A DNA stretch of 52,576 nt, taken from the NCBI GenBank assembly GCA_020996635.1, contig JAJJBE010000106.1, positions 1 through 52,576 on the forward strand, read 5' to 3'. Made by a program: the position numbers and the translations under genes. The notes beneath the pieces were generated by a model. That model worked only from the letters and a program-made list of their open reading frames with translations, ran no database searches and was not told the DNA's origin. Below, one piece after another: positions 1 to 52,576 of the stretch. The stretch is from Bathymodiolus brooksi methanotrophic gill symbiont (GTDB lineage: Bacteria > Pseudomonadota > Gammaproteobacteria > Methylococcales > Methylomonadaceae). Within the stretch, counting starts at the first letter, position 1, and the number at the start of each line of letters is the position of its first letter.

Positions 1-110
1 ACGCCCAAATTTTTAGCGATTTGAGGGATAGATTCATCAGAATCTAAGGCTAATTTAATAGCAGATTCTTTAAATTCGAGCGTGTAAGTATTTAGCTTTT
101 TCTTAGTCAT
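1..110 (-). CDS. IS3-family transposase OrfA, N-terminal part (runs off the window)
   Basis: The first 36 codons read leftward from ATG at 110 and begin MTKKKLNTYTLEFKESAIKL, followed by a stretch ending ESIPQIAKNLG. This is the usual start of the helix-turn-helix OrfA of IS3-family elements (transposase_8 type), which binds the IS ends. The gene continues past position 1, so length and the OrfB frameshift cannot be seen. The IS right end lies about 60 bases upstream of the start, as expected for the family. Confidence 0.8.
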   Translation of the reverse strand, partial: MTKKKLNTYTLEFKESAIKLALDSDESIPQIAKNLG

Positions 111-172
111 TTTGGGTACTCTATATTTAGGGGGTAAATCTTAGTTTTTGTGTCCTAAATAGTGTATCCACA
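1..172 (-). mobile_element. IS3-family insertion sequence, right end
   Basis: The element enters from outside the window and appears to end at 172. Read leftward from 172, it starts TGTGGATACACTATTTAGGA. IS3-family ends begin with TG and end with CA, which fits. The other inverted repeat and the target duplication are outside the window, so the exact boundary is inferred. Confidence 0.65.
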
Positions 173-295
173 TCAAACCTCTTGTTCACTTAAATTCACA
201 TCTGAAATTCTGGCATCTAATGTTTTCGATTGAGCGCTAAAATAGTGATCAGGAGAGTTGATAATTTCCTTTTTAATTAATTGTCCCTTTGTCAT
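173..295 (-). CDS. Short ORF (40 aa) ending exactly at the IS boundary, probably a truncated cassette gene
   Basis: ATG at 295 has a good ribosome binding site (AGGAG, seven bases upstream on the minus strand). The 40-residue product begins MTKGQLIKKEIINSPDHYFS and ends LSEQEV. The TGA stop at 173-175 touches the first base of the IS3-family element. The gene is therefore either naturally this short or cut by the IS insertion, with the stop made at the junction. I recognise no family. It lies in the cassette to the left of the first attC. Confidence 0.45.
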   Translation of the reverse strand: MTKGQLIKKEIINSPDHYFSAQSKTLDARISDVNLSEQEV

Positions 296-320
296 AAATA
301 CTCCTTAATCTGATTAAGTG

Positions 321-423
321 CCTAACGCCTGCTTCACCAGCGGCCGTGAGTGGCGCGTATTTTGCGGCTCTTTTGCAAAATTCGTGACGCTTACGGCAGT
401 CTGCGTGCAAGCACTTGTTAGGG
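321..423 (-). other. attC recombination site 1
   Basis: CCTAACG at the left and GTTAGGG at the right bound about 100 bp with internal complementarity (AGTGGCG...CGTGACGCTTACGGC and a GCAAAATT-type core). This is the R''/L''-L'/R' layout of an integron attC. The flanking TAAC/GTTA cores match the other sites of this array. Confidence 0.8.
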
Positions 424-503
424 TGTTGACATCCAAACTGCGATTACTGAATAGGCATATTAGATAAATTTAAACAAAACACTTGTACATAAATCTACTA
501 CGC

Positions 504-539
504 GGTTCAATAGTGGTTCTATATAACCGATATTGAACC
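504..539 (+). promoter_or_regulatory. Nested palindrome, candidate operator of the downstream RHH-like gene
   Basis: Outer arms GGTTCAATA (504-512) and TATTGAACC (531-539) are perfectly complementary. Inner arms GGTT (515-518) and AACC (525-528) share the same centre (521.5). The 36-bp element ends 21 bases before the ATG at 561, where a repressor would cover the promoter or leader. Because the downstream protein has an RHH-like N-terminus, autorepression is a reasonable inference. Confidence 0.6.
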
Positions 540-560
540 TACCTTAGGAATTAACTTTAA

Positions 561-1064
561 ATGCCATATGTACAGACTAAAATAAGATTAAAAAGTGATA
601 CCAATGACTTACTAAAAGATTATTGTTCAAATTTTGACTCTACACAATCCAAGGTAATTAATAAAGCCTTACTATCTTTGTTTAAACAAAACAAAGAGTT
701 TGCAGATAAGCATGATCTAAAAAAATATGGCGATTATCAATTAATTTCAGTTTCAGATATTGAAGACCTTATCTTTGAAAGATATAAGGTAATAATTTAC
801 ATCCATGCGAAACAAAAAGAAATAATAGGAATAAAACTCGATTATTGGCCTAAATGTATGGGTAATTATACAATTTTAGATTTTAAAGAACGAATTTTAA
901 GGACATGTTTAGCTAGGCAAGTACTGATTTCAGTTTTAAATCACGATTCTGTTGAACCCCACCAAAGAACTTTAATTAAAAGTTTAAAGTCAGGTTTTAT
1001 TGATAAAGGATTATCCTTAGATCATACAACATATTATGATATATGGGAGAATTTTACACCCTAA
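561..1064 (+). CDS. Ribbon-helix-helix-like DNA-binding protein, cassette-borne
   Basis: This 167-residue protein has an N-terminal segment (about 4-45: TKIRLKSDTNDLLKDYCSNF, then STQSKVINKALLSL) with the strand-helix-helix pattern of CopG/Arc-type RHH proteins. The remainder is charged and unrecognised. It is the only clear rightward gene in the array and has its own upstream region with a nested palindrome at 504-539, typical of a self-regulated cassette gene. AGGA about 12 bases upstream is a weak ribosome site. No toxin partner is visible in the same cassette, unless the cassette was once larger. The RHH assignment comes from pattern only. Confidence 0.6.
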   Translation: MPYVQTKIRLKSDTNDLLKDYCSNFDSTQSKVINKALLSLFKQNKEFADKHDLKKYGDYQLISVSDIEDLIFERYKVIIYIHAKQKEIIGIKLDYWPKCMGNYTILDFKERILRTCLARQVLISVLNHDSVEPHQRTLIKSLKSGFIDKGLSLDHTTYYDIWENFTP

Positions 1065-1067
1065 CAG

Positions 1068-1163
1068 TATGTTTTATAGGACTCCGTCCTACAAAACAAT
1101 ATTATCGGGATTCCCAGTAAATCCTGATTTCCTTTTGTTAAGTAGGACTCAAACCTACTTAAT
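1068..1163. other. Cluster of three hairpins after the RHH-like gene
   Basis: Three successive stem-loops follow the stop codon. TGTTTTATAGGAC pairs with GTCCTACAAAACA (1070-1097, one mismatch). ATCGGGATT pairs with AATCCTGAT (about 1104-1128). TTAAGTAGG pairs with CCTACTTAA (1138-1162). A T-rich tract does not follow any of them closely. They may be a terminator or processing structure, or a small structured RNA. No other feature is seen in 1164-1305. Confidence 0.5.
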
Positions 1164-1305
1164 ACACAAATCTACCATAAAAACTGATCTCAAGAAGAGT
1201 AAAAAACTAATAGTTTCACTGAAATATTTTTTCATTATTTTTTAAATCAGACGTATAAATAAAATCTATAGGATTTGCTGTGGAATAAATAAACTTCTTG
1301 AAGAG

Positions 1306-1411
1306 CCTAACGCCGCAAACACTTGCCCAAAACTCAGCCCTGTTTTTATGCTACGCTTATAGCATAAAAACAGGGCTGAGTTTTGGGTCAATGTGATTTG
1401 CCTTGTTCGGC
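1306..1411 (-). other. attC recombination site 2
   Basis: CCTAACG at 1306 and GTTCGGC at 1405 enclose a very long perfect stem: a 27-bp arm beginning CCCAAAACTCAGCCCTG pairs with the arm ending CAGGGCTGAGTTTTGGG around an 8-base loop. The L,D-transpeptidase stop codon lies four bases inside the cassette from this site. Confidence 0.8.
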
Positions 1412-1414
1412 AAA

Positions 1415-1936
1415 TCATGGCTCAATAACTATCTTCGTTCCAATTTTTATTGATGATGCAATTTCCTCTATAGCAGTGTTTGATACCGCTATACATCCCT
1501 CAGTCCAGTCAGTCCTAATAAGTAAAGGTGACAGCCACCCAAAACAATTTGGCATACCATGCACCATAATATCGCCGCCTGGTTCTTTCCCTGCTTTTAT
1601 GGCTTGTATTTTATCCATTGCATTTGGGTAAGAAATACGAATAGCTTTGTGATATGAGCTATTTGGATGTTTCCAGTCAATAAAATATATCCCTTCAGGA
1701 GTTTTTCCATCACCCTCTTTTGTTTTATGAGCTTTAGGATTTCTACCAAGTGAAATTGAGTATGATTTGATATGATTTCCATTATTAAATAATGACAACA
1801 TCCTTTGTTCTTTTTTCACTACAATCTTATCTATTTCCTTGATCTTCTCCTGAAATAACCTAGGATGTAATTTATCAAAATAAATTGCAATAAAAAATAC
1901 AGCTACGCAAATAAATAGAATTTTCTTTAACATCAT
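1415..1936 (-). CDS. L,D-transpeptidase catalytic-domain (YkuD) protein
   Basis: The 173-residue protein starts with a membrane anchor (about 4-20, ILFICVAVFFIAIYF) followed by a YkuD domain. The catalytic signature is present: His126-Gly127 (DIMVHGMP) and WTEGCIAVS with the nucleophile Cys148. Such enzymes cross-link or modify peptidoglycan, or attach proteins to it, from the periplasmic face. The start overlaps the stop of the preceding gene (1933-1936, ATGA), so translation is probably coupled. It is the last gene of a multi-gene cassette ending four bases from attC 2. LysM or other wall-binding domains are absent. Confidence 0.85.
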   Translation of the reverse strand: MMLKKILFICVAVFFIAIYFDKLHPRLFQEKIKEIDKIVVKKEQRMLSLFNNGNHIKSYSISLGRNPKAHKTKEGDGKTPEGIYFIDWKHPNSSYHKAIRISYPNAMDKIQAIKAGKEPGGDIMVHGMPNCFGWLSPLLIRTDWTEGCIAVSNTAIEEIASSIKIGTKIVIEP

Positions 1937-2472
1937 TCAATTAACACTTCTGATCCGTCCATTTTACCATCATCAGTTGAATCACTTTCAAAATATTGAA
2001 TGTTTTCTTCAGATGTAAAAATATTACCATTTACTTCATTTCGCTTGTCGTATATTACATTCATGTTTGAATCAAACTTTAGAATACCTTCTTTAATATA
2101 ATTATTCGTTAGTTCTATGTCTGTTTTTAGTTGTTCTAGATCTTTATCAGAAAGGCTAGAAATAATAGTACTATCTAGCATCATCAGTCCATTTTCGGTT
2201 AACTTTAATGGTAATTTTTCTTCAGCAGGTTCATTGTTGTTTCTATTTTTCTTCACAACAATTACTTTATCATACGCACTAACCAAATAGTATTTGGTTG
2301 TTTCTCCATTATTACCCTTATATAAATAATATGGTGTTTCACCATCTTCAATGAAATAGTAACCAGCGATAGTAGTGTAACTTAATGTTGGATACTTAGT
2401 ATTTAACTCGTACTCTGCATCACTAGCAACAATCGGAGGATAAGAATACCATTCCTTATTTATTTTAGACAT
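1933..2472 (-). CDS. Unrecognised protein, C-terminal part of a frameshifted membrane-anchored gene
   Basis: From ATG at 2472 this frame gives 179 residues (MSKINKEWYSYPP...). The same frame stays open upstream to about 2930 without a stop, coding for a hydrophobic anchor and a soluble domain described in the next entry. The ATG at 2472 is therefore probably internal. The protein is rich in Tyr, Asn, Lys and Glu, ends in acidic residues, and matches no family I know. It overlaps the L,D-transpeptidase start by four bases, indicating one transcript and probably a shared envelope role. Confidence 0.6.
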   Translation of the reverse strand: MSKINKEWYSYPPIVASDAEYELNTKYPTLSYTTIAGYYFIEDGETPYYLYKGNNGETTKYYLVSAYDKVIVVKKNRNNNEPAEEKLPLKLTENGLMMLDSTIISSLSDKDLEQLKTDIELTNNYIKEGILKFDSNMNVIYDKRNEVNGNIFTSEENIQYFESDSTDDGKMDGSEVLIE

Positions 2473-2948
2473 TCTTCCTAATTCTTTTTCTCCAGAAGAA
2501 TACTCTCGAAATATAGAAACCCCTACAATTTTATTATTGGCATATAAGGGAATGAATTGTGAAGAAGCTTCTATTAGATCAAAAAAATTATTTACGCTTA
2601 TAGATTCACCAGCCTCTACATCGTAGATAAAACCATCCTCTAGCCCTGCTATGGAGAAGATTTCATTGTAAAACTTTGATGCTAGTTTTTCAGCTTCCTT
2701 ATCTGTTTTCGCAATGACTTTGATATCTTTAGATGTTATTTTTTTTTGCTCTTTCTTAACCTCATGTAAATCTATGCTTTCTTCAGTTAAGCTAACAACA
2801 CTATGTTTGACTGACTCGGTTAAAGGTTTTATGTTTTTTACTGGTTCTATTTTAAGTTCATCTCCAAAATAAAATAATGCAAATACGACTAAGCCAATTC
2901 CAAAAATAATAATTATAATAATATGTTTTTTTTCATTAGTGCATCCAT
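2473..2948 (-). pseudogene. 5' part of the same gene: N-terminal membrane anchor separated by a frameshift at an A8 run
   Basis: ATG codons at 2948 and 2936 begin MDALMKKN, but this frame stops after a few codons. The -1 frame reads KHIIIIIIFGIGLVVFALFY, a transmembrane segment, then about 140 residues running in frame into the ORF starting at 2472. The switch point is the run of eight A (T run 2926-2933 on the plus strand), read as AAA AAA AAC in the zero frame. One extra A, or -1 slippage, restores a single protein of about 335 residues. A terminator-like hairpin lies directly upstream. Confidence 0.55.
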
Positions 2949-2950
2949 AA

Positions 2951-2976
2951 AAAGGTAGCTCTTACGAGCTACCTTT
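2951..2976 (-). terminator. Perfect 11-bp hairpin between two cassette genes
   Basis: AAAGGTAGCTC and GAGCTACCTTT pair perfectly around TTAC. Read leftward it is followed by a short T run just before the ATG at 2948. It can end transcripts of the C39-like gene or act as an attenuator inside the cassette. Confidence 0.65.
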
Positions 2977-2981
2977 TATTA

Positions 2982-3263
2982 CTATACTTTCGGGCTACTG
3001 TTATAAAGATACATATGTTCACGTAGCCAAGGTAATCTACTGCCTGTAGGCTTCCAATATGATGCCAATTCATTTTGGCTCATGTATCTCCTTGGGCTAA
3101 TTGCTTGCCTCCTAACAATACCACCAGCGCTTGATCCTGTAATATTAACATTTCCATAAATTATAGCTGGGCTGAAATTTTTACCCATAGTTGTAGCCAA
3201 TGTAGAAATGGCATTTTTTATGGTTTTATCTTTCCTTTCTTTCATTGTCACGTTGAGTCCCAA
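2982..3263 (-). CDS. C-terminal part of a C39-like peptidase, separated by a frameshift
   Basis: This open frame (MGLNVTMKERKDKTIKNAIS...) is the -1 continuation of the C39-like ORF at 3290-3628. Between the two, the -1 frame reads KKLVDYINRTQKLGLNVTMK without a stop. The residue pattern, ending in NELASYWKPTGSRLPWLREH, is plausible for the second half of a papain-fold domain. I expect no independent translation; it is one gene with the entry at 3290. Confidence 0.5.
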   Translation of the reverse strand: MGLNVTMKERKDKTIKNAISTLATTMGKNFSPAIIYGNVNITGSSAGGIVRRQAISPRRYMSQNELASYWKPTGSRLPWLREHMYLYNSSPKV

Positions 3264-3289
3264 CTTTTGGGTTCTATTGATATAATCAA

Positions 3290-3628
3290 CTAATTTTTTT
3301 GCCCTTTCTTTAGTTCCTCCGTTGTCAATCCACTGGTTTTTCCACCAGTAGTATTAATATATGCATGAATACTGGCTGGATCATATTTTCTAGCGTTGCC
3401 TTTTTTATGAGTTTCCCAAAACATTTGCATAGCTGTTGTTGTAGAACCACAAGTATAATTCGTTGGTTGTCCGTACTGTGGTACACCAAACCAACGAGCA
3501 ACTAATTTTCCTTTTATTTTTTGGTCGTATGTACTCGAAAGGTAAGGGTATCTCTCCCATCCTGCGTGTACAGCACTTACTGAAAATGCAGATATTGCAA
3601 CAATTATTAATATACTTTTTTTAAACAT
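3290..3628 (-). CDS. Secreted C39-like cysteine peptidase, N-terminal part (frameshifted)
   Basis: I start it at ATG 3628 (MFKKSILIIVAISAFSVSAV), because GAGGAAA lies at the right distance and a clear signal peptide ends at AVHA; an upstream ATG at 3649 is less likely. The mature part contains WFGVPQYGQPTNYTCGSTTT, the catalytic-Cys region of C39_2-like papain-fold peptidases. The frame ends at a run of seven A (3294-3300) with TAG; the -1 frame continues into 2982-3263, where the rest of the domain should be. It heads a three-gene cassette of exported proteins. Confidence 0.7.
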   Translation of the reverse strand: MFKKSILIIVAISAFSVSAVHAGWERYPYLSSTYDQKIKGKLVARWFGVPQYGQPTNYTCGSTTTAMQMFWETHKKGNARKYDPASIHAYINTTGGKTSGLTTEELKKGQKN

Positions 3629-3685
3629 ATTATTTTCCTCATACCCCAATTAAAAAATGACCAGACAACGACAGGGCTTTCATTG

Positions 3686-3813
3686 CCTAACACCAAATTC
3701 AGTGGCCGCTGGCAGATATACGATAAACTCTACTAACACACTGAACTTTGATATAAAATGACCTCTGGAAACGAGTGGCGCTGCCAGCGGTCGACTGCAA
3801 TTTTTTGTTATGT
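3686..3813 (-). other. attC recombination site 3
   Basis: CCTAACA (3686) and GTTATGT (3807) bound about 128 bp with matching arms CAGTGGCCGCTGGCAG...CTGCCAGCGGTCGACTGC. It is the longest attC here, of VCR-like size. The KAP gene stop lies five bases inside the next cassette. Confidence 0.75.
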
Positions 3814-3817
3814 GCTT

Positions 3818-5134
3818 TCAACGTTTGAATGTTTCTAACCATTCACAAATATCGACTACTGCCGACCTGCCGTGACCTCTTCCTTCAGAAAAATTGCCAT
3901 GTGTTAAAAGCTCTTTTACTTCATCTTCACCAGAAAGATAGTATTTCAATAACCACCGAAGAGGATGACCTTCGGGTTTATAATCCTTCCAATGGTCTGT
4001 CTCAAATGATTGTAACTGAGTTTCTTTTATTGCTTTTTCATAAGATATATTTCCTAAGGCTAGCTTTCTATAAGTATTAGGATATAACACTTTAATAATG
4101 CACAAATAAATTGAAAGCCATGAATAATCAGGGTTTAAGTTTCCATCAGTTAAATTATGAATGATTGCGTAATTTGATAAACTCCGCTCTATTTCTCTCA
4201 ATGAAATATTGTAATGATCAATTAGCTCTTCATATAATTCAAACCCTACCTGCTCAGTTCTGGTTTTTATCTCAAAATCCATTCTTTTTAAGCAATCATT
4301 TAAATATTTTTTTCCATTACTGGTATATCCGTCTGGTGATTTTGGTAACCCAGTCCAAATATGAACAAATTTTTGTAGATATTTAGTAGAGTCAATTCCT
4401 GCGCCATACCTTGAACGTATAACCTCATCCATTTGTTCTCTATTCATGACTAGAACAAACACAATTCCGGGAATTGAAAATATGTGTTTGATTTTTTCCA
4501 GTAAATCGAGAGCAAATGATGGTTTACATCTATCTAATTCATCTATGATAAATACAATTTTATTACCACCACCTACTGTTTCAGCTGTTGCTGATAAAGT
4601 AATTTTGAACTCTTCAATTGATGCTTTATCATCTTTAAGTGAATCTAAACGACTAGATATATAACTATCGGACATATCTGTAATTTCTTTTTCTGCCCCA
4701 GCTCCCTCCAAAACTGTTTCATCCAATACACCAGCAGTTAATGCTTTTAACCCTATTCTAATACTGGCTTTGCCGATAGTTTTAATTGCAGAAACCGCTT
4801 TATTTTTGAATTCTTCTTTAGTTTCAGTTTCTTCATCCAATAATGAATAGACCTCTCCAACCAATGCCAGCAGAGGATCATCTAGGAAATCATTTTGAAA
4901 GGCATCAAAATAGATACTTTCGATATTTTGTTCTTTAAGCATTCCTTGCCACATTTTAACAAATGTAGTCTTACCCTCTCCCCAAGGAGCATCAATAGCT
5001 AAAACCAATTCATCACTAACATTTTCGATAAGATTACTTAATTTTTCAGCAAAGTTTTTTCTTTGAAAAATATCCTTTTCTGGTAGAAAACCTTCATATT
5101 CTTCAATTTCTACTGGTGATGGAGTTAGTTTCAT
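3818..5134 (-). CDS. KAP-family P-loop NTPase
   Basis: This 438-residue protein carries a Walker A loop APWGEGKTTF (about 49-58) and a Walker B strand KIVFIIDELDRCKPS (about 192-206). The segment after Walker B, FSIPGIVFVLVMNREQM, and the YLQKFVHIW motif are typical of KAP ATPases (STAND-like signalling NTPases named for Kidins220/ARMS and PifA). The family often has transmembrane helices inserted between Walker A and B; here that stretch (about 115-145) is only mildly hydrophobic. Bacterial members include the phage-exclusion protein PifA, so a defence role is possible but unproven. It is alone in its cassette, bounded by attC 3 and attC 4. Confidence 0.85.
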   Translation of the reverse strand: MKLTPSPVEIEEYEGFLPEKDIFQRKNFAEKLSNLIENVSDELVLAIDAPWGEGKTTFVKMWQGMLKEQNIESIYFDAFQNDFLDDPLLALVGEVYSLLDEETETKEEFKNKAVSAIKTIGKASIRIGLKALTAGVLDETVLEGAGAEKEITDMSDSYISSRLDSLKDDKASIEEFKITLSATAETVGGGNKIVFIIDELDRCKPSFALDLLEKIKHIFSIPGIVFVLVMNREQMDEVIRSRYGAGIDSTKYLQKFVHIWTGLPKSPDGYTSNGKKYLNDCLKRMDFEIKTRTEQVGFELYEELIDHYNISLREIERSLSNYAIIHNLTDGNLNPDYSWLSIYLCIIKVLYPNTYRKLALGNISYEKAIKETQLQSFETDHWKDYKPEGHPLRWLLKYYLSGEDEVKELLTHGNFSEGRGHGRSAVVDICEWLETFKR

Positions 5135-5157
5135 ATTTTGGGATTAGTCCTTTTTAC

Positions 5158-5254
5158 ACATAACGCCCAAATCACTTGCCGTAAAAAGGGGCGGTTTTTT
5201 TGCATCGCAAAAAAAATGACGCTTTTTACGGTCAAGTGGATTTGATTGTTAGGT
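5158..5254 (-). other. attC recombination site 4
   Basis: TAACGCC at 5161 and GTTAGGT at 5248 enclose arms CACTTGCCGTAAAAAG and CTTTTTACGGTCAAGTG, with a central GGGGCGGTTTTTTTGC / GCAAAAAAAATGACGC section. This core is shared almost letter for letter with attC 5 and attC 8, marking a common subfamily. Confidence 0.85.
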
Positions 5255-5287
5255 TTTCTTACTAGATAACACTAAGATAAATGTTAA

Positions 5288-5491
5288 TTATGGTTCAAGC
5301 TTTGCTATTTCTTCTATTAATGATTTACCTAGTTCTTCTCCTTGTTCTCTGTATATCTCATGTCCTTCTGGTGTATGTTCTAGCGATGTTTTCATTGTTG
5401 CTGATCTAATCAGGCTATCAACAATACCTTTTTTAAAAGATGCACGGCGACCTTCAGGTAATGTATCTGGGATTTCTAATTCAATAATCAT
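5288..5491 (-). CDS. Small unrecognised cassette protein (67 aa)
   Basis: The protein begins MIIELEIPDTLPEGRRASFK and has a charged, helical C-terminal half (REQGEELGKSLIEEIAKLEP). A GGAG-like site (TTGGAGATATGA) stands before the ATG at 5491. Its size and charge would suit an antitoxin or a small binding protein, but no fold is recognisable. It shares a cassette with the acidic ORF at 5712-5900. Confidence 0.6.
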   Translation of the reverse strand: MIIELEIPDTLPEGRRASFKKGIVDSLIRSATMKTSLEHTPEGHEIYREQGEELGKSLIEEIAKLEP

Positions 5492-5711
5492 TTCATATCT
5501 CCAAGTTAATTACTTATAATCCTAACTCTAAAATTCAGATACAATTTAAAATATATCCTTTATACATATATTTTAAAATATCAAATGTATTTAAAAACAT
5601 TAGTGATGCTTTCAACAGGTTTCTGTATGTAATTTTTAGCTATAATATTAAAACGGAACACTATTAAAAATGTCCCGCATTATATTACTAACTCTATTTA
5701 ATTAAACAAAA

Positions 5712-5900
5712 CTAATCATCATCGTCGTCATCTTCCACTGCACCTAACCAACCAGGATCACCAGGCTCCATATCCCAATCTTGACTTTTTCCACTATCTT
5801 CTGCTCCAGAATCATAATCATCATCACCACTCATAATATACATGGCATACATGTTTCTTCCTTTTTCTACAGTATTTATACTAAACATTTTCATCTCCAC
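5712..5900 (-). CDS. Small acidic unrecognised cassette protein
   Basis: The ORF (62 aa) ends in a run of aspartates (VEDDDDDD) and is strongly acidic from about residue 25 onward. ATG at 5900 or the in-frame ATG codons just downstream could be the start; GGTGTGGAGATG gives the first a ribosome site. No family is recognised. The acidic tail resembles DNA-mimic or chaperone-like small proteins only in composition. The 211 bases between this ORF and the one at 5288 hold nothing I can identify. Confidence 0.5.
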   Translation of the reverse strand: MEMKMFSINTVEKGRNMYAMYIMSGDDDYDSGAEDSGKSQDWDMEPGDPGWLGAVEDDDDDD

Positions 5901-5940
5901 ACCCTATAAATAAAATATTGCTAGATCAGGGCATTAAAAA

Positions 5941-6037
5941 CCTAACACCCGCTTCAGCCGACGTAAAAAGGGGCGATTTTTTTGCCTCAGCAAAAAAAAT
6001 GACGCTTTTTACGGTCGGCTGGAAGCGATTGTTAGTA
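5941..6037 (-). other. attC recombination site 5
   Basis: CCTAACA at 5941 and GTTAGTA at 6031 bound arms CAGCCGACGTAAAAAG and CTTTTTACGGTCGGCTG. The centre matches that of attC 4. Confidence 0.85.
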
Positions 6038-6101
6038 ATTTTTTCATACCACGATATATTATATATTGGCTGATCTCATGACTTTAGCTAATAAAAAATG
6101 T

Positions 6102-6425
6102 CTACAGGTAGTCTTTTCGTAAACCTGAAGTTAAATATAAATTTATTTCATATTTCAAATGTTCCATAAAAAATTCGGGTTCACTTATGTCAAATACTTT
6201 AATAAATTTAGCACTTATATTAATAAGTACAGTTCCTGAAATTGTTTCGCCCTTACTCTCTGCGGCCTCTTTAAATGCTCTCATCACTGTTTGAACAATT
6301 TCTATAATTTTTTCATCCGATAGATGTTTTTTATTTACTAAAATAGGCTTGAACATTTCTACTGTTGAGGCATTAAGTTGATCTAGTAGTGTTTCTGGAT
6401 TCTTTTTTTTGAAAAAACCAAACAT
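6102..6425 (-). CDS. Unrecognised soluble protein (107 aa), cassette-borne
   Basis: I start at ATG 6425 (MFGFFKKKNPETLLDQ) because AGGAAAAATAAT provides a ribosome site; an upstream start at 6470 adds 15 basic residues. The product is mostly helical and charged. No family is recognised. It lies 10 bases downstream of the membrane protein gene 6436-6768, so the two are probably co-transcribed. Confidence 0.6.
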   Translation of the reverse strand: MFGFFKKKNPETLLDQLNASTVEMFKPILVNKKHLSDEKIIEIVQTVMRAFKEAAESKGETISGTVLINISAKFIKVFDISEPEFFMEHLKYEINLYLTSGLRKDYL

Positions 6426-6435
6426 ATTATTTTTC

Positions 6436-6768
6436 CTAGTTATTTTTGTTATTTTCTTTTGACTTCTCAATTAACTCTGTAATTAATTCTAAATTTTTAC
6501 TTGATTTATTCCATACGGCATCACTATCAACTACACTATTATCGTATTCCTGAGTTGTAAGTATATTATTTGCACCATTCTTTATAAGAGCAATACCATA
6601 TATAGCAACTTCAAATGGTAATAACAGTATTGCAGGGGCAAAAAATAGCAATAAAATACCTATAATTACCGAGCCAAAACAAAAAGCTAACCATGCAATT
6701 CCTGCTGTACCACCCCCAATCATCAAGCAGAACCCTATTATTATTCGTACTATATTTCCAAAGATCAT
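6436..6768 (-). CDS. Small membrane protein, cassette-borne
   Basis: This 110-residue protein has two or three hydrophobic stretches between residues 3 and 65 (IVRIIIGFCLMIGGGTAGIA; FGSVIIGILLLFFAPAIL) and a hydrophilic tail that ends in KSKENNKNN. It is probably an inner-membrane protein. It precedes the soluble ORF 6102-6425 and forms a two-gene unit with it. Function unknown. Confidence 0.6.
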   Translation of the reverse strand: MIFGNIVRIIIGFCLMIGGGTAGIAWLAFCFGSVIIGILLLFFAPAILLLPFEVAIYGIALIKNGANNILTTQEYDNSVVDSDAVWNKSSKNLELITELIEKSKENNKNN

Positions 6769-6889
6769 GTTTAATTAATAACCTATTTTTATACACACTT
6801 GATTGTTAGCCGTTTATTTTCCTGTAAATAGTCATTAATTTCTCTTTTATTAAATTAAAGTAATCACTATCAATTTTGTAAGAAAAGCC

Positions 6890-7282
6890 TCATGTCCTGC
6901 CATCAGGAGGGTACCTTAAATGTTGATCCATAAATTCAGGTTTAAATTTATTTATGTGGTTTTCATACATTTCTTGCTCACCTATATTTAATTCACAAGG
7001 CTCATATGAGGTAAAATCAAAAGGATGCTCTATACGATATTCATCACCTGAGTATAAAGAATCATACTCACTAAATAATTTAGAAAAATCGTGTATGTTT
7101 TTTACATTACCTTTATTTTTCAAAATGGCGTATTTAACAAATAACTCTAATGCATGATAAAGTTGGTAGGCTACTGCATTTTGATATTCACCTGTATTAT
7201 TGTTATTGTTCGCAGAAACCTCACCAATATCCAAGTATGCCATACACATTAAAAAGTATGACTCATAATTATTTTCACTCAT
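6890..7282 (-). CDS. HEPN-like protein
   Basis: The 130-residue product has a helical core EYQNAVAYQLYHALELFVKY followed by KNIHDFSKLFSEY. A Tyr/His-rich helix ending in a short helix with HD(F/L)xxL is common in HEPN-domain proteins that accompany toxin-antitoxin or defence systems. The classical RX4-6H ribonuclease motif is not obvious. The start overlaps the stop of the 71-aa gene upstream (7279-7282), as in two-gene toxin-antitoxin operons. HEPN is my best reading, not a certainty. Confidence 0.55.
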   Translation of the reverse strand: MSENNYESYFLMCMAYLDIGEVSANNNNNTGEYQNAVAYQLYHALELFVKYAILKNKGNVKNIHDFSKLFSEYDSLYSGDEYRIEHPFDFTSYEPCELNIGEQEMYENHINKFKPEFMDQHLRYPPDGRT

Positions 7283-7494
7283 TTTTTTATATATCCATTT
7301 CCATCAGCTGCTCTAGTTATACTTTTACCAGGATTACTTTTTGCCCACGCCATTGCTTCTTGAAAGGTTTCAAAAAAATCAGGATTTTTGACCTCATATG
7401 AATTATCAGCAAAACCTGGCGCACTCATAAAATTGGGAAGTCCATCCTCATCGTGACCTCCCATATGATCTTCAATATATTGCCAATCCCCCAT
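7279..7494 (-). CDS. Small protein (71 aa) coupled to the HEPN-like gene
   Basis: The product begins MGDWQYIEDHMGGHDEDGLP and ends AKSNPGKSITRAADGNGYIKK. It overlaps the downstream HEPN-like gene by four bases, so the two are translated together. It is of antitoxin size, but no DNA-binding or nucleotidyltransferase motif can be seen. It is the first gene after attC 6. Confidence 0.6.
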   Translation of the reverse strand: MGDWQYIEDHMGGHDEDGLPNFMSAPGFADNSYEVKNPDFFETFQEAMAWAKSNPGKSITRAADGNGYIKK

Positions 7495-7510
7495 AATTAC
7501 TCCCCATATT

Positions 7511-7581
7511 ACTAACGTCGTGCTTCAGCGGCGCGGAGCGAGGTACGAGCGGAGCGTCCGACTGCAAGCGCCTTGTTAGGC
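7511..7581 (-). other. attC recombination site 6 (short)
   Basis: ACTAACG at 7511 and GTTAGGC at 7575 bound only about 70 bp. The arms GCTTCAGCGGCGCGGAGCG and CGGAGCGTCCGACTGCAAGC pair imperfectly, and the core is rich in GC. This is the classical short attC size and differs from the other subfamily here. Confidence 0.75.
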
Positions 7582-7585
7582 GATT

Positions 7586-7978
7586 TTACTTCAATACGTT
7601 CCAAAATACCCCAATCTCACTGTCCTCAGATAGTTGCCATGATGCACCAGAATTAACATTTATAAGGTATGTCATTCTCACGGCCAATCCTGAAGTAAAT
7701 ACTTGATAATTTACTTTGTTCGGTGTGGCTTTATCTCGAGGATGTTTTTCTGCCTGAATCAATTGCCATGATAGTCCTTTACTACCCGTTACCAACTGAA
7801 ATACTTGTCCTGTATATTTATCAATTTTTAATGTTATCTTAGCAGCGAGTTCTGACTGAATAATTTCAAAACGAGATGTATTTGGCACGCTTGAAAATTG
7901 GCTACGGTTTGTTTCCTGTGCCCATGCCTGACTAACAAACAGCCCAAGCATTAAAATCAGCAAAATTTGTTTCTTCAT
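7586..7978 (-). CDS. Secreted protein of unknown function (130 aa)
   Basis: A clear signal peptide (MKKQILLILMLGLFVSQAWA) with a cut before QETN starts the protein, preceded by AAGGTGA. The mature part contains two similar segments, one with FQLVTGSKGLSWQLIQ and one with YLINVNSGASWQLSED, which suggests a duplicated beta-rich module. It is the only gene in the cassette between attC 6 and attC 7; its stop is about five bases from attC 6. No named family is recognised. Confidence 0.7.
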   Translation of the reverse strand: MKKQILLILMLGLFVSQAWAQETNRSQFSSVPNTSRFEIIQSELAAKITLKIDKYTGQVFQLVTGSKGLSWQLIQAEKHPRDKATPNKVNYQVFTSGLAVRMTYLINVNSGASWQLSEDSEIGVFWNVLK

Positions 7979-7998
7979 GGCTTCACCTTATTTATTCG

Positions 7999-8103
7999 CC
8001 TAACGCCCACATTAAGCGGACAGAAATTGGGCGATATTTTTGCGCCCTTTGTTTTTGCAAAAATGACGAACTGTTTATGTTCCGTTTAAATTGCTTGTTA
8101 GGT
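7999..8103 (-). other. attC recombination site 7
   Basis: CCTAACG (7999) and GTTAGGT (8097) bound arms CATTAAGCGGACAG and a looser CTGTTTATGTTCCGTTTAA. The stop codon of the DUF4238 gene is inside the right core (TTA 8098-8100). Confidence 0.8.
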
Positions 8104-9036
8104 TCGTTTTAATAGTGTGCTGGCAGGACTGATTGTTCCACCTTTTGCTATATAATTGAAATTGTTTTTTGCAGCAAAGACTCTTTGGTAACTATTCGCA
8201 ATAATTTTACTATTTAGAATGGCAACTAAGAATTCATTAGCTTCCTTTACTGTATCTTCACGATCAAATTCACCAACAAGAGCAATATTTTTCGTTATTG
8301 GAAAATAGACCATTGTATCTTTTAAACCAAACCCTGGAGACATAAACGGTGGCACTTGCGCCGGGTCATGCCAAGCTAAGCTTACTGGATTATCAGTAGT
8401 AATAAATTCTCCCGATTCTTTTCCTGCTTTCACTAATGTCCAGTTTCTCCTGTGAAGTAACTCGGTAATCTGCTGCATTCCGATTAACTCCATATGAATC
8501 TGGTGCTCTTTGTTTACGGATATATCGAACTCTTGCCTTTCAACAAACTCTTTCATCTCTTCATAGGTTTTACCATTGGAAATATCTTCACCAGTATCTG
8601 CTTTTACTTGTGCTATTTGGGATTCCCAGCGTTCTTTAGTTTCCATTGTCATTGCCATCGTCATTTTAGCAATTTGTATTAGGGGTTTAGATAAGTGTTC
8701 ACGCATTTCAGGTGACTTGATTGCAAGCATACCAATCAATTCAAGAATCAAATCTTTTGTTTCACCCGAAAAATCCAATGTTTCAGCTATATTTTTTAGC
8801 GCATGAGCGACTTTACTTTCAAATTCAGATTGTTGTTTTTCAATGATTTCAGGATCTATGCCATCAATTTCGACTCTATTGAAATCACGCATTCCTCCAA
8901 CATTTCTTGGAATGGTTTCAAATTTTTTCAATTCTTTAAGATCTATTACCGTAAGTTTAGATTTCTTAGAGTTTCCCTGAGTAAAGCCTTTCAAATAACA
9001 CTGAGACAAATAATGATGATGCCTTGATATACTCAA
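8098..9036 (-). CDS. DUF4238 family protein
   Basis: I place the start at TTG 9036 because AGGAG lies six bases upstream; TTG 9042 would touch the ribosome site. The protein (about 312 aa) begins SISRHHHYLSQCYLKGF and later has ESGEFITTDNPVSLAW, both hallmarks of DUF4238 proteins. The function of the family is unknown; members are frequent in accessory and defence-rich regions. The stop codon TAA is supplied by the attC core itself, so gene and recombination site overlap by a few bases. It is the sole gene of its cassette. Confidence 0.8.
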   Translation of the reverse strand: MSISRHHHYLSQCYLKGFTQGNSKKSKLTVIDLKELKKFETIPRNVGGMRDFNRVEIDGIDPEIIEKQQSEFESKVAHALKNIAETLDFSGETKDLILELIGMLAIKSPEMREHLSKPLIQIAKMTMAMTMETKERWESQIAQVKADTGEDISNGKTYEEMKEFVERQEFDISVNKEHQIHMELIGMQQITELLHRRNWTLVKAGKESGEFITTDNPVSLAWHDPAQVPPFMSPGFGLKDTMVYFPITKNIALVGEFDREDTVKEANEFLVAILNSKIIANSYQRVFAAKNNFNYIAKGGTISPASTLLKRT

Positions 9037-9073
9037 TTTCAACTCCTAAATTGCGACAATTCCGATGTGAACC

Positions 9074-9274
9074 TAACACCGCGGTGACTGGCGTGTTTGC
9101 CTTGGTAATGGAGTGCGAGCACGGACGATTACCAAGGCAAACATGCCAGTCGAACGCTTAGTTATTTAGGTTCTGGAGCCATGCGACAGATCCTTAATAA
9201 CTGAGCTTTCGACTGGGCACCAGTCACCGCGGTGTTATTGAGGAACTGGAGCGCAGCTCCAGTTCCTCAATAAC
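9074..9274 (-). repeat. ORF-less hairpin cassette, copy 1 (201 bp, identical to 10091-10291)
   Basis: The unit runs from TAACACCGCGG to CAATAAC, core to core, so it is a complete integron cassette with no reading frame. Part a (about 9072-9166) is an attC: arms GACTGGCGTGTTTGCC... and ...GGCAAACATGCCAGTC form a 24-bp stem with one mismatch. Part b (about 9198-9237) is a mini-attC in opposite orientation that reuses AACACCGCGGTGACTGG. Part c (9234-9274) is a perfect palindrome: 19-bp arms GTTATTGAGGAACTGGAGC around GCA. All three hairpins have TAAC/GTTA at their feet. Confidence 0.85.
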
Positions 9275-9364
9275 GCCTGCATCAGCTGACGTAATAAGGG
9301 GCGGTTTTTTTGCTTTAGCAAAAAAAATGACGCTTATTACGGTCAGCTGGATGCAATTGTTAAA
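9271..9364 (-). other. attC recombination site 8
   Basis: TAACGCC at 9271 and GTTAAAT at 9358 bound arms GCATCAGCTGACGTAATAAG and CTTATTACGGTCAGCTGGATG. The central GGGGCGGTTTTTTTGC / GCAAAAAAAATGACGC matches attC 4 and 5. The left core is shared with the right end of the 201-bp repeat. Confidence 0.85.
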
Positions 9365-9366
9365 TG

Positions 9367-10062
9367 TTATTCACTTGAACTATTATCCGAAGAAGAAGAA
9401 TTAGTATTAACTGACCCTGCTTCTTTTTGAGCCGCTGTTGTTCCTGGAGCTGCTTGCATAGTTGGAATAGTAGCACTATCAAATGTGGGTACTTTCTGCA
9501 TTATTGGAATTGTAGCACTTTCCAAACAAGGTTTAGATTTAGGGTCAATATCAGACACACTGACTAAAGTCTCTTTTTTACTCATTTTTGATCCTTCTTT
9601 ATTAATGTTGAGCATTACAAAAATAACCATCATAATTATTGCAATACTAAATAAAAAAGCTACTAAATAGTTTAGCCTATTATTCCATATTGATAATTTA
9701 TTTTTCTCAGTAGCTGCCGATGCTTTTTTATTTATATAATAATCAGTTGCAATATCTAGCTGATGGTCAATAGCTCTGTTACTTATTAAATATGCAATCA
9801 AAGATGAAATAATAGTTAAAAGAAAAGCTCCCCACGAACCAATTATTAACCATAAATAACTCGCCATTTTAATAGGGACTACAAATTTAAAAAATGTTAG
9901 CGAAAGAGCTAATCCAGCTGATGACAGAGACAAAATTATTTTATCATAATTTTCTGTATTTGATAACTGCCTTTTCAACAACTCATCCCTAAAAGAATCA
10001 TAAAGCTCAACAGCTCGCTTTTGCTCTTCCTCATTTCGCTCAATTAGATTTGTGTTATCCAT
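9367..10062 (-). CDS. Membrane protein of unknown function, cassette-borne
   Basis: This 231-residue protein has a charged N-terminus, a hydrophobic pair at about 48-66 and 70-95 (LWLIIGSWGAFLLTIISSLI), and a third segment near 131-152 (LVAFLFSIAIIMMVIFVML). The C-terminal third is polar, Ser/Asn-rich, and contains two copies of SATIPxMQ (SATIPIMQ, SATIPTMQ). The layout recalls small sensor-like proteins that hold a SLATT-type two-helix domain, but I cannot confirm that. It is the only gene in a cassette lying between the two copies of the 201-bp hairpin cassette. Confidence 0.65.
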   Translation of the reverse strand: MDNTNLIERNEEEQKRAVELYDSFRDELLKRQLSNTENYDKIILSLSSAGLALSLTFFKFVVPIKMASYLWLIIGSWGAFLLTIISSLIAYLISNRAIDHQLDIATDYYINKKASAATEKNKLSIWNNRLNYLVAFLFSIAIIMMVIFVMLNINKEGSKMSKKETLVSVSDIDPKSKPCLESATIPIMQKVPTFDSATIPTMQAAPGTTAAQKEAGSVNTNSSSSDNSSSE

Positions 10063-10090
10063 ATTTATTTTCTAGATACTTCCGTACATT

Positions 10091-10291
10091 TAACACCGCG
10101 GTGACTGGCGTGTTTGCCTTGGTAATGGAGTGCGAGCACGGACGATTACCAAGGCAAACATGCCAGTCGAACGCTTAGTTATTTAGGTTCTGGAGCCATG
10201 CGACAGATCCTTAATAACTGAGCTTTCGACTGGGCACCAGTCACCGCGGTGTTATTGAGGAACTGGAGCGCAGCTCCAGTTCCTCAATAAC
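10091..10291 (-). repeat. ORF-less hairpin cassette, copy 2 (201 bp), first position of the array
   Basis: This is letter-for-letter the same as 9074-9274 over 201 bp, with the same core-to-core limits. It contains an attC (about 10090-10183), an inverted mini-attC and a perfect 41-bp palindrome (10251-10291). It is the cassette next to the attI position, the place of the most recent insertion in an integron. The complete identity of the two copies points to a recent second insertion or duplication. Confidence 0.85.
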
Positions 10292-10483
10292 TATTACTTC
10301 TAAAGTAACTTCGCCCTACCTGCTCAATACCAACTCACTTTTCCTTCCTATTTAAATTAAAGCTCAAATTAGCTCTATTTTTCTAATAGGAAGGCAAATA
10401 AACTGCATAATTCGATATTAGCGGGTAAATCAGGCTAAATTGCTTTAATATTTATTAGCTTAGTTTATTCACTAGGTAATATT
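10292..10483. other. Candidate attI / cassette-promoter region of a decayed integron
   Basis: The stretch lies between the last core site (TAAC ending at 10291) and the integrase-like remnant. In an integron this interval holds attI and the promoters of intI and of the cassettes. I see a small palindrome TTACTT-CT-AAAGTAA next to the boundary and AT-rich sequence beyond, but no convincing promoter. The assignment rests on position only. Confidence 0.35.
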
Positions 10484-10612
10484 ATGTCAAGCTCTGATAA
10501 TCGTAAACTCATGGATCATGTGCAACAGCTCTTGCGTGTTAAACATTATGCGATCATAAAACCAGCTGATCTCTTGATTTTTTGTGTTTGCTATTTTATG
10601 AATTTCTGCTAA
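10484..10612 (+). pseudogene. Remnant of an integron integrase (intI), N-terminal piece only
   Basis: ATG at 10484 opens 42 codons starting MSSSDNRKLMDHVQQLLRVK and continuing HYAI. This corresponds to the conserved start of the SAM-like N-terminal domain of integron integrases (L-x-V-x-x-x-L/I-R-x-K/R-H-Y-S/A-I, normally followed by R-T-E-Q-A-Y). After HYAI the resemblance ends and a stop follows. No catalytic Arg/His/Tyr part is found before amt. Its place and direction, next to the array and pointing away from it, are those of intI. The match is from memory of the family. Confidence 0.55.
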
Positions 10613-10660
10613 TAAACCTTCACTAGCCCTGGCTTTGTTTGAAACACGTTCTCAAGTTGA

Positions 10661-10797
10661 TATACCCAAAATAAATGAAGATGCGTGATTTAACTAAATG
10701 GAACAGCGGTCTTCAGCCGCTGCAATCACATATCAAGCATTCCGCGACTAAAGATCGCGGCTCCATTAAGCCTGCATCTTCAAGTAGCTTGGGTATA
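10661..10797. repeat. MITE-like element, TATACCC family, copy 1
   Basis: Ends TATACCCAA...GAAGATGC (left) and GCATCTTC...TTGGGTATA (right) are imperfect inverted repeats of about 28 bases. Inside are two hairpins: GCGGTCTTCAGCCGC and CCGCGACTAAAGATCGCGG. The same ends occur at 29649-29799 with a different interior, so this is a dispersed non-autonomous element. It sits in the decayed stretch behind the integrase remnant. Confidence 0.7.
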
Positions 10798-10928
10798 TTA
10801 TTCATTTACGCCTTCACATTAATTTTATCGTATTGATCACGTGCTTCAATAATCATTAAAACTTTATGATTTATACTTTAACTGAGTTTTATTTACTGTA
10901 AAAACAACCATCGTTTTTACGCATAAAA

Positions 10929-10959
10929 AAGGCGTTACTAATAAAATCAGTAACGCCTT
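10929..10959 (-). terminator. Terminator of the glnK-amt operon
   Basis: AAGGCGTTACT and AGTAACGCCTT form an 11-bp stem around a 9-base loop, 30 bases after the amt stop. It is flanked by A and T runs, so it could work in both directions. Confidence 0.8.
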
Positions 10960-10989
10960 AATTAAATTTCTAAATTAATTTAGAAAATA

Positions 10990-12240
10990 CTATTTACCTG
11001 AATTTGTAAACTCTGGGTAAGCTTCCATTCCACATTCAGAGTAATCAACCCCTTGGTACTCTTCTTCTTCAGTGACTCGAATACCCATGACTAATTTTAT
11101 GATAGTCCATGCAATAAAACTTGAGATAAAGACAAAAGCAAAAATAGTGACAATACCAATTAACTGTGCAGTCAGTGTTGAGTCATCATTAGAAATACAA
11201 ACGGCTAATAATCCCCATATACCAACAACACCATGTACTGATAACGCACCCACTGGATCATCAATTTTTAGTTTATCAAAACCAATAATAGAGAAAACTA
11301 CGATAATACCAGCGATTGCACCAATAATTGCCGCCAATAAAGGGGGTGGTGTTAAAGGTTCTGCTGTAATAGCAACTAAGCCTGCTAATGCACCATTTAA
11401 AGACATGGATAAATCCGCTTTACCAAATAAAAGGTGTGCCGTTAATAAAGCTGAAATAACACCTGCTGCCGCTGCTGCATTGGTATTAACAAAAATTAAT
11501 GCGACTGCATTTGCATTTTCAATTCCATGAATCGCAAGTTGTGACCCACCATTAAAACCAAACCAACCCATCCATAAAATGAACATACCTAAAGTTGCTA
11601 AAGGCATATTACACCCAGGAATTGGGTAGATTTCACCATTTTCTCCATATTTACCTTTACGTGCGCCTAATAATAGAACACCCGCTAATGCAGCAGTCGC
11701 ACCACAAAGATGCACCACACCAGAACCCGCAAAATCAAGAAAACCTAGTTGATCTAAAAACCCAGCACCCCATTTCCAGTAACCTTGTACAGGATAAATA
11801 AAACCTGTCATTACCACTGAAAATACTAAGAATGCCCATAGTTTCATACGCTCAGCGACTGCTCCCGATACGATAGACATCGCTGTGGCAACAAAAACCA
11901 CTTGGAAGAAAAAGTCAGCCATTTTAGAATAATAAGTATCGCCATTGCTCGCTAGTACATCAGCAACGCTATGATCCCCTTCAATTAAAAAGCTAATGCC
12001 AGGCCAAATGCTATTGACTGCTTCTACAGGGTACATTAAATTGTAACCGCACAGCATATACATGGTGCAGGCTATGGCAAATAATGCGACGTTTTTAATT
12101 AAAATTTCAGCGGTATTTTTTGCTCTGACTAATCCTGCCTCTAACATAGAGAAACCGGCTGCCATCCACATAACAAATGCACCACAAATTAAAAAATAAA
12201 ATGTATCTAGTGCATAACTTAATTCTGTTACTTGTTCCAC
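10990..12240 (-). CDS. amt: Ammonium transporter
   Basis: This 416-residue protein has the Amt/Rh fold: about eleven membrane segments, the pore histidines His177 (VVHLCGATAAL) and His336 (LSVHGVVGIWG), and the recruitment Asp169 (FLDFAGSG). It conducts NH4+/NH3 across the inner membrane and is gated by the PII protein. It follows glnK by 18 bases in one operon, the standard pairing. The N-terminus has no long signal peptide, as in many bacterial Amt proteins. A C-terminal tail binding GlnK is present (KLVMGIRVTEEEEYQGVDYS). Confidence 0.97.
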   Translation of the reverse strand: MEQVTELSYALDTFYFLICGAFVMWMAAGFSMLEAGLVRAKNTAEILIKNVALFAIACTMYMLCGYNLMYPVEAVNSIWPGISFLIEGDHSVADVLASNGDTYYSKMADFFFQVVFVATAMSIVSGAVAERMKLWAFLVFSVVMTGFIYPVQGYWKWGAGFLDQLGFLDFAGSGVVHLCGATAALAGVLLLGARKGKYGENGEIYPIPGCNMPLATLGMFILWMGWFGFNGGSQLAIHGIENANAVALIFVNTNAAAAAGVISALLTAHLLFGKADLSMSLNGALAGLVAITAEPLTPPPLLAAIIGAIAGIIVVFSIIGFDKLKIDDPVGALSVHGVVGIWGLLAVCISNDDSTLTAQLIGIVTIFAFVFISSFIAWTIIKLVMGIRVTEEEEYQGVDYSECGMEAYPEFTNSGK

Positions 12241-12258
12241 AATGATATCCTCTTTAAA

Positions 12259-12615
<357 letters not shown>

Positions 12616-12633
12616 TTAATTTCATTAACACTA

Positions 12634-12650
12634 CAGCACAGTCCATGCCA
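12634..12650 (-). promoter_or_regulatory. Sigma-54 (-24/-12) promoter of glnK-amt
   Basis: Read leftward, TTGGCATGGACTGTGCT has GG (12649-12648) and GC (12637-12636) exactly ten bases apart, the invariant spacing of RpoN promoters. A start about 12 bases on would give a leader of roughly 28 bases with the GGAG ribosome site. Confidence 0.75.
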
Positions 12651-12702
12651 AAAATATAAACCTTTGTTTATTAACCTTTTAGAGTCCTTGCGCTTCATAT
12701 AG

Positions 12703-12719
12703 CGCACCAAAATGATACA
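12703..12719 (-). promoter_or_regulatory. NtrC-like enhancer site
   Basis: CGCACCAAAATGATACA matches the NtrC consensus TGCACCAAAATGGTGCA at 14 of 17 positions. It is about 60 bases upstream of the sigma-54 promoter. A second half-site, CGCACC, lies near 12735. NtrC control under nitrogen limitation is inferred. Confidence 0.6.
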
Positions 12720-12809
12720 AATTATTTTTCTACGCACCATTAAAGAACCTAAAATATAAGTTCGATTGCTAAGTAAACTATCAATTCACAGAAAAATTCA
12801 AACACATTC

Positions 12810-12893
12810 AAGCCGAATGACACCTCTATTAAATCAATAACTTAATAGTTAATGAAGACATTTCACACACATAAAATATGTGTCATTCGTCTT
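12810..12893. repeat. Inverted repeat upstream of the porin gene
   Basis: Arms AAGCCGAATGACAC (12810-12823) and GTGTCATTCGTCTT (12880-12893) match with one mismatch around a 56-base AT-rich spacer. It lies in the divergent region between glnK and the porin gene and could be a cruciform, a two-site operator or a repeat remnant. A shorter palindrome, CGATATT...AATATCG, is nearer the porin start. Confidence 0.55.
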
Positions 12894-13023
12894 AAGCTAA
12901 AATAATGGCATCAATTATGCTTTAACTAAATTAGCTCTCACTATCCAGCTAATTTACGGTACACCGATATTTTATATAATATCGCTCATACCCTTTTTAA
13001 TAGCTCTAACTCAGGACTATCTA

Positions 13024-14172
13024 ATGAATAAAAAATTAATATTAAGCAGCGCGATTCTCTCCATTAGCATGCAAGCTAGTGCTGCAGATGATATGGGCAT
13101 GATTGAGTCATTAAGCGACTTTAGTATCAACGATACCTCTTTTATGAAGAAGAGTGGATTTACAACTGGGCTTTGGGCTTCTGCAGGTGTAACAGGAAAT
13201 TCAAACGGCAAAACTAACGCCCCTGTTCTTTTTAATGACAAAGTTAATAGCTTCGACCTAGATCAATTAAATTTTTATATTGAACGTGCTGTTAATACTG
13301 AAGGAGATAAGTGGGATATTGGGGGGCGTATGGACTTTATGTATGGTAGAGATGCAAACAATACTCAAGCCTCAGGTTGGGATGGTGATTGGAGCGATGC
13401 TGCAGAATACGATATTGCTATGCCACAATTATATGTTGAAGTTTTTGCTCCTATCGGTAACGGTATCACGGCAAAATTAGGACACTTTTACACAACTATC
13501 GGTAATGAAGTGGTTACCTCTCCAGATAACTTCTTTTATTCTCACGCCTATACGATGCTGTATGCAGAACCTTTCACGCATACAGGCGCATTATTTAGCT
13601 ATGACATTAATGATAATTTTTCTGTCAATGGTGGCTTAGTTGCTGGCTGGGATAATGTAGGGGAAGATACAGCCTGGAACTTTTTAGGGGGTGGTAGCTG
13701 GACTAGCGATAGCCAAGCTTCCTCGGTAACCGTGCAATTAATTAGTGGAGAGACACCAACCGAGCAAGCAGGCAACACCGTACTGGATAATACAACGATG
13801 TATAGCATCGTTGCAACTCATGACTTTACCGATAATTTGCATTATTTAATACAGCATGATTTTGGTACGCATAAAAACATAGATGGTAGCCAGGACCGCT
13901 GGTATGGTATCAATCAATATATCACCTTCGATATGACTGATAAGCTATCTATCGGTTTACGCGCAGAATGGTTTAATGATGTGGATAATGCTCGCGTTAG
14001 CAACATGGGCGCAAACTATTTAGCTGCATCTGTTGGACTAAACTACTCAGTAACAAGCTGGTTTAAAGTTCGCCCTGAAGTACGTTATGACTGGGCTGAT
14101 GAAGATGTATTCAACAGTGGTAATGACCATGACCAAATTGCAATTGCTATGGATATGATTGTTACTTTCTAA
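13024..14172 (+). CDS. Outer-membrane beta-barrel porin (BBP2-like)
   Basis: The 382-residue protein has a signal peptide (MNKKLILSSAILSISMQASA) and a mature chain of alternating beta-strand pattern, ending in the outer-membrane signature DMIVTF with terminal Phe. Segments such as FDLDQLNFYIERAV, KLGHFYTTIG and SIGLRAEWFNDVD are typical of the putative beta-barrel porin-2 (OmpL-like) group. It probably admits small solutes through the outer membrane. The neighbouring glnK-amt operon, divergent from it, hints at nitrogen-compound uptake but does not show it. A bidirectional terminator follows. Confidence 0.8.
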   Translation: MNKKLILSSAILSISMQASAADDMGMIESLSDFSINDTSFMKKSGFTTGLWASAGVTGNSNGKTNAPVLFNDKVNSFDLDQLNFYIERAVNTEGDKWDIGGRMDFMYGRDANNTQASGWDGDWSDAAEYDIAMPQLYVEVFAPIGNGITAKLGHFYTTIGNEVVTSPDNFFYSHAYTMLYAEPFTHTGALFSYDINDNFSVNGGLVAGWDNVGEDTAWNFLGGGSWTSDSQASSVTVQLISGETPTEQAGNTVLDNTTMYSIVATHDFTDNLHYLIQHDFGTHKNIDGSQDRWYGINQYITFDMTDKLSIGLRAEWFNDVDNARVSNMGANYLAASVGLNYSVTSWFKVRPEVRYDWADEDVFNSGNDHDQIAIAMDMIVTF

Positions 14173-14211
14173 TCATACTTCAGGCAGCCACGACTGCAGA
14201 TTTCTAGCATA

Positions 14212-14250
14212 AAAAAGCCACTACCTTCTCAAAAAAGGCAGTGGCTTTTT
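14212..14250. terminator. Bidirectional terminator between the porin and pilZ
   Basis: AAAAAGCCACT and AGTGGCTTTTT pair around a 17-base loop. It is followed by T-rich sequence on both strands and serves the converging porin and pilZ transcripts. Confidence 0.8.
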
Positions 14251-14272
14251 AGTATTGTAAAATATAAAGTCT

Positions 14273-14614
14273 TTACATTGTATGCGTAGAGCGATCACTT
14301 TCCAGCGCACCCGCCAAATAGTTCTCTATTTTATTCTTTGCTTGGCCACCATCTTGGTCACTAAACTGAACACCAACACCTGATGTTCTGTAACCTTCTG
14401 CACCTTCAGGTGTAATCCAAATAACTTTAGCCGCTATCGGTAATTTTTCGGTTTCATCCATTAATTGCAATAACACAAAAACCTCTTCCCCCATCTTATA
14501 AGGCCGCGGCGTAGGGATAAATAAACCACCATGCTCTACAAAAGGCATATAAGCGGCATATAAGCCATTTTTCTCTTTAATTGATAAGGACAAAATCCCT
14601 TGTCGTGCTGTCAT
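14273..14614 (-). CDS. pilZ: PilZ-domain protein of the type IV pilus group
   Basis: This 113-residue protein has the single-domain PilZ layout (LFIPTPRPYKMGEEVFVLLQ ... AKVIWITP ... GVGVQF). The RxxxR / DxSxxG c-di-GMP residues are missing, as in the PilZ of the tmk-holB-pilZ cluster, which acts in type IV pilus assembly with PilB and FimX without binding the nucleotide. It starts two bases after holB ends, at the end of the long leftward operon. Confidence 0.88.
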   Translation of the reverse strand: MTARQGILSLSIKEKNGLYAAYMPFVEHGGLFIPTPRPYKMGEEVFVLLQLMDETEKLPIAAKVIWITPEGAEGYRTSGVGVQFSDQDGGQAKNKIENYLAGALESDRSTHTM

Positions 14615-14616
14615 AT

Positions 14617-15600
14617 TTATTTACCTTTAGCGACTGTAGACCAAGTAATTAGAAGCTCTTCAAAAAGTAATTGCTTATTTAATTGTCTGTTAATTCGATA
14701 ACTATCTTTTAATAATAAATCGTAAAACTTAAATAACCGATACCTATTTACTCTGCCTGCTAATTGCTGCAAAGGTTTAGCTAAGTCTTTATTATAAAGT
14801 AAAGCTGGCTCTACTTGAAAAGTACATTTAACAATATCTTCTGTCCATAAAGTAAGCCATTGTATTAACTGCCCTAAAGACTGTTTATGCCATTTTTCTG
14901 CTAATGTAATAGGGCAAGCATTCATTAAGGCTACCTTATTCCACTCATCAAAACAACTACTACGCAATTGCAAACTACCATTTTGTGCATACTCAACCGC
15001 TAACAAAGGCGAGCCTTGTGCTAAATTTAAAACTAATTCAGCCTGCTCACTCACCCCTTGCTCTTTTAACCATGTTAATACTTCTACAGAATCAGGAATT
15101 GATAATGACATTTTCTGGCAGCGACTCAAAATAGTTGCTGGCAAGGCCTGCATAGCTTCTGTTAGTAATACAAATACAGTTCTTTCAGGCGGTTCTTCCA
15201 AACATTTTAAAAAGGCATTGGCTGAATTCATATTCATTTTATCAGCGGGCTGAATCAAGATGACACGATACCCTGAATATTGAGGCTTTAAAGACAGCTT
15301 ATTGATGACTGTTCGCACATCATCAATACGTATTGCTTTGCCTTCCTCTTCAGGCTGTAGAACTAGAAAATCAGGATGTGTTTTAGCCAAAAATAACTGA
15401 CAACTTTCACACTGAGAACAGGCTTCTATTTTAGATTTATCTGTACAAAGTAAAGCTTGTATATACCGCAGCGCTAAAGCATGCTTAGCTAAGCCTTCAG
15501 AACCTGTCATTAATAATGCCTGCGGGACTCTATCTTGTTCTATATAAGCACATAAATGCTGCCAATCTTGTTTGTGCCAAGGGTAGATAACTTTATCCAT
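14617..15600 (-). CDS. holB: DNA polymerase III delta-prime subunit
   Basis: This 327-residue clamp-loader subunit has a zinc-binding cluster of four cysteines in CTDKSKIEACSQCESC and the conserved KPQYSGYRVILIQPADKMN and CLEEPPERTVFVLLT segments. The Walker A position is degenerate (TGSEGLAKHA), as is normal for delta-prime, which does not hydrolyse ATP. It overlaps tmk by eight bases, so translation is coupled. Confidence 0.93.
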   Translation of the reverse strand: MDKVIYPWHKQDWQHLCAYIEQDRVPQALLMTGSEGLAKHALALRYIQALLCTDKSKIEACSQCESCQLFLAKTHPDFLVLQPEEEGKAIRIDDVRTVINKLSLKPQYSGYRVILIQPADKMNMNSANAFLKCLEEPPERTVFVLLTEAMQALPATILSRCQKMSLSIPDSVEVLTWLKEQGVSEQAELVLNLAQGSPLLAVEYAQNGSLQLRSSCFDEWNKVALMNACPITLAEKWHKQSLGQLIQWLTLWTEDIVKCTFQVEPALLYNKDLAKPLQQLAGRVNRYRLFKFYDLLLKDSYRINRQLNKQLLFEELLITWSTVAKGK

Positions 15601-16216
15601 GAATAAACTTTTGTATTAACTGGGTAATATCTTCTTGAACTAATGATAATTCCTGCGCTGCATCAACTATTTTTACACGCTTAGGCTGCTGTTTTGCAAT
15701 CTCTAAAAAACAAGTGCGTACTTTATTAAAAAATTGCATTTTCTCTACTTCAAAGCGATCTAGCTTTCCACGATTTTTAGCTCTTGCCATACCTACATCA
15801 ACAAGAACATCTAATAATAAAGTTAAATCAGGACGAATATTATTTTGTGAAAAATTTTCTAGCCATGCAATCGTAGCGCTATCTATGCCACGCCCTCCTC
15901 CTTGATATGCATAACTGCTGTCTGTAAATCGATCACATAAAACCCAAGTGCCTTGCTCTAAAGCAGGTTGAATAATATGTTTGATATGTTGCGCTCTGGC
16001 TGCAAACATCATTAATAATTCAGTTTGCTCGGAGATTTTTTCTTGATCCCTACCCAGCAGTAATTGACGAATATTTTCAGAAAGTACCGTGCCACCTGGC
16101 TCACGCGTGAGCACAACAGGAATACCTGCCTCTTTTAATAATTGTTCGATGAATTTTATATTGGTGCTTTTCCCACAACCTTCACCGCCTTCTAAAGTAA
16201 TAAACTTGCCTAGCAT
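15593..16216 (-). CDS. tmk: Thymidylate kinase
   Basis: The 207-residue enzyme phosphorylates dTMP to dTDP. The P-loop GGEGCGKST (about 10-18), the LTREPGGT motif and CDRFTDSSYAYQGGGRG are clear. It overlaps mltG by one base (start ATG at 16216) and holB by eight. The order mltG-tmk-holB-pilZ is conserved across gammaproteobacteria. Confidence 0.96.
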   Translation of the reverse strand: MLGKFITLEGGEGCGKSTNIKFIEQLLKEAGIPVVLTREPGGTVLSENIRQLLLGRDQEKISEQTELLMMFAARAQHIKHIIQPALEQGTWVLCDRFTDSSYAYQGGGRGIDSATIAWLENFSQNNIRPDLTLLLDVLVDVGMARAKNRGKLDRFEVEKMQFFNKVRTCFLEIAKQQPKRVKIVDAAQELSLVQEDITQLIQKFIHG

Positions 16217-17214
16217 TAGCGACGCTTCCTTTGATAGTTATTGAGGGCATTATTATGCTGGCGCAATGTTGCAGAAAAAACATGGCTGCCATCACCATTA
16301 GCAACAAAATATAAACTATTACCCTTAGCAGGATGCAATGCAGCATGAATCGCCTCTTTTCCTGGCATAGCAATAGGCGTTGGCGGTAAGCCATTAATTT
16401 TATAGGTATTATAAGCTGTTAACGTTTGTAAATCTTTACGTCGAATATTGCCATGGTACTTTTCACCCATACCATAAATAACCGTAGGGTCTGTTTGTAA
16501 GCGCATCCCTATTTTTAGCCGACGCGTAAAAACACCCGCAATAATCGGACGCTCTGAAGCAACACCTGTTTCTTTTTCTACAATGGATGCCAAAATCAAT
16601 GCTTCATATGCTGTTTTTAAAGGTAAATCATCCGCCTTCAATTGCCATTGCTGTTTTAAAACAAGCTGCATTTTTTGATAAGCTTGTTTTAATATAGCAA
16701 TATCGCTAGTGTTTTTTGTGAATTGATAAGTATCAGGAAAAAACAAACCTTCAGGGTGTTTCGCGATCTTATCTATTTTTTGTAGAATATCACTATCACT
16801 TAATTCAGCAATACTTTGCTTGATTGCTTTTTCTTTTGTTAGCGCAAAGCGCATTTGTTTAAAATTCCAACCTTCAGGAAAAGTAATACTATATTGCTTA
16901 ACCTTGCCTTTACTTAATAGACGTAAAAAATCTTCTGGTTTAATACCAACTGCTAACTCATATTCCCCTGCTTTAAGCTGCTGTGTTAAACCTGTTTTTC
17001 GCGCTAAAACTTTAAACCAGAGTTTATTAAATCCCTTATCAACCTCAGCCACACCTGCAATTATTTTATTAAAAGAGCTACCTTTGTTAACTTCAAAAGT
17101 TTTATTTTTCTGAACAGCAATCGGTGTTTCCAAAAATTTATGATAATCCGACCATGCCCAAACTAAAATCGCACTGCATAATAAAATAAAAAATAGGCAG
17201 ATTTTTTTTAGCAT
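16216..17214 (-). CDS. mltG: Endolytic murein transglycosylase
   Basis: The 332-residue protein has an N-terminal membrane anchor (ICLFFILLCSAILVWAW) followed by a LysM-like region and the YceG/MltG domain. The catalytic Glu lies in LILASIVEKETG, with RLQTDPTVIYG and YNTYKINGLPPTPIA further on. It cuts nascent glycan strands in the inner membrane and sets their length. It overlaps pabC by seven bases. Confidence 0.95.
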   Translation of the reverse strand: MLKKICLFFILLCSAILVWAWSDYHKFLETPIAVQKNKTFEVNKGSSFNKIIAGVAEVDKGFNKLWFKVLARKTGLTQQLKAGEYELAVGIKPEDFLRLLSKGKVKQYSITFPEGWNFKQMRFALTKEKAIKQSIAELSDSDILQKIDKIAKHPEGLFFPDTYQFTKNTSDIAILKQAYQKMQLVLKQQWQLKADDLPLKTAYEALILASIVEKETGVASERPIIAGVFTRRLKIGMRLQTDPTVIYGMGEKYHGNIRRKDLQTLTAYNTYKINGLPPTPIAMPGKEAIHAALHPAKGNSLYFVANGDGSHVFSATLRQHNNALNNYQRKRR

Positions 17215-18026
17215 AGCTTTAAATCTTGTGTTTTTAAGTCACTTAAATAAATCATTAACTGTTGAGTTAGCTTACCTATTGGATAGGTTTTAGCTTCTAG
17301 CTGCCTAATCGGCCAAATACCAATCACCGAATTTGTTACAAACAATTCATCAGCCTGTAAAACATCCTCTTTACTTAGAATTGTTTCTTTAATACTTAAC
17401 TCAGTTTGCTCTAAAAGGACTTCGCGCATAATTCCTTTTACACCGCATTCAACTATTTTACTGGTAAAAACTTGCTGATTTTTAACGACAAATAAGTTTG
17501 TCATAGTACCTTCAATCACATCACCGTTAATATTCTGCATCAACCCTTCTTGAAATTCATCCTGCCATTCAGTCCTGGCTAACACTTGCTCTAAGCGATT
17601 ATTATGTTTTAAGCCTGCTAACAATGGGTTTAAGCCTAGGCGAGTTGTACAAAATCGCGCAGAAATACCTTCTTTCTGATAACCTTCTGGATAATTAGGG
17701 TAAGGATGTAAAGCAATATAGCGTGTGACATTAATAGGATCAGGCTGACGATAACCACGCCCACCCGAGCCACGAGTCAGCATTATTTTAATAACACCAT
17801 GTGTAATATTTTTACAAAGTTGACTCACGTCACCTATCAGAAGCTTTTTGCTTGGAAAAGTGATTTTCAAAACAAAACAGCCTGCCTCTAATCTCGCTAA
17901 ATGCTGAGTTAGAAAAACAGGCTGTTCATTGATTATTTCTATCGTTTCAAACAGACCATCCCCATAATGCAGGCCACGATCTGTTGCTTCGATTGCAGTA
18001 GTTTGTTTACCGTTAATCAGTATCAT
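17208..18026 (-). CDS. pabC: Aminodeoxychorismate lyase
   Basis: This 272-residue fold-type IV PLP enzyme makes 4-aminobenzoate for folate. It contains LHYGDGLFETI near the start, the lysine region LKHNNRLEQVLAR, and GDVIEGTMTNLFV and FVTNSVIGIWPI at the C-terminal half. Branched-chain or D-amino-acid aminotransferases share the fold, but the position between fabF and mltG favours PabC. Confidence 0.9.
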   Translation of the reverse strand: MILINGKQTTAIEATDRGLHYGDGLFETIEIINEQPVFLTQHLARLEAGCFVLKITFPSKKLLIGDVSQLCKNITHGVIKIMLTRGSGGRGYRQPDPINVTRYIALHPYPNYPEGYQKEGISARFCTTRLGLNPLLAGLKHNNRLEQVLARTEWQDEFQEGLMQNINGDVIEGTMTNLFVVKNQQVFTSKIVECGVKGIMREVLLEQTELSIKETILSKEDVLQADELFVTNSVIGIWPIRQLEAKTYPIGKLTQQLMIYLSDLKTQDLKLC

Positions 18027-18027
18027 A

Positions 18028-18114
18028 CCAACCCCAATAAGTTTTTATTTTAATCTCCTCATCCTAACCTTCTCCAGCAGGAGAAGGAATAACAAGCGAA
18101 TTTATTGGGATTGG
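18028..18114. repeat. Palindromic repeat between fabF and pabC
   Basis: Outer arms CCAACCCCAATAA and TTATTGGGATTGG (one mismatch) enclose the hairpin CCTTCTCCAGCAGGAGAAGG. The CTCATCCTAACCTTCTCC core resembles the in-frame repeat in hsdM and the fragment near 39440. It may act as a terminator or transcript-stabilising element within the operon. Confidence 0.65.
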
Positions 18115-18138
18115 CATCACTCGCTACCACCTTAATTA

Positions 18139-19386
18139 TTATTCTGCGTATTTTTTAAAGACTAAAGAACCATTTGTGCCACCAAAGCCAAATGAATTTG
18201 AAATAGATATATCAATTTTCATTTCACGCGCTGTGTTCGCAACAAAATCTAAATCACATTCTTCATCGTAGTTTTCTAAATTAATGGTTGGTGGAGCAAT
18301 TTGGTTTTTAAGGCTTAAAGCACTTAATACCGCTTCAATACCACCTGCAGCACCTAATAAATGACCAATCATTGATTTGGTTGAACTCACTGCTACTTTA
18401 TAAGCATGATCACCTAATGCGGCTTTCATTGCTTCCGTTTCACCAACATCTCCTGCTGGTGTAGATGTTCCATGCGCATTAATGTAATCAATCTCTGTGG
18501 CATTAACACCGGCATCCTTCATTGCATTTTTCATGCAGCGTGCAGCTCCTTCACCACCCACTGAAGGCGTTGTCATGTGATAAGCATCGCCACTCATTCC
18601 ATAACCAATTACTTCGGCATAAATTTTTGCACCACGAGCTTTAGCATGCTCTAACTCTTCAAGTACCACAACACCTGCACCATCACTAAGCACAAAACCA
18701 TCACGGTCTTTATCCCAAGGACGACTTGCTGCTTGAGGATCGTCATTTCTACGTGATAAAGCTTTTGCTGAAGCAAAGCCACCCATTGCAGTAATTGATG
18801 ATGTACATTTTTCTGCACCACCTGCAACCATGACATCAGCATCGCCATATTGAATTTTACGCATCGCATCACCGATACAGTGTGTTCCTGTCGAACAAGC
18901 TGTGACGATAGCGAAATTAGGGCCTTTCAGTCCATACTTAATAGAAAGGTTACCTGAAATCATATTAATAATATTACCGGGTACAAAAAAAGGTGAAATA
19001 CGACGTGCACCACCTTTTTCAAAAGTCATACGGCAATCTTCAATGCCTGTAATCCCTCCAATTCCTGAACCTATTGCAACACCAATCCTTTCTGCATTTT
19101 CATCAGTTATTTCCAAGCCAGAATCTTCAATGGCTTGGCAACCTGCTGCAATTCCATAATGAATAAAGCCCTCCATACGTTTTGCATCTTTTGCTGGAAT
19201 ATATTCACTAATATCAAAATTCCTAATCACACCACCAAAACGTGTTGCATGACCTGAAATATCAAAAGAATCAATTTGGCTAATACCGCTTTTGCCATTA
19301 ATAATACCGTCCCATGTTTCTGAAACAGTGTTAGCAAGAGGCGTAATAGCGCCTAAACCCGTAATAACAACGCGACGTTTACTCAA
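18139..19386 (-). CDS. fabF: 3-oxoacyl-ACP synthase II
   Basis: The 415-residue condensing enzyme elongates acyl-ACP. Catalytic Cys164 lies in [10 protein letters not shown]; the two histidines are in [11 protein letters not shown] and [12 protein letters not shown]. The start is TTG at 19386 with AGGA upstream, which puts [10 protein letters not shown] in register with the family. A perfect 14-bp hairpin separates it from acpP. Confidence 0.96.
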
Positions 19387-19423
19387 TGGAATGGTCCTAA
19401 AAATGAATTAAAAAATAATTAAT

Positions 19424-19455
19424 ATTAATGGGTAATAGATTTATTACCCATTAAT
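19424..19455 (-). terminator. Perfect hairpin between acpP and fabF
   Basis: ATTAATGGGTAATA and TATTACCCATTAAT pair over 14 bases around a four-base loop. It can partly terminate the abundant acpP transcript and so lower fabF expression. Confidence 0.75.
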
Positions 19456-19474
19456 GAATAACGATTGTAAGAAA

Positions 19475-19705
19475 TTAACCGTTAGAGTTTACGTAGTTTA
19501 CTGCTTGTTGAACTGTTGTGATTTTTTCAGCTTCATCATCAGGAATTTCACATTCGAATTCTTCTTCTAAAGCCATTACTAGCTCAACTGTATCTAGTGA
19601 ATCAGCACCTAAATCATCAATAAATGATGCATCGTTAGCGATATCTTCTTTAACACCTAGTTGCTCAGCAACAATTTTCTTTACGCGCTCTTCAATGTTA
19701 CTCAT
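19475..19705 (-). CDS. acpP: Acyl carrier protein
   Basis: This 76-residue acidic protein carries the 4'-phosphopantetheine on Ser36 in [10 protein letters not shown]. Length and sequence are those of standard AcpP. It lies between fabG and fabF, with an unusually large repeat element upstream and a hairpin downstream. Confidence 0.98.
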
Positions 19706-19843
19706 ATTATATTTCCTTTAAATAGATGCCGTTTTTAATAAAGACAACATCACTTTTATTATTAAATTATTAAATTATTATTAAACTCACAGGTAAAATC
19801 CTATAAGCGATGCAATTATACTTTAAATCTATGTAAATAACAT

Positions 19844-20004
19844 ATACTTCGCGCAGTCACGTGCGTGGATTTTATATCGAAGTGATTTTAGTCGATAGCA
19901 AGGCGATAAAACTGGCGCATAGTAGGCTACGCAACAGTTTTATCAACGCAGCTATCGGCTAAAATCGACCGATAGAAAACCGCAGCTGTGACTGCACGAA
20001 GTAT
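19844..20004. repeat. 161-bp near-palindromic element between fabG and acpP
   Basis: Ends ATACTTCGCGCAGTCAC and GTGACTGCACGAAGTAT are inverted with one mismatch. Inside, GATTTTAGTCGATAGC pairs with GCTATCGGCTAAAATC and GATAAAACTG with CAGTTTTATC around CGCATAGTAGGCTACGC. Almost the whole element folds on itself. It is a MITE- or REPIN-like insertion starting four bases after the fabG stop. Confidence 0.75.
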
Positions 20005-20008
20005 AACG

Positions 20009-20737
20009 TTAAGCCATATACATACCACCATTAACATGTAAGGTTTCGCCAGTAATATATGACGCACCACCAGATGCTAAAAATGCAACTGCATTAGCAA
20101 TTTCTTTAGCATCACCTAAGCGCGCTAAAGGAATTCCAGCTAATAAAGTTGTTTTAATATCTTCTGATAATTCATTCGTCATATCAGTATCAATAAAACC
20201 TGGAGCAACTGAATTAACAGTAATTCCACGAGAACCAACTTCTTTTGCCATCGATTTAGTAAAACCTAACATACCAGCTTTAGCAGCTGCATAATTAGCT
20301 TGCCCAGCATTACCTGTAGACCCAACAACAGAAGCAATATTAATGATACGTCCTGTTCTTGCTTTCATCATGCCACGCAAAACAGCTTTACTCATTCTAA
20401 AAATAGACGTTAAGTTGGTATTGATAATATCGCCCCATTCGTCTTCTTTCATACGCATTAATAAATTATCACGTGTAATTCCCGCATTATTAACTAATAC
20501 CGCAGGCACGCCATATTCATCAGCAATGCTTTTCATTACTTCAGCAATAGATTCAGGGTCAGCGACATTTAACTTCATGCCTTTACCACTATCAGCTAAA
20601 TAAGCCGAAATAGCATCACCACCTTTATCCGAAGTAGCGGTTCCTACAACAAAAAAACCATCTTCTACTAATTTTTCGGCAATTGCACGGCCAATACCGC
20701 GACTAGCACCTGTTACTAAAGCTACTTTTTTAGTCAT
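20009..20737 (-). CDS. fabG: 3-oxoacyl-ACP reductase
   Basis: The 242-residue SDR enzyme reduces beta-ketoacyl-ACP with NADPH. It has the nucleotide loop TGASRGIGRAIA, the NNAGITRD motif, the catalytic Ser in SVVGSTG and YAAAKAG (Tyr-x3-Lys). It overlaps fabD by eight bases. Confidence 0.96.
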   Translation of the reverse strand: MTKKVALVTGASRGIGRAIAEKLVEDGFFVVGTATSDKGGDAISAYLADSGKGMKLNVADPESIAEVMKSIADEYGVPAVLVNNAGITRDNLLMRMKEDEWGDIINTNLTSIFRMSKAVLRGMMKARTGRIINIASVVGSTGNAGQANYAAAKAGMLGFTKSMAKEVGSRGITVNSVAPGFIDTDMTNELSEDIKTTLLAGIPLARLGDAKEIANAVAFLASGGASYITGETLHVNGGMYMA

Positions 20738-21683
20738 TTGAATAATGCTCCAATAGTTTATTTAACGTATCTGGGTTATTAACGGTGAAATGCTCTGCAG
20801 ATTTGACGATGCGTTTATTTAAACCCATCAAAATTTTCCCTGGTCCCATCTCAATAATCGTTGTCGCACCTTGCTCGGCAAGCGCATTAATCGTATCGAC
20901 CCAACGAACTGGCTTAAAAAGCTGCTCTTTAACAACTAAGCGAATCTCATCTGCCTTTGTATGCGCAGCAACATCAACATTATGTAATAAAACAACATTA
21001 GGCTCAGCAAATGTAATCGTTTGCATTTTCTCAGCTAGTTTATCAGCAGCACCTTCCATTAAGGCACAATGAGAAGGCACGCTAACAGGTAATTTAATCG
21101 CGCGCTTTGCCCCAGCTTCTTTTGCAGCAAGCATTGCTCTTTCTACTGCATCATTATGCCCAGCAATAACTACCTGACCCGTTGAATTAAAGTTTACTGC
21201 AGAACAGACTTCACCTTGTGCCGCGTTAGCACACACATCAATAAATTGCTCATCAGACAAACCTAAAATAGCAGCCATCGCACCCACACCTGCAGGAACA
21301 GCTTCTTGCATTAATTTACCGCGCTCAGCGACTAATGCAATTGCATCTTCAAATGCCAAAACACCCGAACAAACTAAAGCCGTATATTCACCTAGGCTAT
21401 GTCCTGCCATCAATGCAGGTTTAACATCTGATTTTGCATTCCAAATACGCCAAAGCGCCACGCCTGCTGCTAACATAGCAGGCTGTGTATTATGCGTTTG
21501 ATTCAAATCTTCAGCGGGCCCTTCACTGACCATTTGCCACAAATCAAAACCTAAAACTTTTGATGCTTCTGCAAACGTTTGTTTAACTTCAGGGTATAAC
21601 TCTGACAATTCTGCCAACATACCTACTGACTGCGAACCTTGCCCAGGAAAGACAAAAGCTAATTGTTTATTTTGTTCAGTCAT
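20730..21683 (-). CDS. fabD: Malonyl-CoA:ACP transacylase
   Basis: This 317-residue enzyme loads malonate on ACP. The nucleophile Ser96 is in AGHSLGEYTAL; the N-terminal VFPGQGSQSVGM and the active-site His in VPSHCALM are present. It starts nine bases after fabH ends and overlaps fabG. Confidence 0.96.
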   Translation of the reverse strand: MTEQNKQLAFVFPGQGSQSVGMLAELSELYPEVKQTFAEASKVLGFDLWQMVSEGPAEDLNQTHNTQPAMLAAGVALWRIWNAKSDVKPALMAGHSLGEYTALVCSGVLAFEDAIALVAERGKLMQEAVPAGVGAMAAILGLSDEQFIDVCANAAQGEVCSAVNFNSTGQVVIAGHNDAVERAMLAAKEAGAKRAIKLPVSVPSHCALMEGAADKLAEKMQTITFAEPNVVLLHNVDVAAHTKADEIRLVVKEQLFKPVRWVDTINALAEQGATTIIEMGPGKILMGLNKRIVKSAEHFTVNNPDTLNKLLEHYSND

Positions 21684-21692
21684 AAAAACCTT

Positions 21693-22655
21693 CTAATATC
21701 TAATTAGGGCAGAACCCCATGTAAAACCCGCACCAAACGCTTCTAATAATACCGTTTGACCACGTTGAATGCGCCCATCTCTAACCGCTTCATTAAAAGC
21801 TAATAAAACCGATGCTGATGAGGTATTCCCCTGCTCTTCTACCGTGACTACCACATGGTCCATCGACATTTTTAATTTTTTAGCCGTTGCTGCGATAATT
21901 CGAATATTGGCTTGATGTGGTACCAGCCAATCAATATCCGATTTTTGCATATTATTAGCCGCTAAAGTTTCATCAACAATACACCCTAAAGTATTGACTG
22001 CAACTTTAAAAACTTCATTACCTTTCATGGAAATATAACCCGCCCCATCTACATCACCCATTGCTTGTGGGTTAGGACAATTCAATAAATCTTCATATTG
22101 GCCGTCAGAGTGTATATGTGTCGATAAAATCCCTTTTTCATCAGATGCTTGCAACAACACAGCTCCTGCACCATCGCCAAACAAAATACAGGTTCCTCGA
22201 TCCGTCCAATCAGTAATCCGTGAATTAATCTCTGCTCCAACCACTAAAACTGTTTTTGCCGCGCCTGATTTAATATAGTTATTAGCGATATCCAAGCCAA
22301 AAATAGAGCCTGAACAGGCTGCCTGTATATCAAAAGCCACACCCTTTTTAATTCCCAAACGATGCTGTAAAACACAGCCCGTTCCAGGGTAGACATTTTC
22401 TGGCGTCCCTGTTGCAACAATAATTAAATCAATATCATCAGCCGCAATACCTGCCATCTCAATCGCCTGCCTAGCTGCAACTTCTGCCATACTTGACGTT
22501 GTTTCATGCTTAGCAGCAATACGACGATTTTTAATACCTGTACGTTCAAAAATCCAAGTATCCGACGTATCAACCTTTTCTGAAATATGTGCATTTGTTC
22601 TTATTTCTTCAGGTAAATAGCCACCCGTTCCTATTACTTTTGCATACTGTGTCAT
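21693..22655 (-). CDS. fabH: 3-oxoacyl-ACP synthase III
   Basis: The 320-residue enzyme starts fatty-acid synthesis from acetyl-CoA. Its triad is Cys114 (QAACSGSIFG), His in VPHQANIRI and Asn in GNTSSASV. It overlaps plsX by four bases (ATGA), which implies coupled translation. Confidence 0.96.
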   Translation of the reverse strand: MTQYAKVIGTGGYLPEEIRTNAHISEKVDTSDTWIFERTGIKNRRIAAKHETTSSMAEVAARQAIEMAGIAADDIDLIIVATGTPENVYPGTGCVLQHRLGIKKGVAFDIQAACSGSIFGLDIANNYIKSGAAKTVLVVGAEINSRITDWTDRGTCILFGDGAGAVLLQASDEKGILSTHIHSDGQYEDLLNCPNPQAMGDVDGAGYISMKGNEVFKVAVNTLGCIVDETLAANNMQKSDIDWLVPHQANIRIIAATAKKLKMSMDHVVVTVEEQGNTSSASVLLAFNEAVRDGRIQRGQTVLLEAFGAGFTWGSALIRY

Positions 22656-23680
22656 ATATCTTCCCTCTGACTAAGCGTTAGCTCGACATGCTCACTAATT
22701 TCCTGAATAACCTTTTTTTCTACTTCAACTTCTGCCACATGAATTGCCATCTTAAATGCCAGCGCATCCGCTCCACCATGACTTTTTATCACTAACCCCT
22801 TTACACCTAAAAAGCTTGCGCCGTTATGTAGACGAGGATCAATTCGGTTTTTAATCGCTTTTAATATAGGGTATGAAATCAATGCGGCGCATTTAGTAAG
22901 CATATTTTTACCAAACGCCTCTTTCATCACTGAAGTAATCATTTTCGCAGCACCTTCAATCGATTTCAGTGCAATATTACCTACAAAGCCATCACAAACA
23001 ATGAGATCAACTTTTTTATCACCCGCATTTAAAGAGTTCCCTTCCACATAGCCGATGTAATTTAAATCCGAATTTTCTAATAATTTAGCCGCCGCTTTTA
23101 CCTGCTCATTACCTTTACTTTCTTCTTCACCAATATTTAATAAACCTACCTTAGGCGATGAAATATCTTCCAAAGCTTTAACAACTTCAGTTCCCATAAT
23201 GGCAAATTGCAATAAAATGTCAGCCGAGCTATCTACATTTGCTCCCAAATCTAATACATGCGTATGCCCAAAAATAGATGGTATAGAGGACATGATAGCG
23301 GGACGGTCAATACCGGGAATCATTTTTAAGACAAACTTTGCAGTTGCCATTAGCGCGCCAGTATTACCCGCACTAACGCAAGCATCCGCCTTACCCTCTT
23401 TTACAAGGTTAATTGCCACCCGCATCGAAGAATCTTTTTTAAGTCTTAATGCTTTAGCTGGAGATTCATGCATTTCAACTTGCTCTGAAGCATGCTGAAT
23501 GGATAATCTCCCCTTAAACTCAAGTATCGCTTCGGCAAGCAATGGCTTTAAAACCTGTTCATCACCCACCAAAATTAACTGCAATTCAGGGTTGCTGCGC
23601 AAGCAGTCTATAGAAGCAGGGATTGTTGTATCAACACCATGATCCCCACCCATAGCATCAATTGAAATAATTAAACTCAC
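22652..23680 (-). CDS. plsX: Phosphate acyltransferase
   Basis: The 342-residue protein converts acyl-ACP to acyl-phosphate, the first committed step to phosphatidic acid. It begins with ISIDAMGGDHG, the family mark, and holds SAGNTGALMA and VCDGFVGNIALK. A hairpin lies between rpmF and this gene, so the two may be differentially expressed. Confidence 0.96.
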   Translation of the reverse strand: MSLIISIDAMGGDHGVDTTIPASIDCLRSNPELQLILVGDEQVLKPLLAEAILEFKGRLSIQHASEQVEMHESPAKALRLKKDSSMRVAINLVKEGKADACVSAGNTGALMATAKFVLKMIPGIDRPAIMSSIPSIFGHTHVLDLGANVDSSADILLQFAIMGTEVVKALEDISSPKVGLLNIGEEESKGNEQVKAAAKLLENSDLNYIGYVEGNSLNAGDKKVDLIVCDGFVGNIALKSIEGAAKMITSVMKEAFGKNMLTKCAALISYPILKAIKNRIDPRLHNGASFLGVKGLVIKSHGGADALAFKMAIHVAEVEVEKKVIQEISEHVELTLSQREDI

Positions 23681-23710
23681 GTGACTTAAAACTCCAAAAA
23701 ATTCTTATAA

Positions 23711-23737
23711 AAAAGCCGGACATATAGCCCGGCTTTT
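23711..23737 (-). terminator. Hairpin between rpmF and plsX
   Basis: AAAAGCCGG and CCGGCTTTT form a 9-bp stem, followed by T-rich sequence on the leftward strand. It is probably a partial terminator that lets some transcription pass into plsX. Confidence 0.75.
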
Positions 23738-23778
23738 CAAACAATCCGTTACACAATCAAGGCTGTGTAAATCATTAT

Positions 23779-23958
23779 TTAATCTTCGTCAGAAGCAACG
23801 ATTTGACGACCCTTAAAATAACCACCTGGCGTCATGTGATGACGTAGATGAGTCTCACCTGTTGTAGGATCTTGAGACAAAGTCTTAGATGTTAATGAAT
23901 CGTGTGAACGACGTTGACCACGTCTTGAACGTGTTACTTTACTTTTTTGAACTGCCAT
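23779..23958 (-). CDS. rpmF: 50S ribosomal protein L32
   Basis: Start ATG 23958 and stop 23779-23781 give 59 residues: [20 protein letters not shown] near the N-terminus, then a segment ending [15 protein letters not shown]. This is the gammaproteobacterial, cysteine-free form of L32. The start overlaps the yceD stop (TAATG). The order yceD-rpmF-plsX is conserved. Confidence 0.97.
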
Positions 23959-24476
23959 TATTGGACTCCAGTATTTTTAAGTTTAGCTAAAACAGAAAAG
24001 GGGTTGCTAGGCTCATTCTCACTTATTTCAGGCTCTACAAATTCTACATTTGTATATTGCATACAAGCTTCTGTATGCCTAGGGTAATCAGGGAGAGCAA
24101 TAATTACTTCATCCTCGATAATGCCCGGGAATGACACTTTACCTTCAGTAACTATCATAGGCTCCAAACCACCTTTAAGGCGATCTGCTTGCTCTATAGT
24201 TTGTACCATGCCTATTTTGACTTCTTTACGCACACTCCAAGGAAGTGATTGCAAACAAGTTTGGCAAATGAGGTTTAAATGTCCTTCAATATGTCCTTCA
24301 ATAATAGGAACTTTACCTTCTTTATAAAAATGCAAATCAACTTTCAGCTCCCCTTCTTTATCAAAAAGAAGTTCAGATAAGCGATTCATTCGTTGAAATT
24401 TAACGCTACCCACAAGGTGACTTGTGCGCTCAGCGAAAACAACAGGGTCTATAAGTTCGGGTAATTGATCTAACAT
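23958..24476 (-). CDS. yceD: YceD family protein (DUF177), rRNA maturation
   Basis: I start at ATG 24476 ([20 protein letters not shown]), which matches the family N-terminus; a start at 24515 would add 13 residues unlike the family. The 172-residue protein has a pair of cysteines in [12 protein letters not shown], characteristic of YceD, and an acidic C-terminal part. YceD has been linked to 23S rRNA processing and is transcribed with rpmF. Confidence 0.9.
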
Positions 24477-24525
24477 AACTGTGTAATAATAGCCGTTTTC
24501 ATACCTTTTTGTCAATAGATCTCTT

Positions 24526-25110
24526 ATGCAAAATCAATCTATCGTTTTAGCGTCAAGCTCTCTCTACCGTCAACAGCTTTTACAAAAATTAACACTAGAT
24601 TTTACTTGCGCCTCACCTAATATAGATGAGCAAGCCCACACTAATGAAACAGCCCCACAGCTTGCCTTACGATTAGCAAAAGAAAAAGCTCTAGCTTTAA
24701 CCGAGCAATACCCCAGTCACATCATTATCGCTTCTGACCAAGTTGCCATGTTAAATGGCAAACAGCTTTGTAAGCCAGGCAATAAAGAAACCACTATTCA
24801 GCAATTACAAGCCTCATCAGGAAAGTCCATTGCCTTTCACACCAGCCTTTGTGTGTTAAATAGTGCAACAAATAGCTTAAAAACAGATATTGATTGCTGT
24901 ACTGTACATTTCAAAAAACTCAGTAAGCAGGAAATCACACATTATGTTGAACTTGAAAAGCCCTATCACTGCGCAGGAGGATTTAAATCCGAAGGATTGG
25001 GTATTGCTTTATTTGAACGCATAGAAGGCGATGATCCCAACGCATTAATCGGGCTTCCTTTAATTAAGCTGATTGGCTTATTAAAAGAGTTTGATATTTC
25101 AGTTTTGTAG
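24526..25110 (+). CDS. maf: Maf-family nucleotide pyrophosphatase (YceF type)
   Basis: The 194-residue protein begins with VLASSSLYRQQLLQKL, the Maf signature, and has the catalytic-Asp motif IIASDQVA. The divergent place next to yceD-rpmF is that of E. coli yceF, whose product hydrolyses m7GTP. It is the second Maf paralogue of the window; the other at 48397 lies next to rng, as does E. coli yhdE. Confidence 0.92.
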   Translation: MQNQSIVLASSSLYRQQLLQKLTLDFTCASPNIDEQAHTNETAPQLALRLAKEKALALTEQYPSHIIIASDQVAMLNGKQLCKPGNKETTIQQLQASSGKSIAFHTSLCVLNSATNSLKTDIDCCTVHFKKLSKQEITHYVELEKPYHCAGGFKSEGLGIALFERIEGDDPNALIGLPLIKLIGLLKEFDISVL

Positions 25111-25114
25111 TCGT

Positions 25115-25363
25115 TTAAGCAACAAAAAAAGTATGCACATAAGGCGCTGCAATAATTGCAAACGTAGCAAAACTAACCCACTTTACAATAGCTAATTCCT
25201 TATCTAAAAGCGATATATCTGCTTTCGTTGCAAGCTGAGAATCCATCACTTCAGCCATAGATTCTCTCTGCAACTCCACCAAAACAGCGGCTTGCTCTGC
25301 TGAAAAACTATTTTTTTCTAATTTTTTCGCAAAATTTAAAGTATCAAACGCAACAACAGCCAT
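25115..25363 (-). CDS. DUF1640-like small membrane-anchored coiled-coil protein
   Basis: This 82-residue protein has a heptad-like helical part (LNFAKKLEKNSFSAEQAAVL ... ATKADISLLDKELA) and a C-terminal membrane segment (WVSFATFAIIAAPYVHTFFV). This is the layout of DUF1640 / coiled-coil domain proteins. Function is unknown. It converges with maf, whose stop lies five bases away. Confidence 0.7.
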   Translation of the reverse strand: MAVVAFDTLNFAKKLEKNSFSAEQAAVLVELQRESMAEVMDSQLATKADISLLDKELAIVKWVSFATFAIIAAPYVHTFFVA

Positions 25364-25426
25364 TAGTAGCCCCTCATTCTTATTAACTCAAACCTAAACA
25401 GACAATAATATTAGCACAATTCACTT

Positions 25427-26107
25427 TCAACGCGGCAAATAGCTAATAGGGTTAATAGGCTTACCATTACGCCTAATTTCAAAATGCAATAAAGGCTTTG
25501 CATTCACTCCTACTCCCATCTCAGCTATCACTTGCCCACGCTTAACTTTTTGCCCTTCCTTAACCAATAAACGGCGATTTTGCGCATACGCACTTAAATA
25601 TAAATAATTATGTTTGATAATTAATAAGCGCCCATATCCAACCAAACTACTACCACTATAGACAACGATGCCTGATTCCGCCGCCCTAATTTTTCTACCC
25701 ACTTTCCCTGCGATATTGATACCTTTTCTATCAGTTGCATTAAAACTACTGATAACCCGTCCCTTCACTGGCCAACGCCAAACTAACTTTTTTAATTTAA
25801 GCGGTGTTTTAGCTTTAGTTTTTTTCTTAATCCACTTTTTCTTAGCTACTTTTTTCCTCTTAGTTTTCTTTTTACTCCAACCATAAAGCTTAAGCTTCTT
25901 TCCAACATTTAATTTATACGGTGCACGAATAGCATTCCACGCTGCTATTTTTTTATAGCCGTACCCTGTCCTAAAGCCAACTGAATATAAAGTATCCCCC
26001 GCTTCGACAATATAATATTTAGCACCTACCAAATCTCGACTTCTTGTTGAGTAACTAGAACAGCCTAACAAGCAAAAAAACAGACCAAACAAAAAAAATC
26101 TTCTCAT
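25427..26107 (-). CDS. nlpD: NlpD-like lipoprotein: LysM plus degenerate M23 (LytM) domain
   Basis: From ATG 26107 (MRRFFLFGLFFCLLGC) it has a lipobox with Cys16. A LysM motif (YIVEAGDTLYSVGFRTGYGY) binds peptidoglycan, a Lys-rich linker follows, and a LytM domain ends the protein (KGRVISSFN ... LLHFEIRRNGKPINPISYLP). The metal-binding HxxxD is replaced (KGINIAGK) and HxH is reduced to LHF, as in NlpD, which activates amidases instead of cutting. Its usual neighbours (surE-pcm, rpoS) are absent, so orthology to nlpD is tentative. Confidence 0.75.
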   Translation of the reverse strand: MRRFFLFGLFFCLLGCSSYSTRSRDLVGAKYYIVEAGDTLYSVGFRTGYGYKKIAAWNAIRAPYKLNVGKKLKLYGWSKKKTKRKKVAKKKWIKKKTKAKTPLKLKKLVWRWPVKGRVISSFNATDRKGINIAGKVGRKIRAAESGIVVYSGSSLVGYGRLLIIKHNYLYLSAYAQNRRLLVKEGQKVKRGQVIAEMGVGVNAKPLLHFEIRRNGKPINPISYLPR

Positions 26108-26139
26108 AGATAGCAATCAACGACGCATTAGCATTTTCA

Positions 26140-26628
26140 TTAATGCAACAGATAATCTTTTGCTTGATTGATTTGTGCTGCCAAATGGGAAGAGCCACCT
26201 CGGTCCGGGTGATTCTTGAAAATAAGCTTTCTATGCGCTTCTGTAATTTCCTGCTTTGTCGCAGCCATCGAAACACCTAAAATATCACAAGCTTCTTGTT
26301 TCGTTAAGTTTGTTGATTTCTTTACAGTTTGCTTAGTATTATGTCTCGAATATTTTGATTGATAAAAAAACTGAACTATTTTTTGTAACTGCGGCGCATA
26401 GCGCAAAACAATAGGTAAAAAACGAAGCGCAACTGCAAAAAAGGCACCTACTGCAGCAAATAACCAATGTAACCGCCCCATAACTGCAAGCAAAACAACC
26501 GCCAATACTGTGATACCAAAAATACTTTGTTTTATATACAGCTTTCGTTCATTAGCTGTTTTTTTTAAAAACGTAAGTAGCCAGTAAAAAATAGCGACCA
26601 TAATTAATAATAAATAAATTCGTATCAT
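26140..26628 (-). CDS. Membrane-anchored DnaJ-domain protein
   Basis: The 162-residue protein has two hydrophobic regions in its first half ([37 protein letters not shown]) and a C-terminal J-domain with the HPD motif intact ([16 protein letters not shown]). The arrangement resembles TIM14/Pam18-like or DjlA-type proteins that recruit DnaK to the inner membrane. Confidence 0.85.
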
Positions 26629-26654
26629 TTAAATATAAACTTTTAAAAAATAAT

Positions 26655-28514
26655 TCAAAGCAAATAACTCGTAATATCAACCTCATCAATTTGCTCAGGT
26701 TCTAGGAATTTTTGTGCATAATCTTTATACACACCGCTTGTTAAAAAAAGCTTAAATAAATCAGCGTCGATGTGTTGATCTTTAACCATGAAGCTCATAA
26801 TTTTAATCGATGCCGATAACGTTTTTGCTTTTTTATAAGGACGATCAGAGGCCGTTAATGCTTCAAAAATATCAGCGATAGCCATAATTCTAGCAGGAAT
26901 CGAAAGCTCATCTTTTGTCAGTTTTCTTGGATAACCTGTCCCAATTAAGGTTTCATGATGTGTGCCTGCATATTCAGGAATATTGTGTAAGTGCTCAGGA
27001 ACTTCCAATTTAAACCCTGCTTGTTCATAGTCAGAGGGATCAAAGTTTTCACGCTTAACAATATGCTCTATTTTATTACATAATAATTTTTCTACGACAG
27101 GGAGCTTTGTACTTTTTTGCCTTCCATAACGCAAGGCCTCTACTTCACCCAATCCCAAGCGATCATCAAAATGACGCAGCCATTCTTTATCAGCAATTTC
27201 TTGCACACGCAGTTGTTTATCAGCACCCATAAATTCACCACCAATATTACTACTGGCTAAAAATTCAAAATCCTCACGTAAACTATTTTGTTGATTTTTT
27301 AATTCTTGCTCTGAAATTGATTGTTTTACATAGTTAATTTCAGCATCTCGCCATAACACTTCAAAACGCATACGAACTTCATGAATTCGATTATAAATTG
27401 TCTCTAATTTAGCCGGTTTATCTATCACATATTCAGGTGTTGTTACTTTCCCACAATCATGTAACCACGCACCAATTTCAAATTCTCGAAGTTCTTCTTT
27501 CGAATTAAATTGAAAATCTTTAAACACCCCTTCATCACACTTATTTGCTTCATCTAAAAGTAATTGAGCAATTGTCGGTACTCTTGCACAATGCCCACCT
27601 GTATAAGCAGATTTTGCATCGATTGCTTCTGCAATTAATTTGATAATTGAGTTGAGTAATTCTTCTTGTTTTAGTTCATAAACTTGAATACTTTGCGACA
27701 TAGAAAGTAAAGATTCTGATAAATCATCAAACTCAACAATTCGTGTTTTTATATGCTTTACCTTATTAAACTTTCGATTTTTAATTTTTTCATTTTCTAA
27801 AATCAACGCATTGATTGGCCTATTTGTACTAAAGAAAATTGCAGGCAATAAAAGTAATAATAGAAAAAAAGCAATCAAAAATGAGTGCTGAATATTATCT
27901 TTATAAGGTTTAGATAATAAATCTGCATCAATTTTCACCCCTAAATAGGTATTTCGACTACGCAGCGGTAATAATATTGCTTGATAATGCTTACCCGCTT
28001 CAGTATATTCAATAATCGTCGCTATTTTTTTCTCTAAAATAGCACTTAACAACTCAGGATCTAAGCTTTTAATATTTATAGCAAGATCGTTACTTACCGT
28101 ATTAGAATCAAATAATTGCCAAAACTGCTGGCTAATATTCTCTAAAACACTACTATTTTTTGCCTTAAACATGTCTGCATAGTTAAAAGAAATATCGCTA
28201 TTTTCTGCTTTTGACACGTCTGAAAAATCACTCTTAACAAAGGCCGAGGAGGCCAGCTTAGCTCCTTTAGTGTTAACGATAAAAACTTCAGAATTTTTAT
28301 CTACTTTCTGTAACGCTAAAATTTCATTAAACTGCTGCACCGTATAATCAACCGCTAAAACTCCCTGCTCATGATTTATTCGAGTTGCAAACGTAAACCC
28401 CCATTTATTTAAATTAGAAAACAAATAAGGCTCTGTTCTCACTACTACATTGGTTTTAATAGCATTTACATACCAAGGTCGAATATGAGGGTTATATGTT
28501 TTTTCAGCGACCAC
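26655..28514 (-). CDS. HD-GYP-type phosphodiesterase/receptor, C-terminal part of a frameshifted gene
   Basis: GTG 28514 opens 619 codons but lacks the membrane anchor. The part begins inside a dCache sensor domain (EKTYNPHIRPWYVNAI). A transmembrane segment (SFLIAFFLLLLLLPAIFF) follows, then a HAMP-like region and an HD domain with AWLHDCGKVTTPEY, and late HHETLIGTGYPRKL, the GYP-like motif. HD-GYP proteins hydrolyse c-di-GMP; here a large insert separates the HD and GYP parts. The frame is +1 to the upstream ORF 28516-29001; they are one gene split at a TTTT run. Confidence 0.8.
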   Translation of the reverse strand: MVAEKTYNPHIRPWYVNAIKTNVVVRTEPYLFSNLNKWGFTFATRINHEQGVLAVDYTVQQFNEILALQKVDKNSEVFIVNTKGAKLASSAFVKSDFSDVSKAENSDISFNYADMFKAKNSSVLENISQQFWQLFDSNTVSNDLAINIKSLDPELLSAILEKKIATIIEYTEAGKHYQAILLPLRSRNTYLGVKIDADLLSKPYKDNIQHSFLIAFFLLLLLLPAIFFSTNRPINALILENEKIKNRKFNKVKHIKTRIVEFDDLSESLLSMSQSIQVYELKQEELLNSIIKLIAEAIDAKSAYTGGHCARVPTIAQLLLDEANKCDEGVFKDFQFNSKEELREFEIGAWLHDCGKVTTPEYVIDKPAKLETIYNRIHEVRMRFEVLWRDAEINYVKQSISEQELKNQQNSLREDFEFLASSNIGGEFMGADKQLRVQEIADKEWLRHFDDRLGLGEVEALRYGRQKSTKLPVVEKLLCNKIEHIVKRENFDPSDYEQAGFKLEVPEHLHNIPEYAGTHHETLIGTGYPRKLTKDELSIPARIMAIADIFEALTASDRPYKKAKTLSASIKIMSFMVKDQHIDADLFKLFLTSGVYKDYAQKFLEPEQIDEVDITSYLL

Positions 28515-28515
28515 T

Positions 28516-29001
28516 TTAGAAAAGTGGCTCTAACTGAGCGTCTAAAAATGCTAACTGCTGCTGATTATTAATAATAGTAATAACCAGCCATGCTGTTTGT
28601 GCTGGCGCATGGTAAGTTTGTAAAAGCTGAGGTTTATTTTGCATATTAACGACCTCATAAAAATGACCGTCTTGTTGTGCAAAATAAATGGCATAAAGAT
28701 TTGGATTAATTTGTAACGTCTGTACAAAATCTTGTAAAGCAGGGTGTTTTACCTTAAAGCTAATAGGGCCTTTCAGGGCTTCATGCCCACGTTTAGCTGA
28801 TAATATTTTGCTAGTATGCTGTCCTTTAACTTTTAAGTGTTCTGTTATATTTTTACTAATTAACTTAAAAGTATTATGCGTGGATTCTAACGCTAATTTT
28901 TGACTGAAATAGTACTGGAAAAATAGCAAGGAGAATGCAACAATTCCGAATAATATGAGCATTACACTTAAAATACTCGCTCTAATGAATATTTTTTGCA
29001 C
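28516..29001 (-). CDS. N-terminal sensor part of the same frameshifted HD-GYP receptor
   Basis: The 161-residue ORF has an uncleaved signal anchor (ASILSVMLILFGIVAFSLLFF) and the first half of a periplasmic dCache domain (LYAIYFAQQDGHFYEVVNMQ). It stops with TAA right where the +1 frame continues as FSKVVAEKTYNPH. Removing one T from CTTTTC would give PLSKVVAEKTYNP and a single protein of about 780 residues. Confidence 0.75.
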   Translation of the reverse strand: MQKIFIRASILSVMLILFGIVAFSLLFFQYYFSQKLALESTHNTFKLISKNITEHLKVKGQHTSKILSAKRGHEALKGPISFKVKHPALQDFVQTLQINPNLYAIYFAQQDGHFYEVVNMQNKPQLLQTYHAPAQTAWLVITIINNQQQLAFLDAQLEPLF

Positions 29002-29115
29002 CCTAACTCCTGCCTATAGCATCAGTCAACATAACTACTAATTGATGTTATTTGATAAAATATACTGTGAATATTTCTAATCACAAAATTAATTTTAAGT
29101 CATCCTATCGTTTAC

Positions 29116-29559
29116 TCAAGCTTTTGAGATATAGCTTAAAATTTCTACCACTTGCTGTGGCGTTTCTGTCACCGCATAAGCCGCAGCATCCACTTCTTTT
29201 AAAGGGTGAGTTAAAGCTTCATCGTGCATCACAATCACAGGAATACCCAAACCATTAGCTAAGCCAGCATCCAATGCTGCATTCCATTGACGGTATTTAT
29301 CACCAAATCGAACCACGACAATATCAGAACGTGAAATATAACTTTGAGTACGCAATGCATTTATTTTTGCCGCTTTATGGTCTTTCCAAAAAGGTTTTTC
29401 TTCAGTCCCTAAAATAACATCACCAACATTATCACTATCATCGTGGTCTGTAATGGGCGTTAAAACCTCTATATCTAAATTGGCATCAGCAATACCTTGT
29501 TTAATCTGTTCACGCCAATCACTGTGAATCTCACCTGATAAATAAATTGTGTACGCCAT
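29116..29559 (-). CDS. YtoQ family protein
   Basis: The 147-residue protein begins MAYTIYLSGEIHSDWREQIK and contains SDIVVVRFGDKYRQWNAALD, both typical of YtoQ proteins. These have a nucleoside 2-deoxyribosyltransferase-like fold. The enzymatic role is not established. It stands alone upstream of a MITE-like element. Confidence 0.85.
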   Translation of the reverse strand: MAYTIYLSGEIHSDWREQIKQGIADANLDIEVLTPITDHDDSDNVGDVILGTEEKPFWKDHKAAKINALRTQSYISRSDIVVVRFGDKYRQWNAALDAGLANGLGIPVIVMHDEALTHPLKEVDAAAYAVTETPQQVVEILSYISKA

Positions 29560-29648
29560 GAATTTCCTCCTTAAATTAAATAATAAAAATAACTACACTT
29601 TATTTAGCAACACTTGTTATTGCTGCTGCTATTCCAAAAATCTCACGC

Positions 29649-29799
29649 TATACCTAATTCACTTGAAAATGCAGGGTTTACCTTACCCGTCACTCCCGAA
29701 GTCTTTTGTCGGGAGTCTATGCCATGTAACAAGATCCCCGACAAAAGCAGTCGGGAATGACGAGGTGAGAAATAAGCATCTTCAAGTGACATGGGTATA
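29649..29799. repeat. MITE-like element, TATACCC family, copy 2
   Basis: Ends TATACCTAATTCACTTGA (left) and TCAAGTGACATGGGTATA (right) are inverted repeats, in the same family as 10661-10797. The inside holds CCCGAAGTCTTTTGTCGGGA and CCCGACAAAAGCAGTCGGGA, which pair with each other. The rest of 29800-29861 holds only a small AAGGCTAAAGCCTT hairpin near the hsdR end. Confidence 0.7.
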
Positions 29800-29861
29800 T
29801 AATCGATTTTTCTTAACCTTCACCAACAAAAGAAGGCTAAAGCCTTCGCCCCAAATAGGTA

Positions 29862-32800
29862 TTATACACTCCAACTTTCAGATAGCGCCTCTGCTTGTTT
29901 CAAACACAAGGCTACCGCTTCATCTGCCTTATCAGGCGGGTATTTCCATTTTCTCAATGCGCGCCTAACTAAATTACGTAACTTAGCACGCACACTATCT
30001 CGAACCTGCCAATCTACGGTGGTCGATTTTCGTAACTGTTCGGTGACATATTTCGCTAAATCACGTAAATTATTATCACCTAACTCTTTTACTGCCGATT
30101 CATTTTGAATTAAGGCTCGATAAAAGGCAATTTCATCAGAATTAAGCCCCAGTTTTTCTGCCTCTACTAAATCAGCTTCCATTTCTTTAGCCATGGTGAT
30201 CAGTTCTTCAATCACCTGTGCTGTTTCAATCGCTCGGTTATGATATTTACGCAAGGTTTCCATAATGCGATCAGAGTATTTCTTCTCGGACACCACATCG
30301 GTTTTCATTCGTGCTTTAATTTCATCACGTAATAGCTTTTCTAACAAATCAACGGCTAAATTCTTTTGAGGTAGGTTTTTCACATCTTCAAGAAATTCAG
30401 GTGACAACAAGCCAATATTAGGCTTATCCAAACCTACCATTGCAAAAACATCACTTACGCCTTCAGCCACAATTGCGTTATCAATAATTTGTTTTAATAC
30501 ACTGTTCTTATCTTCATCTATGCGCCGCTTATCAATGGTCGTAAATTTAGTGATGGCTGCTTTTACTGCCGATAAAAAAGCGATTTCTTTTTTAAGTGGT
30601 TCCGCTTCATCCATTGTGCCACATAAGGTGTAAGACTTGCTAATCGCCGCCATCACATCTAAAAAGCGCTTTTTACCATTTTCTAAACTTAAGATATGGT
30701 TCATTGCTCCCGGTAGTAATTGCAAAGCCTGTAATTCATACTGACTATAATCAAAGCCATTGAATAGAACATGAACAACATCTATTTTTTCTAATAATAT
30801 AGCAAAGGCTTCATGCGTATCCAGTGCCGGCGTACCGCGCCCTTTTGAGTCTGTATAGGTTTTTAAGGCATGTTTTAACTCATTGGCAATACCAATATAA
30901 TCCACCACTAAGCCGCCGGGTTTATCTTTAAATACTCGGTTCACCCGTGCAATCGCTTGCATCAAGTTATACCCTTTCATTGGCTTATCAATATACATGG
31001 TATGACAGCTTGGGGCATCAAAGCCTGTCAGCCACATATCCCGAACAATCACTAACTGCAAGGGATCATCAACATCTTTAAAACGCTTTTCAAACAACTT
31101 CTTAGTCTCTTTATTATGAATATGAGCTTGCAGTTTATCTTTATCCGATGCAGAACCCGTCATCACAATTTTGATTGCACCTTTGGCGGTATCGGTATCA
31201 TGCCATTCAGGTTTTAATGCAGTGATTGAGTTATACAACTCCACACAAATTTCACGGCTCATACAAACAATCATGCCCTTACCCGGCATAGTTGAAATTC
31301 GCTGTTCAAAATGATTAACTAAATCTTTTGCTACCTGTTCCATTCGCGGCGCACTACCAACCAACTTTTCTAAAGCTGCCCATTTTGATTTAGCTTGCTC
31401 TCTAGCCGCAAGCTCTTCATCTTGCTCAATGACCTCTTCGACTTCATCATTCAGCGCTTCAATATCAGCTTGCTTAATATCCAACTTAGTTAAGCGAGAT
31501 TCATAATAAATCGGCACGGTCGCGCCATCATCCACCGCATCTTGAATATCATAAATCGATACATAACCGCCAAATACCGCACGAGTATCTTTATCTTCGG
31601 CTGAAATAGGCGTACCGGTAAAACCAATAAAAGACGCTTTCGGCAAAGCATCACGCAAATGCTTGGAATAACCAAAGGTATATTTTGACCCTATGACATT
31701 GCCAGACTTATCTTTAATTTCCACATACTTAGCTTTATTGCCATATTGGCTACGATGTGCTTCATCACTCACCACCACAATATTATGTCGCTCACTTAGT
31801 ATTGGATGGCTTAACTCATCTGCCAGCAAAGCAAACTTTTGTATCGTGGTGAAAATAATACCACCTGATTGCCTAGAAGCTAATATTTCCCTTAAGTCAT
31901 CCCGATCTCCCGCTTGTACAGGCGTTTGCTTTAAGGCATCACGTGCCATGCTAAAGGTATTAAACAACTGTCCATCTAAATCATTACGATCAGTCACCAC
32001 CACAATCGTCGGATTGTTCATGGTCGGCTGGGCTAATAACTTACTAGCATAACACACCATAGAAATAGACTTACCCGACCCTTGCGTATGCCAAACAACA
32101 CCCGCTTTTCCTGACCCTGCCTGCACCTTATCGCCATAGCTTGCGCGTGGTTCAGCAATCCCTTCTGGCTGCGATGCAATCACCGTCGCTTTAACCGCCT
32201 CACGTACCGCATGAAACTGATGATAACCAGCAATTTTCTTAATCGTTTTATCGCCATCTTGCTCAAACAACACAAAATAATGAATATAATCTAATAGCAA
32301 TTCAGGCTTAAAAAAGCCTTTCACCAACGTTTCTAAGCGGTATTCAAACAGCGGCTTATCATCTTCATTATCAATGGTTCGCCACGGTAAAAAGCGTTCT
32401 TTATTTGCCGTTAATGATCCAATTCGTGCATTTAAACCATCACTAATCACCAGCGCTTCATTAAAGATAAATAAATCCGTCAATTCATCTTTATAAGTTT
32501 GTAACTGTTGATATGCCGACCAAATATCCGCCTGACTATCTGCTGGGTTTTTAAGCTCAAGCACCACCAAAGGCAAGCCATTAATAAATACGATCACATC
32601 AGGGCGACGATTGCCTTTGCTGCCCGTTATCGTATATTGATTGACGACTAAAAATTGGTTGTTCTCTACATGCGTAAAATCAATGAGCTGTACATAATCG
32701 GTTTTGGATTGTTCACCCTCTTTAAACTCAACCTTCACCCCTTGTAATAACAAAGAATGAAACGCCTTATTATTCTTAATCAAAATAGGCGTTTCAGGCT

Positions 32801-33020
32801 TGGATATTTGTTGGGCGACAGCCTCAAGCGTAGCAGTAGGAATATGTGGGTTTATTTTTTGTAATTGCTCAATTAAACGACCAGATAAAATAATTTGCCG
32901 ATAATCACTGCGTTCAGGGATATTACCATCAGGCGCAATATCATAACCATTGGCATAGTCATAACCGATGGACTTAAACCAATCGAGGCAAAGTTGTTCT
33001 AGCTGGTCCTCTGTAATCAC
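29862..33020 (-). CDS. hsdR: Type I restriction enzyme, R (motor and nuclease) subunit
   Basis: The 1052-residue protein shows the PD-(D/E)xK nuclease (Pro140-Asp141, then Glu155-x-Lys157 in LVVLELKNP), Walker A HTQGSGKS (311-318) and the DEAH box VVSDEAHRSQYG (419-422), then helicase motifs FIGFTGTP, VRDMWLTGFDAP and AIARVNRVF. It pulls DNA through the complex and cuts it when the HsdM/HsdS target is unmethylated. It is separated from hsdS by three other genes, and follows the RhuM-Fic gene by three bases. Confidence 0.96.
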   Translation of the reverse strand: MITEDQLEQLCLDWFKSIGYDYANGYDIAPDGNIPERSDYRQIILSGRLIEQLQKINPHIPTATLEAVAQQISKPETPILIKNNKAFHSLLLQGVKVEFKEGEQSKTDYVQLIDFTHVENNQFLVVNQYTITGSKGNRRPDVIVFINGLPLVVLELKNPADSQADIWSAYQQLQTYKDELTDLFIFNEALVISDGLNARIGSLTANKERFLPWRTIDNEDDKPLFEYRLETLVKGFFKPELLLDYIHYFVLFEQDGDKTIKKIAGYHQFHAVREAVKATVIASQPEGIAEPRASYGDKVQAGSGKAGVVWHTQGSGKSISMVCYASKLLAQPTMNNPTIVVVTDRNDLDGQLFNTFSMARDALKQTPVQAGDRDDLREILASRQSGGIIFTTIQKFALLADELSHPILSERHNIVVVSDEAHRSQYGNKAKYVEIKDKSGNVIGSKYTFGYSKHLRDALPKASFIGFTGTPISAEDKDTRAVFGGYVSIYDIQDAVDDGATVPIYYESRLTKLDIKQADIEALNDEVEEVIEQDEELAAREQAKSKWAALEKLVGSAPRMEQVAKDLVNHFEQRISTMPGKGMIVCMSREICVELYNSITALKPEWHDTDTAKGAIKIVMTGSASDKDKLQAHIHNKETKKLFEKRFKDVDDPLQLVIVRDMWLTGFDAPSCHTMYIDKPMKGYNLMQAIARVNRVFKDKPGGLVVDYIGIANELKHALKTYTDSKGRGTPALDTHEAFAILLEKIDVVHVLFNGFDYSQYELQALQLLPGAMNHILSLENGKKRFLDVMAAISKSYTLCGTMDEAEPLKKEIAFLSAVKAAITKFTTIDKRRIDEDKNSVLKQIIDNAIVAEGVSDVFAMVGLDKPNIGLLSPEFLEDVKNLPQKNLAVDLLEKLLRDEIKARMKTDVVSEKKYSDRIMETLRKYHNRAIETAQVIEELITMAKEMEADLVEAEKLGLNSDEIAFYRALIQNESAVKELGDNNLRDLAKYVTEQLRKSTTVDWQVRDSVRAKLRNLVRRALRKWKYPPDKADEAVALCLKQAEALSESWSV

Positions 33021-33023
33021 AAC

Positions 33024-34013
33024 TTAATCCTTTAATAAAATAAATTGCTGTATCAAACAAATAATCAACTCTTTTTGTTCGGCTTTACTCTCGGCAACTA
33101 ACAGCGCCAAAGCAACCAAGGTATTATCGTTGACTAATGCCTCGACAGGCTTTGCTAATAATGACTGATTAATACGCAAATACCACAAAAACAAGAACGA
33201 TCCTGTCCGCTTATTACCATCAGCTAATGGGTGGTTTTTAATCACAAAATACAAAAGATGAGCCGCTCGACTCGCTATATTAGGATAAAACAAATCATCA
33301 CCAAAACCTTGCTCAATAGTCGCAAGTGCGGATTCCAAACCATTACCACGCAACTGACCAAACAGTTCTGTCGCTTCACCTTTGGTGATCAATATTTGCT
33401 TTAATTCAGCTATAGCAATCAAAACAGAGTTTAATTCTAATGCCTGCATATCATTTTGCTTAGCTGTTTGATCAGCTAAACTTTGCTCATCATAAGCCTG
33501 CAATAATGACCAACTACGGGCATAATCACTCACCACGCTCAACACCGCCGCACCCTCTGATGAGACTAATTGCTGATTTTTCAAAGTTTGAGAGAGTAAC
33601 TGCACTGCCTGTTCAAACTCAATTCCACGCTCTTGTAAGCGTTTTTCATTAAGCGTATAGCCTTGAACCAAGTGTTGTTTGAGTAGTTTGGTCGCCCATT
33701 GGCGGAATTGAACGCCTCGTTGTGATTTAACTCGATAGCCTACAGAAATAACCATATCAAGATTAAAGTGCTTGGTTTGGTACGTTTTACCATCATTAGC
33801 AGTATGTGCATTTTTTGCACATACTTCATCTCGCACCAACTCACCTTCTTTAAAGATATTGTTAATATGCTTAGTAATAACCGACCGCTCACGACCAAAT
33901 AACTCACACATTTGTGCCTGTGACAGCCACACCGTATCTTGCTTCAATGCAACTGCAAGCGAAATACCCCCATCTATTGCTTGGAAAATCTGAATTTGAT
34001 TATTATCTGTCAT
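33024..34013 (-). CDS. RhuM-type N-terminal domain fused to a Fic/Doc-like domain
   Basis: The 329-residue protein begins with the RhuM fold region (AVALKQDTVWLSQAQMCELF ... RSVITKHINNIFKEGEL ... VGYRVKSQRGVQFRQWA). It ends with a Fic/Doc domain whose active loop is HPLADGNKRTG (261-271), of the Doc subtype. Fic domains transfer AMP or phosphate to proteins. The gene abuts hsdR, and such proteins are common passengers of type I restriction loci. A toxin-like or regulatory role is inferred. Confidence 0.85.
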   Translation of the reverse strand: MTDNNQIQIFQAIDGGISLAVALKQDTVWLSQAQMCELFGRERSVITKHINNIFKEGELVRDEVCAKNAHTANDGKTYQTKHFNLDMVISVGYRVKSQRGVQFRQWATKLLKQHLVQGYTLNEKRLQERGIEFEQAVQLLSQTLKNQQLVSSEGAAVLSVVSDYARSWSLLQAYDEQSLADQTAKQNDMQALELNSVLIAIAELKQILITKGEATELFGQLRGNGLESALATIEQGFGDDLFYPNIASRAAHLLYFVIKNHPLADGNKRTGSFLFLWYLRINQSLLAKPVEALVNDNTLVALALLVAESKAEQKELIICLIQQFILLKD

Positions 34014-34183
34014 TATTTTCTCTTTATTTATTCAGTTTCGTCAGCTAGGGGTTCGCAATATAAGCTTGCTCAGGATGCTGGGGCGTAGTTGGAAATTTAT
34101 ACTTTAACTTTTTATCTCGCATTAAAGGGGCTAAATAAGTACTTGTGCATAATTACTCTAACATTTTGATATGACGAATTTTA

Positions 34184-34287
34184 GTAGGATGGGTAGAGCG
34201 TTTTTTTGTGAAACCCATCATTCTGGCAATGATTGATGGGTTTCACTACGCGCCTAAAAAACAGGCACTTCATTCTACCCATCCTAC
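34184..34287. repeat. Palindromic REPIN/MITE-like element
   Basis: GTAGGATGGGTAGAGC at the left and TCTACCCATCCTAC at the right form outer arms; TGAAACCCATCATT and AATGATTGATGGGTTTCA form an inner hairpin. The motif of paired GTAGGATGGGT / ACCCATCCTAC with an inner GATGGGTTTC is a widespread dispersed palindrome type. It lies between the gene fragment at 34317 and the RhuM-Fic gene; the rest of 34014-34183 shows nothing. Confidence 0.7.
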
Positions 34288-34316
34288 AGAATGTTAAATT
34301 AATTTTTGGTATTTAC

Positions 34317-34490
34317 TTAGTCTTTACGCCCCCCTTCAGAGCGATTAAGCAAGCTCATTAACTGCCCCAAACTCAAAGGCTGAATGGCACATAACTCAAG
34401 AATAACAGCCTTTACATCTTCTTTATTTGAGCGTTTTGTAGATGAAATTTCAAGAGCTAAAAGACGCAGTTGATCGCTTAACCCCCAAAG
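34317..34490 (-). pseudogene. C-terminal gene fragment downstream of DUF4276
   Basis: The leftward frame codes 57 residues with no start codon: LSDQLRLLALEISSTKRSNK, then AVILELCAIQPLSLGQLMSL, ending LNRSEGGRKD. The pattern (ILxLC...LSLxQLxxLLNRS) resembles the C-terminal winged helix of AlbA_2/divergent-AAA-domain proteins, often next to type I loci. Stops lie just upstream in the same frame. It is probably the tail of a deleted gene. Confidence 0.5.
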
Positions 34491-34518
34491 CTATTAACCT
34501 CACTTTCTCTTTCAGCTC

Positions 34519-35184
34519 TTACCCGACCAACCTTAATTTTTCTATCCATTCAGAAAAGTGTTTACACTTGCTTTCCATAACCGCAAGACTTACCCGTTTA
34601 GCGATTAAAGGACCATGCCGCGTTTTCTTATATTTCGGAGATAACATCTTCAATCGCGCCGAGGGTTTAGTATCGAAGCCATCATTAATATGTTCTGGCG
34701 TTAAGACGCTATCAACAATTGATTGCAGCTCATCTTGTGAAAATTCCCAGCCGGCCTCAATAGAAACTAACTGCTCAATATCAGAAAAGAGTAAGCCTTC
34801 AAACTCATAAGGCTGAATATAAGCAATAAAGCGCTTTTCATCACAGTTAAACACTTTAATAACATGGCTGTGTAATGCTGATTCCAATAAAGAGACTCTT
34901 TGATAAACATCTTGTATGCGCGAAGCTTCATCAAATGATGGAAAGCTAGGGCTAAGCGCATACAAATCAAACATCGTGGTAACAATTGCATCAGGGTATT
35001 GCTTTAATGTATTTCGTACATTGCGCAAAAATCGATCAAAATTAACCGCCCCACCAGAATGTCCTTTTGATGTCGGTAGTAAAATAGGTTTAATAAAAAC
35101 ACGGTTTGCTCTAAAAGATGGCGCTAAAATATCCTTTATAAACCGCTCTTCAGTTTGTCCTTCCGCAAGAATATAAATTTCCAT
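34519..35184 (-). CDS. DUF4276 family (TOPRIM-like) protein
   Basis: The 221-residue protein starts MEIYILAEGQTEERFIKDIL. The acidic AEGQTE loop and later TTMFDLYALSPSFP have the strand-acid pattern of a TOPRIM fold, as proposed for DUF4276. The following AIKRVSLAVMESKCKHFSEW is in the family's C-terminal part. It starts three bases after the AAA ATPase ends; the pairing is like the ATPase/TOPRIM pairs of OLD-type defence systems. No activity is proven. Confidence 0.85.
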   Translation of the reverse strand: MEIYILAEGQTEERFIKDILAPSFRANRVFIKPILLPTSKGHSGGAVNFDRFLRNVRNTLKQYPDAIVTTMFDLYALSPSFPSFDEASRIQDVYQRVSLLESALHSHVIKVFNCDEKRFIAYIQPYEFEGLLFSDIEQLVSIEAGWEFSQDELQSIVDSVLTPEHINDGFDTKPSARLKMLSPKYKKTRHGPLIAKRVSLAVMESKCKHFSEWIEKLRLVG

Positions 35185-35187
35185 ATT

Positions 35188-36264
35188 TTAAGGCCTTCCC
35201 CCAAGCACATTTTGCTTCCATAAGTCTCCTATCGAATAATCCTCTAGCCAATCACTCAACTCATTTGATGATAGCCGTTTAAACGTAGAAGCCTCATTCT
35301 CTTGATCAACAACAATCACATCTTCAGGCATCAAACCATTGATTAACTCAACAGACTGAGTAGAAATAATCAACTGCTTAGTTTCTGAAACCTGCTTAAA
35401 AATATCGACTAAAATAGTGATTGCATAAGGATGTAAGCCCAACTCAGGCTCATCAATTAACACCGTATCAGGTAACAAATTAACCGGCTGTAATAACAGC
35501 GTTGCTAAACAAATAAAACGCAATGAACCATCAGATAACATATGGGCTTTAAATGGCGTATCTGGCTTAGCTTTTTGAGTCCACTCCAACTCAATAGTTG
35601 ATTGATCACGATGAACGAATCCACCAAAGAAAGGCAGCACCAAACGAATGGTTTCTACAATACGCACATAAGCCTGCTCATGCTCTTCTTTTAAAAACTG
35701 CAAATAAGCCGCCAAATTAGCCGCATCACTTTTTAGCTTTAAATTATCATTCCTATCATGCTTTTGCTTAACCTTGGCTGTCTCACTGGTATCATGAAAA
35801 TGATAAACTCGCCAACTACTCACCGACTTTCTAACATAAGGAGAATATTGGTCTTTGGCTTCTTTTAATTTTGACTCTTCATGCCCTGAGCCTAAATTGG
35901 AACTTGGTTGCGAGGGAAAATACATCCCTGCAAACCAGCTTTCCTCTCTCCCAAAGATAAGGCGATTATCGTTAGTCGGTATTAAATCGAATTTATAGGC
36001 ATTCTTATCAAAATAAAATTCAGCATGAAATTTATCTGTACTTGCACGACCAAAATGCAAAATAGCATCAGGCCCACCCTGCACCTGAACATAAGTCGCC
36101 AAATTTTGCTCATACATCTCATTTAACATACGAAACAAGCTGATAAAATTACTTTTTCCAGCGCCATTGGCACCGATAAGCACATTCAAGTTTCGCAACT
36201 CGAAATTCTTCAATTCTTTTATCGACTTATAACCGGATATAGTCAGTGAATTTACTATTGACAT
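35188..36264 (-). CDS. AAA ATPase (AAA_21 / OLD-like), partner of DUF4276
   Basis: The 358-residue ABC-type ATPase has Walker A GANGAGKSN (31-39), a signature-like SDGSLRFICLATLLL near 245, and Walker B VLIDEPELGLHP near 266-277, then the switch STQSVELI. It lacks a nuclease domain of its own, which the downstream DUF4276 (TOPRIM-like) may supply. Such two-gene units often occur inside restriction loci. It lies 52 bases downstream of hsdS. Confidence 0.88.
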   Translation of the reverse strand: MSIVNSLTISGYKSIKELKNFELRNLNVLIGANGAGKSNFISLFRMLNEMYEQNLATYVQVQGGPDAILHFGRASTDKFHAEFYFDKNAYKFDLIPTNDNRLIFGREESWFAGMYFPSQPSSNLGSGHEESKLKEAKDQYSPYVRKSVSSWRVYHFHDTSETAKVKQKHDRNDNLKLKSDAANLAAYLQFLKEEHEQAYVRIVETIRLVLPFFGGFVHRDQSTIELEWTQKAKPDTPFKAHMLSDGSLRFICLATLLLQPVNLLPDTVLIDEPELGLHPYAITILVDIFKQVSETKQLIISTQSVELINGLMPEDVIVVDQENEASTFKRLSSNELSDWLEDYSIGDLWKQNVLGGRP

Positions 36265-36316
36265 GATCCCGCCTCATTTAGAGTAATCATCATTGTTGAA
36301 TTATAACTAATATTAC

Positions 36317-37684
36317 TCATTTCATGACACTCAGCTCACCAGAAAGGAGTTTGGGGAGTAAGGTGTCTCTGAGGTCTTTCAAGTCTTTTGCCTCCCTATT
36401 CCCATTTGTTATTTTTAAATAAATATCAGAGACCACTTTTGAATATTCACTAATAATTTTTGCATCTGGAACAACAACAGGGATAATCTTAAAATTCTTT
36501 TTACTAATCTCGGCGAAGGTTGTACCGCTTGCTCGCTGCTTAATTTCATTCATGCCGGAGTCAGCCCATTGCACGACATATTCAGCGGACAATTCTGATT
36601 CACATTTCATGGCAATATACCCCTGATTAATAGCAATAGGTACTTTTGAGATAGCTAAATAACCAACTGGCGCACGTGATGACATTAACACTGTATTTTC
36701 TGGCAGCAACCCCGAGCTGATTTTTTCTAAACCTGCTTTTGTTATTTTCCTAGCTGTTTCCAGCAAAACCTTATCTGTTAAGTTCGACATATCTTTTGGC
36801 GTAGTCCAGTGAATATTTCCACCTTCCCAAAATTCAGTTTTTTTTGTACTTGGAGTTCCACCACCAACAACAGTTACTTCATTTCCAATTTCACTCCAGC
36901 GCCACCCCGCAGGAATCTCCCCTAATTCAGAATCCACTAAGGTATCGGGGAATAAGGCGGCGGTGGTTTTGAGTTGTTGCAGAGTGTCGGGGGGGAGTTG
37001 GTCGAGTTCTGTGGGTGTTTTTCCGCTGATGGCGATAATGGCGGCGCGTTCGATTTGTTCTGCATTTCCCCCTGCTTGTTTGGCGGCGATTTTGGCTTTG
37101 ACGGGTTCAAAATCAACAAACCAGCTTTTAAAAATGGCTTGAGCGATGTGTTCAAGGGTTTGGTTGGTTTTGCGGTTTAGTTGGATTTTATCATCAATAA
37201 CCTTTAAAAAAGCACCTACCTCTTTACGTCTTTCTTTGGGTGGGAAATTATATTCAAAACTTGCGACTGACTGCCACGGCACACGCTGCCTACCAGAAGT
37301 TCCCTCCATTCTTGCTTGTGCATATGAACGAAATTCAGGAAGTCTTGCCAAATAATAAACAAAATCTTCATCGTATGACGGTTCTTTTGCAACCATTACG
37401 ATAAACTCTGTTGAGCCATACGCTACAACATCACCAGATAACCCAGATACTTTTGCTGTTTTACCATTTTCTAAGCAAGGTGTAATCCGTGCAAACAATG
37501 TATCTCCATTTTTAAATTTCGATCCACTTCCTTTAAACTCTCGCTCACCAATTAAACTTATATCACGGCTATCTACTGGTAGTGCTGCCATTTCTACAAA
37601 AGGAACAATACTTCCTTTTTTAACAACTCTCTTAGGATTGAAATCTATAAAATCTGTAATTTTTATTAAAGCTTCAGACACCAT
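36317..37684 (-). CDS. hsdS: Type I restriction enzyme, S (specificity) subunit
   Basis: The 455-residue protein has two target-recognition domains, each followed by a conserved helix: the first ends near LNRKTNQTLEHIAQAIFKSW, the second near DLKDLRDTLLPKLLSGEL. It sets the bipartite DNA target of the complex. The first ~240 residues have the TRD pattern FARITPCLENGKTA; the second has the ILPENTVLMSSRAPVGYLAI pattern. It overlaps hsdM by 11 bases. Confidence 0.95.
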   Translation of the reverse strand: MVSEALIKITDFIDFNPKRVVKKGSIVPFVEMAALPVDSRDISLIGEREFKGSGSKFKNGDTLFARITPCLENGKTAKVSGLSGDVVAYGSTEFIVMVAKEPSYDEDFVYYLARLPEFRSYAQARMEGTSGRQRVPWQSVASFEYNFPPKERRKEVGAFLKVIDDKIQLNRKTNQTLEHIAQAIFKSWFVDFEPVKAKIAAKQAGGNAEQIERAAIIAISGKTPTELDQLPPDTLQQLKTTAALFPDTLVDSELGEIPAGWRWSEIGNEVTVVGGGTPSTKKTEFWEGGNIHWTTPKDMSNLTDKVLLETARKITKAGLEKISSGLLPENTVLMSSRAPVGYLAISKVPIAINQGYIAMKCESELSAEYVVQWADSGMNEIKQRASGTTFAEISKKNFKIIPVVVPDAKIISEYSKVVSDIYLKITNGNREAKDLKDLRDTLLPKLLSGELSVMK

Positions 37685-39413
37685 AACCCAACCCCATCAA
37701 ATTCTTTTTAATCTCCCCTTCCAATCGATCACTTTCTTCAAACTGGGTTTTAAGCTGTGCGATTAGGCGTGTCATTTTGTCGGCAAAGGGTTCGCCATCG
37801 TCTTCTTCGGGGGCTGCACCGACATAACGACCTGGGGTGAGGACGTAGTCGTGTTTTTGGATGTCTGCGAGATTAACGCTGGCGCAAAAGCCTGGAGTGT
37901 CTTGGTAACTATCACCCCCCTCACCTAAATCCTCTCCCTGAGGGAGAGGACTTTTTAGCCCCCTCTCCTTTTGGGGGAGGGTTGGGGTGAGGGTTTGCCA
38001 ATTATGAAAGGTATCGGTAATTTGGCTTAAATCGTCTTGGGTAAAATCACGCAATACGCGGTCTTTCATATAACCTAAATTACGAGCATCAATAAACAGG
38101 ACTTCGCCTTTTCTTTTGCGTAATAAACGCCCGGCGCTATTGGTGCGTTCGCCTTTGTTTTTCGTTAAAAACCAAATACAGGCGGGGATTTGGGTGTTGG
38201 TAAATAGTTGCCCCGGTAAGGCGACCATACATTCTACTAGGTCATTATCTATCAATGCTTGACGAATTTTCCCTTCGCCGCTGGTGTTGGAGCTCATGGA
38301 GCCATTGGCGAGTAATAAGCCCATGCTGCCATTGGGGGCTAAATGCCAGAGCATGTGTTGTAACCAGGCAAAGTTGGCATTGCCTGTCGGCGGTTTGCCA
38401 TAAACCCAGCGCGGGTCATTTTCATCTACGCCAGTGTCCCATTCTTTCATATTGAAGGGTGGATTTGCCATGACGAAATCAGCGCGTAAGTCGGGGTGTT
38501 GATCGTTGGTATAACTGCTGGCAGGCTCTTTACCAAAGTTAAAGTCGATACCACGGATCACCATATTCATGGCGGCAAGTTGCCATGTGGTGTGGTTGTA
38601 TTCTTGCCCGTAAATAGAGACATCACCAATACGCCCTTGGTGTTCGCGGATGAAGTTTTCTGATTGCACAAAAAAACCACCACTACCCATTGCTGGGTCA
38701 TAAACACGGCCTTTGAAGGGTTGTAGCATTTGTACGATAAGGCTAACAATAGATTTAGGCGTGTAGAATTGCCCGCCTTTTTTACCTTCGGCTAGGGCAA
38801 ATTGTCCGAGGAAATATTCGTAGACATGACCGAGAATATCTTTGCTGCTCATTGTGGCATGTTGAAAAGGAATGGTGGCAACTAAGTCGATGAGTTCGCC
38901 CAGTTTGGCTTGGTCAATTTGTAATTGAGTGTAGCGTTTGTTGAGTACGCCTTTTAGCTTGGGGTTGTCACGCTCAATGAGTTCTAGTGCGTTGTCGATA
39001 AGCTGACCGACGGAGCGTATCTTTTTGCCGTCCACTTCAAGTTCGCCGGTAATAACTACTTTATTATTATCTTGCAGGGTTTGCCAGCGGGCATATTTTG
39101 GTACCCAGAATACATTGGCTTCGGCGTAGTAATCGCGCTCTTCTAGCTCAAGATCTATTTCTGCTTGGTATTCTTCACTGTCAGCACCGCCAAAATCAGC
39201 GGGGTCAAGATAGTATTCATGCGCTTTGGTTTTGAATTGGGCGGTGAGATCTTGTTTACGGATATCAAAGGCATCGGAGATGTATTTAACAAAAATCAGC
39301 CCGAGCATAACGTGTTTATATTGCGAAGCATCTAAGGCTGGCAATAGTTTATTGGCACTGTTCCAGAGTTTTTTATCGAGTTCGTTTAGAAAGTCTTGTT
39401 CAGTTTGATCCAT
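37674..39413 (-). CDS. hsdM: Type I restriction enzyme, M (methyltransferase) subunit, with in-frame palindromic insert
   Basis: The 579-residue N6-adenine methyltransferase has the SAM motif DPAMGSGGFF (239-248) and catalytic NPPF (317-320). HsdM N-terminal helices (KKLWNSANKLLPALDASQYK) are present. Residues about 475-500 (LTPTLPQKERGLKSPLPQGE...) do not belong to the family: they are the translation of a palindromic repeat at 37918-37993 that kept the frame. The insert is in a region between the methyltransferase core and the C-terminal helices and probably forms a surface loop. Confidence 0.95.
   Translation of the reverse strand: MDQTEQDFLNELDKKLWNSANKLLPALDASQYKHVMLGLIFVKYISDAFDIRKQDLTAQFKTKAHEYYLDPADFGGADSEEYQAEIDLELEERDYYAEANVFWVPKYARWQTLQDNNKVVITGELEVDGKKIRSVGQLIDNALELIERDNPKLKGVLNKRYTQLQIDQAKLGELIDLVATIPFQHATMSSKDILGHVYEYFLGQFALAEGKKGGQFYTPKSIVSLIVQMLQPFKGRVYDPAMGSGGFFVQSENFIREHQGRIGDVSIYGQEYNHTTWQLAAMNMVIRGIDFNFGKEPASSYTNDQHPDLRADFVMANPPFNMKEWDTGVDENDPRWVYGKPPTGNANFAWLQHMLWHLAPNGSMGLLLANGSMSSNTSGEGKIRQALIDNDLVECMVALPGQLFTNTQIPACIWFLTKNKGERTNSAGRLLRKRKGEVLFIDARNLGYMKDRVLRDFTQDDLSQITDTFHNWQTLTPTLPQKERGLKSPLPQGEDLGEGGDSYQDTPGFCASVNLADIQKHDYVLTPGRYVGAAPEEDDGEPFADKMTRLIAQLKTQFEESDRLEGEIKKNLMGLGYGV
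37918..37993. repeat. Palindromic repeat inserted in frame inside hsdM
   Basis: Outer arms CCCTCACC (37918-37925) and GGTGAGGG (37986-37993) flank two hairpins, CCTCTCCCTGAGGGAGAGG and the CCCTCTCC...GGGGGAGGG block. The same CTCACCxxAAxCCTCTCC core appears between pabC and fabF and near 39440. The insert adds about 26 codons without a stop. Confidence 0.75.
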
Positions 39414-39436
39414 TATTGAAGTGCCTTATTAATTTC

Positions 39437-39620
39437 ATTCTCCTCACCCTCGCTCTCTCCAACAGGGGCGGATGCATAGGAACGTAGAATTTAGAGACTA
39501 TGACAGTATGACAGCTCCCATTTAGGTAAATCAGAATAATGGGCTGACTATTCTGCGATAGAGCCTGTGAAAGTATGGGCTTTTAGCTCCCCTCTTTGAA
39601 AAGAGGGGGGTTAAAAACAG
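39437..39620. repeat. Truncated palindromic repeat and hairpin between pmbA and hsdM
   Basis: CTCCTCACCCTCGCTCTCTCC (39440 area) is a half copy of the hsdM-type palindrome without its second arm. CCCCTCTTTGAAAAGAGGGG (39589-39608) is a perfect hairpin that could end pmbA transcripts. The intervening sequence has no ORF. Confidence 0.5.
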
Positions 39621-39633
39621 AATACTTTGGGTG

Positions 39634-40962
39634 TTATTCGCCAGCAATTGCCATTTCTTCAATTAAAACCGAACCCATGCGTACATTTCCACGGGTATCA
39701 ATATCATTACCCACAGCAACAATATGCTGAAACATATCTTTAAGATTTCCAGCGATAGTAATTTCTTCGACAGGGTATTGAATAATGCCATTTTCCACCC
39801 AAAAACCCGATGCTCCGCGTGAATAATCGCCAGTAACAGGGTTGACACCTTGCCCCATTAATTCAGTCACTAACAAACCAGTATTCATGGTTTGTAATAA
39901 TTGCGTAAAATCTTGCTCGCCACTTTGCACGCACAAGTTATGCACACCACCGGCATGACCTGTACTTTGCATTTGGAGCTTACGTGCTGTATAGGTACTT
40001 AATAGGTAAGTTTTTAGCACGCCATCTTTAATAATATCGTGCGCTTGCGTGGCAATCCCTTCTGCATCATACATAGCACTACCTAAAGCACCTAAGAGGT
40101 GAGGCTGCTCATAAATTTGTATAAACTCTGGGAAAAGTTGCGTCTCTAAACTATCTAATAAAAAAGAGGATTTACGGTATAAGCTACTGCCACTAATTGC
40201 ACCTAACAAAGAACCAATCAAGCCACCCGCCACTTCCGCGGAATATAAAACAGGCGCTTTACGCGTGCTTAAATGACGTGCTCCTAAGCGTTTTATAGTT
40301 CTTTCAGCTGCTTTTTTACCAATTTGCGCTACATCTTCAAGATCCTGCTGATTTCTTGCCACAGAATACCAGTAATCACGCTCCATATTTCCATCACGCT
40401 CACCTAGCACAGAACAGCTTATCGAATGACGAGTGGTGGCATAGCCATGTAAAAAACCTAAGCTATTACCAAAAACATGTAGACCAGAAAAGGTGTCAAC
40501 CGACGCTCCTTCTGAATTACTAATTTCATCAAATTCCCGGGCGCTATCTTCACATTGAACAGCAAGCTCAACCGCGCTATCTGCCTCTAATTGCCAAGGA
40601 TGATATAAATCTAAATCTTTAAATTCTGTGGCTAATCTATCTGCATCAGGCAAACCCGCATACTTATCTTCGCTGGTATAGCGTGCAATACTACAAGCGG
40701 CTGAGACAGTTTCTTTAATTGACTTAGCAGATAAATTAGTACTGCTGGCTGAAGCTTTTTTCTGTCCAAAGTAAACAGTAACCCCTAAACCTTGAGCAGT
40801 ATGGTGTTCAATTGTATCTACATCACCTAAACGCACATTGACTGATAGACCAGTATCAACACTTAAACCAGCTGTTGCACTGCTTGCGCCTTGTTTTTTA
40901 GCTTCGTCCAAGGTTTCTTGAATGATTGCTTCTAATTGTTTAATTTCTTCTTGAGTTTGCAT
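39634..40962 (-). CDS. pmbA: Metalloprotease TldE/PmbA
   Basis: This 442-residue subunit pairs with TldD to degrade unstructured peptides and mature some bacteriocins. It has the family's N-terminal ASSATAGLSVDTGLSVNVRL and C-terminal SRGASGFWVENGIIQYPVEE and FQHIVAVGND segments, and lacks HExxxH, as PmbA should. tldD is about 100 bases upstream. Confidence 0.95.
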   Translation of the reverse strand: MQTQEEIKQLEAIIQETLDEAKKQGASSATAGLSVDTGLSVNVRLGDVDTIEHHTAQGLGVTVYFGQKKASASSTNLSAKSIKETVSAACSIARYTSEDKYAGLPDADRLATEFKDLDLYHPWQLEADSAVELAVQCEDSAREFDEISNSEGASVDTFSGLHVFGNSLGFLHGYATTRHSISCSVLGERDGNMERDYWYSVARNQQDLEDVAQIGKKAAERTIKRLGARHLSTRKAPVLYSAEVAGGLIGSLLGAISGSSLYRKSSFLLDSLETQLFPEFIQIYEQPHLLGALGSAMYDAEGIATQAHDIIKDGVLKTYLLSTYTARKLQMQSTGHAGGVHNLCVQSGEQDFTQLLQTMNTGLLVTELMGQGVNPVTGDYSRGASGFWVENGIIQYPVEEITIAGNLKDMFQHIVAVGNDIDTRGNVRMGSVLIEEMAIAGE

Positions 40963-40987
40963 AATGTTTTTTGTAAGACAATAAGTA

Positions 40988-41050
40988 AGGAGCGTGCATG
41001 GAATAACACCCCGAAGTTAGAAATCGGGAGCTTGTTTCATGCTCGTTCCT
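40988..41050. repeat. Imperfect palindrome between tldD and pmbA
   Basis: AGGAGCGTGCATG and CATGCTCGTTCCT pair at 11 of 13 positions; CCCGAAGTTAGAAATCGGG forms an inner hairpin. It is the only notable content of the 103-base gap. Confidence 0.55.
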
Positions 41051-41065
41051 AAGGCATTTATAAAT

Positions 41066-42517
41066 TTAAACCTGTGTACCACCAACAGTGAGGCTATCAA
41101 TTTTCAAGGTGGGCTGGCCTACACCAACGGGTACGCTTTGCCCTTCTTTACCACAAGTTCCTACACCACTATCTAGCTCTAAATCATTGCCGACCATGCT
41201 AATTTGAGTCATGACTTCTGGGCCATTACCAATCAGCGTTGCACCTTTAACTGCTTGGGTGATTTTGCCATTTTCAATTAAATAAGCTTCGCTCGCAGAA
41301 AAAACAAATTTCCCTGAGGTAATATCTACTTGCCCACCTGAAAAATTCTTAGCATAAAGCCCGTTTTTAACGGAAGCTATAATTTCCTCTGGATCACTTT
41401 CTCCAGCCAACATATAGGTATTTGTCATACGCGGCATCGGCGTATGCGCATAAGATTCACGACGACCATTCCCGGTTGATTGCACACCCATTAATCGCGC
41501 ATTTAGCTTATCTTGCATATATGATTTTAAAATGCCATTTTCTATCAAAGTTGTGCATTGCGTTGGTGTGCCTTCATCATCAATCGATAAAGATCCACGT
41601 CGCCCTTCTAAAGTGCCATTATCTACGATAGTACATAATGAGGATGCAACCTTGTCACCTATTCTGTCACTAAAAGCTGACGTTCCTTTGCGGTTAAAAT
41701 CACCTTCTAAACCATGTCCAATCGCTTCATGCAATAAAATACCTGGCCAACCTGATCCTAATACAACCGGCATTGTTCCTGCAGGGGCAGGAATGGCATC
41801 TAAATTGACTAATGCCAATCTTACCGCTTCTTTTGCATACGACATGGCCTTATCTTCATCTAAAAAGTAGCTATAATCAGAACGTACTCCGCCGCCCATG
41901 CTACCTTGTTCTCGCTCACCATTTTCTTCAACAATCACACTCACATTCATACGTACCAAAGGGCGTACATCACCTGCTAATGAGCCACCGATATTAGCAA
42001 TTAATATATGCTCTTGCACACCCACCATACTGATAATGACTTGCTCAATTCTAGTGTCTAATTGACGTGTTAAAACATCAGTACGACGTAAGAAATCTAC
42101 TTTTTCTTGGTCTTTTAAAGATTTTAATGGGTTAAGGGGGTCATAAAGCTGTGGGTAATGACTTGTATTGCTCGCTATTGCTATTTTTTCACTTTGCCCT
42201 TGCCTTGCAATCGCACGTACATTTTTTGTTGCCGCTAATAAAACCTCTAACTCAATTTTATCGCTATAGGCAAAGCCTGTTTTTTCTCCTGATACAGCTC
42301 TAACTCCAGCTCCTTGCTCTATACTGTGACTGCCTTCTTTGATAATGCCATCTTCAAGCACCCAAGATTCAAAATGACTGGATTGAATATAAATATCGCC
42401 ATCATCCATCGCGCCACTGACAAGCTGATCCATAACTCGATGAATATCACTTTCTTGTAAGCCTGTTGGCACTAAAAGGGCTTGTTTAGCCTGTTGTAAT
42501 CGTGTATTTTCTAGCAT
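41066..42517 (-). CDS. tldD: Metalloprotease TldD
   Basis: The 483-residue catalytic subunit contains the zinc site HEAIGH (HExxxH) near residue 265, followed by [19 protein letters not shown]. The C-terminal [20 protein letters not shown] is conserved. It starts one base after the nitrilase gene ends, in the order yhdP-nitrilase-tldD known from many proteobacteria. Confidence 0.96.
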
Positions 42518-43339
42518 TTATTTACAAACCAATTGACGATGTTGAAGTACGGGAAATGATGCGCGCGTTTTATGTAAGCGTGCTAAATCTAAATCTGCAA
42601 TGGCAAACCCAGAATTATGTATATGACAATCTAAAACAGTCCCCCAAGGGTCAATTACCATACTATGCCCATAAGTTTGGCGACCATTAATATGAAACCC
42701 ACCTTGATTGGGAGCTATCACATAACAGAGGTTTTCTACCGCTCTAGCGCGCAGTAATAACTCCCAGTGTGCTGCACCTGTTTTTTCTGTAAATGCCGAA
42801 GGAATAATAAAAATTTCTACGCCTTGGTCTAAAGAGGAACGAAAGAACTCAGGAAAGCGCAAATCATAACAAATGGCGATACCAACTTTACCAAAAGGAG
42901 TTTCTATCACCAAAGGTTTATCACCTTGACTAATGCTATTTGATTCCTTGTACTCTTCATTGGTGCCGGGGACTTTAACATCAAATAAATGCATTTTGTC
43001 ATAACGCGCAACTTGCTCACCTTCTGCGTTATAAACCAAGCAAGCAGCAAATACTTTCTGTTCATTATCTGGGTCTGCAATAGGTAATGTGCCAGCAAAA
43101 ATCCATACCGCATATTTTTTTGCGGTATTAGATAAAAATTCCTGAATAATGCCCTGCCCTTGTTGTTCTTTATGTTTTATTTTGTCAAATTCATCACTAC
43201 CCATTAATGCAAAATTTTCTGGTAATGCAACTAATTTCACACCTTTTTTAACCGCTTCAGCAATCAGGCGATCTGCTTCAATGAGGTTAGAATTAACATT
43301 AGGACCAGATGCCATTTGAATGGCCGCACATATGCTCAT
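42518..43339 (-). CDS. Carbon-nitrogen hydrolase (Nit2/deaminated-glutathione amidase type)
   Basis: The 273-residue nitrilase-superfamily enzyme has the Glu41 (LPENFAL), Lys115 (YDKMHLFD) and Cys157 (ICYDLRFPEF) triad. The last two motifs are typical of the Nit1/Nit2 branch that hydrolyses omega-amides or deaminated glutathione. It is between yhdP and tldD, an established neighbourhood. Confidence 0.92.
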   Translation of the reverse strand: MSICAAIQMASGPNVNSNLIEADRLIAEAVKKGVKLVALPENFALMGSDEFDKIKHKEQQGQGIIQEFLSNTAKKYAVWIFAGTLPIADPDNEQKVFAACLVYNAEGEQVARYDKMHLFDVKVPGTNEEYKESNSISQGDKPLVIETPFGKVGIAICYDLRFPEFFRSSLDQGVEIFIIPSAFTEKTGAAHWELLLRARAVENLCYVIAPNQGGFHINGRQTYGHSMVIDPWGTVLDCHIHNSGFAIADLDLARLHKTRASFPVLQHRQLVCK

Positions 43340-43361
43340 ATAAAAAATCTCTTAATCAAGT

Positions 43362-46300
43362 TTATTCTTTGGTTGTATCATCAAACTTACCACCAGAAGC
43401 AGAATCCACTTCTGGTGTTATTTTATCTTGTAAAAAAGGCGAGAACAGCCGGTTAACCTTCACGTCATCCCAGCTACCTGTAATGTCATAGCGCAAGCTT
43501 AATAATAACCCGCCTGCATGTTCATCACCAACAAACGCCTTAGTAACTGAGTTAGCAATATTGCCCATAATTGTACCAGCTATAGGAAACTTGGGCAGTA
43601 CTGTCGCATGCAACGCTAGCTCTTCTGTCCCAAGGTTGGTATGCCCTGACATATAAATTTTTGCAGGCATTGCATTAATATATAACTTTGGTGTTTCTAC
43701 TTGCCCTTTATTAACAGTGAGATCGCCAATCATTTCTGTAAAACTCAACCCTTCCAGTGCAATATCTGAAAAATCTAAGCTCAAGCGATCCATTAATTTC
43801 CAGGTATCTAGTCCACCTAAAATACGACCTAGTCCAGGCTCCACACCTAATAACCGCCCCTCACCTAACTCAACACTTAATACCCCTGAAATGTTTTTCT
43901 TAGATAGCTTATGTGGTGCATCTTTCCAATTAAAACTAAACTTAAATTTTGCATCCGCTTTATGCAAGTTTTCAGATAACTTTAAGTTTCTTAATAATTG
44001 CCCCAAGTTTTTATGCTTAAACATTCCTGTAATTTGAGTTTTATCTCGTCCTTTTTGAGACCACAAACCAGAAAATTCTAATTGCCCTGCTTTACCCATT
44101 AAACTGATTTGTTTAATTAACAAGCCATCATCTACTGGTTCTGTTTGTAATTTGAAAGTACCATAATTTCTATTTTGATAATAAAACGCCTCACTCTCTA
44201 TTATTATCGCCGGCAATTTATTAGCTAAAAACGGTGTTGTGTGCTTTTCATCCGCGTTCAACTCTAAGCTTTTCACTGCAGATAAATCCAGCCTACCTAA
44301 TTTAAAACTGACTAATGATTGTCTATTCATTTCTATCGGCATAAAAAAGCTACCTTTAGCAAAAGGGCTATAAAATACCCCCTGCCAATGCGAATTAATT
44401 TGTTTAAAGTTGATGTCTAATTTATCTTTTTCTGAGCTTTTATTATCATAAATAAAATGCGCACCTTGCAAACCCGTTTCACCCATATAAAACTCAGTGG
44501 AAAAAGGATGCTCTTGTTCACTAAGTTTTGAAAAAGGTGGCAAGTTAATGGCTAAACCTTTTAAATCTGAGCTAATTTTTAATCGACTAGAATCCGTTGA
44601 GTTTTTGGCAATTTGTAAATTGACCTGATACTCACTTTCTCCTTCTGCATACTGCCAAAAATCACTAGGCTGATAGGCAGCTAATTGCTCGATACCAACT
44701 AAACCCACTAGGTCAGCATAAATATTATTATCATCACTATGAATACTCCCTTTAATAGGGAAGGAAAAAACTTGCGCGCTAAAATCATCACTAAAAGCAG
44801 AATTTTCTGTGATATGTATCAAAGCATTTAATTGCTTGATTTTAATTTGTGAAGGCATAACAACGGCTTCTGCATTATTTATTTTTGCGTCTACAGAAAC
44901 TTTAATAGGTTCTTCAGCCAATGGAATGGCTAAATCTAGTTTTAATGCAACATCGCCCCGCATAACAAAGTGTTCATCCAGCTGCATGACATCTTTTTTG
45001 AAGGGGCTAGATTTTAAAAAATCAATTGCTCGGGATAACTCGGCATCGACATCACCTTGAATGGTTAAATACTCACTTTTTGAAAATGAATCAATCGCGA
45101 GCTTCGCTGTTTTAATTTCAGCTTTATTAACACTGCCTTTATTGATTTCTACCGCCAAACTTTCAGAGAAAAAACGTATTTTGGCATCTAAATTATGTAT
45201 ATCTTGCCACCCATCAGCATAATGTAAACCAATTTTTTGCGCCCCAAAAAGTACCTCAAAGACACCTTGGTGCTTAATATAAGGGAACTCTTTTAATTCA
45301 CCTCGCAATAACACACCACCTTGGTCTACATCACCTGCTAAAAATGCGTTATCAAGCCAAGTCACCACTTGTTTATTCATAATTCCTACGGGTAAGTATT
45401 TAGGAACTGTGCTGGCATTGTGCCATTCATAGAAATAACTCTGTAGGTTTATTTCTGCAGGATATTCATTTTTAGGTAAAATTAAATCTAAACGACTTTT
45501 GGTTTTTATATCTTGAGTATTTAACTGAACAGCCGCACTACTTAATTGCCAAAAATTTATTTTTTGTTGCCAAAAAATATCACCTATTGCTTGCTGAAAA
45601 TACAAAGGCGTACGAAATAAACCATGAAAATGAACACCTAATTGCTCAGATTTAAGACTTATTTTTCCTGTCGTTTCTGTTCCTTGTAAACTTAAAGCTA
45701 AGTTCTGCACCCCAGGAACTCCCTTATGCGCTTTAAAACTCAGTTTACGCACTTCTGCATCAACAGAAAATTTATTGGTTTCTAAATTAGTATAAAGTTG
45801 TAACTGGCTCAACACGCCTTCTAATGCAAAAGCTTTTGCAGGCTCTCTTATCGCCTTAGGCAGCAATGAATTACGATTGATAATTTTACTTACATGCCCT
45901 AAATTTAAGTACGGTACATTGAGCGCCAGCTTAAATAACTCACCTTTAGCATTTTTTTGTAAAGCAAAAGCAAGCTTAGGAATTCTTAATTTAACGCCAT
46001 AAGAACTTAATTGGCTATTTTCTATCGCTAACTTCCAGCCCTCTTGATTTTGCAATTTAAAATTTAAATTAACATCATCTAACTGTAATTTTTTCTGTTT
46101 TTTCTTTTTATCCTGCAATAAAGCATCTCTTATTTGTAGTGAGCCACTAAAATCGACCATCTGTGTTGCTTGCCAAGTACTCCATAAAGAAAAATCCCCA
46201 CGACCACGAATAAAGGAGAAATCAAAGGGTAAATCCCCTGTCGCTAGTTGGCTAAAATTAATATTTAAACCATAAACAAATAGTTTTGCATTGATACTTT

Positions 46301-46946
46301 TAGCGGAAAAAATATCCCCCGTAAAATTCATATTCAGGCTCAGTGTTGCCCCTAAACTTTCCGGTAATACCGTATTGATAGCAATCTTATGCTGATTATT
46401 TTCATTATTAATCGTGATATTAACGTGTTTGAGCAATAGCTTTTTAGCGTGACGTTTTTGATCTTGCCACTCAATTTCGCTATCAATTAATTTATATTGA
46501 TTTCCTTGCATTAACCAGCGTGGCTCTTTATCATTATCTGGGCGGCTAGGTAAGCCAGAAATAGCAATCGTTCCAGATTCTAAACGCGTAATAGAGAGTT
46601 TTGCACCCACTAAGTTAACTTTTAAAGATTCAATCCATGGTTTATAAAATAACTTAAAGACATCAATACCTAGCTGAATTTCTTTCAGTCGCACTGCCGT
46701 TTTTTGGTTTATCGCTGCAATTTGTAATTGATACAAACCCAGTTCAGGCATAAAACCATTCAATGTTGCCCGCATACTACCTATTCTGACAGGCGTACCT
46801 ACCTCTTCAGAAAGAATTGCTTCGATATCTGGTTTATATAACTCCACTTTAGTGAAAGCAAAGCGTACGACACTTATTCCTATCGCAAATAAAACTAAGC
46901 TGATAAGCCCTAGTGATTGCGCATAATGCTTGAGTCGTTTATTTAT
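43362..46946 (-). CDS. yhdP: YhdP-type AsmA-like envelope protein
   Basis: The body (1161 residues from GTG 46847) is a YhdP/DUF3971 protein: a long beta-rich periplasmic rod with an AsmA-like C-terminus (GEGRLLGVEPGLGRILGGLD; LHATVLPKFPIAGTIMGNIA), thought to move phospholipids to the outer membrane. The frame stays open upstream to 46946 and codes the expected N-terminal anchor (SLGLISLVLFAIGISVVRFA). No ATG, GTG or TTG is available there. ATA at 46944-46946, overlapping the rng stop codon, is the candidate start; a GTG at 46847 would remove the anchor. Confidence 0.9.
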   Translation of the reverse strand: MNKRLKHYAQSLGLISLVLFAIGISVVRFAFTKVELYKPDIEAILSEEVGTPVRIGSMRATLNGFMPELGLYQLQIAAINQKTAVRLKEIQLGIDVFKLFYKPWIESLKVNLVGAKLSITRLESGTIAISGLPSRPDNDKEPRWLMQGNQYKLIDSEIEWQDQKRHAKKLLLKHVNITINNENNQHKIAINTVLPESLGATLSLNMNFTGDIFSAKSINAKLFVYGLNINFSQLATGDLPFDFSFIRGRGDFSLWSTWQATQMVDFSGSLQIRDALLQDKKKKQKKLQLDDVNLNFKLQNQEGWKLAIENSQLSSYGVKLRIPKLAFALQKNAKGELFKLALNVPYLNLGHVSKIINRNSLLPKAIREPAKAFALEGVLSQLQLYTNLETNKFSVDAEVRKLSFKAHKGVPGVQNLALSLQGTETTGKISLKSEQLGVHFHGLFRTPLYFQQAIGDIFWQQKINFWQLSSAAVQLNTQDIKTKSRLDLILPKNEYPAEINLQSYFYEWHNASTVPKYLPVGIMNKQVVTWLDNAFLAGDVDQGGVLLRGELKEFPYIKHQGVFEVLFGAQKIGLHYADGWQDIHNLDAKIRFFSESLAVEINKGSVNKAEIKTAKLAIDSFSKSEYLTIQGDVDAELSRAIDFLKSSPFKKDVMQLDEHFVMRGDVALKLDLAIPLAEEPIKVSVDAKINNAEAVVMPSQIKIKQLNALIHITENSAFSDDFSAQVFSFPIKGSIHSDDNNIYADLVGLVGIEQLAAYQPSDFWQYAEGESEYQVNLQIAKNSTDSSRLKISSDLKGLAINLPPFSKLSEQEHPFSTEFYMGETGLQGAHFIYDNKSSEKDKLDINFKQINSHWQGVFYSPFAKGSFFMPIEMNRQSLVSFKLGRLDLSAVKSLELNADEKHTTPFLANKLPAIIIESEAFYYQNRNYGTFKLQTEPVDDGLLIKQISLMGKAGQLEFSGLWSQKGRDKTQITGMFKHKNLGQLLRNLKLSENLHKADAKFKFSFNWKDAPHKLSKKNISGVLSVELGEGRLLGVEPGLGRILGGLDTWKLMDRLSLDFSDIALEGLSFTEMIGDLTVNKGQVETPKLYINAMPAKIYMSGHTNLGTEELALHATVLPKFPIAGTIMGNIANSVTKAFVGDEHAGGLLLSLRYDITGSWDDVKVNRLFSPFLQDKITPEVDSASGGKFDDTTKE

Positions 46947-48397
46947 AGTGGCACCACATCATATTGCTCTTGTGTATATTCAATTTCCGCCCTAAATTTA
47001 ATGCGAATGCTCAAAAAATCTTCTAGCTCAGAAAGTACATCAGCTTCTTCATCCAATAACTTTTCTACTACGGTATTTGAAGCGAGCACTAAAATCTGTT
47101 TCACATCATACTGTTTAACTTCCCGAATCACTTCCCGAAAGATTTCTAAACAAATTGTTTCTGCTGATTTAATTTCACCCTTACCACCACATGCTTCACA
47201 AGGCTCACATAAAATATGCGCTAAACTTTCACGGGTACGTTTTCGTGTCATTTCCACTAAGCCTAACGCAGATACTTCGGTAATTTTAGTTTTTGCATGA
47301 CATTTTTCTAGTGTTTTTTCCAAAGCAGATAAAACTAATTGCTTATGCTCTTCACTCTGCATATCAATAAAATCAATAATGATAATGCCACCTAAATTAC
47401 GCAAGCGTAATTGCCGGGAAATTGCTTGAGCCGCCTCCAAGTTAGTTTTAAAAATGGTCTCTTCTAAATTTTTCCCACCGACATAGCCCCCGGTATTAAC
47501 ATCAACGGTAGTCATCGCTTCTGTTTGATCAAACACCAAATGCCCACCTGATTTAAGCTTAACTTTATGGTCTAGCGCTTTTTCAATTTCATCTTCAATA
47601 TTATAAATATCAAATAAGGGCCGTTCATTAGTATAGTGTTCAATAACCGGCAACATATCAGGCACAAATTCCGTTGCAAATTCAATTAATAGTTGATGCG
47701 TTTTACGCGAATCAATGCGTACCTTTTCTATATTTTCAGTATATAAATCACGTAAAGTTCGTACGCTTAAGGGTAAATCACTATGAATCAAAGTTCGCGG
47801 TGCAGCCCCTCCTAGCTTTTCTTGAATAGAACCCCACAATTTTAATAAAAACAACATATCAGATTCTAAAACACTTTCATCAACACATTCTGCTGCAGTT
47901 CTTGCAATAAAAGCACCTGATTGATGTTCTTCTTGAAACGCTTCCTGAAAGTTTCTTAATCGTGCACGTTCTTCATCACACTCTATACGCTGTGATACTC
48001 CCCCTTTTTCAGTACCTGGCATATACACTTGATACCGAGATGGAATAGAAATTTCAGTGGTTAAACGAGCTCCTTTACTACCCAACGGATCTTTTGTTAT
48101 TTGTACGATAAGCTCTTGGCCTTCATTTAAATAATCTTCAATATTTTCAGAGTTATTTTTCTCTAACTCGGTATTGGATAAATCAGAAAGATGTAAAAAT
48201 GCAGCGCGCTCTAAACCGACTTCCACAAAAGCAGCTTGCATTCCGGGTAAAACTCGACAAACTACGCCTTTATAAATATTGCCGACCAAGCCTAATTGAC
48301 GAGTGCGCTCAATAATAATCTCTTGAATAATTCCATTTTCAGCAATTGCAACACGCGTTTCAGGTGGTGTTACATTAATTAATATTTCTTCACTCAT
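46943..48397 (-). CDS. rng: Ribonuclease G
   Basis: The 484-residue endoribonuclease has an S1 domain at the N-terminus (GNIYKGVVCRVLPGMQAAFV), the DNase I-like catalytic region (TVDVNTGGYVGGKNLEETIF; IIIIDFIDM) and the zinc-link cysteines CEPCEACGGKGE. It processes the 5' end of 16S rRNA and decays some mRNA. Size shows RNase G, without RNase E's C-terminal half. It overlaps maf by one base (TAATG). Confidence 0.96.
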   Translation of the reverse strand: MSEEILINVTPPETRVAIAENGIIQEIIIERTRQLGLVGNIYKGVVCRVLPGMQAAFVEVGLERAAFLHLSDLSNTELEKNNSENIEDYLNEGQELIVQITKDPLGSKGARLTTEISIPSRYQVYMPGTEKGGVSQRIECDEERARLRNFQEAFQEEHQSGAFIARTAAECVDESVLESDMLFLLKLWGSIQEKLGGAAPRTLIHSDLPLSVRTLRDLYTENIEKVRIDSRKTHQLLIEFATEFVPDMLPVIEHYTNERPLFDIYNIEDEIEKALDHKVKLKSGGHLVFDQTEAMTTVDVNTGGYVGGKNLEETIFKTNLEAAQAISRQLRLRNLGGIIIIDFIDMQSEEHKQLVLSALEKTLEKCHAKTKITEVSALGLVEMTRKRTRESLAHILCEPCEACGGKGEIKSAETICLEIFREVIREVKQYDVKQILVLASNTVVEKLLDEEADVLSELEDFLSIRIKFRAEIEYTQEQYDVVPL

Positions 48398-48966
48398 TAT
48401 AAAATGCCAATTCCTTCATTCTTTAATAATTGCGCAGTTTCAAATAAAGGCAAACCCATTATCCCTGAAAAACTACCCTGTATTGATTGTATAAAAATAC
48501 TACCTAACCCTTGTATCGCATATGCACCAGCCTTATCAGTAGGCTCCCCCGTCTGCCAATAGTTTATAATTTCTTGCTCCGAAAGTCCTCTAAATGTGAC
48601 TTGAGAAACACAAACAACTTCTTGAGTTAACTTCCCACGCACAGAAACCGTACTATAAACTTTATGTGTCTTAGCCGATAAAGCACTTAACATAGTCATT
48701 GCATGTTCCAAATCTTTAGGTTTCCCCATAATTTCACTCCCTAAAACAACGGAAGTATCTGCTGCTAATACCACTGACTGTTGATTGCCTTGCTGGTACA
48801 CAGCTAATGATTTCTCATGAGCAACACGTAAAACATAATCAACAGGCTTTTCATTAGCCCATGGTGTTTCATCAATATCAGCAACTTGAATGGTATGCGC
48901 TAAATTAATTTGTTGTAATAATTCACTTCTACGTGGCGAAGCGGATGCCAAAATAAGTTTTTTCAT
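48397..48966 (-). CDS. maf: Maf-family dTTP/UTP pyrophosphatase (YhdE type)
   Basis: The 189-residue protein begins with ILASASPRRSELLQQI and carries VVLAADTSVVLGSEI and GEPTDKAGAYAIQGLGSIFI. Its place just before rng is that of E. coli yhdE. It is the paralogue of the gene at 24526. Confidence 0.95.
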   Translation of the reverse strand: MKKLILASASPRRSELLQQINLAHTIQVADIDETPWANEKPVDYVLRVAHEKSLAVYQQGNQQSVVLAADTSVVLGSEIMGKPKDLEHAMTMLSALSAKTHKVYSTVSVRGKLTQEVVCVSQVTFRGLSEQEIINYWQTGEPTDKAGAYAIQGLGSIFIQSIQGSFSGIMGLPLFETAQLLKNEGIGIL

Positions 48967-48969
48967 AAA

Positions 48970-49437
48970 TTAACGATGATAAGGGTGATTGTTAATAATG
49001 CTCCACGCACGATAAATTTGCTCAGCTACCACAATACGTACTAAAGGGTGGGGAAAGGTTAATTTAGATAGGCTCCAAGATTCTCGTGCTAATTGCTTCA
49101 CTGAATCCGCTAAGCCTTCTGGTCCTCCGACCAATAGTGCCACATCTTGGCCATTATCTAACCACCCCGTCATTGCCGTTGCTAAGTTAGCTGTTGTCCA
49201 ATGCTTTCCAGGAATATCTAAAGTAACAATATGACAACTTTTAGGTATTGCTGCCAACATACGTTCACCTTCATCACGCGTAATACGTTTGATATCACTA
49301 TTTTTTCCGCGTTTTCCTGCCGGAATCTCTTTAAGAATTAATTCGCATTCACGAGGCAATCGCTTGGCATATTCTTCATAACCTTGTTTAACCCAACTAG
49401 GCATTTTTTGACCGACAGAAATTAAATATATTCGCAT
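48970..49437 (-). CDS. rlmH: 23S rRNA (pseudouridine-1915-N3) methyltransferase
   Basis: The 155-residue SPOUT enzyme has the exact family length. LLVGGPEGL and the C-terminal [20 protein letters not shown] with terminal HR are the binding and catalytic motifs. It is three bases upstream of maf. Confidence 0.97.
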
Positions 49438-49596
49438 AAATTAATAAAATTTTTAAGTGATAATGGATAAAAGAAACGAGTTTATTTAATTTTCTGATAT
49501 ATTAAACGCTTACAAGTACCTCCCTTAATGGCGAAGCTATTTGTCCTATTTTATAATGATAAGGCTGTATTTCATACACTACAAAGGCATTTAATA

Positions 49597-50052
49597 ATGG
49601 AAATTAAATCTACATTTCTCGGCACACAATCTGTTGATGCAGATACTATCATCACATTTCCAAACGGAATCCCAGGTTTTGAAGAAGATACTCGTTTTAA
49701 ATTATTCCACCAAGAAGGCAGTGAAGTTGTCTACTGGATGCAATCACTAGATAACGACGAACTATTATTTTCAGTCGCTCAGCCCTCACACTTTAAAATC
49801 AACTATAATTTTATCTTAACTGATGAAGAAGAAACTTTACTAAAACTAGATAATATTGAAGATATTTTTATCTTAATTATTCTACAAAAAACCGATGCCA
49901 CCACCGAAAAAGCAATTATTAAAGGTTCTATTACTTCCCCATTAGTTATTAATGAAAAAACCATGCTAGGCTTACAAAAATACCTACCAAAAGTAGATCA
50001 AAGCATCACATTAACGGATACTAGCCATGAAGTCAGTATTTTTGGTGGATAA
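49597..50052 (+). CDS. fliW: Flagellar assembly factor FliW
   Basis: From ATG 49597 the protein has 151 residues (MEIKSTFLGTQSVDADTIIT). IITFPNGIPGFEEDTRFKLF and VKVDQSITLTD-like C-terminal segments are typical. FliW binds CsrA and flagellin and relieves repression of flagellin mRNA. The frame extends upstream to 49528 (MAKLFVLF...), but that part is unlike the family. csrA and flagellin genes are not in the window, so it is an orphan here. Confidence 0.85.
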   Translation: MEIKSTFLGTQSVDADTIITFPNGIPGFEEDTRFKLFHQEGSEVVYWMQSLDNDELLFSVAQPSHFKINYNFILTDEEETLLKLDNIEDIFILIILQKTDATTEKAIIKGSITSPLVINEKTMLGLQKYLPKVDQSITLTDTSHEVSIFGG

Positions 50053-50096
50053 AACTACGCACTGATAATTTGAGGTGTGCAAGCACCTCAATCACT

Positions 50097-50768
50097 TCAT
50101 ATAAGCACAAAACCCATCATCTGATATCCAAATAAAACTAAACCTCCCACCATTAAAAAACCGTTACTAACAACAGAAAAAGCTATATAACTATCAAATC
50201 GTCGCCAAATACTTAGCAATAATAGAATGACGAATAAAGCACAAAACTGCCCTAACTCCACACCAATATTAAAAGCCAATAAGTTCTGCCACAAGCCTTC
50301 TTTAGGCATCGCAAAATCTTGCAATTTAGTGGCTAAACCAAAACCATGAAATAAACCGAAGATTAGTACCGCTATTTTTGTATTGGGTTGAAAGCCAAAT
50401 ACCCTTTGAAAACCACCTAAGTTATCAAAGCCTTTATACACGACCGATAATCCAATAATAGCATCAATCAAATAAGCATTAACCTGAATGTTAGCAAGTA
50501 CGCCTGTTAATAAAGTTAAGCTATGGCCTAAAGTAAATAAACTAACGTATAAAAGAATATCACGCGAGCGAAATAAAAAGAAAATCACCCCCAGTAAAAA
50601 TAATAGATGATCATAGCCTGTCAACATGTGTTTCGCACCGATATACATAAAAGGCGCAATAGCAGCCCCTTGTGTATTCGCTAAAAACTGCTGGGTATTG
50701 GCATCCACTCCATGTGCCAAAGTTAGCGTAGAAAAAAATAAGCTAAACAGAGTCAAATATACTTTCAT
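50097..50768 (-). CDS. HupE/UreJ-like membrane protein
   Basis: The 223-residue protein has a signal peptide (LTLFSLFFSTLTLAHG) and about six membrane helices. YIGAKHMLTGYDHLLFLLGV and FTLGHSLTL plus LIFGLFHGFGLA are HupE/UreJ_2 signatures with conserved His and Asp that could bind metal. Family members are linked to nickel or cobalt transport; no hydrogenase or urease genes are near, so the substrate is unknown. Confidence 0.85.
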   Translation of the reverse strand: MKVYLTLFSLFFSTLTLAHGVDANTQQFLANTQGAAIAPFMYIGAKHMLTGYDHLLFLLGVIFFLFRSRDILLYVSLFTLGHSLTLLTGVLANIQVNAYLIDAIIGLSVVYKGFDNLGGFQRVFGFQPNTKIAVLIFGLFHGFGLATKLQDFAMPKEGLWQNLLAFNIGVELGQFCALFVILLLLSIWRRFDSYIAFSVVSNGFLMVGGLVLFGYQMMGFVLI

Positions 50769-50810
50769 AATTCTTAAGCCGTATTTTTAAGTGCGAAATT
50801 AAATCATAAA

Positions 50811-50854
50811 AAAAGCGTTTTACTGTTTTCTTTACAAAAATAGTAAAACGCTTT
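50811..50854 (-). terminator. Terminator after the PfkB-family kinase
   Basis: AAAGCGTTTTACT and AGTAAAACGCTTT pair over 13 bases around a 16-base loop, followed on the leftward strand by T-rich sequence. It separates the kinase from the HupE-like gene. Confidence 0.8.
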
Positions 50855-50882
50855 CTTTAACAATGCTAGCTATTTTCAGAGC

Positions 50883-51815
50883 TTAAAATGAACGCCCAAA
50901 GCTTTCTTGATAACGCGCTTTAAATTGCTCCAAAGTAAATGTATGGTTTTGTGTACCATGATGCTCAATTTTTATTGAACCTAATAACGAGGCAATACGC
51001 CCTGTATCTTCCCATTCATATTCATTCATGATGCCATACAATAAACCCGCTCGGTATGCATCACCACAGCCTGTTGGGTCATTTAACTCTTTTGCTTTTG
51101 CAGAAGGAATTTCAATACATTTTCCTTCTGTATAAATTTTAGAACCTTCTCCACCTAAAGTAATAATGAGTGCATCGACTCTTTCTGCAATTTGTTCTAA
51201 GCTTAGCCCTGTTACGTCTTGCATTAATGCAGATTCATAATCATTAAACGTTGCCCAAGTAGCTAAATCTAATAATTCTAATAATTCCTCACCACTGAAC
51301 ATCGGCATGCCTTGCCCCGGATCAAAAATAAAAGGAATTTCTGCATCGGCAAATTCTTGCGCATGTTGCTGCATACCTTGCTTACCGTCGGGAGAAACAA
51401 TCCCTATACTAATATCTTCATTTTCTGGAATAGAATTTAGGTGTGACTCATTCATTGCACCCGGGTGAAATGCGGTAATCTGGTTATCATCTTCATCCGT
51501 TGTGATATAAGCTTGGCCAGTGAATTCACCATCTAGTTTATTGATATATTTATCAGAGATATGACATTGACTGAGCCATTGAGCATACGGTTCAAAATCA
51601 TGCCCAACTGTTGCCATAATCGCTGGCTGCTCGCCTAATAATTTAAGATTGTAAGCGATATTTCCAGCACAACCGCCAAATTCACGACGTATGGTTGGCA
51701 CTAAAAAACACACATTTAGCATGTGAACTTTTTCAGGAAGAATATGATTTTTAAATTTATCGTGAAAAACCATAATCGTATCGTAAGCCATCGACCCACA
51801 AATTAATGCACTCAT
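50883..51815 (-). CDS. PfkB-family carbohydrate/nucleoside kinase
   Basis: The 310-residue ribokinase-fold enzyme contains REFGGCAGNIAYNLKLLGEQ (first PfkB signature) and DPTGCGDAYRAGLLYG (second signature with the catalytic Asp). Sequence of the N-terminal half (ICGSMAYDTIM) is like proteins annotated as adenosine or sugar kinases in gammaproteobacteria. The substrate cannot be told from sequence alone. Confidence 0.88.
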   Translation of the reverse strand: MSALICGSMAYDTIMVFHDKFKNHILPEKVHMLNVCFLVPTIRREFGGCAGNIAYNLKLLGEQPAIMATVGHDFEPYAQWLSQCHISDKYINKLDGEFTGQAYITTDEDDNQITAFHPGAMNESHLNSIPENEDISIGIVSPDGKQGMQQHAQEFADAEIPFIFDPGQGMPMFSGEELLELLDLATWATFNDYESALMQDVTGLSLEQIAERVDALIITLGGEGSKIYTEGKCIEIPSAKAKELNDPTGCGDAYRAGLLYGIMNEYEWEDTGRIASLLGSIKIEHHGTQNHTFTLEQFKARYQESFGRSF

Positions 51816-51828
51816 TAGTATTACCTTT

Positions 51829-52188
51829 TTAAATTAAAATTATTAACCATGTCATTGCCGCCATTATCATCGCCAACATAACGGCTGCGGAGCCTATATC
51901 TTTTGCTCTACCTGATAATTCATGATGTTCTGGCCCTATTCTATCAACAACTGCTTCTATCGCTGAATTAAATAATTCCACTAAAATAATTAACAATAAA
52001 CTGCTGATTAATAACACACGCTCAATTGAATCAGCACTTAGCCAAAGCGCTGCTGGGATACCGACTATCGCTAAAATAAGCTCTTGCCGAAACGCCTCTT
52101 CGTGTTGCCATGCTACTTTAAATCCTGCGATAGAAAAAAAACAAGCATTCACTAATCGCTTGATTCCTTTTGCATTTTGATTTGCCAT
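51829..52188 (-). CDS. dgkA: Diacylglycerol kinase
   Basis: From ATG 52188 (MANQNAKGIKRLVNACFFSI) the protein has 119 residues, near the E. coli DgkA length of about 121; a longer frame from 52257 adds an unlike stretch. Three membrane helices and the active-site block ELFNSAIEAVVDRIG are clear. It rephosphorylates diacylglycerol in the inner membrane. It starts 13 bases upstream of the kinase gene, so the two form an operon. Confidence 0.93.
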   Translation of the reverse strand: MANQNAKGIKRLVNACFFSIAGFKVAWQHEEAFRQELILAIVGIPAALWLSADSIERVLLISSLLLIILVELFNSAIEAVVDRIGPEHHELSGRAKDIGSAAVMLAMIMAAMTWLIILI

Positions 52189-52257
52189 TGTCCACAAAAA
52201 CCTGTCAAGTAAATTATTAATTATTTTTACCCATAACTTATTACTAATACCCTTCAT

Positions 52258-52576
52258 AAGCTATTGATTTAAAAGAATGAGCATTAATGACTCAATTTAA
52301 CAAAACAACTTAAATCTCAGCACTTTAGCTAAGCTACCAGCAAACTATCCACAAAGTTATCCACAGAATAGGCGCGCCATTCCTACTTCATGAAACATTG
52401 GGATGTCCTATCGCCAATCTTCATTCAGCACGGAGCGATTTATGGGAGCACCAGTTCGTCCTGCGTCCAACTCAACTACGCAAAAAACACTGCTTCGTTA
52501 AGTCTACCTCAAATGACTTGACGGCTGTCGGGATAACTACTTGCCTCCCGAGCGAACTGACCAGTTCACTTCGGAT
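52258..52576. other. Intergenic end region with two DnaA-box-like sites
   Basis: CTATCCACA (52345-52353) and TTATCCACA (52357-52365) are a near and an exact match to the DnaA box, 12 bases apart. Downstream I see no recognised gene. On the minus strand an open frame entering at the window end (IRSELVSSLGRQVVIPTAVK...) stops at 52472-52474 and could be the tail of an unseen gene, but I cannot name it. Confidence 0.4.

Follow-up and report, generated by a model that had tools for sequence, protein, structure and literature searches.

Three genes for predicted exported proteins, one of them a YkuD enzyme, share an integron cassette of a methanotrophic gill symbiont and recur on Thiothrix plasmids

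The window (the whole 52,576-bp contig analysed here, from a source genome of 2.43 Mb in 268 contigs) carries three genes within a single integron gene cassette, encoding a signal-peptide protein with a C39-like cysteine motif (gene 1), a membrane-anchored protein (gene 2) and a YkuD enzyme (gene 3; Table 1). The analysis confirms the cassette, its three genes and their co-inheritance, and the trio is carried by two kinds of mobile DNA, this cassette and plasmids of Thiothrix. Judging by their N-terminal sequences, all three products would be exported, from which a periplasmic role follows, and the trio looks like a rare, mobile and undescribed operon that modifies the envelope. The reading that we prefer, a mobile accessory operon editing the cell envelope, is given a probability of about 40%.

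Table 1 Features of the trio cassette, its integron setting and neighbouring cassettes (window coordinates unless another contig is named).
Feature	Position	Strand	Description and basis
Whole gene cassette with trio	1311..3690	-	2,380 bp; starts at the cut between G and TTAGGC in the attC before it and ends with the last G of its own attC; boundaries from core sites in the sequence and covariance model R1
attC of preceding cassette (5′ boundary)	3685..3814	-	R1 41.2 bits, E=1.2e-8; hairpin z=-2.5
attC of trio cassette (3′ boundary)	1305..1412	-	perfect stem of unusual length; R1 47.1 bits, E=2.6e-10; hairpin z=-11
Gene 1	2985..3628	-	signal peptide and C39-like cysteine motif YTCG; frame broken near 3310; probable pseudogene; reading frames, weak C39-clan Pfam match, Thiothrix alignment
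Hairpin between genes 1 and 2	2950..2977	-	12 bp, perfect, U tract; terminator- or attenuator-like; fold -18.3 kcal/mol
Gene 2	1933..2949	-	N-terminal transmembrane anchor and extracytoplasmic domain, no family; reading frames; remote Thiothrix counterpart
Gene 3	1415..1936	-	intact membrane-anchored YkuD enzyme, Csd6/Pgp2/Bd1075/DpaA hydrolase branch; Pfam and PDB matches, tree
KAP NTPase, adjacent cassette	3818-5134	-	PADLOC candidate defence family PDC-S20, E=3e-99
HEPN-domain protein	6890-7282	-	4-bp overlap with small upstream ORF 7279-7494 (71 aa)
DUF4238 protein, cassette	8098-9042	-	PADLOC DUF4238-Pers, E=5e-102
dCTP deaminase, cassette near integrase	L011 (G000:C100) 10076-11716	-	PADLOC dCTPase, E=6e-136
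IntI integrase, intact	G000:C100:13695-14645		436.6 bits against cut-off 265; attC on same contig

The cassette array, read on the minus strand, fills the first 10 kb of the window; the remainder is chromosome, with glnK/amtB, fab genes, tldD/pmbA and a type I restriction system (names read from translations). An initial scan for attC sites by regular expression and folding overlooked most of them and was replaced by a covariance model (R1), trained on five attC-like hairpins with both sites bounding the trio left out. This model identified seven attC sites in the window and another six on the integrase contig; across both strands of the whole genome it gave 42 matches (E≤0.1), spread over ~10 contigs. 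As in other chromosomal-integron cassettes, the trio is bounded by attC sites in the orientation of the array, lies on the strand of the array and shares its genome with an IntI integrase that has attC sites beside it. The original prediction placed the three genes in one cassette, and this is borne out because all three lie between two attC sites recovered by a model that had not been trained on them. The gene content differs from that of most cassettes, which carry one gene and only occasionally more (PMC12409362). Where the array ends, an ORF (9367-10062) is flanked by two identical direct repeats of 201 nt (9074-9274 and 10091-10291) with many internal inverted repeats; these resemble a duplication or a small mobile repeat.

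PADLOC defence models are matched by several further cassettes of this integron, including the one directly adjacent to the trio (Table 1), and two methyltransferase genes with defence-model matches (PADLOC) are found further along the array on the integrase contig. The HEPN-domain protein, which also counts among the defence-like products of the neighbouring cassettes, and the 71-aa product of the ORF overlapping its gene are possibly a toxin-antitoxin-like pair.

Gene 3 overlaps gene 2 by 4 bp and encodes an intact protein, anchored at its N-terminus, that belongs to the YkuD family (PF03734; E=4.2e-24, 86.2 bits against a cut-off of 23.4) and has HG and WTEGC motifs. The only solved structures matched by the window protein at E≤0.01 are Bd1075, DpaA, Pgp2 and Csd6; the Thiothrix protein retrieves the same set, with Bd1075 and Csd6 at E=0.04, and Bacillus subtilis YkuD is matched by the window protein alone, below threshold (E ~0.6-0.8). 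Csd6, Pgp2 and Bd1075 are LD-carboxypeptidases of the YkuD family and DpaA is an amidase of the same family (PMC10653827). In both trio proteins the catalytic motif is WTxGC[IV]A (GCIAV and GCVAL), with Ala two residues past the catalytic Cys as in DpaA, the position occupied by Arg in many LD-transpeptidases (PMC10653827). Earlier annotation of this gene as a YkuD L,D-transpeptidase overlapping gene 2 is therefore correct for the family and the overlap but doubtful for the activity: since the PDB matches are LD-carboxypeptidases and DpaA, and Ala is found at Cys+2, hydrolysis at meso-diaminopimelate is a better guess than transpeptidation.

Gene 3 resembles DpaA (YafK/LdtF), the YkuD amidase with which E. 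coli releases Braun's lipoprotein, in its fold, the Ala at Cys+2 and an aligned GD-TPEG block with the preceding Lys, and DpaA is among its best PDB matches. However, it scores only 44.7 bits against the NF040599 equivalog cut-off of 365, has ~170 residues and lies in an operon with two exported partners. Csd6, Pgp2 and Bd1075 likewise belong to the set of solved structures outside which neither YkuD protein of the trio has a significant match, although the two trio proteins are shorter, and the insert separating their catalytic His from the Cys (HG...WTxGC) is longer. The subfamily of gene 3 is that of short 'WTxGCIAV' YkuD proteins (up to 48% identity), which are widespread in Gammaproteobacteria as single genes; at E≤1e-15, 48 of the 369 genomes sampled from the class have a YkuD relative and, unlike the trio, none of 29 such loci has a homologue of gene 1 or gene 2 within 1.5 kb on either side. 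In the tree the YkuD protein of the window stands apart from that of Thiothrix, but placing them in one clade does not fit significantly worse (p=0.17).

The product of gene 1 begins with a signal peptide (MFKKSILIIVAISAFSVSAVHAG) and contains the motif QPTNYTCGS, but its gene is not one open frame: frame 0 stops near 3310 and the remainder (3314-2985), starting with ERAKKLVDYINRTQ, runs in frame 2. For searches, the protein was read through this junction with an X. DUF3335 (C39-like) matches the window protein at E=0.055 and Peptidase_C39_2 the Thiothrix protein at E=0.26, both sub-threshold; no C39 model in Pfam exceeds its threshold for either protein, and a search of the PDB gave no significant match. 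Following its signal peptide, the Thiothrix protein has YTCG, GSHYY and IHDS (IYIHDS) motifs, a possible Cys-His-Asp set, as well as an EF-hand-like segment, DTNKDKSVTPDEL. The YTCG nucleophile motif is shared with C39-like papain-fold enzymes (Peptidase_C39_2, DUF3335), and the motifs of the Thiothrix protein, with its later His and Asp, fit a papain-like peptidase, but both proteins score under the Pfam thresholds. Alignment indicates that the segment with the candidate His and Asp is absent from the window copy, where only the Cys remains. Because of this loss and the frameshift, the window gene is probably an inactive pseudogene. Of the secreted C39-like peptidase proposed earlier, the signal peptide and YTCG stand, whereas the C39 label is sub-threshold and the reading frame is divided in two.

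Gene 2 has an open frame on the minus strand from ~2952 to 1933 with a hydrophobic, transmembrane stretch at its N-terminus, and no match was found among the Pfam and NCBIfam families searched or, with the protein as a profile, among PDB structures, in agreement with its initial description as a membrane-anchored protein of no known family. PepSY, suggested by the strand pattern, was ruled out (no Pfam match; hhalign probability 0.07 against 12 PepSY domains). The AlphaFold model obtained from the single sequence has a pLDDT of 38. Before residue 160 the frame offers no ATG, GTG or TTG start. The likely ATG (2949-2947) precedes a run of eight A and is offset by one base from the reading frame of the rest of the gene; Thiothrix gene 2 requires no frame slip. 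The start (2936-2949, minus strand) reads ATG AAA AAA AAC and includes a slippery heptamer, A AAA AAC, exactly where a shift of -1 would lead back into the open frame.

In tblastn searches of 72,556 plasmids, gene 1 matched two records only, both from Thiothrix (E=2e-5 and 3e-5). On NZ_CP053483.1 gene 1 is followed by a gene for a protein of 305 residues, whose N-terminus holds a membrane segment, and then by a YkuD gene overlapping that gene by ATGA; on NZ_CP133219.1 the same trio spans the start of the circular record. These plasmids, from two species, have other genes in common and were counted as one occurrence. Order, orientation, the overlap of gene 2 with gene 3 (4 bp, ATGA) and the position of the hairpin between genes 1 and 2 all match the window, although the Thiothrix hairpin (perfect, 13 bp) is unrelated in sequence. 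Identity between window and Thiothrix proteins is 32% for gene 1, ~23% for gene 2 and 45% for gene 3. Gene 2 is the weak link in the homology of the trio (pairwise E=0.015; full local score reached by 2 of 500 shuffles, or 15 of 500 without the membrane segment), but its position between genes 1 and 3 and a conserved WxxYPP block make kinship probable.

The Thiothrix frames are open and unbroken throughout. Synonymous/non-synonymous codon differences between the two Thiothrix copies number 2/1 for gene 1, 10/8 for the tail of gene 2 and 2/4 for gene 3, suggestive of mild constraint on gene 2; genes 1 and 3 differ too little to judge. The RefSeq start of WP_202719279 (NZ_CP053483.1; L014 926-1025) is probably too late, as an in-frame upstream ATG adds a signal peptide like that of its homologue in the window. 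The test set beforehand, recurrence of the trio in order, thus succeeded once outside the source genome, on these plasmids, and the opposite outcome, that the three genes never co-occur elsewhere, did not arise. The accompanying expectation that recurrence would be seen particularly within cassettes failed: covariance model R1 detected no attC in the 11.5 kb examined of the 12.1-kb T. subterranea plasmid, and gene 1 was convincing in no other sampled genome.

Only two independent occurrences of the trio are known. Gene 1 was sought with the single protein in 201 genomes of the family and with a two-row profile in 301 genomes of the order, 369 of the class, 399 of the phylum and 18 of the genus, giving its own genome plus one weak, short match in the order sample (E=0.006); these samples overlap and have the window as sole positive control, so the counts speak to rarity rather than absence. 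Beyond the window genome and Thiothrix, gene 1 was not found among the genomes, phages and plasmids searched, five scans of viral contigs and tblastn searches of phages gave no match, and a search aimed at relatives of Thiothrix via the family of another genome, covering two genomes, returned nothing. Two Chitinophagaceae loci from a scan of genome contigs were dismissed as PpiC-type foldases sharing a QYSQPTEY stretch by chance.

The copy of the trio in the window is probably decaying, or partly broken, given the frameshift and missing His/Asp segment of gene 1 and the one-base fault at the start of gene 2. Sequencing error may be the cause, but two frame faults within 2.4 kb look like decay, as only one further frameshift was noticed in the remaining ~50 kb. 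This is a one-base frameshift inside CCACTTTTCTAAAGTGG, at about 28515-28516, that splits a sensor gene with an HD-GYP-type domain.

The preferred reading starts from what is observed: one cassette, operon order, conservation in Thiothrix, export signals and placement of gene 3 in the hydrolase branch of YkuD. Gene 1 would be the main product, with the inter-gene hairpin passing only part of transcription on to genes 2 and 3, and would leave the cytoplasm as a cysteine peptidase of the papain type or as a protein resembling one. For gene 2 we infer a role as a partner anchored in the inner membrane and facing the periplasm, where it would hold or control the gene 1 product. Gene 3 would be a membrane-bound hydrolase cutting at meso-diaminopimelate in peptidoglycan, as do LD-carboxypeptidases and DpaA, and would thereby shorten stem peptides or release protein bound to the wall. 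Jointly, the three may alter the wall or proteins attached to it, the likeliest purpose being protection against envelope attack.

Defence against phages at the level of the envelope, with the trio blocking phage entry or lysis through a change in peptidoglycan or periplasmic proteins, is an unlikely possibility, brought to mind by the defence-model matches of other cassettes in the same integron and by the known role of chromosomal integrons as reservoirs of defence systems (PMC12409362). Proximity within an array is nevertheless weak evidence because cassettes are gathered independently; PADLOC has no match for genes 2 and 3 of the window or genes 1 and 2 of Thiothrix, and defence systems carried by integrons mostly have one or two genes (PMC12409362). 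Rather unlikely is an antibacterial system in which gene 1 supplies an excess of a secreted papain-like toxin acting on wall or protein, while genes 2 and 3 protect the producer as anchored inhibitor and wall modifier. A hairpin after gene 1 would suit an abundant exported product with scarcer partners, the location on plasmids and in a cassette is mobile, and papain-like C39 and L,D-peptidase domains are known among polymorphic-toxin domains (PMC3482391). Against this, no secretion apparatus or release gene lies beside the trio, gene 1 has a plain signal peptide, directing its product to the periplasm, and no match to a toxin-delivery domain, and the nearest kin of gene 3 are housekeeping wall hydrolases, not toxins; a seemingly broken gene 1 beside an intact gene 3 in the window is consistent with loss of a toxin but does not prove it.

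The function first put forward, peptide processing or wall attachment in the periplasm, retains its periplasmic part from the N-termini, while the peptidase is probably inactive in the window and attachment has become improbable. In that scheme gene 1 would cleave gene 2 and gene 3 would link the product to peptidoglycan, in keeping with three exported products encoded together and with YkuD enzymes (LdtA-C; Lpp) that attach proteins to peptidoglycan via a C-terminal Lys (PMC10653827). But the C-termini of gene 2 (VLIE and QYTP) have no terminal Lys, and gene 3 lies in the hydrolytic YkuD branch with Ala in place of the Arg of many LD-transpeptidases, which makes attachment less likely than trimming or unlinking. 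Most improbable of all is that three unrelated genes, the first of them decayed, share a cassette by chance. The two frame faults, the lack of another trio in the sampled genomes and the frequency of solitary YkuD relatives all fit such an origin; it is contradicted by the Thiothrix plasmids, on which a counterpart of gene 2 stands between homologues of genes 1 and 3, with the same order, overlap and hairpin position.

The occurrence of a conserved operon of three genes for exported proteins, both as one cassette and on plasmids, suggests an envelope function that selection can act on, and the defence-like neighbouring cassettes make a function in envelope-level defence worth an assay, for which the Thiothrix copy, with its unbroken frames, is suitable experimental material. 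A review notes a conspicuous absence from integrons of defence systems with three or more genes (PMC12409362). It is conceivable, though doubtful at present, that the trio is a mobile periplasmic system unlike any described, in which a papain-like protein, an anchored partner and a wall hydrolase would jointly protect the envelope against phages or competing bacteria and could be packed into a single cassette.

Follow-up and report, generated by a model that had tools for sequence, protein, structure and literature searches.

A gene-less integron cassette with a conserved, probably single-stranded DNA fold and an attI-like end recurs at attI in methanotroph integrons

The window analysed here, a stretch of 52,576 nucleotides from a Bathymodiolus brooksi methanotrophic gill symbiont, contains an integron array in which one 201-bp unit without a gene occurs twice, at 9074–9274 and 10091–10291. 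What kind of element is this unit, and why does one copy stand first in the array? An earlier note, made from the window alone, had described two identical cassettes without protein that run from core site to core site, one of them in first position beside a broken intI, and each part of this description holds. Direct comparison gives zero base differences between the copies, with flanks that are unlike from the first outside base; the constant part ends at TAAC/GTTA cores in differing flanks; a scan of the unit finds no ORF of 80 aa or more; copy 10091–10291 abuts the attI region; and intI beside attI is a 5′ remnant of ~25 codons (MSSSDNRKLMDHVQQLLRVKHYAI..., plus strand, 10484–10554, delimited by leader comparison), breaking off near 10554. 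Under the IntI cut G^TT, the element proper (hereafter E) is ~197 bp long (9077–9273 and 10094–10290), the other four of its 201 bases being shared GTT/A core letters. E is very probably an integron gene cassette of the gene-less subtype, an accepted cassette kind.

Read along the minus strand, the array opens with a Pc-like promoter (TTGACA-17-TAAACT, 10462–10490, a consensus match) directed into attI and E. The attI region or leader (10292–10470), common to five other leaders of the genome, is followed by E copy 1 (10091–10291, scoring 179 bits with covariance model R3), a cassette with a 231-aa ORF of no Pfam family (9367–10062) and an ordinary 92-bp attC (9271–9362, attC-type scan), E copy 2 as third cassette (9074–9274, from genome search and copy comparison) and a DUF4238 cassette; further cassettes fill the array to the left end of the window. 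A larger element including the upstream TATCAGGG...CCTGATAATAATA repeat was considered and rejected, that repeat being the attI region itself. Two cassette genes of the window fall in candidate defence families by PADLOC, DUF4238-Pers at 8098–9042 (4.7e-102) and KAP NTPase PDC-S20 at 3818–5134 (2.8e-99).

Gene-less integron cassettes have so far mostly been regarded as oddities or promoters. They are known from Vibrio superintegrons (PMC11014356) and an oral metagenome (PMC6557892), and those studied act as promoters. E is like them in being core-bounded and in carrying no gene, but differs in having no promoter-like site inside, in being highly palindromic, in belonging to a covarying family and in lying mostly at attI. 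A consensus scan for sigma-70-like promoters inside either E copy found none, and so no promoter-like site for the transcription-signal cassette, one of three natures proposed in the earlier note.

Searching the 2.43 Mb, 268-contig genome (G000) with the 201-bp unit returned eight full copies, six of them identical, one with a single change and one with four. Four further copies are shortened: one on contig C247 that has lost the P2 stem, two on C14, and one on C155 where the contig breaks off within the copy; full and truncated copies together are spread over five arrays, and C96 holds one diverged remnant more. All full copies have TAAC/GTTA ends and a single orientation relative to the array. 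Their left neighbour is attI or an attC end, and their right neighbours vary (GTTAGGT, GTTAAAT, GTTAGCT, GTTATGT, GTTATAC, GTTATGA and GTTATGC). The recent movement that had been supposed from the window pair thus extends to the genome, where multiple copies ending at cores in different contexts indicate that E was moved or copied recently. Exact 201-bp repeats may cause misjoins in a 268-contig assembly, so that flanks could be permuted among copies; such permutation could alter neither the existence of the copies nor the kind of flanks they have. In three genomes, contigs stop within E or immediately after it (C25, C133 and C116 of G162; C348 of G196; C155 of G000), and copies are therefore probably undercounted in fragmented assemblies.

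The genome holds six leaders (attI plus the 5′ end of intI; C62, C100, C247, C155, C14 and C151) that are 80–98% alike; G001 and G162 also carry several. Only the intI of C100 is intact; its 328-aa product scores 436.9 bits with TIGR02249 (cut-off 265) and provides the trans-acting integrase that the earlier note had thought might exist. The other five are cut at different codons. Five leaders have kept attI, and in four of them E comes first among the cassettes. As the leaders have diverged and E is identical, E either came in or was homogenised later than the split between the leaders. Within this genome alone the enrichment in first place is weak (about p = 0.04, a rough hand binomial from cassette counts), E making up ~30% of the cassettes counted. 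Deeper copies tend towards more decay, on C14, on C100 and in the Syntrophaceae locus L123; entry of E at attI would lead one to expect the greater change of the deeper C14 and C100 copies. C247 departs from this, with the P2-deleted E nearer to attI than an intact one and an ordinary cassette in first place.

Two other features were seen around these leaders. On C247, the attC just before the P2-deleted E (L011, 3731–3820) is an almost perfect palindrome, unlike other attCs. A MITE-like repeat with ends TATACCC(A/C)A...TTGGGTATA lies at 10660–10802 of the window and again on C247, C155 and C151, adjoining four truncated intI remnants that it may have helped to break.

E is differentiated into two parts, a 41-bp perfect hairpin and a ~160-nt three-way-junction cloverleaf. 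In array orientation, hairpin I (GTTATTGAGGAACTGGAGC TGC GCTCCAGTTCCTCAATAAC) precedes the junction, in which P1 is the outer stem, the P2 cap is a diverged copy of hairpin I and P3 pairs TGTTTGCCTTGGTAAT with ATTACCAAGGCAAACA. In copy 1, hairpin I (10251–10291, minus strand) has a perfect 19-bp stem, GTTATTGAGG...CCTCAATAAC, seen in DNA and RNA folds and with compensatory stem changes in G014, and the cloverleaf occupies 10091–10253 (minus strand; covariance models and pair count). The equivalents in copy 2, also on the minus strand, are 9234–9274 (folds) and 9075–9236 (fold and pair count), with P1 formed by 9236–9218 and 9093–9075, P2 by 9216–9147, and P3 by 9144–9129 and 9109–9094. DNA folds of the two strands reach −82.1 and −79.1 kcal/mol (z = −16.7 each, equalled by 0 of 200 shuffles). 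At the 3′ end of E, P3 and the 3′ strands of stems P1 and P2 make up 91 bp that fold into a TAAC...GTTA hairpin as large as an ordinary attC (9074–9164 in copy 2, minus strand; attC-type scan). The 5′ strands of these two stems read to us as an inverted attC that lacks the P3 arm. E is like attC sites in its bottom-strand fold, its TAAC...GTTA cores and the ~91 bp of the attC-like part, and unlike them in the extra 41-bp hairpin and in its inverted attC halves, whose pairing with the attC creates a three-way junction.

Nucleotide searches in the genus gave weak partial matches only, so covariance models were needed. A first model, R1, was left aside for its poor underlying alignment; R2, built from E and one relative, found further members, and R3 was built from ten distinct versions. 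Within the family R3 matches 13 of 237 genomes, spread over six genera; it also matches G580 (another family of the order) and two Desulfobacterota, Desulfopila sp. IMCC35008 and a Syntrophaceae MAG. The distribution is sparse: a single match among 90 further intI loci of the family marks E as no obligatory part, and clear matches occur in 3 of 80 named intI loci. A sequence-blind scan for the architecture gave five matches in 170 intI loci and none in shuffled copies. No match was found among plasmids, phages and IMG/VR (collections that may omit the host genome and its near relatives) or at gathering score in Rfam, and no described counterpart of E came up in the open-access papers and the families searched.

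Across the ten-version alignment, 87.8% of cells pair, and compensatory double changes occur in 39 of 67 pairs (90 cells; 0 of 500 shuffles, with 3–10 pairs in slid controls). Fitting the alignment to the structure works in favour of the pair count; the slid controls and the agreement of all three arms nevertheless make the covariation safe. The perfect inverted repeats can also be maintained by template switching during replication.

On which nucleic acid does this fold act? The earlier note had listed a structured RNA as another possible nature, and a corresponding reading makes E an RNA leader: transcripts of the array would start from Pc with E at their 5′ end, and E would control their stability, processing or termination. 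The Pc-like consensus match next to E points into it and the RNA fold is strong (z = −17), as such a leader would have it; in the transcribed sense, however, G-U accounts for only 5 of 548 standard pairs (0.9%, in 3 columns), against 33 C-A mismatches in 19 columns, a C-A mismatch corresponding to G-T in the bottom strand. That strand is the more stably folded one in all 13 E versions (Wilcoxon p = 0.0002) and likewise in the seven ordinary attCs of the window, and it is the established substrate strand of IntI in attC sites (for example PMC2727003). Few G-U pairs and bottom-strand stability argue for selection on E as single-stranded DNA. Together with the absence of an Rfam match and the presence of copies deep in arrays, they render the RNA leader improbable and the structured-RNA option disfavoured; these data leave room for an RNA made from the bottom strand of E.

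Counted over 11 genomes, 17 leaders have E immediately next to attI, with attI assigned by position; this bias is not an unbiased rate, as most relatives were found through E itself and not via attI. Four of these leaders belong to G000, two each to G001, G114 and G162, and one each to G007, G196, G234, G236 (two tandem copies), G580 (C1), the Syntrophaceae locus L123 and G160. They differ in state: G001 has one intact and one truncated intI with identical E at both, the leader of G007 is attI-like and without intI, that of G580 C1, from the other family, has an intact intI, and in G160 E adjoins a long-type intI. At least 14 copies follow an attC inside arrays, eight of them in G000 (truncated ones counted) and others in G160, G162, G580 (C15), Desulfopila, L123 and G014. 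Related elements in G022 and G194 (two) lie outside any recognisable integron. G114 has two integrons whose intI genes are of different types, and each carries an E version of its own, which suggests that E matches its integrase.

Copies outside recognisable integrons would suit a transposon of the MITE type that chooses TAAC in attI and attC as its target and duplicates these four bases. P1 would then supply long terminal inverted repeats, and TAAC on both sides fits a 4-bp duplication, although it could also be the core. Against a transposon stand the constant orientation relative to the array, the ends that coincide with the IntI crossover and the attI-like end in register with it (below), and we regard this origin as highly improbable.

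The last 37–42 bases of E, compared with eleven attI ends, score above shuffles in all ten versions (z 2.6–9.0). The best matches agree in their distance from the crossover to within one base, for example in G114 (TTATCAGGGCAAATTCGCCTG in E, TATCAGGGCAAATATGCCTG in attI). The seven ordinary attCs of the window show no attI likeness (z −0.4 to 0.8). In G000, attI and E have both drifted and the likeness, in register with the crossover G^TTA (9074–9114 in copy 2, minus strand), is weaker than in most relatives (z = 3.2, 0 of 200 shuffles). On these alignments the 3′ end of E resembles attI in register with the crossover, which is evidence of likeness and not in itself of derivation. The attI-like end offers a reason for the place of E, in that the docking function may pass to its 3′ end.

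The same observations bear on a simpler reading, in which E is a plain selfish or neutral ORF-less cassette with a highly recombinogenic attC, merely the latest insertion in most arrays, and the attI likeness reflects shared IntI binding boxes only. Identical copies, core boundaries and the greater decay of deeper copies would all follow, and at ~30% of counted cassettes first place by chance is not very improbable. What this reading does not predict is a whole cloverleaf with inverted attC halves kept compensatorily across phyla, or first place in 17 leaders; we think it rather unlikely. The 'selfish attC element' of the earlier note, the third of its options, came nearest to what we find and missed the covarying family, the placement at attI and the attI-like end.

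It appears very probable that E is a cassette of IntI whose DNA fold is conserved. The fuller proposal, a gene-less IntI-mobilised cassette that occupies attI and whose 3′ end recreates an attI-like docking end, is our preferred explanation and a reasonably likely one, and within it a real docking role for E is tentative. From the copies, boundaries, orientation, covariation, bottom-strand bias, attI adjacency and attI-like end read in the sequences, we infer the following chemistry of excision and insertion and the docking role. The bottom strand of E would fold as single-stranded DNA into hairpin I and the cloverleaf, with the P3 arm and the 3′ strands of the cloverleaf forming the attC-like hairpin. 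IntI, here acting in trans from C100, would join E at G^TT into attI, at times behind an attC. Once inserted, E would recreate behind itself an attI-like docking end at the same distance from the crossover, and this end would keep E in the first slot, permit tandem E and leave older copies among the cassettes. E might then act as a portable attI, settling at attI or within an array and letting incoming cassettes join behind its attI-like, IntI-recognised end, a possibility we put forward with reserve; equally tentatively, each integron lineage could have its own matching version, as with the two of G114, one per intI type. The tandem copies of G236 and the spaced copies in arrays fit docking, and equally fit repeated capture at attI without docking.

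Cassettes of the delta-attI type come closest in their downstream site, which is attI and is accepted by IntI1; they carry resistance genes and 14–18 nt of the host attI, in rare cases all of it (PMC12901181). An attI-like downstream recombination site is common to them and E, with IntI1 recombination shown for the delta-attI type only; E differs in having no gene, in its conserved cloverleaf and in an attI likeness embedded in an attC-like hairpin.

Other elements also use integron recombination sites as a niche. IS1111-attC insertion sequences and group IIC-attC introns insert within attC and encode a transposase or a reverse transcriptase. E shares the niche, but has no coding capacity and lies precisely at the core.

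If E is indeed a portable attI, integrons would have a third, mobile recombination module besides attI and attC. A covarying, single-strand-folded, gene-less cassette at the entry slot, in methanotrophs and Desulfobacterota, would be a new integron part, with a bearing on cassette order, on how several arrays of one genome stay in play with broken intI genes and on whether a cassette can carry attI.

Some of the loci with E have further features. At one attI of G001 (L168, 8562–11797), the genes immediately behind E encode a SIR2 protein and a short prokaryotic Argonaute of class I. G160, G114 and others have integron integrases with unusually long open frames of 450–500 aa, with E-like elements at their attI (L248 and L274).
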